Part shown: piece by piece, positions 1 to 64,000 of the stretch | How positions within the stretch are numbered: position 1 is the first letter of the stretch | Layout: each line of letters opens with the position of its first letter | Source: Sabellastarte sp. h YS-2021 | Lineage: Eukaryota > Annelida > Polychaeta > Sabellida > Sabellidae | NCBI GenBank assembly: GCA_964017235.1 | Contig: OZ024934.1 | Span: 87,882,706-87,946,705, forward strand | Direction of reading: 5' to 3' | Length of the DNA stretch: 64,000 nt | Made by a program: the position numbers and the translations under genes | The notes under the pieces: generated by a model | What the model saw: only the letters and a program-made list of their open reading frames with translations | Told to the model about the DNA's origin: nothing | The model's database searches: none

Positions 1-1737
1 TAAAGTGTTTTAATACTTTGGAGTTTGTAAATATCCTAAGATAACATATAACAAATGGGGTATAAATGTTTAACATGATGGTTAGCAAAGTATTGTGACT
101 GGTTTGACTTCTTCTTTGTTCTTTATGTGTGTTTACACACATGTAAACACACAGGCCCTGAATAACTACAGACAGCACAAATTTCCCATTAGTAGAGACA
201 AACTCACGAGTTCTTGAACATCACCTCACAACATTCCAGAGACGAGAATGCAGCATAATAAATGCAGAAGTCAGAGACCCCTAGCCAATCATATCTTGTC
301 ACCTGTGGGATATCCTCATCAGGGGGGCAGCTTGATATGCCATTGTACGTATCTGTGTATTGTTGTGGACAAATCGACTGTGTGTATCAACCACAGTAAA
401 AAGTAATAAAACACAAATTCCACCTGATTTTGAATAACTATTGTAAAAAAACAAATATTCACAAAGCCTCCCCAAAGCTCAGACAAAAGCCTTGTTCTTC
501 AAATTCCATTGCATTTGGGGGATTAGATTCATTGCATTTTGTTGAGATATATTGCGTGTAAATCGGGTTTGTAACACTTAGCCAAGTTGGCCAATTATTG
601 CTCATGGGTAAGATCAATCCTCTGTCATATGTTTTTGCTCATTAACAAACAAAAATGTATTTTTTAATAAAAATATTATTTTTAATAAATAATGTTGACA
701 AATTTGCATTACTAATAATCCCTAGTGGATGTGATCTAAAACAAATATTTCCGCTTATGCAGTTAAGATACAAATAATCATACCGAGACAAAAAAAAAAA
801 AAATGCTGCCTCCGATAAAACTCATGTTCTAGAAAATAAAGCTGCAGATTTGAGCCTAAACAAAAGACTTGTTTGAGAAAGTACCAGCTAAACCCGGATC
901 CCATGGACTCATGTCTAAGTGTCAGCAGAAATCAATCGAGCGCACCGTGTTGTGTGAGATAAAAAGAAAAACGTCCATTGGTAAACATTGATCTAAAATG
1001 AAAATACTCTGGTGGCGACCAAGATATCAACACACGGGTCAAAACTGAAAATGAAAATAAATATTGTTTGCCATAAATAGAGCCAATATATGAAGGCTTG
1101 GTTTTAGGTTCTTGATTAAAAAATCCTTACCAAACACCCACACAAAGACATTGTATTCACACAGCACTCGTGAATGATAGTGGGGAGTGGGGGACTGGTA
1201 GTAATTCAAAAGTATCAAATTATAGGAGAATTATTACTTTGAACATGTGCTTTTTTTGAAAAAAAATAGGACCATGTTGTCTTTAATCAGGATTTATTCT
1301 TTTTTATTGGTGTGAGCTTGCCCTGTGAATTTTGAATATGTCCAACTAACGAGTAAATATGGTTGTATTTTGCATAGATTTGGCCCTATAATTTTTACTT
1401 CTAGGAATATCCTTACCACATTTTGTCTAGGACCATACAGAAAGATAATAGAGTCTGCACGGTCTGTCAAAAGTCGGGTTCGTTTTGAATCAGGGAACCA
1501 ACAGGGACATCCTCCTGCCATAGCGCATTGCGGAAATGGGGAATAAAACTTTTATCTCATAATTAAACATTCTGGTATGATTCTACACTGACTGATGTAT
1601 TCCAGGTCAAATAGTGTGACTTTCAGATCCTAATAATAAGAATGTATAAATGTGGATTTCTTGACTTGTGGCAAATTCTTAACACATGTCTGATTTTAGT
1701 GACCACATTCCAACTAACTTTTTATAGGAGCCACCTG
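1..1737. other. No gene recognised
   Basis: This AT-rich stretch contains only short, unconvincing open frames. I see no splice-bounded exon that could be the first exon of the CAP gene downstream, although a short untranslated or coding first exon could hide here. A 13-base A run lies near 791. Confidence 0.5.
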
Positions 1738-1826
1738 TGACGAGTTTCACAGAGTATGACGAATTTCACATACTGTGATGAATTTCACATATGGCGACGA
1801 ATTTCAAATACTGTGATGAATTTCCA
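1738..1826. repeat. Short minisatellite, 19-20 bp unit
   Basis: About four and a half imperfect copies of a unit like TGTGATGAATTTCACATAC stand in tandem. The core GAAATTC/GAATTTC element recurs with period 19-20, and the copies differ at a few positions. Confidence 0.8.
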
Positions 1827-2632
1827 GTTTCATAACCAAAATTTATAAAATTTCTTATTGAAAAAATATTGTTCTATAGCTACGTCATACTTTCATCTCA
1901 TGCTAAACCAAAGGTCTGGTCGGTATACACATTAATTTCGGGTAATTTAATTAAGGGTAGACATTTTCCCCAGTAGTTTCTGATATAACACAGCAAAGCT
2001 TTGGCAATGATTGCCTTCGAACAATTCTTTGTATTGAAGAACAGATTCATACAAAAGAATTGAAACCATCTTTTCCAAAAAGTTTCTTTCCTCTTTTAAT
2101 GAAAGTCTGTCATTTTTGAACAAAAACATCAATAAGGGTTTCACATGTCATTTTATTTCTGTAGACTTGTAACTGTTTTATTTTAAGTGTGATAAAACAT
2201 GAGATTACAGACAGCAAAGTGATAGGTGAAGAGGGTAGATTTTAATTTTTGAACTCTCAAGATGGTACCTGAATCTGCAAAAATGGGTTGCAAAACTTTA
2301 CAAATGCCAATACAATCGTAACCACAGAGCTAAGACCAAAATAATGGCTTTACAAATGTTAATATAGACTTTAAGATTGAGTTCCTACATGTAAAATAAG
2401 ACGGCCAATGAAAGTTTATGAAAATTCATACAGTTTGAATGGATAGGGAAGGCAACCAATTTGGTGTTACCACATTCAAACTGAATGCCCTGAACATTAA
2501 GATTGTGGTTTACAAACCTCAATCATGAAAAGATCAACTTTCTGAATGCTTCCTGAATACTTCTGAAAAGAAATTTTTAGGACAGTATTCTTTTCGGGGA
2601 GGACCATGATTGGTAAAGTGGAAGAGTGGTCT
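1827..2632. other. No gene recognised
   Basis: This is AT-rich sequence between the minisatellite and the MITE. The 65-codon antisense frame near 1947-2144 has no recognisable domain or splice context. Confidence 0.5.
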
Positions 2633-3672
2633 TATACCCCTTTCACACTGCAGGCAGTATCACCCTCGGTAATCCGCGTTTGGAGAAAATTCCCTGTTCT
2701 TGGATCACCGTTTGAAGTCCATATGTGACCTTGCGAGTCAGTGGTAAACTGTCCATTACCTAGTGCGTCCTACTGAAGTTTTGAGATATTTGAAGTGATT
2801 TCGGTACCATGAACATGCACAGATTATTTCACGCATGTGTGTATGAATTTCTTACTATGGTAACCGAAGGTGTGGTCCACGGTGTACATAAGGTTGTAAT
2901 TTGGTAGTCTTTCGGTGTAACACAGAGACATAAGGTGAGTTACGGTGTGCAAGCTAAACAAATATTGTCATGTTACACCCTTCCTGCACAAACTACACTG
3001 GCTTCCCATTCATTACCGTATATTGTTCAAATATAATCTCCTCACTTATAAAGCAATACATTTCAGCCAACCTCCATATCTCTCCGCTCTAATTAGGGGG
3101 AGTGATCTAACACGGGGCAATCGCCTATCAATTTCCTCATCTAAACCAAATAAACGCTCAGGGCTACGCAGTTTCATAGCAGGGGCTCCCACAGAGTGGA
3201 ACAAGCTTCCTCAAGCCATTAGAACCATAGAAAGCATTTCTGGTTTCAGAAAACAGTTGAAACCATACCTTTTTAGATTGGCTTATCCTCCACCATAGCC
3301 TATCTCCCCTATCGGATGCTAATATGGAAACGGACCTTTTTTCTGGAACTGGACTATCCCTTTTTGCACATCAGCGCCTTAGAGGATGTTTACATCAATT
3401 TCGGCGCTATATAAGTGTTTCTTACTTACTTACTTAAGTTATTGGTCATTTTGCTGAACGTGAGTTAAGATTAATGGATTTTGCCTATTGGTGACCAACG
3501 TTTGTAGTACTGTCATTTTACTGTTATTGATGGTTAAAAAACTGTGTCCAATCCTTGGCCCTCCGCCTGTAGTGTGAACAACTCGGACAAAATGGAGCAA
3601 CCTAGGGGCAGTTCTGCCGCCAAGAAAAATTTCCAAAAGGTGGGCGACCGCCTGTAGTGTGAATGGGTCATA
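2633..3672. mobile_element. MITE family 1, copy A, interrupted by a LINE fragment
   Basis: The element begins TTATACCCCTTTCACACTGC and ends with the near reverse complement (CCTGTAGTGTGAATGGGTCA). Its body is homologous, in opposite orientation, to 30508-31040, which lacks the LINE insert. Without the insert it is about 540 bp. It has terminal inverted repeats of about 27 bp and no coding capacity, so it is a non-autonomous DNA transposon. The superfamily cannot be set from the sequence because no clear target duplication is seen. It lies just upstream of the first visible CAP exon. Confidence 0.8.
2942..3435 (+). mobile_element. 5'-truncated LINE 3' end (L2/CR1-like)
   Basis: This fragment nearly matches the 3' end of the LINE at 50755-51240. 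It includes the C-terminal coding segment (…LHWLPIHYRILFKY…, then WNKLPQAIRT…SGFRKQLKPYLFRL and a stop), the short 3' UTR with GCGCC..AGAGGATG, and a terminal (CTTA)n tail. It is a classic 5'-truncated insertion, placed inside MITE copy A and therefore younger than that MITE. The pieces of MITE on either side line up with the uninterrupted copy B. Confidence 0.9.
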
Positions 3673-3718
3673 ATCGCTATAAAGGTTCAATTAAGATTAG
3701 ATTCTAATTACATTTCAG

Positions 3719-3787
3719 GCACCAAGCCATCATGTTAGTGAAAAGGGACATTCTAAATTAACCGATGGAAGTAAGGGAAAAAATCTG
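3719..3787 (+). CDS. CAP gene, upstream linker exon (probable)
   Basis: This is a 69-bp open segment between an ATTTCAG acceptor and a GTGAGT donor. It is phase 0 at its 3' end and so continues directly into the next exon. It encodes a hydrophilic, Lys/Ser/Gly-rich stretch ([20 protein letters not shown]…). There is no in-frame ATG, so a further 5' exon must exist if this exon is used. The evidence is splice geometry and frame only, because the linker has no family signature. Confidence 0.55.
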
Positions 3788-6700
3788 GTGAGTATTAACT
3801 ATTATCAGTTTTATCTGGCATATTTTCAATAGCAAAATCACAGAAGGGGTTACCTCAAACTTTTTCCATAAGGTACTCCTGATAAACCTACATTTGTAAA
3901 TCTGACTTGTAGCTTTGAGAGCATGTCACATTTTTCGGGAAGTGTACATCATTTCTGCTTGGGTCCTGCAAGGCCTAAGAATATATTTTAAAACATGGTC
4001 ATAGCATCACTCTGTAATGGAAAAATTGAGACTGGCTCTTTACCTTAAAGTCAGTTAAATAATGTGTAGCATTATCTGAACAATGTGCAACATCATTTGA
4101 ATAATCTACAGTATCATTTGAATAATGTCTAGTACCATCGGAATAATGTACAACATCATTTGAACAATGTACAGTACCATTTGAATAATGTACAACACCA
4201 TTTGAATAATGTACAGCACCATTTGTACAATGTACACCATTGGAACAATGTACAGCACCATCTGTATAATGTACAACATCATTTGAACAATGTCCAGTAT
4301 CATTTGAATAATGGACATCATTCTCCGAATAATGTGCATCATTTGACCAATTTGCTGTAACATTTTGAATGGGATAAATACTATAGAGAATCTTTTGAAC
4401 TATGTGTCAAATGAAGAATGTATATTATATTCTTTATCAGGGCGCCTCAGCAACTGCTGGTGAGACTCCAGCCAACATGAGGGGGTTCATTGATGACGTG
4501 GTGAAAGCTCACAATGCCTACAGGAAGAAGCATGGGAAGGTAGTGCACCATGACCTAATTTTGATAACACTTTAATTTGGTACAAAGCAGAAGAAAGTTG
4601 TAATTATATAATGTATTTCTTTGCTGTAATTAAGTAGGCTCACTAGTTTGTGAACATGATATACAGGATCAATATTATCTGTCGGTTAGTCGAGCAAATA
4701 GAGTGATAGACTGTTGCATTAGACTCGAGGATAAGTCTTCATTGTGATGAGGCAAAGGTCAAAAATTGGGTTTTACATCCTGTTCAACAGCCACTTGTGA
4801 GGGGGCATCTACTCCCCCACATTTGATAAGTGCCAGTGCTATGTTGGGCTTCTCTCTAGCCGATGGATGATAGTTTCTGACTTTTTGTTTATTTCTATGT
4901 TTTTAGTAACCAGAAGGTATTGAGCTTGAGTACCAAGTAGAGGCACAGTCATTTTTAAGCACAAGCTCTAGCAAAGCTTGCGCTTCTAGAGATCACTTTT
5001 TTCATTTTTCTTTTGTCTTGGGACTTTCATGAATTGTGGTGTAGCATGAGTATCTGTCTCTTTAGTGAAGTTAAGCAGCAATGGGCTACGGTAGTACTGG
5101 GATGGTTGACAGCTTCAATATGCTAGTCTTGTTTCTGATGCCTTTATGGCTTGTGCTAGTAGACCAAAACTCCTTTTTTTACAAAATACATCTTTTGTTC
5201 TTAGGTGGGTGATGTGAAGAATAACTTAGAGTTGAACAAAATTGCCCAAAAGTGGGCAAACAATCTGGCAGCCAAGGATATGTTCCAACACAGCCAGGAT
5301 AGTTACAAGGGCGATAAATTGGGTGAAAATATTGCCTACAAACGGGGCACTGGGGGAGTGGACTATACAGGTAATAGTGAGATGTGAATGGTAAACTGGT
5401 ATTACTTATTTATTGATGTAGAAATAATGAATATAGCAACACTGGGAGAGTGGACTATACAGGTAATAGTAATGTGTGAATGGTAAGCTGGTATATCATA
5501 TTTATTGTGCTAAAAATCATGAAAACAGCAAGAAATACTTGACTATGTCGTAAAAAGATCAATATTTTGTATTTATGGATGGCTGGTGTTTCACCCGAAT
5601 AACCCCCCTCCAAAAAGATCTTAAAGTTCGGCTTAATATCTCACATTTATGCTTTTATATATGAGGGTTTCATATCTGAACATCTTGAGAAAAACTTATC
5701 AGGTTTCAAAAAATGGCTCATGTATATTTGTAGTTAGTTTTACTTTTATTTATTGAAAAGGGTTTAAAATATCAGATTTAATCGATCTGATATATCAGAA
5801 ATATCAGAAAACATCTTGGTTTTGTTTCCTTGATAAAAGTCACTTCAACCATGTATAGGTTAATGACCAAGTGAGTGTCCAATATTTAAAAATAATGGAC
5901 TCTTTACGAGGGATCAAGTCAACAGTCCATTATCTTTAAATATTGGATACTTACGGGCCATTTAACTTATTTTAACTACACCCATTCTTTAATTTGTAAT
6001 TTTAAAGATGTTGCTTAACATCCTTACTTTTCATTCTTATAACTTGAAAGAATGTAACACTTACGGCACATTTTCAAATCTGTGACATCTGTCACTTTCC
6101 TTATGTCTTGATCAGGCACTGCTGTGGTGTCTATATTTGACCATCATTTCGTTACATTCATTCAAGTCAAACCCATGTTAATAATGACATCACAAGTTAA
6201 AATTAGTACATATAAACAAGCTCACCTATTTATAACCACTTTAGCGTCTTATTTGTTGTGCCCTGCTTCACTGGACAAATGATCAGAAATGATCTCCCCA
6301 TTTGGTACGTGTAAATATATACCATTGCCATTGAACTGCTATTCTACATTTGTGAGTCATTTGTAAAGCCCAACTGATTTAAAACACAGTGGTCTGCTAT
6401 GGTTGATCCTGTTGAAAATGAGTGAGAAGACTAAGAAACCATGTTATTTACCACAAGCGAACTGCAAGTCACAAGTCAAAAAATAGTCATACAACACGTG
6501 ACCGCTGTGATTGGTTTCTCTACCTTCACAAGTGAAAAGATAAGTCATCCAAAATCAACAATTCTGCACACTCAATACAATAAGATGCAAACTTGCAACA
6601 ATGGAACAGGAGTATTACACAACTCCATGCAAGGCCAGACACTCCATATACTTGATAAAACCTTCCTGAAGCTTAAAACTCACCAGACTTGCGTGTGCAT

Positions 6701-9700
6701 ATATGCAAGAAAAGCTTTCAACTTCAATTACAGTACTTGAAGTACTTACAGTTGCATATGAAAGCTGCAGAGGACCTTTCTACGCATACGCAATGCGTAC
6801 AAAATTGATTTCCAGACAACCTTAATAATACTGACAACTGGGAATCAATATCAAAACATAAAATAAACAATATAAATCTACGCAGGATCAAAACAGGTGA
6901 GTTTATACTGAACGCGTATTCATACGCAAGTCTATAGAGAGTTTAAGATACACGTTTTGGAAATTATGTGTACTGCAAAATCTATAAGTATACGTAGACG
7001 TTCCCGTATATCATTTTTGGTTTAAGATACAAGTACTACGTGATGTCATGCTCCCCTCCCCATTTGGTTATTTATGCTTGGAAATGGAGTGAATTTCACT
7101 GCAAGGAATGTATGGTAGAGGGATGGACTGATTTTTACTTCATCATGTATTGTGATTCAATTAATGTAATATGTAAACTTTCTCAACAGTTGCTGTGCTT
7201 GTAAAATAAAATAATAAAGATTAAATACATAAATGGCCGATGTATACATAAACTATTTAATTTCAAGTTTTGTTTTTTCTTAAACTTACCACAAAGGTAA
7301 ATACAATATAGCATGATAAGGAATAGTCCGTCCCTAATCTGTTGCATATGGCAAAAGCTACAGGCTTTTTAAAAACAGTGTTATCAAGTGTATTTTATGT
7401 CTAAAACTACATTTTAGCAACATAAATATAATGTAAGATACTTGAATATATTATTGCTTAACAGTTGATTATAGAAAATGAAGATTTAATAGTATAAAGT
7501 TGAGATAAACCCTCACGTTTTGTTTTTACTTGTAGAACTAGTTTTTCACGTTGTGAACTTGTAGCTTGACCTACGGAGTTTGATAAAAACGCCAAAGATG
7601 ACGTCATACGTTCTCTTTGCAGTACACGTCGCGACGTGTACTTGTATCTTAAACTCTCTTATGTACGCATACGTGTACGCATACAAGTCTGGTGAGTTTC
7701 AACCATAACTCTGCCAATTTGGGTTCCATCAGGGTACAAATTACAACAACAGAATCTCCCAGCTTTCACACCTTATTTTGTTGATTACTCAATACCTGTA
7801 TGGTCAAAGATCTACATTTGTCCTTTGGCCAAAGAATATGGAATAGTGTCTCATGTACCTTCAGTTTTTAAAACTTTTTTTTGCAAAACAACATTATGAC
7901 AACAGTTGTCACATGTTTTTCAATCTACAAAAGGCATTTGTCACTATGCCTAAATACACCCCATCAACTCAGCACCTCTGGTGATGGACATCATCAGCAA
8001 GTCACAATAGGCATTCACACATTATCAAGGGAATTGCTTCTTTATTTTTACCCTAAAGACGTTTTTTTAGAGAACAACAAAAAGGAAAAAGAGCATTCCT
8101 AATCAGATTCTCAATGATATTGTCATATAAATTCTAATTCTAACTGAACTATTAAATTGCTTAATCTCCCCTTAACAAAAATGGACTCTAAGGCGCAACA
8201 GCACAAGACAATCAACGAAAGTCAGTATCTGGGGACAGAAAAGAGGTAGAGCAACACAGAGAACACTAGGAGATGATTAAGGCTAAGATGGGTATAGCTT
8301 GGTGTACAGGTAGGTTTTAAGCTGCTTTCTGAAAGAGGCAAGGGAGGGAACCCACGAATCTCATTGGGCAGAGTACCACAAACAGTGGGAGCATGGAAAG
8401 CAAAACTATAACCAAACTGTTTGACAGACTTATGAGTAGAAGGATAGAACTTTTGAATAACAAGTAAATTTCCGCCACTTTGACCGTGCTTGTACTGTAA
8501 GCACTACTATCAGAAGAAAGATATGGAGCAAAATACTTATGAAAACCAGTGTGAAGAAACTTAAAAACAAGTGTGATTCTCAACAGTGAATAGTGTTCAA
8601 CAAGAAGCCAATGTAATTTCTTAATTCCAGGAGTTATACTGGTGTATCTACACATGTCTGAGACAATTCTTGCTGCACAAATTTGGATGAATTGCGATTT
8701 ACGTAGATTAAACTTGGAGAGACTTCTGAAAAGCGAATTATAATAATCCAACTGACTACTAACAAAAGCATTAGCCACAAGTACAGACACATCACAAGGC
8801 CACTGCCTCAGCGGCTATTTCCCACCTTAGAATCAGTAATAATGGACAACGAAAGGAGATCTAAGGCCTTTGTAGTCAGATAACCCCACTTGACATTGAA
8901 GAAGGGGCCAAAGGTAAAAGTCAGCAATTGGAAAAGAGTCTCAGGCCTTGACTTCCTTTAAGTTGTTTTCTAGCCATGTACCTTTTGTGCAAATTTGACT
9001 TCCTTTAAGTTGATTTCTAGCCATATATCTTTTGAGGCAAATTTAATTAACCTAGCTGCAATATTTCAAGTTTGAGAGCATCTTAATGATTTTGAAATAA
9101 TTGGCTACGGCGACCAATTAAAACTTATCAGTTACCACATAGAAACATGGACCTGTTTCACAAAGGGCCTTAGATTAAATCACTCTTAGGCTTAGTTGTG
9201 GACTTTCACAAAGAGTGACTTAGCTAAAAACCAAACTTAGACTGATGCATCAAATAACCGCAATGGTTAACTGTATCATGTGACCCTTTAATTCTAATAA
9301 CAATTTTCTACTGTTGACAAATATCCTTCGTTTGACACATTTTATCTTTGAATTATCCTGTTTCGCTATGAAAATCTTGGAACCCCATAAACATTTCCAA
9401 AGACTAATTTAGAGGGTGTTCTATATATTTATACTTTATTGCCATCCATTTCAAATTTTGAAGTCGAGAAAAATATTGTAGCGCCCATATTTAAGTCATT
9501 GTTTACAAAAGATAGGCTCATTGCCAGGCTGACTTGACTTCGATCCCAAGACTTAGCCAAAGCTTACACCTAACTGCCATGTAAAATCTGCTTAATCTAA
9601 GACCACAGACTAATCCGAGGTCTTAGACAAAAGTGTTAACTTTATATCTACATCTGGACTAAGTCCTTTTGTGAAACCAGTCCCAGGCTTATCCCACACA

Positions 9701-12121
9701 ACTTTTAAACAACTTTTAAAACAACTTTTAAAACAAGTACATACTAAAGACAGCATATAATGTGATATAAAACACTGTGTAAGGCTTTAACCCTCCTGCA
9801 AAAATTACAATTTTGTTAATGTAAAAGAGGCTTTGTCATGTTGTATATGCGTGGACTGTAAATAATTAGAAGTCACATTTAATCCTGTGTAATCAATATA
9901 AACTATATACTAGTATCCACAGTTATGTGTTTTTCTCCTGGGAGTGGTAGGGCACTTGACAAAAGACGTGCACTTCACAACATGTTTCACTCAAAGAACA
10001 TACCACTGTCTGAAAAACTTCCTATCTGAAAGGATACAACTAACATAAAGCAATAGTAAATGGACCAAGATGTCAGATTCTGTATGTCTTTTCAAAGGCT
10101 GTCGCTGTTTTTGTGTATCTATATAAAGCATTTAGTAGTATATTATAGAGAAAAAACACTCCTTTATATTTGCTGAAATTTTTTTTGGAAACCTAACTGT
10201 TAAAATATGTTTTTAATGTATTTTTAGCGTAAATAACTTTATTAAAGCTACAGCAGAAACAAAATGTAATGCTTGCAAACCTTTCTAATGTTACATTTGA
10301 TTTCCAGGACAAGAAGTAACTGACAACTGGTACAATGAGATTGAGGTGTTTGATTTCAAGCAAAAGGAAGCCAATTTTTCTAGTGAGTGTGCATTTAAAA
10401 TCTACAGTTAACTCCCTACAGTGTGATAGTAAAACCACAGCTGGCCACAGGGAATCCAAACAGTGGATTGACAAGCTTGTATTACAGTTTTATTTATTTA
10501 TTTATTTAGTGTTTTACGTCACACCTAGTACCTTTTGGTTACTATGTGATGGATAGACGGAAGGGTGGAGGACATCAGTACATACAGTTGGTCAAGGTTC
10601 TGTACTTTGACTGCCGACCAACGGCAAGCAACTACTAAGCTCAGCCACATGAGGTCAGGCCGGGATTCGAACACTGATCTCAGGGGTGGGAGGAGAGTGC
10701 GTTATCACTGCCCCAACCTGGCCCCCAGCTTGTATCAGATGCCTGATCCTCCAGTGGAGGAGTTGTTTGGCATTCGATCATGTGTCTCCCATCTCTGTTG
10801 TCGTGGATTGAAATCCAACTTATGACAGTTCATAGGATATACTGGGGACCTCTCTGAATATGACCCTGACTGTTGAAGTGGACATTAAGTCCATACGTTG
10901 AGTCTTTGTCCTTGGTATCAGATGCCACAACATCATACTCCACCAATTATAGATGTTTAAGTAAAGATCAAAAGGCTGTCTTACAGAATTGTTTTTTTTT
11001 TTTGTGATATGTTACAAAAGAAAGAAATTTATTGCTTTGGCCAAATCAATCACACCAGGATCAATCTATCAAATCCTTAGTCTCTGAATAGTGATTTCAA
11101 TCGAGTTCATATGCTTGTCTCACTTAATTCATATTAAATCAAATATGAATATATGTATTTTGGATTTTACAAATAATTTTTATTAAAAAACCCCAATGCA
11201 AAGACCTATAAAGCTGGATGAAGTGAACTTTTAAATAAAGTTATATATAATCTAATCACGGGCCGACTGTAAGCACATAAATATACACAAGTCTCTTCAT
11301 CAAATTGGAGCTTTTGGGGCATCTCCAGCTATCCACATGAGAGTAGGGCTAATGGTTAATTATATTATAACCTTTTGTCATTTTAAGTGTATTCTTTGCA
11401 TTGGAAAATATACTTATGTTATTATGCCTCAGAATTTCATATTTATATTGTATTACTGTACATTTAGACTCCATTTTAGCTGTATTGTAACTTTAATAAA
11501 ATTGAATAAAGAGCTTAGAGGGAAGCAACCATATATGTGAAATCTCACAACTAGACAAAGTAAAAATATCAGCTTTTCACATGTCAACAGAGTAAAGGTT
11601 AAGGTTGTGTCAAGTTTTTTTTGGATTGTTTTATTTCTATCTTTAGTGTTAACTATATAATATTAATGTAACTGTGAGTATCAGAAACAGGATCAAGTGG
11701 GACTTATGTTTCCTAAGATGTATCCTCCTTTTGGGTGTGTACCATGCTTGATTTAATTACTTCAAATTATTAAGCAGCTTCCAAATTGCGTCTTATTCAC
11801 TGCATGCTATTTCAGGGGCATATGAATACTTTTAAAACCTTGTACTTCATTTTAAACCGGAGATATTATCATTTTAAGCATTCGAACTGAGCTTTGTGAC
11901 TAAACCTTGAGCAGAATTATGAGCCACTGAATGAACCTGAATCCCTGTTTTTATTTCTTACAGAGACAGGACATTTCACTCAGGTGGTGTGGAAGGGCAG
12001 TGCAGAGATCGGTGTAGGTAAAGCTCACGGGAATAATGGGAAAGTTTACGTTGTCTGTAACTACCTACCAGCAGGAAATGTCATTGGACATTATGATGAG
12101 AATGTTTTCCAGGCTTCATAG
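3719..12121 (+). CDS. GAPR-1-like CAP-superfamily protein (gene span; 5 exons seen, 5' end missing)
   Basis: Exons are 3719-3787, 4441-4539, 5205-5370, 10308-10382 and 11964-12121, all with AG/GT boundaries and matching phases (0, 0, 1, 1). They give about 188 residues ending at a TAG. The CAP domain starts at [19 protein letters not shown] and contains [19 protein letters not shown], the CAP1 motif [11 protein letters not shown] and the CAP2-like VCNYLPAGN. The two histidines expected in the CAP cavity (HS and GHF) are present. The length of the domain (about 155 residues) and its lack of the extra cysteines of secreted CRISP/SCP proteins fit the GAPR-1/GLIPR2 group, which is membrane-associated on the cytosolic side in other animals. 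No signal peptide is visible, but the true first exon was not found. Function beyond CAP-family membership is not shown by the sequence. Confidence 0.88.
4050..4366. repeat. 21-bp minisatellite in CAP intron
   Basis: About 15 degenerate copies of a unit like CATTTGAATAATGTACAACA are present, with period 21-22. Because the period is a multiple of three, both strands stay open for 66-85 codons. These frames are artefacts of the repeat and not genes. Confidence 0.9.
4441..4539 (+). CDS. CAP gene, exon encoding domain start
   Basis: The exon is 99 bp, preceded by TTCTTTATCAG and followed by GTAGTG. It reads [12 protein letters not shown] then [20 protein letters not shown]. The HNxYRxxHG motif marks the first CAP helix. 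An internal ATG at 4477 could be the start if the upstream linker exon is not used, which would give a protein close to GAPR-1 length (about 153 residues). Confidence 0.85.
4970..5180 (+). mobile_element. 5S rRNA-derived SINE-like element, copy 1
   Basis: The stretch GAAGTTAAGCAGCAATGGGC, then GTAGTACTGGGATGGTTGAC, follows the 3' half of 5S rRNA (A box, intermediate element and C box of the internal promoter). The flanks match a second copy at 14360-14640 over about 200 bp. These include TCTAGAGATCACTT, GGACTTTCATGAATTGTGG and the tail GTGCTAGTAGACCAAAAC. Two dispersed copies with shared non-5S flanks indicate a mobile family (SINE3-like) and not a 5S gene. Confidence 0.7.
5205..5370 (+). CDS. 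CAP gene, exon with HS and GENI motifs
   Basis: The exon is 166 bp, phase 0 in and phase 1 out, between TTGTTCTTAG and GTAATAG. It encodes [20 protein letters not shown], then [21 protein letters not shown] and GGVDYTG. It holds a cavity histidine (QHSQ) and the conserved GENI. The sequence at its 3' end plus the donor is repeated 92 bp downstream. Confidence 0.9.
5349..5540. repeat. 92-bp tandem duplication of an exon end and its splice donor
   Basis: ACTGGGGGAGTGGACTATAC plus the following intron start recurs as ACTGGGAGAGTGGACTATAC beginning at 5441. The second copy retains AG/GTAATAG. It lacks an acceptor of its own, so it is probably intronic, but it offers a potential alternative donor. 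Confidence 0.8.
5858..5965. repeat. Long imperfect hairpin in CAP intron
   Basis: GTGTCCAATATTTAAAAATA then ATGGACT faces AGTCCATTATCTTTAAATAT then TGGATAC across a loop of about 20 bases. The stem is about 28 bp with few mismatches. It may be a small MITE remnant. Confidence 0.65.
6677..7712. mobile_element. Outer inverted-repeat element (tentative)
   Basis: AAACTCACCAGACTTGCGT at the left faces the reverse complement of ACAAGTCTGGTGAGTTTC at the right. Related CATACGCAAGTCT/GGTGAGTTT pieces also lie near 6897-6932. The arrangement suggests an older MITE, with subterminal CGCATACG motifs, into which the element at 6936-7659 inserted. The exact boundaries are uncertain. Confidence 0.45.
6936..7659. 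mobile_element. MITE with AGAGAGTTTAAGATACA termini and TAT duplication
   Basis: The left end AGAGAGTTTAAGATACACG and the right end TGTATCTTAAACTCTCT are inverted repeats. TAT flanks both sides (6933-6935 and 7660-7662), giving a 3-bp target duplication. The 724-bp body has no coding frame, so this is a non-autonomous DNA element. A 3-bp duplication is compatible with PIF/Harbinger-type mobilisation, but no transposase is present to confirm it. Confidence 0.7.
8165..8800 (-). mobile_element. LINE 3' fragment (L2/CR1-like), decayed
   Basis: Read on the minus strand, this region gives the C-terminal part of a LINE reverse-transcriptase [63 protein letters not shown]. The family ending (…[17 protein letters not shown]… FRKQLKTYL) continues after a frameshift. 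Its 3' tail carries the GCGCCTTAGAGTCC motif seen in the other LINE copies here. It is truncated at the 5' side and sits in a CAP intron. Confidence 0.85.
8949..9045. repeat. 47-bp tandem duplication
   Basis: TTGACTTCCTTTAAGTTG followed by TTTCTAGCCAT occurs twice with a 47-base offset and a few differences. Confidence 0.8.
9150..9683. mobile_element. MITE with GACCTGTTTCACAAAGG termini
   Basis: GACCTGTTTCACAAAGGGCC at the left faces the reverse complement of GGACTAAGTCCTTTTGTGAA then ACCAGTC at the right. The interior contains several subterminal CTTAG / CTAAG motifs on both strands. It is about 530 bp with no ORF. I could not identify a target duplication. Confidence 0.7.
9690..9737. repeat. 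Short tandem repeat (ACAACTTTTAAA)n
   Basis: Three copies of a 12-13 base unit stand next to the right end of the MITE. Confidence 0.75.
10308..10382 (+). CDS. CAP gene, exon between GENI and CAP1
   Basis: The exon is 75 bp, phase 1 in and phase 1 out, between TTTCCAG and GTGAGTG. It encodes [20 protein letters not shown], then ANFS. The pattern VTDxWYNEIxxFDF is the usual CAP helix before the loop that leads to the GHFTQVVW strand. Confidence 0.88.
10483..10745 (-). mobile_element. tRNA-derived SINE, copy 1
   Basis: On the minus strand a tRNA-like head (GGCAGTGATAACGCACTCTC, B box GTTCGAATCCC) is followed by a body (TAGTTGCTTGCCGTTGGTCG, GTACAGAACC, TGTATGTACTG). The + strand copy at 17209-17446 shares this body. 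It ends in (AAAT)n. An 86-codon + frame over the element is a shadow. Confidence 0.85.
10830..11963. other. CAP intron, no other feature seen
   Basis: This is AT-rich intronic sequence with no recognisable repeat or exon. The 67-codon frame near 11337 has no supporting feature. Confidence 0.5.
11964..12121 (+). CDS. CAP gene, terminal exon
   Basis: The acceptor TTTCTTACAG is followed by 158 bp that complete the phase-1 codon. It encodes [20 protein letters not shown], then [20 protein letters not shown] and VFQAS before TAG. Both CAP signature motifs are intact. Alternative poly(A) signals lie 274 and 678 bases after the stop. Confidence 0.93.
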
Positions 12122-12394
12122 ACTTGTAGAATAATCCAAGCCCACAAATAAGTATGAACAATAGAGTTTGCTAAGTATAAACCATAGAGTTGCTTGTCAT
12201 TGAGTTGATCAGTAACTCATCATAAACTATCCTTTGTAATGTAACTATTTTTGGAACCAATCCATGCCAGCTAGAGATCTGCTCACAAACCTCAGTTGCA
12301 AAGTCAGCCGGTATGTCTAATATATGTGTTAATTTGGCCAAAGTACGTTTTTATTTTGTTAAAGATAGCTGTCGAGTGGACCCTGGATACACAA

Positions 12395-12400
12395 AATAAA
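12395..12400 (+). terminator. Polyadenylation signal AATAAA for the CAP gene (candidate)
   Basis: AATAAA lies 274 bases past the stop. A second one is at 12799-12804. Either would give a plausible 3' UTR, and the sequence does not decide between them. Confidence 0.5.
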
Positions 12401-12929
12401 AGTAATAATAAACTTAAGATTAATTGAAATAAGTGAAATATGTGTAATCTTACAAATCTTATAAATTATTCAACGAAAGAGGGTGAACTGTTGACCAGTG
12501 AATGTCAAAATGCAGGTCGAATGTTCAACATTTTTGCTACAATAACATTTAGATACATATTTTACAAAATTATGGAGCATATTTTATAGCAAATGTTTTA
12601 GCAATATCAAAATTCCAGGATATGAAGTGTTGTAATTTAGTCGCAGATCTTGATATAAATTTCCAATGTTGTGCTTTATTTTGTGATTTGTAAGTTAACA
12701 CTTTGTAACTTCGCAGAAAACTTCATGTATGTGTATCAATGATAATGTTTTCGACATAACTGCAAACAAGCCTGTTATCTAATATTTAATTTGTAATTAA
12801 TAAACTTCCTGCAAAGTACTTTAACCAAATGAAAATACTTGTAGACAGGGGGGTCCGAAAGACTTGTAAAACCTTCTTACAAATGAATGACCAATGTTAA
12901 ATTAGTGTCCTACTTATGAACTGACGGCT

Positions 12930-13550
12930 AATGTTAAATTGCCTTGGTTAGTAGCCATCTGGACTATTGTAACTCTCATTTCAGAGGGTTTTTTAGTTTC
13001 AAACTACATGGGCTGCAGAGTATTCATAATACTTTTATTAGTTACGTTGATGTTACACCCATTCCCAAGCGAGTCCACTGGCCGCCTGTTGATTACTGCT
13101 GAATGTTTAAAACTCTTAGATTGGTCTACACATTTCTCAACAGTAGTTCCCCAAGCTATTTTGTATAATCCTTGTCTCTGAGCAATTTCTCCTCCTGCAC
13201 CAGGCGTAGTCATCCTGACAGTCAGTTCCTGGCAGTTCCTCCTTTAAACTCTTCACTCAACATGTCAGACACTTTGGCAATAGCTTTGCCTTTGATGCTC
13301 CGAAGATTTGGAATGAACTTCCTGACAATATATGCAATGCAACACCAATTACCTCCTTCAAGAAAAACCTCACAACTTACCTGCTTGCAAAAAACCTTTC
13401 CACAACAGCCATTCCATCACCCTTGTGTCTTTCCTGGTATGACCTGGCTGTGTCAATGGGCCGTTGACTATTCAAATTGTTTAAGTTTTAGCCGCACCTA
13501 AGGTTTGTCAATTAATAGAGATTAAGCACTACAGTCCCCCCGCCCTGGGC
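12930..13550 (+). mobile_element. LINE 3' fragment, heavily decayed
   Basis: Frames broken by stops and shifts read L(V)SSHLDYCN, FQTTWAAEYS, then FGNSFAFDAPKIWNELPDNI and ITSFKKNLTTYLL. This is the standard C-terminus of L2/CR1-type LINE ORF2. It ends with GAGATTAAGCAC, close to the 3' tails of the other LINEs in this window. Confidence 0.8.
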
Positions 13551-14355
13551 AAGTAAGACAACCAGTATGCAGAGCATTAAATTTTATTTTATACATAACA
13601 ACAGTAAAGTATTATTATTGTATATATGAGTGAATATGACTACTAAAACTATGTATAGTCCAGAGGTAATTATGAACGTAAAGGTTTTTAAGAGTATATA
13701 ATACAAATATACATTTTTACTTTTAATTAATAATTGTACAATTCAGAAACACACACAAATACATAATCATTAAGTATAAGGGATCCCTTATGCGCCAGAA
13801 GAGTCTACATTAGGTAAAATTATATTAGAGAGGTAATTTTAATCCACTGTGCGGGGAATCTATACCTTTTGAGTTTATAGGATGAAAACATTTGGAATAA
13901 ACACTTATCAGAAGTGTTATAAATTTTATTTGTCAGAGTAATACTACAATCTAACAAACTAAAGTTATGTTTATGTATATTTGGCTTTAATTATGCTGTC
14001 TTAACGTATTTTTTTGTGAATGGATGAATGATCATTAATTCCAAATTTCTAGGTGTCATGCCATTGTCACAAATGTGATTTTAGATTCTGTCGTCAGAAT
14101 TTTAAATTTTGTCAGATTTTGAGTATTATTATGACTTACATATGTGAAACAACGTTAAAATCTTTCAGACACAATTTAAAATCTTGCATATAAAATGAAT
14201 AAAAGACTATAAATGTAATTTAAACTTTACTTACAGCATATAGTACTTTGTCCACATTCATTATGATACAATAGTAAAACTTCCTGAATGACAAATACAA
14301 AAAAAATATAACACAAATGGAGATATCAATATCGAGATATCGATATCTTCATGAG
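13551..14355. other. No gene recognised
   Basis: This is AT-rich intergenic sequence. A short palindromic GATATCGATATC motif occurs near 14320-14350. Confidence 0.5.
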
Positions 14356-14359
14356 TGAC

Positions 14360-14640
14360 ATATTGTTCTAGAGATCACTTCTTTTTCTTCTTTTTTTTTT
14401 GTCTCCGGACTTTCATGAATTGTGGCGCAGCGTGATGAGTATTTGTTTGCTTGCTGAAGTTAAGCGGCAATGGGCTACGTTGGTATTTGGATGGGTGACT
14501 GTCTGAGTTCTAAAGCAGCTGTCGGATGTGTCTCAGTTGGAATCTTTTTTGTGTCACGAGACTTTTGTAAATTCTAGTGCACTACTCGTGTCTCTGATGG
14601 CTTTTGCGCTCACACTAGGAGACCAAAACACTTTTTGGCC
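14360..14640 (+). mobile_element. 5S rRNA-derived SINE-like element, copy 2
   Basis: This copy keeps more of the 5S 3' half: GAAGTTAAGCGGCAATGGGC, then GGTATTTGGATGGGTGACTG and TCTGAG. It is flanked by TCTAGAGATCACTTC upstream and GCGCTCACACTAGGAGACCA downstream, both shared with copy 1. All three internal promoter elements of 5S genes can be picked out. The 5' half of 5S is not recognisable and the expected mature 3' end is missing. Confidence 0.75.
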
Positions 14641-14644
14641 TTGT

Positions 14645-15060
14645 TTCTATATATGTCTAACAAGGGAGGTCTTACTCTTCCAATCTGTAAAATTTATCAG
14701 TTAAATAGATCCATATTCATAGAGACAATGCTAAAAAAGCTTACAGGGGCACCAGTGATCACAAAAACTTCAATCTTTAACTTGCGATATCTCAATCATT
14801 TCTACATGGATTTCATTTTTCGCAAAAAAAAAAAAACAACATAAAAAAAACGAACAGAAGTGCTGTGAAAAGACTTTCTGATGGTATACAATAGATATTT
14901 ATAGCTTACATATTAGTATAATAGTGAGATATTAGTGAGAAATGTTATTGACACTTACTATCCATGGTATGAAGGCGCCATTGTATACAAAAAATAATCC
15001 TGCTCCATATTTCCCCCAACACAGGTCAAATACGGCTTGTGGTGGATAATAAAATCATTC
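14645..15060 (+). repeat. Dispersed repeat, copy 1
   Basis: Segments such as TATATGTCTAACAAGGGAGG, CGCCATTGTATACAAAAAAT and CTTGTGGTGGATAATAAAAT have counterparts in the same order at 19200-19440. The family is unknown. Confidence 0.45.
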
Positions 15061-16360
15061 AGAAGTGAAATTTTCACTAAATAAACCATCACAAAATCCA
15101 GTAGGAGTCTCTTACATCAAAGATTCAAATCCCAGTATTGATGAAATTGGCCTAAGGTTCAGATATTAGGCTACTTTGAAGAAATATATTTTCACACCTT
15201 TTTTATATTTAAATACTATTTCCTTCTATTAAACCACATATTTACCTATCACACCTATCATTATATTTCATTTTTAGCACAAAAACCATTAATTTTGATA
15301 TGGTTATACATGGACTCATTATTTTCTTTCATCAAGGTAATTAACTTCTTGTATCTCTGTTTTTCAGATGTGGCTAAGACCTTTTGATAATCACCTTTTA
15401 CATTAAAAATCCTTTTTTTTTGTGAACTTAATTTTCCTTCAAAATCAACATCAAAGGAAACACAACTTGAATTTGTGAAATAAGAATCTGGAATTGTGAT
15501 ATCGGGATTTCACGCCCTAATGCCAAAACTTCAAAACTCTGTACTACAAGGCAAATTTCTCACTTATCAGCAGAATTTGGACTTTCTGAAATCACATCAA
15601 AATGTGTAGAAATAATCTGTTAGCTTTACATGAAAATGAGCAAAATCAAGGTACACAACACAAAACTTGTAAGATTACATGATATTTGTAACTACAAGGA
15701 TAAATTAGTTTTTGGTATGAAATGTCAGGCTTCAGTGGAACATTTAAATGCATTTTTACAAAGGCGACTGTTTGTAATTCAAATACACAAAAACACAAAA
15801 ATAACGTTTTTTCAACAGAAATTGTAATCTCAGTAGGGGAGAATCAAGATTTTGCTTTATGTTTTCTTTTTGTTGGTCAAGTTTTTGTACAAATTATCAC
15901 TCTACAGTTTGATTTTTGTACAAATTATCACTCCATAGATTGATTTTACTTTTTTAAAATATAAGATTAACATACATTTTTTCTATACATTTTGCTGTGA
16001 CGTCAGAAACTCCAACTGGAAGTCCTGTCATCATAATTTTACAGATTTTTTCTAACATTCAAAATTAATTTTTTTTTGTTGGTAAAGTTTTTCTTTTTAC
16101 TCTGTTCTGATGTCAAAAAACTTTCAACTGCAATGTCTGTCAACACATTATTTTCACAGAACTTCAATTAGAGTATATTAAAATCAGCACAGTGACCATC
16201 TTTGTCAAATGTACACGCAAACTACCTTTGTACAAAAAGATACATAGTGGCCCAGATTATCACTTAAACTGGCAGTCCCATTCCCAGTTGCAGGCTAAAT
16301 AACCTCGGGGACATTGATAAATGGTCATCACAGAGCCTCTGTCTTACCGTTAGGGGAATG
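15061..16360. other. No gene recognised
   Basis: This is AT-rich intergenic sequence. TTTTTGTACAAATTATCACT is repeated twice with a period of about 31 bases near 15880-15945. Confidence 0.5.
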
Positions 16361-16365
16361 TCAGT

Positions 16366-16700
16366 TTCTTGTCCTGGAGATGTACTATAAAGGTCATGTA
16401 CCAGGTCATAACCTCAGAGTGAGGTAGCAAGTAGAGTTGCAGTAAGTTCAGTACAGTAAAGGTCATATTCGAGGTCAAACCCTCGGCTTCAATTGAGAAG
16501 TGAAATTGTATGAAACGCAGAGACACACTTGTTTCTTGTGCTGGAGAAGTACTATAAAGGTCATGTACCAGGTCATAACCTCAGAGTGAGGTAGCAAGTA
16601 GAGTTACAGTAAGATCAGTGCAGTAAAGGTCATATTCGAGGTCAAACCCTCGGCTTAGATTGAAAAGTGAAATTGTATGAAACGCAGAGACACAAGGGGA
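16366..16700. repeat. 167-bp tandem duplication
   Basis: Two adjacent copies begin TTCTTGTCCTGGAGATGTAC and TTCTTGTGCTGGAGAAGTAC. Both contain GGTCATGTACCAGGTCATAA and GGTCATATTCGAGGTCAAAC and end GAAACGCAGAGACACA. They differ at only a few positions, so the duplication is fairly recent. Repeated AGGTCA half-sites resemble nuclear-receptor elements, but that may be coincidence. Confidence 0.9.
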
Positions 16701-17194
16701 ATGTCAGTCACTAGAGAGTTTAGGGTGTACTTGTGCAGCCAGAGTAGATAAAATAGCGCTTTGAGCCCTGTGGTACAAGGAAATATTGCAATGAGTATAA
16801 ATATACAATACATTGTCTGAACAAAACTTTGTAACTTCAATGACATTTATTAGCTGGCAAAAATGATTAATACTACAACAAATAAGTTAACATTAAGTAT
16901 ACATCTATATTCTTACAGTTTTAAATCCTAAACAATGTAATTGTACATATGACAATAGTAGATTGTCAGAATATGCATTGATACAAATATTTTGTCATTG
17001 ATTGTTATTGACAAAATACATATTACGTTGAACATGTTTGATACAAAGGTAACTATCTCATTTCAAGCTGCTCTCACAATTTTGATAGTTTCTGCTAGTT
17101 TTTTTATCAGTCAGAAGTTTCATTTCTGGAGGCCCACATCTTGCAGTAGCACTGAAAAAGAAATGACATTGCAACGAATGACATAAATCCAGTT

Positions 17195-17467
17195 TAATAG
17201 TTTAACTTGGGGCCACGGTGGCAGAGTGGTAACATTCTCGCCTCCCACCTCTGAGGCCGGGGTTCAATCCCCGTCATGGGCCTTAAGTGGGAAAGCTGGT
17301 AGTTGCTTACCGTTGGTCGGCAGTTTACAGTACAGAACCCTAGCGAACTATATGTACTGGTTTCCTTTGCCCTTCCAACTACCCGTCGTGATATGACCTA
17401 TACAGTGTTGAAAGCGACGTAAAAGCCCAAATAAAAAAAAAAAAGTAATAATAATAATAGTTTAACT
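17195..17467 (+). mobile_element. tRNA-derived SINE, copy 2, with 13-bp target duplication
   Basis: The head GGCCACGGTGGCAGAGTGGT with B box GGTTCAATCCC is tRNA-like. The body (TAGTTGCTTACCGTTGGTCG, AGTACAGAACCC, TATGTACTGG) matches copy 1, and the tail is GCGACGTAAAAGCCCAAATA then A-rich. The duplication TAATAGTTTAACT flanks it at 17195-17207 and 17455-17467, which shows integration by LINE-type machinery. Confidence 0.92.
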
Positions 17468-17507
17468 ATTCTGTCACTACTACAATTAGTAAAATATAAA
17501 GTATACT

Positions 17508-17669
17508 TCATGTCTTATTCTTAACAGCATGAGATCGATGTGATGGCAAAGCAATTCGTAAGTGTGTATCAGTGTCACTCAGCAGGTAACTTGCTTCAAC
17601 ATCATACAATGATCGAGTGGATTGCCTTACACACTCATATATTTTTAAATTGAACACATTTGCAAAGGT
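17508..17669 (-). CDS. Candidate last exon of the GPCR (cytoplasmic tail)
   Basis: A 162-bp open segment ending in TGA would join in phase 0 to the TM7 exon, using the AG just before ACCTTTGCA. It encodes TFANVFNLKIYECVRQSTRS, then LYDVEASYLLSDTDT and a basic end. A polar, Ser/Thr-rich tail fits a receptor C-terminus. The better-looking acceptor, 15 bases upstream (TATTTCAG), would put it out of frame, so this exon is tentative. Confidence 0.35.
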   Translation of the reverse strand, partial: TFANVFNLKIYECVRQSTRSLYDVEASYLLSDTDTHLRIALPSHRSHAVKNKT

Positions 17670-17888
17670 CTTGAAACTGACTGAAATATGATTAAACACT
17701 AGAATTCATTCAGAGAGCACAGACCAATATAATAAGTAATATAATAAGTAATATATAATAAGTAATAAATATTTGACATTGTGAGTTATCAGTGAAATTT
17801 CCTAACTGAGTGTGACTTCAGGACATGATTTTTTAAATGGAAGGCCCAGTTTTCAGGAACCGAACTTTTTTCTCTCTTTTTTTTTGTC

Positions 17889-17914
17889 GGGGGGGGGGGG
17901 AGGGGGGGGGGGGG
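17889..17914 (+). repeat. Poly-G tract
   Basis: The tract is twenty-six bases, all G except one A. It could form a G-quadruplex and is a likely site of sequencing or assembly error. Confidence 0.85.
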
Positions 17915-18456
17915 CAATTTGCTGTGCGCCAAGGTTTAGGGGGCTAATTGGCTGATTTGTGCAGCTCCCATACTACTTTTGACGAACTACATAAAATAAA
18001 TTTATCAATGGAAAGAAACCAAGTTTTGAATTTGACACAGTTTTTTTTATTTTAATTTGGATTTAAATTCACATTCAACACAAAATACTGAGGTGTTTGA
18101 GGTATTTGAGGTAAGACAATCACATAAGCACTATTGTTTGGAAATTAGCTTTTGCAATTAATACACAAAAATATTCAAAATTTTACCACAAAGATATTAA
18201 CATTAGCACTTATATGTTTGAAATCAACACAAAGACACGATAGCAGTATATATTTGCAAAATAATTGGTTACAGGAACTGAAGTGTCATTTTAGCCCAAT
18301 TCTTTGCCAAATTCCATTCAAAAAGTATTCAATTGAAACACTTCTTCAAAGCATAAGTTAAATAGTTTCACTGGGCATCTTTTTACATATTCTCTGCCTT
18401 TTTCAACTCTCATAATAATTATTTGCATGGTCTACCCCATCAAGCCCCCCCCCCTT

Positions 18457-18494
18457 GTTCACAAGATAGTCCCCCCCCTGACTATCTTGTGAAC
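18457..18494. repeat. Perfect 14-bp hairpin with C-rich loop
   Basis: GTTCACAAGATAGT and ACTATCTTGTGAAC form a perfect stem around the loop CCCCCCCCTG, just after another C run. It may be a small inverted duplication made during repair at the C tract. Confidence 0.85.
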
Positions 18495-18705
18495 ATTCCA
18501 CTCTTCTAAATGATGCTGAAGTGGTATTTTAAGTAAACCTTAGGGATATCCTCTTCATTGACAAGCCGGAAAGTATTTTAAATAATCTTATAACATCAGC
18601 ATTTTGTCCACCCTGCCCCACAACTGGTTTGCATTTTGTTCTCCCTTGCAGTTTTGGCTGGCATTTTGTTCATGGGCATGTTATCCTGGGTTCAATGTAT
18701 TTCAC

Positions 18706-18983
18706 AGTATATACCTGATAAATAAGTGCTTTTGCCTCCTGTCTGATAATCCTTTCACTAAGATAAGCTCTGCTATATATACCTGATGAATGAATGCTTT
18801 TGCCTACTATTTGAATATCCTTCCACTAAGATAAGCTGTGCTTTAATGATATATACCTGATAAATAAATGCTTTTGCCTACTATCTGAATATCCTTTCAC
18901 TAAGATAAGCTGTATTTTAATGATATATACCTGATGAATAAGTGCTTTTGCCTCCTGTCTGAATATCCTTCCACTCACCAAGT
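18706..18983. repeat. 68-74-bp tandem array derived from a GPCR exon end
   Basis: Four copies begin at about 18714, 18782, 18856 and 18930 (CCTGAT starts). The copy nearest the gene is the real 3' end of the TM7 exon plus its splice donor. The other three carry mutated versions of the same helix-8 coding bases, each still followed by AG/GTATAT. Confidence 0.9.
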
Positions 18984-19067
18984 AGAGGATCACATTAATC
19001 GCATGATTTGTGGCAAGAGGTAATGATCCAATGTGCATGGCCAGTTCATTATTTTGGTTTTCCTGAT
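18931..19067 (-). CDS. GPCR exon, TM7 and helix 8
   Basis: A long polypyrimidine tract ending AAAAG precedes the exon, which completes a phase-1 codon. It encodes QENQNNELAMHIGSLPLATN, then HAINVILYLVSGRIFRQEAK and ALIHQ before GTATAT. N-V-I-L-Y replaces NPxxY, and SGRIFRQE is a typical helix-8 start. Confidence 0.82.
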
Positions 19068-22000
19068 CTTTTAAAAGAAAAAAAATGCTTTAGTTGATTT
19101 TACAGGAAAATTTCCCAAATGACACGTACATAAAAAGTATATCATGAATAAAGATAACAATATTACACGCGTGCATAGCACGACCATTATTATAGTGTTA
19201 ATCTTGATGAGTGATAGCTTTTTTTTTCTGTATATGTCCAATGAGGGATGTTTTTACTTTTATTATCCACCATTTTGTAGATTTATGACTTAACTAAATA
19301 GGTACTTATTGAGACTAAGTAGCCATGATCGGGAATCGCCATTATATATAAAAAAGATATATCCTGCTCTGTATATGGCCCTATATAGATGATATTTGGC
19401 TTTTGGCGGATACTAAAATGAAATATATAATGACTGATGTTATCAAATAGAAGAAAGTGAATGCTTAGTTTAAAATATGAAAAATATCTAGACTAAATGT
19501 TACTACAATATGTGAGGCCAAATATTCGTTTTGTTTATTCTGAAATTCAGTCTTATGTTAACTCGACTGGCCTCAAATTTTTGGCAAATTATGATGTAAG
19601 GCAGATGTAGTTACCTTGAAGCAGACTTTCTGAGGTACATATGCTAAATCTGATCACCTATCTATGGTACTTATTATAGAAAGATTTAACATATATAATT
19701 CATGTACTAAATGCTCTCTTTGGATCAATGAAGACTGCAAAAGCACTCTACTTCTATATTGCAAACAAAATTAAATAAATGTCAACGTAGATAGATGCCG
19801 TACTTTACCTGAAAGCCAAATGAAACGTATGATGTTAACTGGTGTAGTCAACACAATGTAGGCAAATGTCACAGTGAGTAACAAAGCCACAATATCCTGA
19901 AAAAAAACGGAAATAGGTACACACATATACTTCTGGAAAAAGCTAGTGTCAATATGTACGTACTTCCTTTTCAACACAATAACCCACAAAATGCTTTTAA
20001 AATAATATACAATGGATATTTTAGTGAGTGAATGAGATGAGTGCATTCTAGTTGGTCAAGACACAGCACCACCAAAGTACCACCAACTTCCTCTGTTCAG
20101 GTTGGGCCAGAACTCGAAGCCAGGACCTGACAGATTAGGGGTCAGGTCATGTGAAAACTCAACAAATAGAAAATAGTCAATTTATTATATTTTTCACATA
20201 AGAACTTTTAAATAAGACAGTTGATTTAAATATATCCACCATATGTAATATAACATGGAATATACCATTAAAATTTTATGTAAAGGACATAAATGTTGAC
20301 GTATTAGAAATAGCTTAATACTGTGTCAGTTTCTCTACGTCCACTGTTTTGCCTGCGGTTCCATGTTATTGCCCGTCTCACCAACACAGTTATGATTGAA
20401 AAATTAAATATTATCATTGCTACACCTGGAAACGCAGCCAATACCAAAGAAAAGCCATATCGTATCTTGGCAAATAAATCAAAACCTGAAAGGTGGCAAA
20501 TTAGTCCATCCGGTGTAAGATTCAGAAATGTTATGTCATTTATAAGAAATAGGATCGGGACAACAACACAAATGGCAAGAATTTGAAGACGTAGTTTCTC
20601 AGAAATTAGACCTCTGTATCTCAATGGAAAACAGATAGCGATGAATCTCTCACAAGAAAATGCCAGAAGTGAACATTTTGAAAAATCTGAAGAGAAATGA
20701 AAAAGGCAACAATGAACTTACAAGTCCAATCACTAATGTAACTAAGGTTTAGATCAAATGTCACTAAAAACCAGAGAACAAAGAACTGGTTCGACAATAT
20801 AAATAGCACATCAGCTAGTGTCATTGCTATTAGAAATATATTTCCAGTCATCTTTTGGCACTCTTTTCTGCAGAGCACTACAACTGCCAGCAGATTTCCT
20901 GGAATACCTAAGATGAGAAGAAAAATATTGTATACACGCACAAAAACTTTTACTTTGCCTTTAAATGTAAATTTAGATTGAAATGGTTGATCTGTGTCAG
21001 TTGTAAGGGAATCTGGATGCAGACTGATTTTAGTTTCGGTGTTGCTCTGCAGTGTTGTAGCAGGAATTTCTGTACTGGCTATCTTGTGATCTGTTGTTGT
21101 CCATGAGGATTCAATAGTCTTTAAACTTTCTAAGCCCGCACTACAAAATAAAAAAATAATATCATATATTCAAGTAGAATTCAAAGTATTTGTAGCTATT
21201 AACTGCAAGTAATATGACAGAGATTATTTGTCAACAATTTCCCATTTTTTTTCAAATTGTCAAGGCATGGTAATATAAAGTGTAATACTTCATAATTGAA
21301 TTCTGCAATCCTCTTTACAGGTTACAGGTCTTTACAGGTTTTAATTTTTTTGCTATAAATCACATGAAAGATTATATCATTAGTTTCAAATAATTCTTTC
21401 CACTTATTTTTTTGATATGCTGTCATTATTTTTGGTAAATAATGTTTCTATAAAAATATTTAGAACTCTTTACAGGTAAAGTGACATGATCATGAAGGCT
21501 AACATAGAGGGGGGTTGTTCTAGGAACATTTTAGATGGGATAAGGTTTCCTATTAACTTCTTATATTGGGCAAATATTTATTTTAATGTCATCAGTTGAC
21601 AGAATATATTCCTTTTATCTTTTGCTACCTTATAGATATAAAACTCATCCAATTAGCCATCCACAAACTTTAAGTCATCATCGAAAATAAAACCAGCTGC
21701 CAGCCATTCTTTAAAATACAGTCATTTCTATTTTCTTATACTGATCCCAGTATGTAAAGCTTCGATTTCCCCTTATAACTTGATTCAACAAAGTTGGTTT
21801 GTCGTGTGGTTTTGGACAAACAACCCTGATAAAAGGTAGGTAATGTTTCCATAATTAGAAATGTATCTACTTTATTAAATTTGAGCCTGATAATGTCGAA
21901 ATTTGATAATATATTAAAATAATCTTTACCTAGAGCAACCCAAGAGTCATTTGTATCTATAATTTTAGAAACCCATGAGGCCTTAAGTGCAAGTATATGT

Positions 22001-25000
22001 GAATCAACATCTATTACGTTTATACCATCATCCTCGATTTCAGCGATAAGGGTATTTCTTTTAATATGGTCAGTGTTGTTCCAGGTAAAAGAATAGAACA
22101 TTTTATTATCAGTCTAAACAACATTTTGAGGAACAGGTAGAAAATGTGCTGGAAAGAGCTATGTTAGGCATAGCTAGTAATTTGATAATAGTAATTTTTA
22201 CAAAGAGTGTTGGATTTCATTTTCTCCAACCATTTATTTCATTTTGTATCTTCTCTAATTTATTATACCATTTTAATTTGTCACTTGTATTCTTATCATT
22301 ACCAATATAATTCCTAGGCACTGTATGGAGTCAATTGGCCATTTTATACCATGTAAGGTACAATTTTGTTGCCTGTGTTTCCAGTTTTTTAACCAAATGC
22401 CTTCTGTTGGGGTTGTGTCAAGTTTTGGCCCAGCTACATTGCTAAAATTTGAAATTATTCTATTTAACCTGTTTATTTGATGTTCATTCAGTAGAACTAT
22501 AGTTATGTTAATTGCATATTGAAAAGACTTGAATTCTTTTTATCCATAGTTTGTATTAATTCTGATACCTTTTAGCATTAGGTTCTGAATACCTGTGCTC
22601 ATATCTCTATCATAAGAATGAACGGAAGAGCTAAGATAGGACAGCCCTGCCTGATGCCTCTTTTAATCTTAACTTTGTTTGAAAAATCCCATTGTTCTTT
22701 ATTTGGTATGTTCGATTACCATAGAGGACATTTATTCACTTAATAAACTGGGTGCTAAATTAAATTTTTAAGAACTGATACAATAAAAGGCCATCCCACA
22801 CTGTTGAATGCCTTTTCAAAGTCAAGAAGTAAAATAATGTCCGAGTTATTAGATTTTTTAATTAGCTGAACTATGTCCAGAGTTGCCCTTATATTAGTAC
22901 CAATAAACCTATTTTTAACATATCGTGTTGCTCTGGATAAATAATGTTTCCCATATTCTTTTTAATCTGAGTGCCAGTGTAAACTCAAGAATTCTATAAT
23001 CAACATTTGTATGACTGATTGGCCTATAATTTTTAAGATTTGTTCGGTCACCTTTCTTATATATAAGGGATAAAATTGATAGGTTTTGGGAGTATGACAG
23101 GTCTCCCGCAGTGAAAGCTTCATTGAAAGAATCAACTATAATATCTGGAATTTCAGGCCAAAATGTCTTATAAAATGCAACTGTTTATCTATCTAAACCT
23201 GGAGACTGATTATTTTTCATTACATTGATAGCTTTTGCACATGCATTTAATGCCACAGTATCTTCACACAAATTTTGATCTTCAAGGGATAAAAGGGGTA
23301 ATGAAGTAACCTGCCTCAAATATTTATCGATTTCAGCTTTCTTAGCGCATTTGCTGTCTTATAATTTTGACTAAAATGATGAGCAACAATGTAAAATATT
23401 TTGCTCTGTTATATAACATTTACTGTTTTCAACAATTTGCTTGGTGATCCTGTTTTTAATTCGGTGCCTTTTTTCCAAATTTAGGAAATAGGATGTGTTT
23501 TTTTTTCACCCCTTTCAATCCAATTGCAACGAAAGTCAAAAAAGGCTGTTTGCGGCAATTGTATAAAAGGCATCCAATTTATCTTTGTTCATCAGGCTTT
23601 GTTCATATATATCTTTATTATTATTCCTATTTGTACTTAAAGCAGGTTAGAAAATTTTCAGTTTATCTTCTAATTCTTGGGAAATTCTTTTCTTTTCTCT
23701 TGATCTGCCAATACAATGTTTTATTGTTTGTTCCTTTACTCTATATTTTAACATTTCTAATAAATTCTGTTTTGAAATGAATCCAGTGTGCTCTAGTTGT
23801 GTCTCTAAAATGATGTTTTAATAGTAATTTATATTTATCTTCAGATAAGATGGAGTTATTTAATTTCCAATAACCCTTTTCCTGTTTTCTGTAATTTGAG
23901 TCAAAACTTGCACAAACAGCTTTGTGGTCGGGAGCAGATGTATATAATATAGCACTAGCTTTGGCATACCCTGATATATTATCACTTGTAGGATAAAATC
24001 TATTCGACTGTTTCTTGATGTTATGGTTTGATGGTTATATGCGAATTCCATCTTGTTTGGACTACACTGTCTATAAACTTCACTTAAATTATGTATAACT
24101 TTTAAATTGGTGAAAAATTTACTGGATTTGTCTAGTTTGTTGGAGAATCTATCATTTTCACTGTCACAACAGTTAAAGTCACCTCCAATTAAAATATTAT
24201 TTGTATTTGAGCAATTTTTTTTGCAATCCAAGTGTCTAATTTTAGACCAGTAGCGATTTGACACCATAATTATCATGCTACACAACGAAAACAACCATAA
24301 AAATACAATATCTATAATTTTTAGCTACATAGGCAAAAATGGGGCTTTAAAATCTCTTTCAATAGCCATGTCATCATTGGCTCTAAAATACAAAGTTCAA
24401 AATTTGGGGTTTATGTCCCATTTTCAAAAGATAAGATCATACCAGGAAACACCCTCATTGACGCCTACACATTTTCATGAGATGGATTCAAACCCACGAG
24501 GACAGAGGAGAGGCCAAAGTAATGAAAAGCCAAACATTATATTGCTCTCTCTCTCTCTCTGAGGCCCATTCTGACGACAATCTCATTTAAGCAGATACTT
24601 GTACTTAGTGCTAAATATTGAAATGAAGTTAGATAATAACGTTTCCACAGGACTTTATGATATTCATTATCCGTTTAAATAAACGTCTACCTTCGTAGTT
24701 CTTACTTGAATAAATGAAAATAATTTTTTCTTGTATTTTATAAATTCTGCTGCATGCAAACATTACAATATGTAAAAAAAACGATGAATCCATCAAAAAA
24801 AGGTTACAATACAAAAAGCAACTAAAATAAATAAATAAAAGGAAATTTCCTTTATGTAGTTTTGAACTCTCGAACAAACCAAAGAAAATGCACAGAAGAC
24901 TGTTTAAACTGCTTCACAGGATTACACTGTGTGTTGAAAATGATCAGAATTTTCATAGGTGCCATATTCAATGTATATTCAATGACTTTTGCTTTCTGGT

Positions 25001-28000
25001 TGACATTTCTCCAAAGTAATGAGATCTTCATAAAACTTGCTACATGGACAGGGCATGGCTGAAGAAAGAAGTGATATTTTTGGGAAGATTCCAATCATAT
25101 ACTGGATACAAACAAAAATTCTGACTTTTCGGAAAGTGCATTTGCAGAGGTCTACACTCTCTGAGGCAATTCTGGTTCGTAAAAGAAAATATGGTGTAAA
25201 TCACTTATTCCTTTATTAATAGAAATCACAAAATGTTAAGGAAAATTTGGGGGAAATATTGTCACAAAAACACACTGGATGCCAGTGAGCCTACTTGATA
25301 CGGTTGTAAGAATCTGATGAAAACTTTAGCAAAATAGCTTACAGATGGTACTTCCAAAACTACTTAAACAGATCAAGAAGGGATCAAGAAGTAGATGTAT
25401 GGGAAAGATCAATTTGATTTGCTCCATGACATAAAATATTTAAATGGATTCATATAGTTCTTAAAAAGCCTTATCTAGACTATTTTCTTGACAAAACTGT
25501 TTATAGAGCAATTATTACCTCCACGAAGGAGTTTATGTAATTGTAGTGTGTGTTTGTCTGTTTGTTGTTGCATTTTTCACGCAAAATAAATAAAAAATTT
25601 AACGACGGAGTGAGTTGAAACTTTTAGGACCTGTCAGCAATGGCACAACAAACAGATGGCTGTCTTGATCCAGTGATTAAAAAAATTATCATTTCATGCA
25701 TAAGCAATATTGGAGGTGTTCGGCCTTGCTGGATGTATGTGTTCTCTGAGTGTTCTTGTATTTTAAATTTGTATTTTTGGAAAATAAATGATACCTTAAA
25801 TTGTAAGTACTGCAGGTTAATAAATACAACAGATCAACATCCTTTTCTGTGTAAAAAAAGCATATTTGAGAAGGACAAAAAAATGGAAGAAGGTGTTAAA
25901 ACCTTAATTGACACACTGGTTACATAATTTGTAAGATTTTATTTCTATTTTAGATGCATGAAGTAAATGTGAATGCAACAAAAAACAAGATCAGAATATC
26001 TTCATCTATTTGGCAAAATGGTGCTTAAATGTTTTGTGAACTGATCCAATCTGATAATGCAGTTGGAACTTGCATAATATATATTGTCTATTTGCATGGA
26101 TGACTATATGATATGACCAAATACAAAACATCATAATACCAATACACATACCATTATTATTTCAAACATCCAGTCCCTTAAGGAGTTACATGTCACTATA
26201 GACACAAACATTATTGCATGTGTTGTTGATAGTTTAATGGTTATTAAAAAAATCATAAACATACCAAAGTGAAACAGCTAATACAACTGTTATATTTAAT
26301 TTAACTAAGGACAGGTAAAACAGGCAGAAGATAAATTATTAAATAAAATAACACTGCCCTTCTGAATTTCCATGTTTCTAAAAATAGTCTAATGTTTTAG
26401 GAGAAATTGTCATAATGAATAAGAATGTTTCGTCCTTCCCCATATGATGAAATGGTGGGTCATAACTTAAATAAATTGGGAAATACTTTTGGTGCAAGGC
26501 ACCTTATTAATTAAATGTTGGTTACAAAGCAAACATTGTATGTTTTCAATGGGGATATTGGTACAGTTCCCCAAGAAGTCCCCCCAAAAGTAGTCAAGCA
26601 CAAGACAGAGGGTAATGGTAATTTTATTATACAGTAACAATAGTAAGACTTAAGTAAGATTACATAACTAAAACTACCAGTACTTTACAGATCCAATATA
26701 TATGTATACACAGAGTCAGAATTCTGATTATACACAATTGACCTCACACGAGTACATATTAACTTAATACATAAGAATACATTATAGATATATGATTAAC
26801 CATGTAAATACACACAGAGAAAAGAGAGTTAACACTTATAAGCCAAAAACAGGTGACTCAGAAACTTTAAGTTAAGACAGTAATTTACAAACTTAAAGGG
26901 TATAATTAAGTAATTGAATACAATCTAAGGTCACCTTAAACTAATTAAAATTTTAAAAGCCAAAGTTACATCACAGCCAAAGAAAGGTGACCATTAAAAT
27001 TTTGAAAATACAATTTAAGATGATTATAAGGATAGGGGAGGGTCGAGCCCCCCAAATTAGAGAAAACTTAAGATGTGAAAGAATTTAGAATGAGTGAAAT
27101 GAGTGAAATGACAATATGCAGAAGCATTAACATTCATGTGGATTCCTCAAACCCAAACACAGCATTTATAAAGCATGTAATTTAGCGAAAGTAGAGGCAA
27201 CTATCAGAATTACTATGAATATATTGCCACACACAGTCTGAAGACCAGGTGCCCTGCATTTTTATCTGGTGAAGGGGAACATGAGAGGAGAAGGCTAAGG
27301 AGGCACCAGATCTCCTGAAAGAATGGAATGAGGTGAATAGCCCATTTTAACATTAAGCAGGGGCAAAGTTTTTCTTACTTTTGAATCAATAAGTACTTTC
27401 CAACCCGATTGGTACCTAAACTGAAAAAGTGGGTCAATACCACTGGGAGAATATATTTTTAGAATTTCTGAGAGGGCCCTGACAAGACAAATGGCGGCTC
27501 TACCTAATTTGGGAAGAGAAATCAACTTGACTTTGTCACGTGATTGGATAGTCTTTGACCATTTAATAAGTACTTTTACTGTATCAGAATCAAAGAAAAT
27601 ATCACCAGCAGCTAAGTGCCTGGTAAAATCAAAAGAGGACAATGAATGAGGGCATAGGTTTGAATGGCAAAAAAGCCAAAAAAGGCTAAAAGGAAAACAG
27701 CTTTAAGAACTTTGCCCATATAAATTTTATCACAAAACCCTACCAGGGAATGCAGATCTTGAAAACTAATGATATTACATTTTGATATGCACAGGGGTCG
27801 ATTTATCCTCAAAGATTTCACATAATAGTGTAATTTTTTTATCATCAAAAACTACAGATGGAAGCCCATAGATAATAGATTTAGCTTTCAAGGTAGCTAG
27901 GTAGTTGGTTTGTATACTTGAAGACACACCATTTACATTGAGGCATTCCAGAAATGCAAGTAAAGTGCCCACATTGATCTGAGACTATGAAATCCACATG

Positions 28001-31000
28001 TAAACACAAAAGGCTACAAATGTTCTGAACATAGCACTGTAGGCCACCTCGGTACTTGGTCTGAAGGCCGAATTGAGACGCAAGATGGCTTTCTCAGTCA
28101 GACTCTTGAGTCCAGAGCAACCAAAAAACAAAGCATAGTATCAGTATTAGAATATATCACTTAGATATCATTATCCAACTCTAGCATTTCCAAAGGTAGA
28201 TCATGCCAGTGAAAATTTGTTTTCAAACTGTTTGCGATCATGCCAGTGAAAATTTGTTTTCAAACTGTTTGCGATCATGCCAGTGAAAATTTGTTTTCAA
28301 ACTGTTTGCGAGCTGCATAATTATCACTGGTGTAAGACCACCTAGACAACAAGTCAGCAATACAACTACTTTTGCCCCTAATGTGACTAAAGACAAAATT
28401 TGTATCAAATTTTGCTGCCCAGAGCCAAATGTTTCTAGCAAATGCTGCCAGATAAGAATCTTTCGTCCTGCCAGATTGCAAAACCCAAACCACTGTACTG
28501 TTGTCACAAAAGATTTGAACTGATTTCTTCCACCACTGGTGGCAGAACATCTTTGTGGCCACTAGGATATTGGCCATTTCTAAGTGGGCAATATTTAGAA
28601 ACTGTTATTATCATAATAAATAACTTTTTTTATTGTGAATAGCCTGGACATGGACAAGACCAAATATATATGTGGCCTTTGTCAGAAAGGATTCACCCAT
28701 TATGCAAGCCTAAGCAGACATAGGCTAACAGTGCACTGAAACACAAGCTTTAACTGCCTGACTTGTACAAAGAAGTTTAAGAGGCAGGAAGACTTAGGCA
28801 AGCATGCCCAAGTATGTTTGCAATCCAAACTGGATGAGGAGGGCTCGAAATGTTGCCCCTACAACATCTCAATAAGCCTAACAGGGTTGAGGATGGACTT
28901 AATGTTGTCAGAAAAGATTTGGCATTAAGTGATTCAGATGAGGACAATGACCAAGAACTGAATGTCATGGCACACCATCTTAATGCTCAATTACAATCAT
29001 CTTAATACTCAATACAGGAGCATTAAGACTAATAGAGACTCAGTTAGAGTATTTTCTGCTGATAAGGCTACAAATACTGAGCCTTTGATCATTTTAAGTC
29101 CAGATGAACTTATCTCATTTAAGGATGGACTCACAATTGGTTTCTTCAGTGACGCATTAAAAATATTTTTGGAAAATTTAAACTCTACAATAGTAATGTC
29201 TTAACCTAATCTGGAAACACCTCCAGAACCCACCACTCAGATTGGGTTACTGAAAGTGTAGCCCACAGGGACCAAGGCCAACCAAACCCCACTCCCACAG
29301 ACATCGAGAATGATCATTTGACGTGCAGCAGGATATCCACAAGACCTAGCATGTTTGTGCCAGGGACTAAGAGAGTGATGCTCAGAGCAAAACTTCTGGA
29401 CTTACCAGGCTGCTCTAAGGATGAAAGCGCTGAATAGAGAACAGAGTTTAATCCCAACAAAAAAATAAAAAGACTCATTATAGTTTTTTATTCATAGCTT
29501 TTATTTATTCACATTTTATGTAATTAACTTTATAAATATGAACATTATCAATATCTATTGAAGTAACAATTTGTGTTGTATCCCTAATCTAGAAGGAATT
29601 AACCAATTTACTTAATTGGCTTCCATTGTAGCATTCCACACACTCAGTTTGCTATCTGTCCTTTGCTTATGTTTGTAGGTAAGTTGGTATTTTTCCAAGT
29701 AGAGTGAGTGCTTAAATAATTTATAAGTCCTCAGCTTAGACTTTTTATCAGTTTAGCCGACCAATCAGTTTCCATAATTTCAAACCCACCTTTTCAGATA
29801 CACTTAAATTAACACAGTATCTCTCATTAAAGTAATTTTCCATATTGACTGATGTGGATATTTGCTTAACATTTTATACCCAACTTCCTTTTTTGTGTGA
29901 GTGGAATGATTAAAAAATTTGTATTTGGGTTCATGTATTTTGTTTTTATATTTATTACTCTATTATTTATTTTATGTGTAATTTAATAAATGTAGATGAA
30001 TTTCTTTTAAAACTTACACTATATAATATTCTGCTCAATGCACAAACAACACTTAAAATATCACCAAACATAAAGAAACAGAAAAGTCCAATACATGACT
30101 GGGTAATTGTAATTGTCCAGAGAAACTGTAACTAAGAATTGCATAATACATAATTTTTCCCACCTCTGGCTATGTTAAAATGACCAAAGGCAATTTTGAA
30201 ATAACCAAATAATTTATCTGGCCATTTCAAAACCTCAATTGATTTTTGAAATGGCCTGGCCATTACAAATCCTAGCGGAAAAAGGACATAAATCTTCTTT
30301 AGGCTTGAAAGATTTCTCAGGCAATTAGAGAAGTTAGTAAATGTAATTAAGCTATGATTTTCAATAGGGCTATTTTACTTGAAAGTATTGTATGAGAAGG
30401 CAATTAATGAGGTGAATAGCTGCAATGTGTATGAATACAATCAAACTGTACATGTGCAATTTGCAGTAATAAATACATCAGTAAATACTATGTTTTCATT
30501 GTTATGCCTCTTTTACACCACAGGCGGTCTTCCTGTGGTTAAGAGTTTTTTCAGCAGTGGAACCGCCCCCCCCCCCCCCCAGTTCACCCCATTTCGTTTG
30601 AGCTGTTCACACTACAGGCAGACAGCCACTGATTAGACACAGTGTTTTAACATTTAATAACAGTCGAATGACAGTTCTACAAATGATGGTCCCCAAGAGA
30701 CAACCTCCATTACCCTTAACTCACCTTCAGCATAACAAGCAATACCTTAACTCACCTTATGTTGCTGTATTGCAACAAAAGATGATTAAATCACAACTTT
30801 ATGTACACCGTGGATCACACCTTTGGTTACCGTAGTAGGAAATTCATATGCACATGTGCAAAATCGTCTGCACAGGCTCATGGTACTGAAACCAAAGGCG
30901 GAAATTTTAAACAGTTTAAAACTTTCATAGGACTCACAAGGTAATGGACGAGTCGACACTGACTCGTAAGGTCATCTATGGACATTAGACAGCGATCCAA

Positions 31001-31575
31001 GGACAGAGACGTTTCACCAAAAGTGTGAAAGGGGTATAAAATAAACTATATTATGAATGAAAGTTAACATTACTTCAAAAGGTCAAGGTCAGCTCAATAT
31101 TCAGTGACTCAATATATGTGATGTTACACAACTTTTACTAATTTTATATAAATAAATCATTTTATTCTGGAAAGTGTACTTTTTAACCATGCTAAACTGG
31201 GTTGACTTACTATCATCTTCACCTGACTCTCCCTTACTGGTCTTGGGACTGTATGTCAGCCACTCCTGTAAGATACTGACTCCCCAGTCAGAAATCTAGG
31301 GCTAGTCATTATCCTGCTCTATGCTGGTTTTAGGTAAAATGCAACTCATTGTGGATACTAAATGTAAAAAAACGCCAGTTTATGTGGACATCTATCTTTA
31401 TATAACCTTCAATTTAACACCTGCCAGCATGGCTATGGTCACAGTTAAACATCAATGTACTGAGCAAACTTAATTGGCAAAATTCATGTACACTATTAAA
31501 TACAAAGAGGCAAACTTACCTGATACATAATGACAGCAACAGAGTATTTCTTAATAAAAGTCCAGTTAAAGCCAT
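18931..31575 (-). CDS. Class A (rhodopsin-like) GPCR, peptide-receptor type (gene span)
   Basis: Exons on the minus strand are 31575-31520 (start and signal peptide), 21140-20322 (extracellular N-terminus, TM1-TM5), 19896-19809 (TM6) and 19067-18931 (TM7, helix 8), with a possible tail exon at 17669-17508. Phases match at every join (2, 0, 1). The product is about 367 residues before the tail. Class A marks are GN in TM1, LAD in TM2, Cys3.25 with a Cys in the second extracellular loop, ERF in place of DRY, a TM6 Pro (VLTTPVN), and NVILY in place of NPxxY. These variants are common in invertebrate neuropeptide receptors, but the ligand is unknown. One base appears to be missing in TM3, so this copy is either a pseudogene or carries a sequence error. 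Confidence 0.8.
19200..19440 (+). repeat. Dispersed repeat, copy 2
   Basis: This is the counterpart of 14645-15060 (TATATGTCCAATGAGGGATG, CGCCATTATATATAAAAAAG, TTTTGGCGGATACTAAAATG). It lies in a GPCR intron. Confidence 0.45.
19809..19896 (-). CDS. GPCR exon, TM6
   Basis: The exon is 88 bp between TTTTTTTTCAG and GTAAAG, phase 0 in and phase 1 out. It encodes DIVALLLTVTFAYIVLTTPV, then NIIRFIWLS. The Phe and Pro positions of TM6 are kept. Confidence 0.85.
20046..20155 (-). repeat. Possible SINE fragment
   Basis: GGCTTCGAGTTCTGGCCCAA on the minus strand resembles a tRNA B box with its flank. The rest is too short or too decayed to assign. Confidence 0.3.
20322..21140 (-). CDS. GPCR exon, N-terminus and TM1-TM5, with a frameshift in TM3
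   Basis: The acceptor TATTTTGTAG is followed by an open Ser/Thr-rich extracellular segment (AGLESLKTIESSWTTTDHK…). TM1 is VYNIFLLILGIPGNLLAVVV and TM2 contains MTLADVLFILSNQ. WTCKFIVAFFISL begins TM3. The frame then slips by one base near 20686-20691 and resumes as DFSKCSLLAFSCERFIAICF. With one base restored, Cys3.25 to ERF3.49-51 has the exact standard spacing and the exon ends in the phase the next exon needs. TM4, an extracellular loop 2 Cys (GLICHL) and TM5 follow. The donor is GTATTA. Confidence 0.85.
21736..24294 (-). mobile_element. Tx1/L1-like LINE, dead copy
   Basis: Frames broken by stops and shifts on the minus strand give, in order: an endonuclease end (ILIGGDFNCCDSENDRFS, then RNSRIDFIL); RT motifs (FWPEIPD, YKKGDRTNLKNYRPIS, GFIGTN, LLLDFEKAFNSVGWPF); GIRQGCPI; and the C-terminal segment IEDDGINVIDVDSHILALKA. 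The order and motifs match the L1 superfamily (Tx1-like). The YADD box reads YAIN at 22518-22507, so both catalytic aspartates are gone. It lies in the first GPCR intron. Confidence 0.85.
24295..27175. other. GPCR intron 1, no gene recognised
   Basis: This is AT-rich sequence with a (CT)n run at 24542-24560 and a few open frames without domains, including a 95-codon one at 25640-25927. A stretch starting near 25515 (ACCTCCACGAAGGAGTTTAT) resembles one near 40088 and may be a dispersed repeat. Confidence 0.5.
27180..28608 (-). mobile_element. DIRS/Ngaro-like retrotransposon fragment (RNase H and tyrosine recombinase)
   Basis: On the minus strand the RNase H part reads LEMANILVATKMFCHQW, FCDNSTVVWVLQSGRTKD, then HIRGKSSCIADLLSRW. 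The recombinase follows: FLECLNVNGVSSSIQTNYLA, FDFTRHLAAGDIFFDSDT, IKWSKTIQSRDKVKLISLPK. A shifted frame then gives PLHQIKMQGTWSSDCVWQYI, ending with the candidate catalytic Tyr. RNase H directly before a tyrosine recombinase is the order in DIRS-type elements. Reverse transcriptase and termini are missing and there are frameshifts, so it is a relic. Confidence 0.85.
28199..28310. repeat. 37-bp triplication inside the DIRS fragment
   Basis: TCATGCCAGTGAAAATTTGT followed by TTTCAAACTGTTTGCGA occurs three times, at 28201, 28238 and 28275, almost without change. It falls in the RNase H-recombinase linker. Confidence 0.92.
28650..29436 (+). pseudogene. Decayed C2H2 zinc-finger ORF
   Basis: From the ATG at 28650 the frame reads YICGLCQKGFTHYASLSRHR then LTVH, a C2H2 finger, and reaches a stop. 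The same frame continues as FNCLTCTKKFKRQEDLGKHA then QVC, a second finger. Later frames contain acidic and Ser/Pro-rich stretches (DLALSDSDEDNDQEL, DKATNTEP, ISTRPSMFVPGTKR, LLDLPGCSKDESAE and a stop). The intronless layout, in-frame stop and frameshifts point to a retro- or transposon-derived pseudogene. The source family is not recognised. Confidence 0.55.
30508..31040. mobile_element. MITE family 1, copy B
   Basis: This is the reverse-oriented homologue of the element at 2633-3672 without the LINE insert. Its ends TTATGCCTCTTTTACACCAC and GTGTGAAAGGGGTATAA are imperfect inverted repeats. It contains a 16-18 base C run near 30568. It is absent from the second copy of the segmental duplication. 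Confidence 0.82.
31520..31575 (-). CDS. GPCR exon 1: start codon and signal peptide
   Basis: ATG at 31575 opens MALTGLLLRNTLLLSLCI plus two bases (AG), followed by the strong donor GTAAGT. Adding the first base of the exon at 21140 gives a Ser codon and keeps the frame. The hydrophobic core with a small residue at the end is a typical signal peptide. The first intron is about 10.4 kb. Confidence 0.8.
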
Positions 31576-32884
31576 GTTGACAAACTTGCTTTTTTTGCCT
31601 AAAGGAAATTATAAGCTTTTGAAATGAACACCAAAACATTATTGATTAGCTGTACTCTGGTGTAATGAAATTTAGAGAAGTACAACTGTGTCTTTTACAT
31701 CCACCAAAATGAATAAGTGTATTATTATTATTAATTATGTGATGAATGTTGTTTATGAAAGCTAATAATGACACTGTATATGTACATCGAATGAAGAAGA
31801 TACTTCATTTGTTTTTATTCAGAGCAGGCTTTACACCACACTATGCAGGAAAGGTTTCAGGTGTGAGGCACATTGTACTGAAAAGCAACAATGCCTGCTA
31901 GTGTATATCTCATTACTTATTTCAGATCACTTCCTGTCTGTCAAATTTCATCATGTCTCGGTACTTTAATGTGTTGATTATCAGGCTAACTATCATTGAC
32001 AGATAAGTTTCACGGAGAATCAAAACATTGTTTTCAATAAATATGTCCAAAATAAAGGTTTTTTCTGTGATAACTGCTGCAACATCATCATACATTAATT
32101 CTTCTTTTTGTTTCAGTGACTCATCATTGTAACTTTAATATTAATTGATTTAATCTTAAACTATTAAGTTTACAACTAGTTACTTTAAGATCAAAAGGTT
32201 GTCTAATAAAAACACAGTAAGTGTTTATCGGGCTTATTTCAAGAGAGATGTTAAACTTAGCCCAGTCTCAGTCTGAGACATTCAAAGCTGACTTTTGTTT
32301 GTCTCAACAGAGTATTAGCTGTTCACGATAGGTGACTGAACCCAAACTGATCTGCACCAAACGTGTTAACTATAAATTACATAAATTATACAAATTCAGT
32401 TTTTTTTTCAGGAAATGCACTTCCGAATTAAATGGTTTTCAAGTACAAATATAACATAATAAAAGTAAAAATTGGAATTTATGTCCCATTCAGCAGCCAG
32501 CATAATCATTAACATAAATTTTATTATATCATGATATTGAAAACAAGCTCAAGAGTTGGTACCAAGTCTGGTTTTGAAACCCTCTTGAGACACGTTATAT
32601 GAGAATACATGGAAAAGTGACAACTTTTTAAAGTTTCATTGTAATAACAATGGACACTCTGCTTACACCCAGGATAAAACTTAAAAGTACAAGCTTTGAA
32701 AATTAAAACAAAATTATGTTAGTCTGTATGTGTTTACTGTTTCAAATGCTTTGAACAAAGCTTGAGACTATGAGCTCAAAACTTGAACCAACCTTAGTAG
32801 GTTTAAGTTGAAACTGACACAGCCAAATCTCAAGTTCAGTCTGTGTAAAATTATTGGAGTCCACGGACTAAGCAAACTATTCTA

Positions 32885-33010
32885 TTTTGTACTTTATAGC
32901 GCTTAATCTCTGCTGGGCAGACTCTAAGGCACAACACCAAAATCAAATTTAAAAAAATCATCTGTTCATAGCCGTTGCCAGCAAAATTCAATTGGGAGCC
33001 AATGGAGTCG
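32885..33010 (-). mobile_element. LINE 3' tail fragment
   Basis: On the minus strand GTGCCTTAGAGTCTGCCCAG, then GAGATTAAGCGCTATAAAGT, matches the 3' tail pattern of the other L2/CR1-like fragments. CATTGGCTCCCAATTGAATT (LHWLPIE-like) precedes it. It is very short and decayed. Confidence 0.55.
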
Positions 33011-33264
33011 TTTGGGGATAGGAGATGCCAACTATTTGATCAGAAGTCTCAGATTTGAGTCTGAGACCATTCTTAAGCCCTTAGGTAATTGTCTCATATG
33101 ATATTTCATCAGTTCCTAATTGAATGCTTCCTCACCTGATATTAGCACTGAATTTCAATGGGAACATGTTCTTCTATTTTAGTAATAGTACTGATAATGT
33201 AACTCCTTTCACCAAGCATATTTACAGTCTATATATATATATGTTACAGTGAATTTGTGTAATC

Positions 33265-33404
33265 AGGGAATTCGCGAATTCCCTGAATGCTTTTAGGGAA
33301 TTCGTGAAATCCCTAAATGGACCAGGGAATTCAAGAATACCCTAAAATTTCTAGGGAATTCGTGAAATCCCTGAAATTTTAGCTAGGGATTTCATGAAAT
33401 CCCT
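33265..33404. repeat. Array of five 20-bp palindromes
   Basis: AGGGAATTCGCGAATTCCCT at 33265-33284 is a perfect palindrome. Variants at 33295, 33324, 33353 and 33385 are near-perfect (AGGGAATTCGTGAAATCCCT and similar), separated by 9-12 bases. Both arms of each unit can pair, so the array could form serial hairpins. Confidence 0.95.
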
Positions 33405-33409
33405 GAATA

Positions 33410-34620
33410 TATTTTAATTTACCAACATTTATTAAATAGAAAAAATTAATACACATAATTTGTTATGCTTCTGTAGGGCCATAGTTATAACTAGGGCAGG
33501 GTCGGTAGCAGATTTTCCATGTTGGTATCCCGCCAGTGTAAAACCGTGCCGATTCCGGGATACCAAAAGTAGAAATTGTGTTTTAGCATATCCCTAATCG
33601 AATAGGCCTACAACCCAGAAGTAAGATTTGCGAAAAGAAAACATTGCAGTTCTGGAAGAAATCACTATAAAAGTGTTAAAATATATAAAATATGGGATAA
33701 AAGTTTGGAATTTCTTCAGATATGAGGTTTGTTTCTAATACTTCACGTTTTCTCGCAATATTATATAATGACTTTCAAAATCTTCCTCTCTCTATTGTGG
33801 ATAAATATAAAATCATAAAATAATATGATCGGGGTCAGATTTGTTTACAGATAAAAACTTAGATTAAAAATGAAGATAAGAGAAACTTTTGTAACTTTTG
33901 TGATTATTTGATAACAATAGGCTTTTAGCGTTTTAGCGTTCGCCAGGGGAGACATGGTTTTTATATTTTCGTTTAAAATGTTTTACTTTCTCCATAGAAC
34001 TTGTCGGTATTTGATATATTTTACTGTAACTATATGTATTTTATCAAATAATTGTAAACAAATAGATTACTGACTGTCACCACACCCAGATATCAGTTAA
34101 AAGTGCTGTTTGTCATTAAACGGGTATTATCGCCCACTCGATAATTCCCGCGGTAACACTTTCATTGTTCCACACACAAAGCAGATCAAGTGTATTACAT
34201 GTATGATTGTTGTACCTATTTCCAGTCTATTAACAAAATTGTGCAGGCTTTTTTCACTGTAACATTTGAAACATTTCACCGCACTTTTCTTGTTCCACAA
34301 AATCGTGTGTATACCCAAAAACAATTCTATTTTAAGAATGTATAACTTCTGTTTATATATTGGAACAAAAACATGCACAAGTCTGATTTTAAAACCATTT
34401 AGACTGGAAAGTGGAATGGCCCGGATTCTGGTTCATGAATGATAAAATAGATATATATCATAAAATATTGTTTACCAATTAATTATCCCTGTCCACTGTT
34501 TGTTATATTCTAATCCCACACATCTATCAATCATATGCACTAATCTACTCCTTCCTAACCTACCATCTTTTGATTTTGGTACTGTGATGCTGTAATTAGA
34601 AAGGTTTGTACGTAGGAAAG
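33410..34620. other. No gene recognised
   Basis: This is AT-rich sequence between the palindrome array and the LINE. An 83-codon antisense frame at 34127-34378 shows no domain. Confidence 0.5.
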
Positions 34621-34624
34621 GTAG

Positions 34625-35151
34625 GTGCACCTATTTCTAAATTTTAATTTTTCGCTTTCATTGGTCATGCATTGCACTTTTTGGTTCTGTTTTTCCATCC
34701 TCTTGACTGTTCGGTCAACAACCCCCACCAAGGAAAATAGTTTGCCATCACCAAAAATTATTCACCCAAGTTTACTCTCCTCTTTGGACAGTTGCAACAT
34801 TGCTTTTGTCGCCTGCAGGCCCACTGTCGTCAAGTGACGCACTGTTTCAGAAATGTCAACCCTTGGTGGTCCATCATCCTGATTCTTTCTGGCGACATTA
34901 GTTTGAACCCAGGTCCATCAGCCAGAAATATCAAAGCCTGTCATCTGAATGTCCGTTCATTGCATTACTTTCATACCCTTAGGAACATACTTGACAAGCA
35001 TGCACCTGAACATGAATGTAAAACCCCACAACATGTCAACAAAGGGTTCATCAACAGTGAGATTTTGGCAGCAAAGAGACGTAAGCGCAAACTCGAAAGG
35101 GAGTGGCGAAAGGACAACTCTGCCATAAACCGCAGTAGGTATAGAGCCGCT
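34625..35151 (+). mobile_element. L2/CR1-like LINE, 5' part
   Basis: The open frame from about 34792 contains ILILSGDISLNPGPS, a 2A-like motif (GDxxxNPGP at 34891-34917), then KACHLNVRSLHYF, the first strand of the endonuclease. The frame jumps at once to NILDKHAP and INSEILAAKRRKRKLEREWR, the linker that normally follows the endonuclease. Most of the endonuclease is therefore deleted. The frame runs to RYRAA, where the 14-kb element is inserted, and resumes at 49263. Confidence 0.85.
35148..35151. repeat. Left target-site duplication CGCT
   Basis: CGCT directly precedes the left terminus and reappears at 49263-49266. Deleting the insert plus one copy gives an uninterrupted LINE frame (…YRAA/VNHFNRL…). 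Confidence 0.65.
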
Positions 35152-35291
35152 AAGCACTGTCAGATTTAAAAGGGAAAATCCAGACCTTTCCCTTTTAGAC
35201 CTTAAATTTCGCAATATGCAGGGTTTTGGTGCAAATATGGAAATTTCTTTCATGAAATATGGCAGTTTCATGCAAAAATTTGCACCATTTG
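35152..35291 (+). repeat. Left 140-bp terminal inverted repeat
   Basis: Matches the reverse complement of 49123-49262 at all 140 positions by eye. An internal AAAAGGGAAA…TTTCCCTTTT hairpin lies near the outer end. Confidence 0.95.
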
Positions 35292-35757
35292 GTGTGCCCT
35301 ATTCACGAAAACTGCAAATTTCCTCTTTTTGTAAATAGTGCGCACCCTAAACACGAAAACTGCAAATTTCCACTTTTTGTAAATAGGGTGTGCCCTAAAC
35401 ACAGAATCTGCAAATTTCATCTTTTTGTAAATAGGGTGCACCCTAAACACGAAAACAGCAAATTTCATCTTTTTGTAAATAGGGTGTGCCCTATACACGA
35501 AAACCGCAAATTTCCACTTTTTGTAAATAGGGTGTGCCCTAAACACAGAATCTGCAAATTTACTCTTTTTGTAAATAGGGTGCACCCTAAACACGAAAAC
35601 AGCAAATTTACTCTTTTTGTAAATAGGGTGCACCCTAAACACCAAAATTCATCTTTTTGTAAATAGGGTGCACCCTAAACATGGAAACTGTGAATTTCCT
35701 CTTTTTTGTATATAGGGTGTGCCCTAAATGCAGAAACTGTAAATTTCCTGTTCTTAG
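35292..35757. repeat. 48-bp satellite, left arm, about 10 units
   Basis: Each unit contains an AGGGTGCACCCT palindrome (or AGGGCACACCCT), then a Lys-rich-coding AT segment. A 48-base period keeps both strands open for 125-135 codons. The frames are repeat artefacts. Confidence 0.93.
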
Positions 35758-35769
35758 GCGGATTGGGTG

Positions 35770-36905
35770 TAACCAACCCATCTATTAGATGGATGTGTCT
35801 GACGTCCGTCAAAATTTCCGTTTCCGGACTCTAACTCGAAAACGGTTTGTCCAATCAAATTCAAACTTGGCAGGGAGATAGATCACCACCATAGCTAGGT
35901 TCCTTTCGAAATTAGTGTAATTTCGTCTGTTCCTTTGTCCATTTTTTGTCTGTCTGTCAGTCAAAATTTCCATTTCCGGACTCTAACTCGAAAACGGTTT
36001 GTCCAATCGAATTCAAACTTAACAGGGAGATACATCACCACCATAGCTAGGTTCCTTTTGAATTTGGTGTAATTCTGTCTGTTCGCTTGTCTGTTGTTTG
36101 TCCATTTTTCTGTTCATCAACATTTCTATTTCCGCACTCTAACTCGAAAATGCTGTGTCCAATCGAATTCAAACTTGACAGGGACACAGATCACCATCAT
36201 AGCTAGGTTCCTTTCGAAATTGGTGTAATTCCGTTTGTTCGTTTGTCCCTTTGTCTGTCTGTCCACATTTTTGTTTCCGGACTCTAACTAGAAAACGGTT
36301 TGTCCAATCGTATTCAAACTTGACAGGGACATAGATCACCATCATAGCTAGGTTCCTTTCGAAATTGGTGTATTTCCATCTGTTTGTGCGTCTGTTTTTT
36401 GATTGTCGGTCCGTCTGTCAAAATTTCCGTTTCCGGACTCTAACTCGAAAACGGTTTGTCCAATCGAATTCAAACTTGACAGGGAGATAGATCGCCACCA
36501 TAGCTAGGTTCCTTTTGAAATTAGTGTAATTCCGTCTGTTTGTTTGTCCGTTTTTTGTCTGTCAATCAAAATTTCCATTTCCGGATTCCAACTCAAAAAT
36601 GGTTTGTCCAATCGAATTCAAACATAATAGGGAGATACATCACCACCATAGCTAGGTTCCTTTCGAATTTGGTGTAATTCTGTCCGTTCGTTTGTCTGTT
36701 TTTTGTCCATTTATCTGTTCGTCAACATTGTTTCCGGACTCTAACTTGAAAACACTGTGTCCAATCAAATTCAAACTTGACAGGGAGATAGATCACCATC
36801 ATAGCTAGGTTCCTTTCGAAATTGGTGTAACTTTGTCTGTTCGTTTGTTCTTCAACATTTCCATTTCCAGACTCTACCTCGAAAACAGTTTGTCTTTACA
36901 CACAT
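35770..36905. repeat. Satellite of about 150 bp, 7-8 units
   Basis: GGACTCTAACTCGAAAACGG recurs near 35826, 35978, 36134, 36279, 36435, 36593, 36736 and 36869, followed by TTCAAACTTGACAGGGA and ATAGCTAGGTTCCTTT. The right arm keeps only part of one unit (48155-48235, inverted). Confidence 0.93.
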
Positions 36906-38000
36906 TTTCTTTCTCTTAGATGTTGTTTTCTCTACTTAACCATTATTTGGAGGTTTATATAACTGACACTGCTCTGAAAGTATCCAGATCTTTGCACTGT
37001 TTTATTACTCCTGTATCTCATGGTGTCGAAAACTATTCCCCCAGGCTATGGGGTACGGGCATCTCTGATACTATTTTTACCCCACAGCCCTTAAGGGTAG
37101 TCGTGGTATTGTTTTCACCCATGGTGTCTGGATGGGTGGGCAGGCGGTGGGAAAAAGTTTGTCCAGGCTGTATCTCAGAAACCATAAGCTGTAGGAAATT
37201 GATACTTTGGTAGGGACATTAATCAGGATGTGTAGGTGTGCAACGTCATGGTCTGACCTTGATTTGACCTATGACCTTGCCGCAGTGACCTTGAGTTTGA
37301 AAATCTTGTCCGGGCTGTATCTCGGAAACCGTAAGGTGTAGGTAGTTGATACTTAGTAGGGACACTGGTTAGGGGGTGTAGGTGTGCAGTGTCATGGTCT
37401 GACCTTGATTTGACCTTTGACCTTGCTGTAGTGACCTTGACCTATAAAATCTTGTCCGGGCTATATCTCGGAAACCATAAGGTGTAGGAAGTTGATACTT
37501 GGTAGGGACATATTGGTTGGGGGAAGTAGGTATGCAGCATCATGGTGTGACCTTGATTTAACCTTTGACCTTGTTGTAGTGACCTTGACCTAGAAAATCT
37601 TGTGGCGCCTTTGGATCTGTCTTTTGATGCAGATTAAGCACTGTTAAAGTCATATTAGAATTCATTAAGAATTTTACTTTTACAACTTCCCATTGTAACA
37701 GATGGAATTTCATCAAGTGAGCCACAGATTTTGCTACAACACCACACATAAGCATTCATTGAATGTATTACCACTTCTGTATGCATGGTAACATTCAAAA
37801 CATCTAAACCATAATTTGGCCATGCCAGATGTAGATAAAGGACATCCATTATCTTTCTCATAGACATTATTTTCTCTATTTAAACATTGTGTGGACCTTT
37901 ATACAAGTGACAGTTCTTTGTACTGATACAGTACTTCTATATCCCATGGTGATAAACATATTTCCCTAGGCTGTGGGGTACGGGCATCTCTGATGCTATT
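36905..38000. repeat. Left-arm extra block bounded by direct repeats, with 147-bp units
   Basis: Sequence at 36918-37085 (TTTTCTCTACTTAACCATT … GGGGTACGGGCATCTCTGAT) recurs at 37868-38005. Between them, about three units of 147 bp begin TTGTCCGGGCTGTATCTCGG (near 37159, 37306, 37452) and carry TGACCTTGATTTGACC. The right arm lacks this block. Confidence 0.85.
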
Positions 38001-38289
38001 TTTTTATTTACAAAGAAAAGGCTTTTAAGAATTACACTCAGCATTATAATATAAGCTTTAAAAATCAATTCTTAGCCATAAATATTAAGAATATGTAGGA
38101 AAAGTAATCTTTTTGATAAACTCCACTCAACAAGGAAAAATATACATGCTGATCAAAATATTGGCTCATGGAAAAACATAATAAAGGATATTGTATATCA
38201 AAAGTCAGCTATCCTCTGGTTTATGCTGCATCTTTTCACGCTTTTATGTAATTGGTGTAAATACACATACAACACTTTTTACAATCCCA

Positions 38290-39490
38290 GTCAGTCACTT
38301 TTTTATGTTTAGTTTGTACCAAAAAGCTAAAGGTTTAACATCTTAATATTAGGAATTGATCTTAAGAGCAATACGTATATGTTACTTTAAATAGGTGAAA
38401 CCATTAAATTTGCATATTTACCAAGATTTTGAGTAAAGGGGTGCATTTGCTGAATTGAATTAGCAAATACGCATATTTTTTTTTTTTTAAAAATCAGTAT
38501 TTTCTTAGTTAAATCTAAAATGCTTTTACTTATTTTATATTTTGATACATTTTATCTGCAAGATTTAATAAACCAAACATAGCTGGTCATTTTAGTATTT
38601 TACTTCATAAAATACACCAAATTTGTTTCAAATGAAATGTAAACTATCCTAATATTTACTACAAATGATTACATAAAACCCTGTAACTGATCACCATATA
38701 ACTAAATCTTACTTTCATAAATCTTGGTTTGTTGTTTGAAGGCTTCATGTCCTCAACTTGATCTGATGTTTCATGTGAAGTCACAATTACCTGATGGCCA
38801 CTGACTTTTAAGCACCAATCCATTATAATAGTATAATTTTTCACAGAGCTTCCATAATAAAAATGTATTTAAATTATTTCCAAAGAATGTGAGCAAAACT
38901 ACCTTGAACACTCAACTGTATCAAAACATATGACTTCTAATCCATCACACTTCACTACTCCTTGTATAGTGTAAACCAATTATCTGACTTTCAGTCTTAT
39001 CTTAATTGAGGTCACAGAGGGGGGAGAGACTGACCTATCTTGCCACTGAGAAAAATAAATATATATTGCTTGTGTAATTTGAGTGTGTGCCCCTTAATTT
39101 ATCTAGACTCTCTCTTGTAGGTATGTACAACATATCAGTGGGGTTTATCAGTCCAGCATGTATCTCTGACATTATAATGACCCCTTTACCCCACTGCACA
39201 CACTTGATTTACACAGTCTAGGAAAAAATCTTTGAGAATGGTGGTAGTTGAGTAAACATACAGGTACAAAATGAACACACACCCAAGTGAAATTTCTGTA
39301 ATGCCTTAATCCTGATTTTTTCTTACTTAAAATAAGTGACTCCAATACAATTTGAGACTTTTCTGGAAGTCTTAAATTTTAAAGATTTTACATTTTTACG
39401 TACAAATTGGACATATTTTCTGATGTCATGAGAAAAGGGTAAACTAAGTGAGAAAAAAATGTCTTGATAAGTTACAAGTCATGCACTTTC
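38290..39490. repeat. Left non-tandem arm of the big palindrome
   Basis: Aligns inverted with 46905-48130. For example, GGTATGTACAACATATCAGT then GGGGTTTATCAGTCCAGCAT near 39120 appears as the reverse complement near 47300. Divergence is visible, unlike at the terminal repeats. Confidence 0.9.
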
Positions 39491-40794
39491 CTTCATTTGT
39501 TTTACTTAATATATACTTTTAGTGCTTACTCTTGTTGGAGTATTAAATTTTGTATTACTCTTTGTATATTAAAGTTTGTATATCTGGAATAGAACATATT
39601 TGTAAAATGTATTCAGTCTCACTCAAAAGCAACCCCTAAAATTCTTGCCTTTCAAACACACCACTAATTTGGTTTTCTCTGAGCCTCATCTTAATTATCT
39701 GAAAGACTGGGATGAGATTTAAGTTTAAAAGCATGTATCTCTGGGAGAGGACACAAACACAAACCACAGTCCTAGGAATTATACCATCCCAACCCCTCAA
39801 ATTTGAGGGAGGGCTTATCTGCTCCCCCACTGCAAGTGTTTATGCTACCTGAAGACCATGCATTAATAGCCCATCATCTGCATGTGTCTTGAGGTTGTAA
39901 GTGACTACTCTCTCATTTAAAATGTGTTGCCAGTACTCGAAGAAAGCATGTATACTTATCAAACCCAAGCCACATTTACCTGTTGAATATATGCTTGTAA
40001 AAGAAGCATGTGTATACTGTTTCTATATTTTTCCTTCACTATAATTTAATGAAAGAGTCATATTTTATTGGTACATGCATTTATTATCTCCACCAAGAGG
40101 TATTGTTGTCATGACCGTTTGTCTTTCTGTTCGTCAGAAGGGTTACATAAATTCTACTGCATGGGTCACGTCTGACGTAGATCCTATTAAATTTTGACTG
40201 ATCTGGATCACTGGATACAAAATAATAATAATAAATAATAATAATCCAGAGACATGTTGTTACTTTTAAAAGATACCTTATCTAGCAAGAATGGTAAATT
40301 CTTCAAGGCATGCAGATTTGTCTGTTTGTCTGTTCTCCAGAGCCGCTAGATAAGAGGTACTCCCAGGAAAAGTGTGAAAATTTCAACTCTTTATCACAAT
40401 TTTCTCTTTGACCATTGAAGGGATTTCTCCCTATCTTAGATATATGTACTACGGCACAAGTAGATTCCCTTTTGTGAGTATCAGGCCTGGATATTTTTTA
40501 ATTAATTTTTTGTGAATTTTTAAAATAAGTTTGAATGCATTAAAAAAATTATGAATTTATGCAGTAAATCACGTATAACTTGAAAAGTATTGCACTCAGA
40601 GAATTATCTCTAAAAGTATTGCAAATGGCCAATTTTTCTCAAATAACTCGTTCACCTACTTTTGGGAGAGCTTTCACTCGGTGAAGTTTCAGACCTGTAG
40701 CTAATTATTCACCTACTCAAAATGAATAAATGCTAATTGTATCCACAGGATAGCATCCGGTGGATACTATGGATTTGACTTCGTTACGCCTACG

Positions 40795-40866
40795 CCGCCG
40801 CAGTGTGTAGAGAGATTTCACTGTTACCGCTCTAACGAAAAAAATATTATAGCTAGCCTTCTCAAA
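40795..40866. repeat. Inner inverted repeat, left copy
   Basis: GCCGCAGTGTGTAGAGAGAT then TTCACTGTTACCGCTCTAAC faces its reverse complement at 44232-44312. It brackets the 147-bp satellite block. Confidence 0.85.
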
Positions 40867-41114
40867 TTTACAGGATATATTCATAACCATAAAATCTTGC
40901 CCGGGAATATTTTTGGCCTCATTTTGAAAAACAAGATGGCCGCCGCAGGCGCTTTTCGACTTTAAACAAGGACTTTTGGTGGCTCTCTAGAGTAAAGGGT
41001 ATTATAGGTAGAGATCTCAAATTCGCAGGATATGTTCCTCATTATAAAATCTTGACTGGGAATATTTTTGGCCTCATTTTGAAAAACAAGATGGCCGCCA
41101 CAGGCGTTTCTTTG

Positions 41115-43310
41115 CAGTCATGAAAAGTGCTTATATCTCCCTTATTATTGGTCCTAGAGGTTTGGGATGGTAAACCAACCTGTAGGAAATCATGGCCTGG
41201 GAATCTTTTGGTGTGGTCAGATTTCACCTTGGACCCCTCCTTCAAGGTCAAACGAGGATAGCCAAACTTAAAAGTGCTTATAACTCGCTTATTATTGGTC
41301 CTACAGGTTTGGGATGGTAAACCAACCTCTAGGAAATCATGGGCTGGGAATCTTTTGGTGTGGTCGGATTTGACCTTGGACCCCTCCTTCAAGGTCAAAC
41401 GAGCATAGCCAAACTTAAAAGTGCTTATAACTCACTTGTTATTGGTCCTAGAGGTTTAGGATGGTAAACCAACCTATAGGAAATCATTGGCTGGTAGTCT
41501 TTTGGTGTGGTCGGATTTGACCTTGGACCCCTCCTTCAAGGTCAAACGAGGATAGGTAAACATAAAAGTGCTTATAACTCGCTTATTATTGGTCCTACAG
41601 GTTTGGGATGGTAAACCAACCTATAGGAAATCATTGGCTGGGAATCTTTTGGTGTGGTCGGATTTGACCTTTGACCCCTCCTTCAAGGTCAAATGAGGAT
41701 AGCCCAACTTAAAAGTGCTTATAACTCGCTTATTATAGGTCCTAGAGGTTGAGGATGGTAAACCAACCTATAGGAAATCATGGGCTGGGAGTCTTTTGGT
41801 GTGGTCGGATTTGACCTTGGACTCCTCCTTCAAGGTCAAACGAGGATAGGTAAACATAAAAGTGCTTATAACTCGCTTATTATTGGTTCTAGAGGTTTGG
41901 AATGGTAAACCAACCTATAGGAAATCATGGGCTGGGATTCTTTTGGTGTCATCAGATTTGACCTTTGAACCCTCCTACAAGGTCAAACGAGGATAGCCAA
42001 ACTTATACGTGCTTATAACTTGCTTATTATTGGTCCTAAAGGTTTGGGATGGTGAACCAACCTATAGGAAATCATGGTCTGGGAGTCTTTTGGTGTGGTT
42101 GGATTTGACCTTTGACCCCTCTTTCAAGGTCAAATGAGCATAGCCAAAATTAAGGGTCCTTATAACTCGCTTATTATTGGTCCTAGACGTTTGTGATGGT
42201 AAACCAACCTATAGGAAATCATGGGTTGGGAATCTTTTGGTGTGGTCGGATTTGACCTTGGACCCCTCCTTCAAGGTCAAACGAGCATAGCCAAACTTAA
42301 AAGTGCTTATAACTCGCTTTTTATTGGTCCTAGAGGTTTGGAATGGTAAACCAACCTATAGGAAATCATTGGCTGGGAATCTTTTGGTGTGGTGGGATTT
42401 GACCTTTGACCCCTTCTTCAAGGTCAAATGAGGATAGCCCAACTTAAAAGTGCTTATAACTCCCTTATTATTGGTCCTAGAGGTTTGGAATGGTAAACCA
42501 ACCTATAGGAAATCATTGCCTGGGAATCATTTGGTGTGGTCAGATTTGACCTTGGACCCCTCCTTCAAGGTCAAACAAGGATAGCCAAACTTAAAAGTGC
42601 TAATAACTCGCTTATTATTCGTCCTAGAGGTTTGGGATGGTAAACCAACCTCTAGGAAATCATTGGCTAGGAATCTTTTGATGTGATCGGATTTGACCTT
42701 GGACCCCTCCTTCAAGGTCAAACGAGGATAGCCTAACTTAAAAGTGCTTATAACTCACTTATTATTGGTCCTAGAGGTTGAGGATGGTAAACCAACCTAT
42801 AGGAAATAATGGGCTGGGAGTCTTTTGGTGTGGTCGGATTTGACCTTGGGCCTCCTTCAAGGTCAAATGAGGATAGTGAAACTTAAAAGTGCTTATAACT
42901 GGCTTATTATTGGTCCTAGAGGTTTGGGATGGTAAACCAAGCTATAGGAAATCATTGGCTGGGAATTTTGTGGTGTGGTCGGATTTGACCTTGGACCCCT
43001 CCTTCAAAGTCGAATGAGGATAGCCAAACTTAAAAGTGCTTATAACTCGATTAATATTGGTTCTACAGGTTTGCAATGTCAAATCAACCTATAGGAAATC
43101 ATGGGCTGGGAATTTTTTGATGTGATCAAATTTGACCTTTGGCCCCTCTTTCAAGGTCAAATGAGGATAGTGAAAATTAACAGTGCTTATCTCACTTATT
43201 CGTGTTCCTAGAGGTTTGCAATGTCACACCAACCTATAGGAATCATGGGCTAAGAATCTTTTGATATGGTCAGAAACTTCACCTTGGGCTTCTCCAAGGT
43301 TAAGCATGTT
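41115..43310. repeat. 147-bp satellite, about 15 units
   Basis: Each unit reads AAAAGTGCTTATAACTCGCT, TATTATTGGTCCTAGAGGTT, GGTAAACCAACCTATAGGAA, then TTTTGGTGTGGTCGGATTTG and a CTCCTTCAAGGTCAAACGAG end. Two inverted, more diverged units occur at 46180-46480. Antisense frames of 64-118 codons across the array are artefacts. Confidence 0.95.
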
Positions 43311-43364
43311 TTAATGGCTGTTGTAAGTTTTCTGGTGGATACAATTTGCATCGGTTCTCCGATG

Positions 43365-44170
43365 CGATAGGTCTAGTTATCTATAAAAGTATTGCGGATA
43401 CCCAATTTTTACCAAATAAGTCCTTCACCTACTTTTGGGAGAGCTTTCACTTGGTGAAGTTTCAGACACGTACCTAATTACTCACCTACTCAAAATGACT
43501 AAATGCAAATTATCTCTAAAAGTATTGCAGATATCCAATTTTTCTCAAATAACTCATTCATCTACTTTTGGGAGAGCTTTCACTTGGTGAAGTTTCAGAC
43601 CCGTAGGTAATTACTCACCTACTGAAAATGAGTAAATTCGAATTATCTCAAAAAGTATTGAAACATTGAGACAGTGAAAGCTCTCCCAAAAGTAGGTGAA
43701 GGAGTTATTTGGCAAAAATTGGCTATCTGCAATACTTTTAGAGATAATTTGCATTTACTCATTTTGAGTAGGTGAGTAATTAGCTACGGGTCTGAAACTT
43801 CACCAAGTGAAAGCTCTCCCAAAAGTAGGTGAAGGAGTTATTTGACAAAAATTGGCTATCTGCAATACTTTTAGAGATAATTTGCATTTAGTCATTTTGA
43901 GTAGGTGAGTAATTAGGTACTGGTCTGAAACTTCACCAAGTGAAAGCTCTCCCAAAAGTAGGTGAATGAGTTATTTCAGAAAAATTGGCTATGTGCAATA
44001 CTTTTGCAGATAATTCGCATTTACTCGTTTTGAGTAGGTGAGTAATTACCTACAGGTCTGGAACTTCAGCATGCGAAAGCTCTCCAAAAAGTACGTGAAT
44101 GAGTTATTTAAGAAAAATTTGTTATCTGCAATACTTTTAGAGAAAATGCAAAATTACTCATTTCAGTAGG
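43365..44170. repeat. 133-bp satellite that reverses direction at about 43665
   Basis: Two and a bit forward units (AAAAGTATTGC near 43385, 43518, 43651) are followed by about four inverted units (GCAATACTTTTAGAGA near 43729, 43862, 43996, 44128). The junction makes a long near-perfect palindrome. Confidence 0.92.
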
Positions 44171-44319
44171 CCTAATTCAGACATAAAGCCTACCAATAGA
44201 ATACTGTGGTGCACCCTCTAATATACCTTGCAAACTTGAGAACGCTAGCTATAATATTTTTTCGTTAGAGCGGTAATGGTGAAATCTCTCTACACACTGC
44301 GGCTATCCAGTGGATACAG

Positions 44320-45780
44320 TGATTTACTCAACAGTGAGAACCTGAAAGTAGATATTGGTAAGCTATGCCATGACATAGAGGTCTGCAATTTCACTCTGTT
44401 ATAGCTGACCAAAAATTATGTGAATAACATATTTAAAGAAAATACTGTAAATGCAATAGTTTTTAAGTTACAACTGATTTACTCAATAGTGAGAACCTGA
44501 AAATAGCTATTGCTCAGCTACGCCATGAGCTATAAGTCTGTAATTTCACGATGTAATAGCCGACCCAAAAGTAGGTGAACAACATATTTTAACAAAATAC
44601 TCCAAATGCAATATTTTTCAAGCTACAAGTCATTTACTCAACAGTCAGTACCTGAAAATAGCTATTGCTCAGTTGTGCCATGAGCTACAGGTCTGTAATT
44701 TCACTATGTTATAGCTGACCAAAAAGTAGCTGAATAACATATTTACACCAATTTCTATAAATGCAATAGTTTTCCAATTACAACTGATTTACTCAACAGT
44801 GTGAACTTCAAAGTAGCTATTACTCAGCTATGCAATGAGCCACAGGTCTGGAACTTCACTATGTAATATAGCTGACTCGAAAATAGGTGAATAACATATT
44901 GAAACAAAATACTCTAAATGCAATACTTTTCAAGTTATAAGTAATTCACTCAACAGTGATAACCTAAAAGTAGCTATTACTCAGCTATGCCATGAGCTAC
45001 AGGTCTGAAATTTTACTATGTTATAGCTGACCCAAAAGTAGCTGAATAACATATATATATATATGAAATTCTGTAAATGCAATAGTTTTCAAGTTACAAC
45101 TGATTTACTCAACAGTGTGAACTTCAAAGTAGCTATTACTCAGCTATGCAATGAGCCACAGGTCTGGAACTTCACTATGTTATAGCTGACTCCGAAATAG
45201 GTGAATAACATATTGAAACAAATACTCTAAATGCAATACTTTTGAAGTTATAAGTAATTTACTCAACAGTGATAACCTAAAAGTAGCTATCACTCAGCTA
45301 TGCCATGAGCTACAGGTCTGGAACTTCACTATGTTATAGCTGACTCCGAAATAGGTGAATAACATATGAAACAAAATACTGTAAATGCAATACTTTTGAA
45401 ATTATAAGTAATTTACTCAACAGTGATAACCTAAAAGTAGCTATTACTCAGCTATGCCATGAGCTACCGGTCTGAAATTTTACTATGTTATAGCTGACCC
45501 AAAAGTAGCTGAATAACATATTTATACGAAATTCTGTAAATGCAATAGTTTTCAAGTTACAAGTGATTTTACTCATGATGGAAGTTACTGAAAAGTCCAA
45601 AAGTAGCTATTACTCACTTAGCTATTGAGACAGACACCCAAGTTACTCACCATGTTGTAGCTATGAAAAAAGTAGCTGAATAACATATTTTAACAAAATG
45701 CTCTAAACGCAACACTTTTCAAGTTATAAGTGATTTAGTGCATGATTTCATGAATTTTAATGCATTTTAGACATTTTTGT
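44320..45780. repeat. Satellite of about 155 bp, about nine units
   Basis: Units carry TGATTTACTCAACAGTG, TAGCTATTACTCAGCTATGC, CATGAGCTACAGGTCTG and AAATGCAATAGTTTTCAAGT. The order of motifs shows distant relation to the inverted 133-bp family next to it. Confidence 0.9.
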
Positions 45781-46080
45781 CTACCACAGGTCTAATTTAG
45801 ACATAAAGCCTACCAAAAAGATAGGGTGGCGAGTCCTCTAGCATACCTAGCCACCTGCCAAATATGAAAGAAATCTGGAAAGAAATGTGGACTGTAGGTT
45901 GCTAACAAGCAATATTCCACATTTTAGACATTTTTGTCTACCACAGGCCTAATTTAGACATAAACCCTACCAAAAAGATAGGGTGGCGAGTCCTCTACCA
46001 TGTCAAGCCACCTGCCAAATATGAAAGAAATCTGGAAAGAAATGTGGACTGTAGGTCACTAACAAGAAATCTCTGCGGAC
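45760..46080. repeat. Two-copy direct repeat of about 135 bp
   Basis: ACATTTTTGTCTACCACAGG, then AGATAGGGTGGCGAGTCCTC and CACCTGCCAAATATGAAAGA, occurs at about 45770-45910 and 45925-46065. Confidence 0.85.
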
Positions 46081-46179
46081 GAGGGCGCGGACGACGACGA
46101 TGATGAATCCATAGTATCCCCGCTTTGCGTCGGGGATACAACTATATCCACCAGAAAGAAAACTCACCAAAGCCAATCG

Positions 46180-46480
46180 ACTATAGCTTAACCTTGAAGG
46201 AAGGTTAAATCTGACCACCTCAAAAGATTTGTTAGCCTATAATTTCCCATAGGTTATTGTCACATTGTATACCTCTAGGAACAAGAATAAGCGAGCAATA
46301 AGCACTTTTAATTTTGGTTATCCTCATTTTGACCTTGAAGGGGGGGCAAATCGAATCACATCAAAAGATTCCTAGCCCATGATTTCCTATAGGATGGTTT
46401 CACAGCACAAACCTCTAGGACTAAGAATAAGCGAGTTACAAGTACTTTAAAGTTTCGCTATCCTTGTTTCACCCTAAAGT
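46180..46480. repeat. Inverted 147-bp satellite units, right arm
   Basis: Two diverged reverse-orientation units of the 41115-43310 family (CCTCTAGGACTAAGAATAAG, TTTCCTATAGGATGG). Confidence 0.8.
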
Positions 46481-46904
46481 ATGGGTATGAAGTGAAGCAC
46501 TTCAAAGGTTGTCACTTATCTCTTTCCCCTTGTGTGTTTAACTCTAATAACATTCGATAAATATTTCAATGTGTTATATTAACATTTTGAAAATAGGTCT
46601 AAAATAGTGATATGGAGACTGGAGTAGTGGACAAATCAATTTGGAAAAACACTTTTTCAGTACCATGACCCCTCTCAAAATTGTGATTTTTATATCCCTT
46701 TCAAAAGCCAGGATTGTCAGTTATGGGAATTGAACCCACCCAGAGTTGTGACCAAGCAAAAAGGCACACTATTGTACATTTGCCATGGTTTTGTTGTAAA
46801 TGTATTGGGAAGGGTTGGATGTAAGTGAATATGTAGCTGATTTAATTGTATTTTGAAGTGATTTTTTTAAGTTTAAGGATAATTTTGTTTGAAAAGATTG
46901 AAAT

Positions 46905-48130
46905 TTGCAACTGAAGGAAAGTGCATGACTTGTAACTTATCAAGATATTTTTTTCTCGCTTAGTTTACCCTTTTCACATGACATTAGAAAATATGTCCAA
47001 TTAGTACATTAAATTGCAAACTCTTTAAAATTTGAGACTTCCAGAAAAGTCTCAAATTGGATTGGAGTCACTTATTTTAAGTAAAAAAAAATCAAAAAAA
47101 AATCAGGATTCAGGCTTTACAGAAATATTTCACTTGGGTGTGTGTTCATTTTGTGGCTGTATGTTTACTCAACTACCACCATTCTCAAAGACTTCTTTCC
47201 ATGACTGTGTAAATCAAGTGTGTGCAGTGGGGTAAAGGGGGTCATTATAATGCCAGAGATACATGCTGGACTGATAAACCCCACTGATATGTTGTACATA
47301 CCTACAACAGAGAGCCTAGATAAACTAAGGGACACCCACTCAAATTACACAACTTGCAACATATATTTATTTTTCTCAGTGGCAAGATAGGTCAGACTCT
47401 TACCCCACTGTGACCTCAATTAAGATAAGACTGAAAGTCAGATAATGGGTTTACATTATACAAGAAGGAGTAGTGAAGTGTGGTGGATTAGCAGTCATAT
47501 GTTTTGATACAGTTGAGTGTTCAAGGTGTTTTGTGTGTTTTGCTCACATTTTTTGGAAATGATTTAAATACATTTTTATTATGGAAGCTCTGTGAAAAAT
47601 TAGACTACTATAATGGATTCAATTTGGTGCTTCAAAGTCAGTGGCCAACAGGTAATTGTGACTTCATATGAAACATCAGATCAAGTTGAGGACATAATGC
47701 CTTCAAACAACAAACCAAGATTTATGAAAATAAGATTTAGTTATACCATTTTTTGGTGATGAGTTACAGGGTTTAATGTAATCATTTGTAGTACATATTA
47801 GCATAGTTTACATTTCATTTGAAACAAATTTGGTCTATTTTATGAAGTAAAATACTAAAATGTCTAGCTAGGTTTGGTTTATTAAATCTTGCAGATAAAT
47901 GTATGCATCAAAAAATAAGCATTTTAGATTTAACTAAGAAAATATTGATTTTTTTAAAACAAAAATATGCATATTTGCTTATCAATTCAGCAAATGCACC
48001 CCTTTACTCAAAATCTTAGTAAATATGCAAATTTGCTGGTTTCACCTATTTACTGTAACATACATGTATTGCTGTTAAGATCAATTTCCAATATTAAGAT
48101 GTTAAACCTTTAGCATTTTGCTACAAACTA
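46905..48130. repeat. Right non-tandem arm of the big palindrome
   Basis: Reverse-complement partner of 38290-39490. Confidence 0.9.
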
Positions 48131-48284
48131 AACAAACTAATTACATGATCTGTGTCCCTGTCAAGTTTGAATTCGATTGGACAAAGCGTTTTCGAGTTAG
48201 AGTCCAGAAACAAAAAATGTGGACGGACTGACGGACGTCGGACACATCCATCTAATAGGCGGGTTGGTTACATGCAACCCACCT

Positions 48285-49045
48285 AAAAACAGGAAATTTA
48301 CAGTTTCTGTGTTTAGGGTGCACCCTATTTATAAAAAGAGTAAATTTGCTGTTTTCATGTTTAGGGTGCACCCTATTTACAAAAAGAGTAAATTTGCAGT
48401 TTCTGTGTTTAGGGCACACCCTATTTACAAAAAGTGGAAATTTGATGTTTTCGTGTTTAGGGTGCACCCTATTTATAAAAAGAGGAAATTTGCAGTTTTC
48501 GTGAATAGGGCACACCCTATTTACAAAAAGAGGAAATTTGCAGTTTCTGTGTTTAGGGCACATCCTATTTACAAAAAGATGAAATTTGCTGTTTTTGTGT
48601 TTAGGGTGCACCCTATTTACAAAAAAAGGAAATTTGCAGCTTCTCTGTTTAGGGCACACCCTATTTACAAAAAAGTGGAAATTTGCTGTTTTTGTGTTTA
48701 GGGTGCACCCTATTTACAAAAAGATGAAATTTGCAGTTTCCGTGTTTAGGGTGCACCCTATTTACAAAAAGAGGAAATTTGCAGTGTTTGTGAATAGGGC
48801 ACACCCTATTTACAAAAAGAGGAAATTCACAGTTTCCGTGTTTAGGGTGCACCCTATTTACAAAAAGATGAAATTTGCAGTTTCCGTGTTTAGGGCACAC
48901 CCTATTTACAAAAAGATGAAATTTGCAGTTTCCGTGTTTAGGGCACACCCTATTTACAAAAAGAGGAAATTTGCAGTTTTCGTGACTAGGGTACACCCTA
49001 TTTACAAAAAGATGAAATTGGCCATTTTCGTGATTAGGGTGCACC
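48285..49045. repeat. 48-bp satellite, right arm, about 16 units
   Basis: Inverted partner of 35292-35757 with more units. Unit variants TTAGGGTGCACCCTATTTAC and TTAGGGCACACCCTATTTAC alternate irregularly. Confidence 0.93.
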
Positions 49046-49122
49046 CTTTTTCCAGGTGGATATTTGCTGTTTTTCTGATGGCTTATTGAGTTTTTTCACT
49101 TACGTGATTTTGACAAATGTCT

Positions 49123-49262
49123 CAAATGGTGCAAATTTTTGCATGAAACTGCCATATTTCATGAAAGAAATTTCCATATTTGCACCAAAACCCTGCATAT
49201 TGCGAAATTTAAGGTCTAAAAGGGAAAGGTCTGGATTTTCCCTTTTAAATCTGACAGTGCTT
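49123..49262 (-). repeat. Right 140-bp terminal inverted repeat
   Basis: Reverse complement of 35152-35291 with no mismatch seen. CGCT follows at 49263. Confidence 0.95.
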
Positions 49263-51240
49263 CGCTGTGAACCATTTCAACCGTCTCGTGGAATGTGCAA
49301 AAACCAAACACTAGAGTGATATGGTTAGGGAAAATGAGGATAACCCCAAGGCCTTGTGGAATTCCATAAAGAAAGTCCTCCATAGATCACCAAAAATGGT
49401 ACTTCCAGATTATACCACCATGAACAGTCTAGTCAACACTTTCGGCAGGTATGTTGCAGACAAAATTGCTAAATTAAGATCTGGATTACTGTCTACTGAT
49501 GCCGATCCCCCTGTCTCAGGTTCCTACAAAAACAAGTTTGTTTCTTTCCGGACCATGTCAGAGGAAGAAGTCCTTAAAATCATAAAGTCCACACCAAATA
49601 AATCATGTGACTTGGATCCCATCCCAACATCATTGGTCCTTGAATGTATCAGTGTGCTCCTGACTCCTATTACAAATATTGTGAACTACTCTCTACAGGA
49701 TGGCAGTTTCCCATCCTGCTTTAAGACTGCACATGTTACACCCTTGTTGAAAAAAGGTGGTCTTGACAAGAATATTCTCAAGAATTATCGACCAGTGTTC
49801 AACCTCAGCTACATCTCCAAACTCATAGAGAAAGCTGTGGCTAAGCAGATAAATGAGCATATTGCTCACAAGGGTATATCTAACGAAAACCAGTCCGCAT
49901 ATAGAGCTTTTCACTCAACTAAAACGGCGTTGCTCAAAATACAAAATGACATTGCCACATCAATGGACAAGGGTGCAGCTGTTGGATTAGTCCTTTTGGA
50001 CTTATCTGCAGCTTTCGATACAATAGACCACTCAATCCTATTCAACTGCCTTCAGCACTGGTATGGCATTGATGGGGTAGTGCTTAAGTGGGTCCAGTCA
50101 TACCTCAACTCACGCAAGCAGCGCATCAAAATAGATGGACATCTTTCAGATGCTTTTCAACTCCCTTGCGGGGTTCCCCAGGGCTCAGTTCTAGGGCCAC
50201 TCCTTTTTACCCTATACACAACCCCTCTCAGTTCAGTCATATCTAAATTCAATGTCACCCACCACTTATATGCAGATGACACACAAATTTACTTGGAACT
50301 CGACTCTAGGAACTTCGATTCCAGTATCACTGAATTAACAAATTGCCTTGAGGTGGTCCAGGCTTGGATGGGAAATAATAAGCTTAAATTAAATCCTGAC
50401 AAGACAGAATTCATAGTGATTGGTGATGATCAAATTAGAAGTTCCCTGAAGTCATCTTTCCCAGTGAGTTTGCTTGGCAACACCATGAAACCAGCTGAAT
50501 CGGTAAAAAACCTTGGTGTCATCCTGGATGCTGAAAATTCAATGCAAAGACACGTGGCTAATCTATGTCGCATAAGTTACTACCATCTCCGGGAACTACG
50601 AAGGGTCCGCAGGTACTTAAATCATGAAACAGCTGTTAAGGTGGCAAATGCCTTGGTAAGCAGTCGTCTGGATTACTGTAACTCACTGCTTTACAACACA
50701 AAAAAGGCATATACTAGCAGACTACAGAGAGTTCAAAATGCCTTATGTCGGACGGTGTGCAAGCTAAATAAATGCCGATGTTACACCCTTCCTGCACAAA
50801 CTACACTGGCTCCCCATTCATTACCGTATACTGTTCAAATATAATCTCCTCATTTATAAAGCAATACATTTGAGCCAACCTCCATATCTCTCCGCTCTAA
50901 TTAGGCGGAGTGATCTCACACGGGGCAATCGCCTATCAATTTCCTCATCTAAACCAAATAAACGCTCAGGGCTACGCAGTTTCATAGCAGGGGCTCCCAC
51001 AGAGTGGAACAAGCTTCCTCAAGCCATCAGAACCATAGAAAGCATTTCTGGTTTCAGGAAACAGTTGAAAACATACCTTTTTAGATTGGCTTATCCTCCA
51101 CCATAGCCTATCTCCCCTACCGGACGCTAATATGGAAACGGACATCTTTCTGGAACTGGACTATCCCTTTTTGCACATCAGCGCCTTAGAGGATGTTTAC
51201 ATCAAATTCGGCGCTATATAAGTGTTTCTTACTTACTTAC
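49263..51240 (+). mobile_element. L2/CR1-like LINE, 3' part with reverse transcriptase
   Basis: After VNHFNRLVECAKTKH the frame has a stop at 49314, then runs from 49321 for 507 codons. RT motifs include FKTAHVTPLLKKG, LDLSAAFDTIDHSIL, CGVPQGSVLGPLLFTLYTTP and LYADDTQIYL, with catalytic aspartates intact. The C-terminal LVSSRLDYCNSLL follows. A frameshift near 50775 separates the last part (SAYRIL-type frame, then LSALIRRSDLTRGN … [17 protein letters not shown] and stop at 51106). A short 3' UTR ends in (CTTA)n. The same 3' end is found truncated at 2942-3435. Confidence 0.92.
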
Positions 51241-51244
51241 TTCT

Positions 51245-51715
51245 TACTTAATTCATTAGTATTTGGGTAATTTGTTTGATCAACATTTGTATAATCATTG
51301 TATAAGTTTTGAGACTAAGCAGAATATTCTTAATGTTTTATATTTTATGATGAATTTCATGTATAAATTAAAACTTAAAAGAATAATGAATATTTATTCA
51401 CTGTTTTGTTAGTTTTAATATTTAGCTTGTGGTAATGTAAGAGTAAAAATTATAGACTGGTATAAAACAAATAAATCTATGAATGACATTGTTATTTCTA
51501 AATATATGCACAGACATCTAATATTTATAGCTATTTAGCGTCTAAATTTAGCACCCGAAACTTTATTGGTTTCCTGTCCATTGTACCATATGATCAGAAA
51601 AAATAAACTTTTATTGACATTTAACAGATTACTTTACAGCATTTAATACTTATAGCAATGCAAGTCAATGCAGTAACAAGCAACAAGAGTTAAGTTAAAA
51701 AGTTCATAAATGTCC
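51245..51715. other. No gene recognised
   Basis: AT-rich sequence between the LINE tail and the Harbinger remnant. Confidence 0.5.
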
Positions 51716-51849
51716 TTGAACTAAATCATATCATTCTGCCATGGAACTGCCCCTAGAGCGTTTTGAAGTAATGCATCAAATGCTCTCTCTGCCTCTTGGC
51801 TGCAACTGTTGCATGGTTCCCCACTGTGGTACCTCAAGATCAGACATAA

Positions 51850-52890
51850 CTTGACCTTGCCCCCACGTACTTGGCACCTGCTTGTTGTTGTGGTTCTCAT
51901 CTGCTGGTCCCTAATGGTCTGCCCAATAACATGTCCATGACATTCTTTGGCCCCAGTGCCATTGTGGTCAATAGGCATGTAAAGTGATTGGCCAGTTTTA
52001 CGAATGCATTCTCCACCACCTGTCTAGCTCCGGACAGTCTGTAATTGAAGATGTGTTGTGGATCATTAGGTTTCTACCAGAGAAAGGCTTCATTAGCCAA
52101 ATCCTCAAGGCAAAGGCATCATCTGGCACTATAAAGTAAGACATGTCCCTGTCCTCACCTGGCAGCGTATCAGCATCAGGAAAACCTATGGTCCCATCCA
52201 AAACGCTGTGCTTCAACTGGCAATCATTGAAGCTCTGGGCATCAGAACAGCGCCCATTACTTCCCACATCTGCCCACGCAAACCTGTAGTCAGTGTCCAC
52301 AAGAGCTAACAGCACCCCTGAGTAGAATCTCTTGAAGTTGTAATAGCTGGACTCTAACCAAGTGGTGAAAGTTCCACCTTTGGCCAAAGTGTTGTGCCTT
52401 CTCACACCATTCTTGTGGGGTACTTGGACACTTCAGCTGCTCATCTGTAAATCTGGTATATGGCCTCACACACCTCTGGCACAAACAGGGATATAGTGCT
52501 AAAAGCCATCCTGAAGCTTATACATCAGGGTCTTGAAGGAGTCCCCTGTGGCCAGGTATCTGGGGGTAATGGCTATCTTCAACCCAGGTGGAAGTGGCTC
52601 ACAATATCTTGTCTTCACCTTCTGAATTACCGGGCCCACTCTTTCCACCAGCTCTGTGAAGAGGTCTGAAACAATATCACAAAAGTTCTGTTGCCATATG
52701 TGTCAGAATTCAGCAGCTGGTCCATCAGAACTTCATACTGGCCAAACAGTGGCCTCTCTCCAGGATCCAGTTTCTAACCCAACACTGTCTAGGACGATTA
52801 CATTCTCCAAGACGTACCAAACGAAGGTGAACTGCAACATTTTGAATAAGTCTATCATTCTGAAGTTGCAGCGTAGTACCCTACAGTCTT
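51850..52890 (-). pseudogene. PIF/Harbinger transposase remnant (HARBI1-like)
   Basis: Minus-strand frames, shifted several times, give in order: ATGDSFKTLMYSFRMAFSTI-like helix-turn region (SLFVPEVCEAIYQIY), CPSTPQEWCEKAQHFGQRWN (then FHH), SSYYNFKRFYSGVLLALVDT, FAWADVGSNGRCSDAQSFND, YFIVPDDAFALRIWLMKPFS, and a final ENAFVKLANHFTCLLTTM. This order is the DDE_4 nuclease of PIF/Harbinger transposases and of domesticated HARBI1. Frameshifts and stops make it inactive. Terminal inverted repeats were not found. Confidence 0.85.
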
Positions 52891-52904
52891 AATCTGTCAG
52901 GTGG

Positions 52905-54165
52905 CTGAATATTCATAGCGATGTTGCTCTCTTCAAGTCACCAGAAGAAATGACATTGGTTGACTGTGAGGCATGGTTTTATAGGCATTTGGGGGGCTAT
53001 ACTGCAGGTGATTGCCAGTAACAGTGGCATGTGAGTACTACAAACATACATTGCCGACACACAACCTTTGGGATTCTTGCATTACCTTATATTTTTTTAA
53101 AATAAAGACCTGGTATTATTTGAAGCAGTTTACAGCTTTATCTTCAAAACACATAGATTTTAATCTGTATGTAAAACTTAAACTTTGCTACACAATTACT
53201 GAAATTGAATTTTTTCAGGATTTTATATATTCTTATTATATTATTTGATAGTTTATATCGGGTGTTACTTTGTATAAGAACCCTAATGATTCCGAAGCTG
53301 TGGGGAATTGTTAGTAGACACATGAAGTTAAAACAACAACATAAACTTGCTGAATTATTATGCTCACTCCGGTATAAATAACCCGTGAAATCAGTCATTT
53401 TTCATTGTCATTTAGTACTTTTCAGTAGTCTGCTTTTCATGAGAAAGTCAAGTGCTCAGATACCAAATCTTAGATCTGTTTGCACTAATATTTTTGTAGA
53501 AACTGTCCAAAAGTGACTGTAGAAAAATGAAAAGTGCTAGATCAAAATGCGTAAGCCTATGTACTTCCGTGACTGAAAATGTATCTATTTCACCAAATAA
53601 TGGTGAAGACTAAGTATATTTCACATTAACATAAAATTTCCGCCAATTCAAAATATGAGGCTTTAACCTAACCATACATTTTCATCACTGCTGACTGCAA
53701 GGCATCAAATTCCTACATCTCTGAATATGTTTAATTCATCAATATATTTAGCTTAATATAGGTAGGTGAACTCTGCTTATACCCTTTGTAAAACTATGAA
53801 AAGTCAAGGGTGCACAGAAACATGCCCTGGGTTGTGCACTACATGCCCTTGCTTTATCTATGGTTATGGTGTGGCTTCCTCCACTAGAGGGACAACATCA
53901 AAGGGAAGTTTTATTCATTATACATCTGAATCTTGTTGAGACCCTTTAACAACTACAGCCAAACAGTCATGTTATTGGCCAAGAATTATGCTGTTAAATT
54001 GCAGTAAATTTCAGGAGCCGGATTCATGAAGCCTCCTTAAGTTAAAGGTCATCTTAAATTTAAACATAAATCCAATGGTGATTCATGTGCTACTTATATT
54101 ATCATTAAATCATATCATTTTTCATTATAATATATATATGTGATATATACTATTTATGTATTTGG
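52905..54165. other. No gene recognised
   Basis: AT-rich sequence. A GATTCATGAAGCCTCCTTAA motif near 54020 and AAGGAGGCTTAT near 54375 are opposed and may be the ends of a small decayed MITE. Confidence 0.45.
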
Positions 54166-54396
54166 GAAAAATAAAAAAGCTTTATTATACATTGAATTTT
54201 TTATATTTATCACTTTGTTATTTATTTTCATTGGAAATCTAATTTATGTACATTGATTTCTTACAAAAGTCACACAAGGTTATATTCTGTCTAGTGTAAT
54301 CTAATCTAATCTACTGTTTTACAAGCGCAATATCTTCTCCACAAAGGGCAACAATTAAAAATATCATTAAACATAAGGAGGCTTATAATCTCAATG

Positions 54397-55556
54397 TTAG
54401 GCACCAACTCGAGGCAGGGAACAACTGGAGTTATTCCTTACGCCAACTCGCGGGGATGAGTTGTGGCAAGCATCTAGAGATGTACTGCCACATCTTGAGT
54501 GGGTGCTGCGCCAACTTTATCCAATAAGTCAACCTAATCATACTTTCATAGAGCTTAATCTTTGTCGAAGAGAATGCTATGTAGACAATCAAAGGTAGTG
54601 AAGTGCAGTGACTATTTTATTATGTTATTCTGACTGATGTGTCTTAATTGCATTTAAGGATTTCTCAGGCTTATTTGATGTTGACTTTTTAATTAAATAG
54701 GAAGCCTAAGGAGCCACTACCACGATTGACTTGTCTCTTGATTGCCATTAGGTCGAAGATCGTTTTTGTGAAATGATTATCCCTTTGGATATATAAGCTT
54801 GTGAAACATTTATTAACAGATTTGTGAATTAATGCACACATATATGAAATATCATGTGTTATGATGTTGTTTTATATTTACGTAAATCCTATAAACAATT
54901 ATATATCTCTATGGTAATAACGATTTTAGATATTTAAAATAAGTTTATTTATTATTGAAGTGACTGTATTATACTTTACATAAAGTAAAACTTACAAAAT
55001 AACCTTATTTATTATTGAATAAGTACAGAAGTGGTACAGATTAACAATAAACACCACACTGAAAGCTAACATTAGGTTACAGGACTGACTGATTAAAATG
55101 ACAAAATTTTTTCTTTTGTTTCAGATTTTCTATATAAATGGATAAAGTTTTATCATATATTTGCAATGTATAAACTTGTCCTGTTTAGAAAGATACCAAA
55201 AATCATGTTTACAAGTTGCAGTTTCTGAAATATAGTTAGTTAGCAAATGAAGTAAGGACATATGTCTAGTACCTTAATTACAATTAAAAATCTGCCTTGT
55301 ATACTTGACTACTTATTATAATAGAGGATTAAGTTGGTCCAGCCATCATCTTAAGATAGAAGCCATATTTGGGTTCAATAATTGACCAATCACAAGCCAT
55401 GTGGTCACTGACCAGTAGTGGACATTAGAGGATTAAGTTGATGCAGCCACAATTCCAAATGACGCCCACATCTCGAGATGTTTGCCACAACTCGCCCCTG
55501 CGAGTTGGCGCAAGGAACAACTCTAGTTGTTACCGGCTGCGAGTTGGCGCTCAACA
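54397..55556. mobile_element. TIR element with CGCCAACTCG ends
   Basis: The left end (CACCAACTCGAGGCAGGGAA … CGCCAACTCGCGGGGATGAG then TTGTGGCAAGCATCTAGAGA) faces its reverse complement at 55460-55556. The terminal inverted repeats are about 95 bp and imperfect. The roughly 970-bp interior is AT-rich and non-coding. The target duplication is not clear. Confidence 0.8.
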
Positions 55557-55559
55557 TTA

Positions 55560-58250
55560 ATACAACTGAGTGAGCATTTCATATGTTTATAAATGTTTAT
55601 AGACATATACATTGAAAGGTTGATATTAGGTTTAAAAATGAAAACAGCATAAATGTTTAGATTTAAAATGTTTATAAACATTTATTTTGTAAATGTATAT
55701 CAATGTTAGTATTTGCAAGGTATATAAACATTGATGAATTAAAAATAATTCAATGTTTATTAATGTTTCTTTATACAAATATCATCAATGCAGCATAAGT
55801 TTAAAAATGTTTATTAATATTTTCTTAAAGTACCCAATACTTAACTTGAGTAAGTATGTTAAATAGTACATACTTATAAACAGTTTATTCTGACAGATTA
55901 ACATTTGGTTGAAGAGTGAAAACCAGATCAACAAAAAGAATTAAGATGTTTATCAATGTTTTTAAACCTTAAGATTGGATTATTGATGCTAAACTTATAA
56001 ATGTTAAGAAAACCAACAATTTTCATCTACTTAGTACAAATAACATCATAAAGAAGGGCTCTCAAAGCGTGAGAATATCATCTTTATGTCTAAACTTGAG
56101 AGATAGTGGCTTAAAAATTGAGCGCTCATTCAATTCCTATTTTTGGGTGTTATATGTTGAATAATTATTTTATAAGTTCCTTAAAATCCCCTATTATTGC
56201 TCACAGCCATCTTTGATGACACCTAAACATTTATAAATGTTTATAAACATTAAATAAATGTGAATTTAAATGAACATTGGAAATTTTTCTAATGTTCCTA
56301 AATATCAGTTTGGTGTATGCAAGAAGCTACTAATGGTAATACTTCAACCATTAAAATATGGGATAAGTTTAAGTTTACATTAAAATCAATATTTATCAAA
56401 TTTCATGGCTAATAATTTAAATCAATGATAATTAATGTAATTAAACATTTCAATGTTGATGTACATACATATTCATATTATTTATTTGGAAGGTTTCAAA
56501 TTAACCACTCTGGTTAGAAAACCTAATGATTTTGGTCTTGTGTTTTACATTTAATAGGAGTGTATATTAAAATATGTAAATCAACACATCAACACCAGAC
56601 ATTTTTATTGACATTTGTTAATATATGACAAGGTCCATCAATGTCAGTAAATGTACATCAACATTAATAAATGTATTTAAACAGTCATATATATTAATAA
56701 ATGCATTTAAACAGCCAAATGTTGCTTTACATTTCAATTTTATATTTTCTTTAAGGCAATTAATGGCAGTATCTGAAAAATTAATTCTATTTAAAGAAAC
56801 ATTTTGACAGTATTAATCACAAAGTGAAAGTAGTGGGCCCAACCTTCAAATCATAAATTCATGAAAAGTTATTTAAAAACTTGTAAGTTAATCATTTTCT
56901 AAGTCAACATTTCATATGTTTATAAATGTTTATGAACATACCTATTCAAAGGTTGATATTTGGTTTAAAAATGAAAACAGGCATAAACATTTAGATTCAA
57001 TATGTTTATCAACATTTCTTTCGCAAACATATATCAATATTTATAAATGCTACTGGTTAAAATCCAATGTTTATTGAGGTTTATAATATAAACCTTTTTG
57101 TATGTTGATAAATTAAAATTTGTATGAATGTACCCATGCAGTTAAAATTTTACACATTTTGAAAATATAGTTGTGCATCTTGAATTGTCACAATCAATCA
57201 CAATTTTTTAAATTTCTAGGTGTATACTTGTTGTGAAAACAATTGTGATCAGAAGGTTGATTAATGCTTGTTGCTGTAAATCTACATGATTTTATGTACA
57301 TGCACATTTAAATTGCTCAATGAATGTGTAGTATTGCTTGCATAATTTTATATGATTTTGACAGTCCATAAGACATTACATTCTTTTTCTTTCAATTAAG
57401 TAAAACAAGAAACACAAGTGCAATTACATGGCAGTATCTATTGTCCAATATTAAATTAATGTCTCTATTCTTTTAAGCTCAGAGATGGTTGCAGGCAAAT
57501 TAATTAACACACTATTATTGTTATTGCACTTCATTTGTTTCTTCCGTGGTTTTAAGGGTCTTGTTTAAAGAGTAGTATGTTTTCTGATGCATATTATAAT
57601 TGGGTGTAATGAAAGTGGCGCTTTAAAAGCAATAATTATCTGAATAGGTTGATTAATGATTGTTGCTGTAAATCAACGTCATTTTACATACATGTACATT
57701 TAAATAGCTCAATGAATGTTCATTATTCTTTGCATATAATCTTACATTATATAATTGTAACCATCCATAAGACAGATTTCTTCTTCCAGTTAAGGAAAGC
57801 AAGAAAAACAAAAGCAATTACATGACAGTATCTATGGGCTAATAATATTAAAGATAGGTGTTTATTCTTTTAAGCTCAGAGATGCTGAGAGGTTTAATAT
57901 AACTATTTCTGAATCATAATGTATTTTAAGAAATCTGTCAATTTTAACTAATTTTTTTAGCTAAACTATGTGTAAAGAAGATATATATTTTAAATATGAA
58001 ATCAATGTTTTTTTTCTTATCACAAGATTTCAAAAACATTTCTTTATGTTTTTGAACATTTGATAATAGTTCAGCAAACGTTTTTAAACATTGATAGATG
58101 AAAGTAAACATTTACAGATCCTTCAACCTTTCACAGTTTGCCCAAATTCAGCCAGTTTGGTCATTTTACAGCTGTAAAATGTTGATATTTCATCGATAAA
58201 CGTTGTCAATGTTTATAAACATTTATAAACATATGCAGTGCTCACTGGGA
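55560..58250. repeat. AT-rich degenerate repeats with ATGTTTATAAACAT palindromes
   Basis: ATGTTTATAAATGTTTATAA-type motifs recur across the block. A segment at 55570-55740 recurs at 56910-57080 (TTTCATATGTTTATAAATGT, AAAGGTTGATATTAGGTTTA), with a weaker copy near 55890-55960. Another pair, 57250-57497 and 57648-57885, shares GGTTGATTAATGCTTGTTGC and TTCTTTTAAGCTCAGAGATG. No coding frame was found. Confidence 0.8.
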
Positions 58251-59026
58251 AGCCTGTATACCTTTTTTAACATGCCAGGGTGATTGTAGCTAAGAATTGC
58301 ATAATGCATGTTGTTCCTGACCGTTTCCTACAACTGTGGCCATTTCAAACCCCAATCTTTAAAACAGCCTGGCAAATTTAAATATAACTGAAAAATGGGC
58401 ATACATGTTTATTAGGCTTGAACAGATTTTTCAGGCAATAAGAGAAGTTAGCAGATATAATTAAGTTTTGATATTCAACATTTTCCTCGACTTCAAAAGA
58501 TTTCATGAGTAGATAATTAGTGAAGTGAAGAGCTACAATGTGTATAATTTGCAATCAAGTGATATATGTAGAATTTGCAATTGTATATACACCCGTAAAT
58601 GATATGATTAACTGTTTAATTGTTTACTAAAACTCGTGTCATACATGGCATTATAACTAAAATCGAGTGAAAATTGCCTCAATAGCCCAATAGCTTAAGC
58701 TCGCCTTATAACTAATGACTTTATTTGCAATATATGTGATGTATGTAACTTTCAAAATTTTATGTAGGAATAGATAAATGTCTAACATTACAAATTTTAT
58801 TTAAGTAAGTTTTTCTATTCTGCACATTTAGGTCAAATACAACTCACCGTGGGTACTAAATGTACAAAACACCAGCTTATATGGATAGTAAGCTTATATA
58901 TATATATGTTGAGATAACCTTCAATTTAGCATGACCGAGTTCCACTTTACTTAGACATCAACGTACTGAGTAAACTAAACTGGTAAAAATCGTGTACACT
59001 ATTTAAATACAAAAAGGCAAACTTAC

Positions 59027-59082
59027 CTGATACATAATGACAGTAATACAGCATTTCTGAGTACAAGTCCAGTTAAAGCCAT
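59027..59082 (-). CDS. Duplicated GPCR signal-peptide exon (possible alternative exon 1)
   Basis: ATG at 59082 opens MALTGLVLRNAVLLSLCI plus AG, then GTAAGT. This matches exon 1 at 31520-31575 in length, phase and context. Three of 18 residues differ (L to V, T to A, L to V), all conservative. No second copy of the later exons lies in the window. It may serve the same receptor gene as an upstream alternative first exon, or it may be a remnant of a lost paralogue. Confidence 0.65.
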
Positions 59083-60084
59083 GTTGAGAAACTTACTTCT
59101 TTCCCAGTGGAAAATGTAAACTATATGAACTCTTGAAATATATGTATATACCCCAGCTTGAATGATTAGGTCAGCTCTTTTACAATGAAGTAAAGAGAAT
59201 TTCGAACTGCTTCTATTACACTCACAAAGTGAATAAGTCTATTATTAATTATGGTGTTAATGAAAGCTAATAATGACCCTGTACATAGAATCTAATGTAA
59301 TCTTATCTACTGCTTTGCAGGCGAATATCTTCCCACTATTATGAACTCACTACGCTAAGTGAACAAGATATATTTCCTTTTTTTTCTTTTATTCAGGGCC
59401 AGACTTATACCACACCGCTCAGGAAAGGTTTCAGGTGTGAGACATATTGTTCCAAAATAGTAACAATGCCTGCTGCTGTATCTCTCATTACTTATTTCAG
59501 ATCACTTTGTTTATCATGTATTTGTGAGTGAATTAATTGGAAGAGCAAACAGGTTTTGTGTGATATTGGAAAAAATATGGAACAAACATGGGGGATATTT
59601 CCTGTTTGTCAAGTTTCATCATGTCTAGGTACTTTAATGTTTTGATAACCAGACTAACTATTATTGACAGATAATTTTCAAGAGAGGAGACAAAACAGTA
59701 TTTTCAATAAACATGTACAAAAGTCATATTTTTTTCTGTGTAAACTGCTGCAACACCATCTTCACTGACTAATCATTTTAAGATTAATATTAATTAATTA
59801 AAAAATACACCATTAAGTTTACATAAATTTACTTAAGTTCAAAAGCTTGTCTTAATTTGACTTAATATGTACACAGCAAGTGTTGTCAGGGGCTAAATTT
59901 ACAAGAGGTGTTAGAGAAAGGTCAGTCTTAGGCTTAGGCACTCACCACTGAGCTTTTTGTCTCAGCTAAGTATTGGCTCAAATCTGGTTCCCAGTAGTTG
60001 ACTAAACCGAAACTGATCTGAGCCAAAAGTTTTAATTTAATTGTTAAATCAGAGACATTGCAGGGATCGGTACCAAGGAGAAAG

Positions 60085-60345
60085 ACGGAAAAAGAAAGAA
60101 AGAAACAAGGGTGGGTTAGCTTTTGCAAAGAGATAAGTTTTCAACTTCATCAGGGAGATCATTCCAAATCACTGAAGCATCATATGCAAAGCTGAGGCCA
60201 AAATGCTTTTTTAGACTTGTATATTGATACAAAATGTGGGACTTCGTTCTAAGCGTTCTGTATACACTGTGTCTGGGTTTAAGGAAAGGTGCCAAGTATT
60301 TTGGATAACCACTATGTAGAAACTTGTACACCAATAGGGCCGTCT
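60085..60345 (-). mobile_element. LINE 3' fragment (L2/CR1-like)
   Basis: The minus strand reads MVYKFLHSGYPKYLAPFLKP, then HFGLSFAYDASVIWNDLPDE and, after a shift, KTYLFAKANPP. This is the conserved C-terminus of the LINE ORF. Both sides are truncated. Confidence 0.82.
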
Positions 60346-60349
60346 TGAA

Positions 60350-61855
60350 GTAAACATAATGTTCTCTTGATTATGTAAGTCCGTTCACTAAGCCTATGTA
60401 CAATTTGTAGGAATGCAGGTGTATATAAGTTACAAAGACCAAGTGTTTGTTGTCATATTGGTGCCCAATATTTGGGAGTTCCAGTATATGGTGATGATAG
60501 AGTCTGTTAACACCAACTATTACTTCATTAAAAACAATCACACGTAGATACAGTTTTTTTTCTGATAGGGTGTACTTACAAAATGAAACCAGCCAAATAG
60601 TGGACTTAAAGAAACCAGACAAAAAGGAAACCAGACAGAAAGTTTCAATACCAGGACAAAATTTCTTTCATTGTATAATAATTGTAATTGTTACATTGTA
60701 TAACTGTTGTTTAATACTTGAGTTATTAATAGAATAACAATAAACAGCTCATAACGCCTATGTTACACCATCTCATACTGGGGTCACAGGCTACAGACAG
60801 ACTCATGCTTTTGATTGTAATACAGTCCACATGTGTCTTGGTGAGACCTCTTCGGTGCTGTATGGTGTGATTTACATTTGAGTAGGGGCGCATTCAACAC
60901 GACATTTCAATTTTGTAGAATTTTTTTTATACGTTTGATAAATCTTCAGTGACCTCTCACAAGCTGTATTAAAATCTATAAGGTGAAAAAGTGAACGTGG
61001 GAAGGATACAAAGTGTGGTTCATTCTTCAATGTATACTAGCCAGATACCAGATACATCTTTTCAAAACCATGGAGAAGAGGTCATAAAGCTGAGATAGAA
61101 AAGACCGCACGGAAACGTCTGACCGTAGCTTAAAGGAGCATATCATCTACAAAGTGACTAAGTTACTGCTGATGGTCGCATATATTTATTTTATTTATTT
61201 GTCATAATGACATGTAATATAGAATATACAAATGCAGGAACAAGATAAATACAACACTGTCCAGCCCTGTAGGGCTTAGAAGTCACTCTTAATGAAGATA
61301 ATAATTAATGTATTGATATAGATTGGACTAGATTTTAGAGGTCAGAGTTACTACAGCATGGTCAAAGGTCAAATCAAGGTCACACCATCACACTTCACAC
61401 CTAAACCCCAACCTATATCCCGAAACAAGCACTTTCTATATTTCAATGTTTTCAATGTTTATACAACACAAACAAGATGTTTCCAGCAGCTTGACCACTC
61501 AGTCGTACTGTGTGTGAAAACAAGCAAACTGTAGAGATGTTTAAATAATGTAACCATCAGTTCACATTCTTATCAAAACATAAGCAGAGCAGTAATTAAT
61601 GATTAATTTGGATAATAATACTAAGTGATCTCATTTGTGCGAAGCTGTTATCTATTCTGTTTAAACATACCCTGTTAAACAGATTAGGTTTACTAATTAA
61701 CTCCAAGCTATCAACAAAATATGTTATCCTCAGTTTGTTTGAACATGAGACCTAATTTCCTACCCTCTGACATTGTTAATGCCCTTTGACATTGTTCAGT
61801 GTGAAGATGAAATGGGCTCACAGTTACCACCCAACACAGGTAGAATTTTATAATA
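60350..61855. other. No gene recognised
   Basis: AT-rich sequence with several short open frames and a stretch near 61170-61300 (TTTATTTGTCATAATGACAT … CCAGCCCTGTAGGGCTT) that looks like a dispersed repeat end. No domain seen. Confidence 0.5.
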
Positions 61856-61860
61856 CTATT

Positions 61861-61900
61861 GTGGGGGTGGGGGTGGGGGGGTGGGGGGTGGGGGGTGGTG
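61861..61900 (+). repeat. G-rich tract (GGGGGT)n
   Basis: Runs of five to seven G separated by single T could form a G-quadruplex. A run of C follows at about 61923. A 69-codon His/Pro-rich antisense frame here is an artefact of the tract. Confidence 0.9.
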
Positions 61901-61939
61901 CAGAGAGAAGTACACCCCAATGCCCCCCCCCCTTATAGA

Positions 61940-62975
61940 TTAACCTCCGATAATGCCTAATATTGAGAATAATTTTGTGGAGGAATTCGTTTATTTTAAA
62001 CCCATAAATAATACCCATATAACAGTTATTCCCGTGGAACAGTTATTCGCATTTTTAACCGCATGTTTACGGGATGTGAACTAGTAAGTACCAGTACTGT
62101 AAAGCCAAAAGAATGCATCACTAATCTCTGTTATGTATCAGGAAGTCTCGATCGTTATTTTAATTATTTATATCAATTTTGTATTCATTCAAAATGTTTT
62201 TGCCATATATTATGGGACTTAAAACATCAAATAATGTCAATTAAACTTTAAAATATTTTGCAAAGACAATAATCTTTAGAAGCAAATACCTGGTTTTGGG
62301 TGATAATAGAGGATCGACAATACGTAACTGATACACATTTTTTGTTTATCGCAAATGTTGTTTAATTATTATGCGATATAATTACGTTGTAATTACATTG
62401 GGATATTGTGTCAAAATGTGCACCAAATATGTTCACTAGAAATATATTTTATTTAATTTCTTCTTTTTCATTGCTAGGTGTAACTACGGAAGCCTAGTAC
62501 CCAATATGGTGGGCGATACCTGACCCTATATTGCAGTAGCGGTCAGGAACCAGACTATTTGGCGTCCCTCTATTAGGTAGAATGAGTTTACACCTGTTCC
62601 AGTGAACTTCAATGGCGTAAATTTATTGTTCTTTGAATTTGTTAATTGGCTTGACATTGTTTTTGGTAACGACTGTTCAAAGTCTCAAATTAATGTGTTA
62701 ATGTGGAGCTAATAAGAAGATATTATGTTGTACTTACTTTATTTTTTCACTTTTCTATACAGGTAAAAATTAAATTTGCCCACGCATTTTTGCCTGTCTC
62801 TTTATGGATGCATGCTTTTTGCATTTAATCAAATATCCAAAGCTTTTACAGGTTGGAGCAAAATGTATCAAAATTGTATCCACTGTCAGGACACTGCAAT
62901 TACCAGTCCTTGATCCCACGCTGAGGTTTTAAGTTGTTTCATGAGAATATATTGGTGAGCTTGGTACCAGTCTAA
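61940..62975. other. No gene recognised
   Basis: AT-rich sequence without recognisable repeats or exons. Confidence 0.5.
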
Positions 62976-62979
62976 TGTT

Positions 62980-63982
62980 TGTATATGTTGTATTGAATGT
63001 GGATAACCATTGAATGTATACAATGTATACATTCAATGGGTCAAGCTAATGAAGCTATTGAATGTGTACATTCAATGGGCAAATCATTGAATGTATACAT
63101 TCAATGGCTGAGCTGTGGAAGGTGTAGATTCAATAGCTAAAATCATTGAATGTGTACATTCAATGACCCAAGGCATGGTATGTTGAAATAATTAAATATG
63201 AAATGCTGATATAGATTGTAAAGACAAATTTATAACATAGATTACATATTTTCTAGCATAATAATAAGCAATTAACTGGAATAAAGGTGGTACATTTCAG
63301 GAATAGACATAAAGAAGGATCAGTATACGACATTAAAATTATTTAACATTTTTGCTATGACATAAATTTTATATATTTTATCACATTATTTTCTTTAGCG
63401 TCTTTATATTTTGTAAATCACTCATTATTTTATAATAGGCTTTTGTGGCATCATTCTGCTATTGCATAGAATATTTACTAATTTCTGCAGACAAGCCTTT
63501 CTGATCAGAGCCATTATGAAAGCTGTATAATAAGCTCTACATTAATCCACAAATATAAAAACATTTTGCCTATCAATCAAAGTATGAAAGAGAAACAGTT
63601 CAAGCCTGAGTAGTAAATTTTATGGTCTTTAAGTATATGATTTTGAAATAATGTTTGATGTAATGTTAGAGAGGTTCATTGGGACAATATATAATTAGAA
63701 AACAGATTAAGATAGACAATTTGTTAGAAAACAACAGTGTTTGTTATAAGACATAACTGTGTGATTGCCTACGTATAATAAACTTATTGCAAAAGTTTAT
63801 TTTTAAGTTGATATCAACAGAGGTGATATTAAGAAAATGATAAAAATAAGTAACATTTTATGCAGTATCAATTACTTATTTCCATTTGTTAATATACACA
63901 ATGACTTTGATTGTTGAATGTACACATTCCACAGTTAAACCATACATTCAATGGTTATCTACATTCAATACAACATATACAC
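62980..63982. mobile_element. Foldback/MITE-like element with palindromic subterminal repeats
   Basis: GTATATGTTGTATTGAATGT then GGATAACCATTGAATGTA on the left faces the reverse complement at 63941-63982, giving inverted repeats of about 38 bp. Next to the left end are five palindromic units built on CATTGAATGTA and its complement (63008, 63056, 63085, 63114, 63144). One further unit (TTGAATGTACACATTCCAC) lies near the right end. The interior is non-coding. Confidence 0.85.
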
Positions 63983-64000
63983 AGAATTTTTAAAGGCACC

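Follow-up and report, generated by a model that had tools for sequence, protein, structure and literature searches.

A 14.1-kb putative non-autonomous member of a giant foldback-type transposon family that carries satellite arrays

Background

It has long been asked how satellite DNA comes to occupy new chromosomal sites; foldback carriers and Helentron carriers of such DNA are known singly. Foldback elements are generally built of inverted repeats with tandem sub-repeats and most of their copies are non-coding; P-type Galileo makes a target duplication of about 7 bp. Among the described elements, Tetris is a foldback transposon of Drosophila virilis (Dias et al. 2014, PMC4079207), with terminal inverted repeats (TIRs) of up to 1.7 kb and a single 220-bp repeat type; the same paper names the foldback elements FB, Galileo and TU. 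A composite Ising transposable element lying between foldback transposons appears in PMC6431247, and Cg_HINE elements are non-autonomous Helentrons of the Pacific oyster (PMC7492417). We describe here a locus in which both kinds of structure are combined.

Results and discussion

The window, a stretch of 64,000 nucleotides from Sabellastarte sp., contains a 14.1-kb insert within a LINE (Table 1). Direct alignment of the ends and flanks bore out the perfect inverted termini and the CGCT duplication proposed in the sequence-only reading: the left TIR is identical over 140 bp to the reverse complement of the right one. As single-stranded DNA the left TIR forms two hairpins (z -3.4). The LINE frame is, as had also been proposed, in register (RYRAA/VNHFNRL...) once the insert and one CGCT are taken out, with an in-frame TAG 15 codons past the junction; beyond this codon the same frame encodes an RVT_1 reverse transcriptase (E 1.8e-36). 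Empty LINE sites, asked about in that reading, do exist. The joined flanks were present in all 40 scored places (from 715 first-look candidates) at 98-99% identity, and the length of the place equalled that of the matched query in 39, with a 1-base difference in the other.

Table 1. Features of the window element and the LINE that it interrupts.
Feature	Position	Strand	Basis
Interrupted LINE, 5' part, ending with target CGCT (34741 begins the open frame rather than the LINE)	34741..35151	+	frame crosses joined site
CGCT target site duplication, left copy, 4 bp	35148..35151	.	flank comparison
Left terminal inverted repeat, 140 bp	35152..35291	+	100% to right end
Left 48-bp tandem array, 9.6 copies	35297..35749	+	TRF
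150-156-bp tandem array, 6.8 copies, left side only	35809..36848	+	TRF
146-bp tandem array, 3 copies	37159..37603	+	TRF
Left non-tandem arm, inverted partner 46908-48134 (89%)	38306..39499	+	self-comparison
133-bp satellite unit, split by nested HINE-like module	40601..40737	+	self-comparison
HINE/Helentron-like module, ends uncertain by a few bp	40738..43376	+	structure, boundaries in other loci
147-bp tandem array, 14.7 copies, within HINE-like module	41123..43271	+	TRF
133-bp satellite, two head-to-head arrays (43377-43660, 43673-44147)	43377..44147	.	TRF and self-comparison
155-bp tandem array, 8.1 copies	44318..45575	+	TRF
157-bp tandem repeat, 2 copies	45763..46070	+	TRF
Reversed remnant of second HINE-like module: hairpin 46114-46139, about two 147-bp-like units	46114..46486	-	
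Right non-tandem arm, inverted copy of left arm	46908..48134	-	self-comparison
Remnant, less than 1 unit of 150-bp repeat (coordinates approximate)	48146..48257	-	self-comparison
Right 48-bp tandem array, 16 copies	48285..49051	-	TRF
Right terminal inverted repeat, 140 bp	49123..49262	-	100% to left end
CGCT target site duplication, right copy	49263..49266	.	flank comparison
Interrupted LINE, 3' part with reverse transcriptase domain	49267..50844	+	ORF and Pfam

Homology between the two sides extends inward from the TIRs via the 48-bp arrays and the non-tandem arm, the arms being inverted copies over 1240 bp. Tandem arrays found by TRF cover 7179 of the 14111 bp (51%) and inverted repeats make up 59-60%; therefore the earlier descriptions of the element as consisting almost only of tandem repeats and as largely palindromic were overstated. 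The mirror order assigned to its body holds for the TIRs, 48-bp arrays and arm, and fails for the 150-bp array, of which less than one unit survives on the right. The centre is made of several modules, at least one of them a separate mobile element. The idea that the repeat units arose out of the TIR was also considered and is not supported, the 48-bp unit showing no significant similarity to the 140-bp end (p 0.34) or to the 211-bp end (p 0.07; 300 shuffles each).

With at most 3 mismatches allowed, the 40-base start of the end occurs at 200 places in the 1.79 Gb assembly and the reversed control pattern at none; by this count of ends the family has about 100 copies. Among the 100 ends listed of these 200, there were 33 neighbouring pairs within 120 kb, of which 32 point outward and span 13.5-48.1 kb, the remaining one (on C1) having both ends in the same orientation. 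Flanking duplications were read in 30 of the 32 outward pairs, leaving out C8:2772355 and C19:71800843, and a 4-bp duplication was exact in 20, matched at 3 of 4 bases in 6 and at 2 or fewer in 4. A subset of 21 pairs gave 12 exact 4-bp duplications, against a mean of 0.95 and a maximum of 6 in 20,000 random re-pairings, and no exact duplication longer than 4 bp. Intact neighbouring satellite units provided empty sites for two of six pairs tested (the 39-kb copy on C6 and the 16.5-kb copy on C3); no clear intact unit was found for the other four (one weak, three none), because their flanks are not tandem or have diverged. Ends of a fixed 140 bp, their arrangement in outward inverted pairs, the 4-bp duplications and the empty sites together support the foldback-type interpretation of the sequence-only reading; termini that never formed inverted pairs with short duplications had been named there as one observation that would speak against it.

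The outer ends of the family are AAGCACTGTCAG ends. A search with their first 16 bases exact revealed no other family sharing them, and these 16 bases with a non-A base in the next position were found at two places, one of them a known family copy. The ends of nine other elements, eight chosen by their ends and only that on C2 by its arm, are 98.6-100% identical to the window end, and in the six of them whose arms were compared these are 89-95% identical to the window arm; the genome-wide search with the right arm gave 400 first-look candidates, of which 40 were scored. Another alignment used 30 ends chosen as best matches, so their identity over 140 bp is not evidence of conservation. The 48-bp arrays adjoin all 30 fetched ends, with 2 units only at L015.

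The left end of the HINE-like module has a 5' sub-terminal repeat, GTATCCAC, with a complementary repeat (GTATCCAC...GTGGATAC), and its right end the 3' sub-terminal repeat GTGGATAC followed by the palindrome GCATCGGTTCTCCGATGC. It is inserted at TT of the 133-bp satellite without duplication; joining the two sides restores the 133-bp unit at AAT/TAT, within 2 bases, and independent boundaries of the module lie near 40733-40736 and 43378. According to PMC7492417, Cg_HINE has the same order of 5' sub-terminal repeat and complement, tandem repeats, 3' sub-terminal repeat and palindrome, and likewise inserts at TT without duplication. The module in the window differs from that description in its sub-terminal repeat of 8 bp rather than 11-12 bp, in having no microsatellite recognised by eye or by TRF in its left part (40738-41120), and in being itself nested in a TIR transposon.

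The satellites of the window element are partly second-hand: the 147-bp array belongs to the module, which is dispersed genome-wide. Composites of the 133-bp satellite and the HINE-like module also occur away from the listed family ends, none of which lies within 100 kb of those at C4:98.65 Mb, C3:31.2 Mb and C1:183.5 Mb. In 10 of 40 places the last 43 bp of the module are joined to the 133-bp array and the 147-bp array is absent, so the two modules share a history longer than one insertion in the family. Satellites also spread by routes other than the foldback carrier.

On another contig, a sister copy (C6:124105963-124128294) has the nested 147-bp-satellite module joined at the same two junctions. 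The composite was therefore copied in its entirety, and the two copies descend from one composite ancestor. The flanks of the sister copy differ from those of the window copy, and its 4-bp flanks are TTGG/TTGT (3 of 4 bases matching). The sister copy thus bears out the earlier suggestion that satellites are moved as cargo.

About 12 of the roughly 100 copies were read, several of them in part. The 39-kb copy at C6:356508-395783 contains ORFs matching an adenovirus-type protease, an integrase with a chromodomain and, weakly, a packaging ATPase. Four copies (E7a, E6a, E7b and E3) carry tyrosine-recombinase and gag-like fragments in the same place. From their hallmarks we take these passengers to be Polinton/Maverick and DIRS-like, respectively. 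The tyrosine-recombinase fragment has only a weak Pfam match (E 0.018), but over 296 residues it shares 56% identity with an ORF matching Phage_integrase (E 3.9e-5). As the sequence-only reading had reported for the window element, no transposase was found in the ORF lists of the window and 24 loci (cut-offs 70-150 codons), nor by Pfam in 20 ORFs of other copies, and the autonomous relative that it had asked about was not among the copies read. These screens yielded LINE and DIRS-like reverse transcriptases, RNase H, the tyrosine recombinase and the nested Polinton-like genes. E7a and E6b have in common a 209-codon ORF, reduced to 183 codons in E3, for which Pfam gave no match in the copy scanned.

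Could one of these passengers be the motor? The 39-kb copy would fit a Polinton/Maverick derivative mobilised by its integrase, but the Polinton-like block sits in a 155-bp array with a separate 6-bp duplication (ATTGCA) and is bounded by separate 255-bp TIRs (98.8%, starting AG), ORFs of this kind were lacking in the window element and in the four other copies read whole, and the outer duplication is 4 bp against the 6 bp of Polinton/Maverick; we consider this origin highly improbable. Neither the Polinton-like nor the DIRS-like passengers own the outer ends. Mobilisation of the family by the DIRS-like tyrosine recombinase, to which its shared location in four copies lends some colour, is quite unlikely. 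Integration by tyrosine recombinases leaves no target duplication, yet one is present in 20 of 30 pairs, and neither the window copy nor the 13.5-kb copy on C6 yielded the enzyme; moreover, the gag-like and recombinase fragments face opposite ways and enclose no reverse transcriptase, as a degraded insertion would.

The interior of the window element is indeed partly nested, and its 133-bp array is itself an inverted duplication, as might be seen in a pile of independent satellite and HINE insertions in a LINE whose ends are an accidental inverted duplication and which never moved as a unit. Such an account is scarcely credible in view of the 200 ends, those listed lying in outward pairs with 4-bp duplications at many loci, of the LINE copies empty exactly at the outer ends, and of the sister copy with the same internal junctions in other flanks. 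In favour of a spread owed chiefly to segmental duplication, or to foldbacks recombining ectopically, stand the same-orientation pair on C1 and the four pairs matching at 2 or fewer bases, which are expected if ends of different copies recombined; such a spread is nevertheless very unlikely, since most pairs read carry their own distinct duplication and flanks beyond the ends differ by eye between the loci read.

The window element is thus very probably a non-autonomous copy in a family of giant foldback-type DNA transposons, one that integrated into a LINE and duplicated 4 bp of the target. DDE superfamilies that make duplications of this length include Ginger, Sola1, Chapaev and Academ. A DDE-type transposase supplied in trans would bind the conserved 140-bp ends, excise or copy the whole segment and join it at 4-bp staggered cuts. 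All sequence between the ends would be carried along, including the 48- and 150-bp arrays resident in the TIRs, and satellites brought in by further mobile elements would ride too, those elements being HINE-like in the window copy and Polinton-like or DIRS-like in others; the carrier would thus be both landing pad and vehicle for satellites. Perhaps, though we consider this fuller picture doubtful, the family is a lineage of giants only (no listed pair below 13.5 kb, n=32), with ends better conserved than arms and a 4-bp-duplicating transposase, whose carrier accumulates and redistributes satellites, HINEs, Polintons and DIRS elements as one cargo. On this view the tandem arrays may be no junk but constitutive parts, acting for instance as spacers or as additional binding sites.

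Comparison with known foldback systems

The family shows one way in which satellite DNA is moved around a genome. It acts as a second-order carrier, a TIR element moving whole satellite arrays previously brought in by another mobile element, and the two copies that retain both nested junctions lie on different chromosome-sized contigs. It has the hallmarks of foldbacks, namely long outward-paired TIRs, a variable middle, tandem sub-repeats and a duplication of constant length (4 bp), and differs from foldbacks generally in duplication length, size and nested cargo. To our knowledge a 4-bp duplication lies outside the foldback assignments (8-10 bp Mutator-like, P-like Galileo), and foldback elements are here extended to 13-48 kb. 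No published description of the family was found in open-licence full texts, where a species-specific report may be missed, nor any paper on a foldback element with tandem repeats in a mollusc.

The closest known kind is the foldback element with tandem repeats in its TIRs, as in Tetris. Like our elements, Tetris has a variable middle between long TIRs, which comprise an outer flanking domain, a tandem array inside it and an inner domain; it is non-autonomous with no autonomous copy found, and feeds satellite DNA (PMC4079207). Its duplications are 8-10 bp, with a Mutator-like assignment proposed, as against 4 bp here; our elements are 13.5-48 kb, with 48- and 150-bp arrays on the TIR side and extra central satellites, and their 48-bp unit, unlike the TIR-220 of Tetris, has no significant similarity to the end (PMC4079207). 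The family shares with foldbacks in general the ability to carry whatever lies between two ends, as in the composite Ising element between foldback transposons (PMC6431247).

Architecture of the window element

The two 140-bp terminal inverted repeats (ends) of the element are identical and CGCT flanks each side, both as the sequence-only reading had stated. Its picture of a mirror-ordered body stands for the ends, the 48-bp arrays and the arms (the inward non-tandem segments), which are inverted on both sides, and fails for the 150-bp array, which lies on the left only, the right side keeping less than one unit. Tandem arrays found by TRF cover 7179 of 14111 bp, too little for an element said to consist almost only of tandem repeats; inverted repeats cover 59-60%. 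Once the insert is removed, the two parts of the LINE reading frame meet in register, as proposed, but an in-frame stop follows after 15 more codons; beyond it the frame encodes a reverse transcriptase.

The 147-bp array belongs to a module of its own, HINE/Helentron-like and nested inside a 133-bp satellite. The module's left flank gave 3866 first-look candidates, and the 40 scored were all at least 95% identical. When the query was extended into the flank, the match began within window 40717-40736 for 36 of 40 places, including 26 with a start at 40733-40736, and on the right 35 of 40 stop at 43378-43385 (28 at 43378). Joining 40601-40737 to about 43376 restores the 133-bp unit at a TT dinucleotide, within 2 bases. 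The module begins with GTATCCAC, whose complement lies 13 bp downstream; at its other end GTGGATAC stands just before the palindrome GCATCGGTTCTCCGATGC.

Features of the window and of other copies of the element (C, contigs of the same assembly; L, stretches fetched from it)
Feature	Location	Remarks
Ends	window 35152-35291, 49123-49262	inverted
48-bp arrays	window 35297-35749 (left), 48285-49051 (right)	part of inward inverted homology
Non-tandem arm	window 38306-39499, 46908-48134	89% over 1240 bp, inverted
Reversed HINE-like remnant	window 46114-46486	similar hairpin
Strong hairpin GTATCCCCGCTTTGCGTCGGGGATAC	window 46114-46139	edge of reversed remnant
Rhodopsin-type receptor exon, weak candidate	window 20624-21169 (-)	7tm_1, E 4e-4, under Pfam cut-off
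Polinton/Maverick-like block	L034:6133 to L035:9563 (C6:362532-375962)	in 39-kb copy
DIRS-like fragment, degraded	L031:7200-10000, L036:1406-4787, L039:1837-4043, L043:7404-9733	common to four copies
183-209-codon ORF	L032:1535-2161, L041:8112-8738, L043:5443-5991	open in three copies; no Pfam match (L032 copy scanned)

Family and insertion sites

The 140-bp end gave 241 first-look candidates, and 39 of the 40 scored were 100% identical over the full length. A 40-base end pattern (at most 3 mismatches) matches the assembly at 97 places on the forward strand and 103 on the reverse; the reversed control pattern gave 0. Among 100 ends listed of these 200, there are 33 neighbouring pairs within 120 kb. 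The ends point outward in 32 of them, with spans of 13,535-48,111 bp and a median of 21.8 kb; those of the remaining pair share the same orientation. Both flanks were read for 30 of the outward pairs: the 4-bp duplication is exact in 20, three of the four bases agree in 6, and two or fewer in 4. In a subset of 21 pairs 12 were exact, as against a mean of 0.95 and a maximum of 6 on random re-pairing of flanks (20,000 trials), and none showed an exact duplication of 5 bp or more. Inverted paired termini with 4-bp duplications thus occur at other sites; the duplicated bases are A/T-rich, without a fixed motif.

End subfamilies (L001-L030 plus pattern matches) are separable mainly from about base 158 inward, and several pairs combine one AAGCACTG end with one AAGCACCG end. 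At C1:172133167-172153187 two ends lie 20 kb apart in the same orientation; the inner element there seems to lack its left end, a left-oriented 48-bp array beginning ~180 bp past the first end.

The LINE flanks, joined with a single CGCT and 200 bp long on each side, served as a query against the whole assembly (1.786 Gb, 647 contigs). From 715 first-look candidates, all 40 scored places span the junction at 98-99% identity; place and matched query are equal in length in 39, with a 1-base difference in the other. The empty LINE sites that had been sought therefore exist. Six pairs were tested with their own flanks. Two sit in satellite arrays, and in each the joined site is matched by adjacent intact units. 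The 39-kb copy (C6:356508-395783) lies in a 316-bp array (300/300 bases, no gap, 96.7%), and a C3 copy of 16.5 kb lies in a satellite with a 157-bp unit (294 bases, one gap, 90.8%). The 13.5-kb C6 copy has a weak match (75.9%), and for three pairs, the window element included, no intact empty unit was found within 1.5 kb.

Several copies are inserted in tandem arrays (133-, 141/169-, 147/155-, 157-, 316-, 351- and 381-bp), as seen at the outer flanks of L002, L003, L005, L007, L008, L022/L023, L027, L028 and L030. Such insertions may hint at target preference or tolerance.

Satellites and other passengers

A sister copy of 22.3 kb (C6:124105963-124128294; flanks TTGG/TTGT) is, in the parts read, collinear with the window copy but inverted relative to it. 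It crosses both junctions of the nested module, the left at 94% (window 40560-41000) and the right at 94.8% (43202-43566); the 133-bp arrays of the other compared copies match the window only from about 43373-43377 onward. Since the two copies share these junctions, yet differ in their flanks and lie on separate chromosome-sized contigs, one ancestor already holding the nested satellite module gave both. The sister copy is the strongest evidence that satellites travel as transposon cargo, and it supports that suggestion of the sequence-only reading.

Similar composites of 133-bp satellite and HINE-like module are present at C4:98.65 Mb, C3:31.2 Mb and C1:183.5 Mb. None of the 100 listed ends lies within 100 kb of them, though diverged ends may be present there. 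At 10 of 40 places a 133-bp array adjoins the module's final 43 bp (window 43334 onward) and the 147-bp array is missing; examples are C11:53960099 and C6:108543077. Module and 133-bp satellite have therefore been paired for longer, or more widely, than in the foldback family alone, which counts against this family being the exclusive vehicle of the pair.

The Polinton-like block is bounded by 255-bp TIRs of its own (98.8%) and, in a 155-bp array, by a 6-bp duplication without mismatch, ATTGCA; its ORFs match adenovirus-type protease and integrase plus chromodomain. The DIRS-like fragment was found neither in the window copy nor in the 13.5-kb copy; its two ORFs, one tyrosine-recombinase-like and one gag-like, run in opposite directions. 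Its recombinase ORF gave a weak Pfam match (E 0.018) but shares 56% identity across 296 residues with an ORF of the 39-kb copy matching Phage_integrase (E 3.9e-5). Reverse transcriptase or RNase H domains occur in the 23-kb, 39-kb and 48-kb copies. Copies with a second subterminal type (two on C3, one on C19) contain, where read, arms, 133-bp arrays in two and one 321-bp array, and no ORF of more than 107 codons.

Mobility

With its fixed ends, 4-bp duplication, clean empty sites and descent as a whole composite, the element is a discrete unit. Nine other elements have ends 98.6-100% identical to those of the window copy, eight of the nine having been selected by their ends; the arms, compared in six, are 89-95% identical. 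The copy on C2 was picked by its arm (90-91%), yet its ends reach 99.3 and 98.6%. Because the ends are better conserved than the arms and the 140 bp folds as two hairpins (z -3.4), we infer a long recognition region, probably kept by selection for mobility.

About a dozen of the roughly 100 copies were read, several of them in part, and no transposase was detected in these. A search for the end's first 16 bases with any base but A next to them matched 2 places in the assembly, one a known copy, and thus revealed no second family that shares this terminus. The element would be moved in trans by a DDE transposase; the superfamilies that leave 4-bp duplications include Ginger, Sola1, Chapaev and Academ.

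Comparison with known elements

In the Cg_HINE Helentrons of Pacific oyster (PMC7492417), the parts stand in the same order as in the nested module, whose sub-terminal repeat is shorter and in which the microsatellite was not recognised. For the whole element, the nearest described kind is Tetris, a foldback element of Drosophila virilis. Its TIRs contain a 220-bp tandem repeat, and it is non-autonomous, an autonomous copy not having been found (PMC4079207). Element sizes differ, and the Tetris duplications are 8-10 bp as against 4 bp here; the Tetris repeats are related to its own end (PMC4079207), whereas no such relation was found for the Sabellastarte element. Ising, a composite element between foldback transposons, is a precedent for cargo (PMC6431247). 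On this comparison the Sabellastarte element is classed with the foldback elements as a variant.
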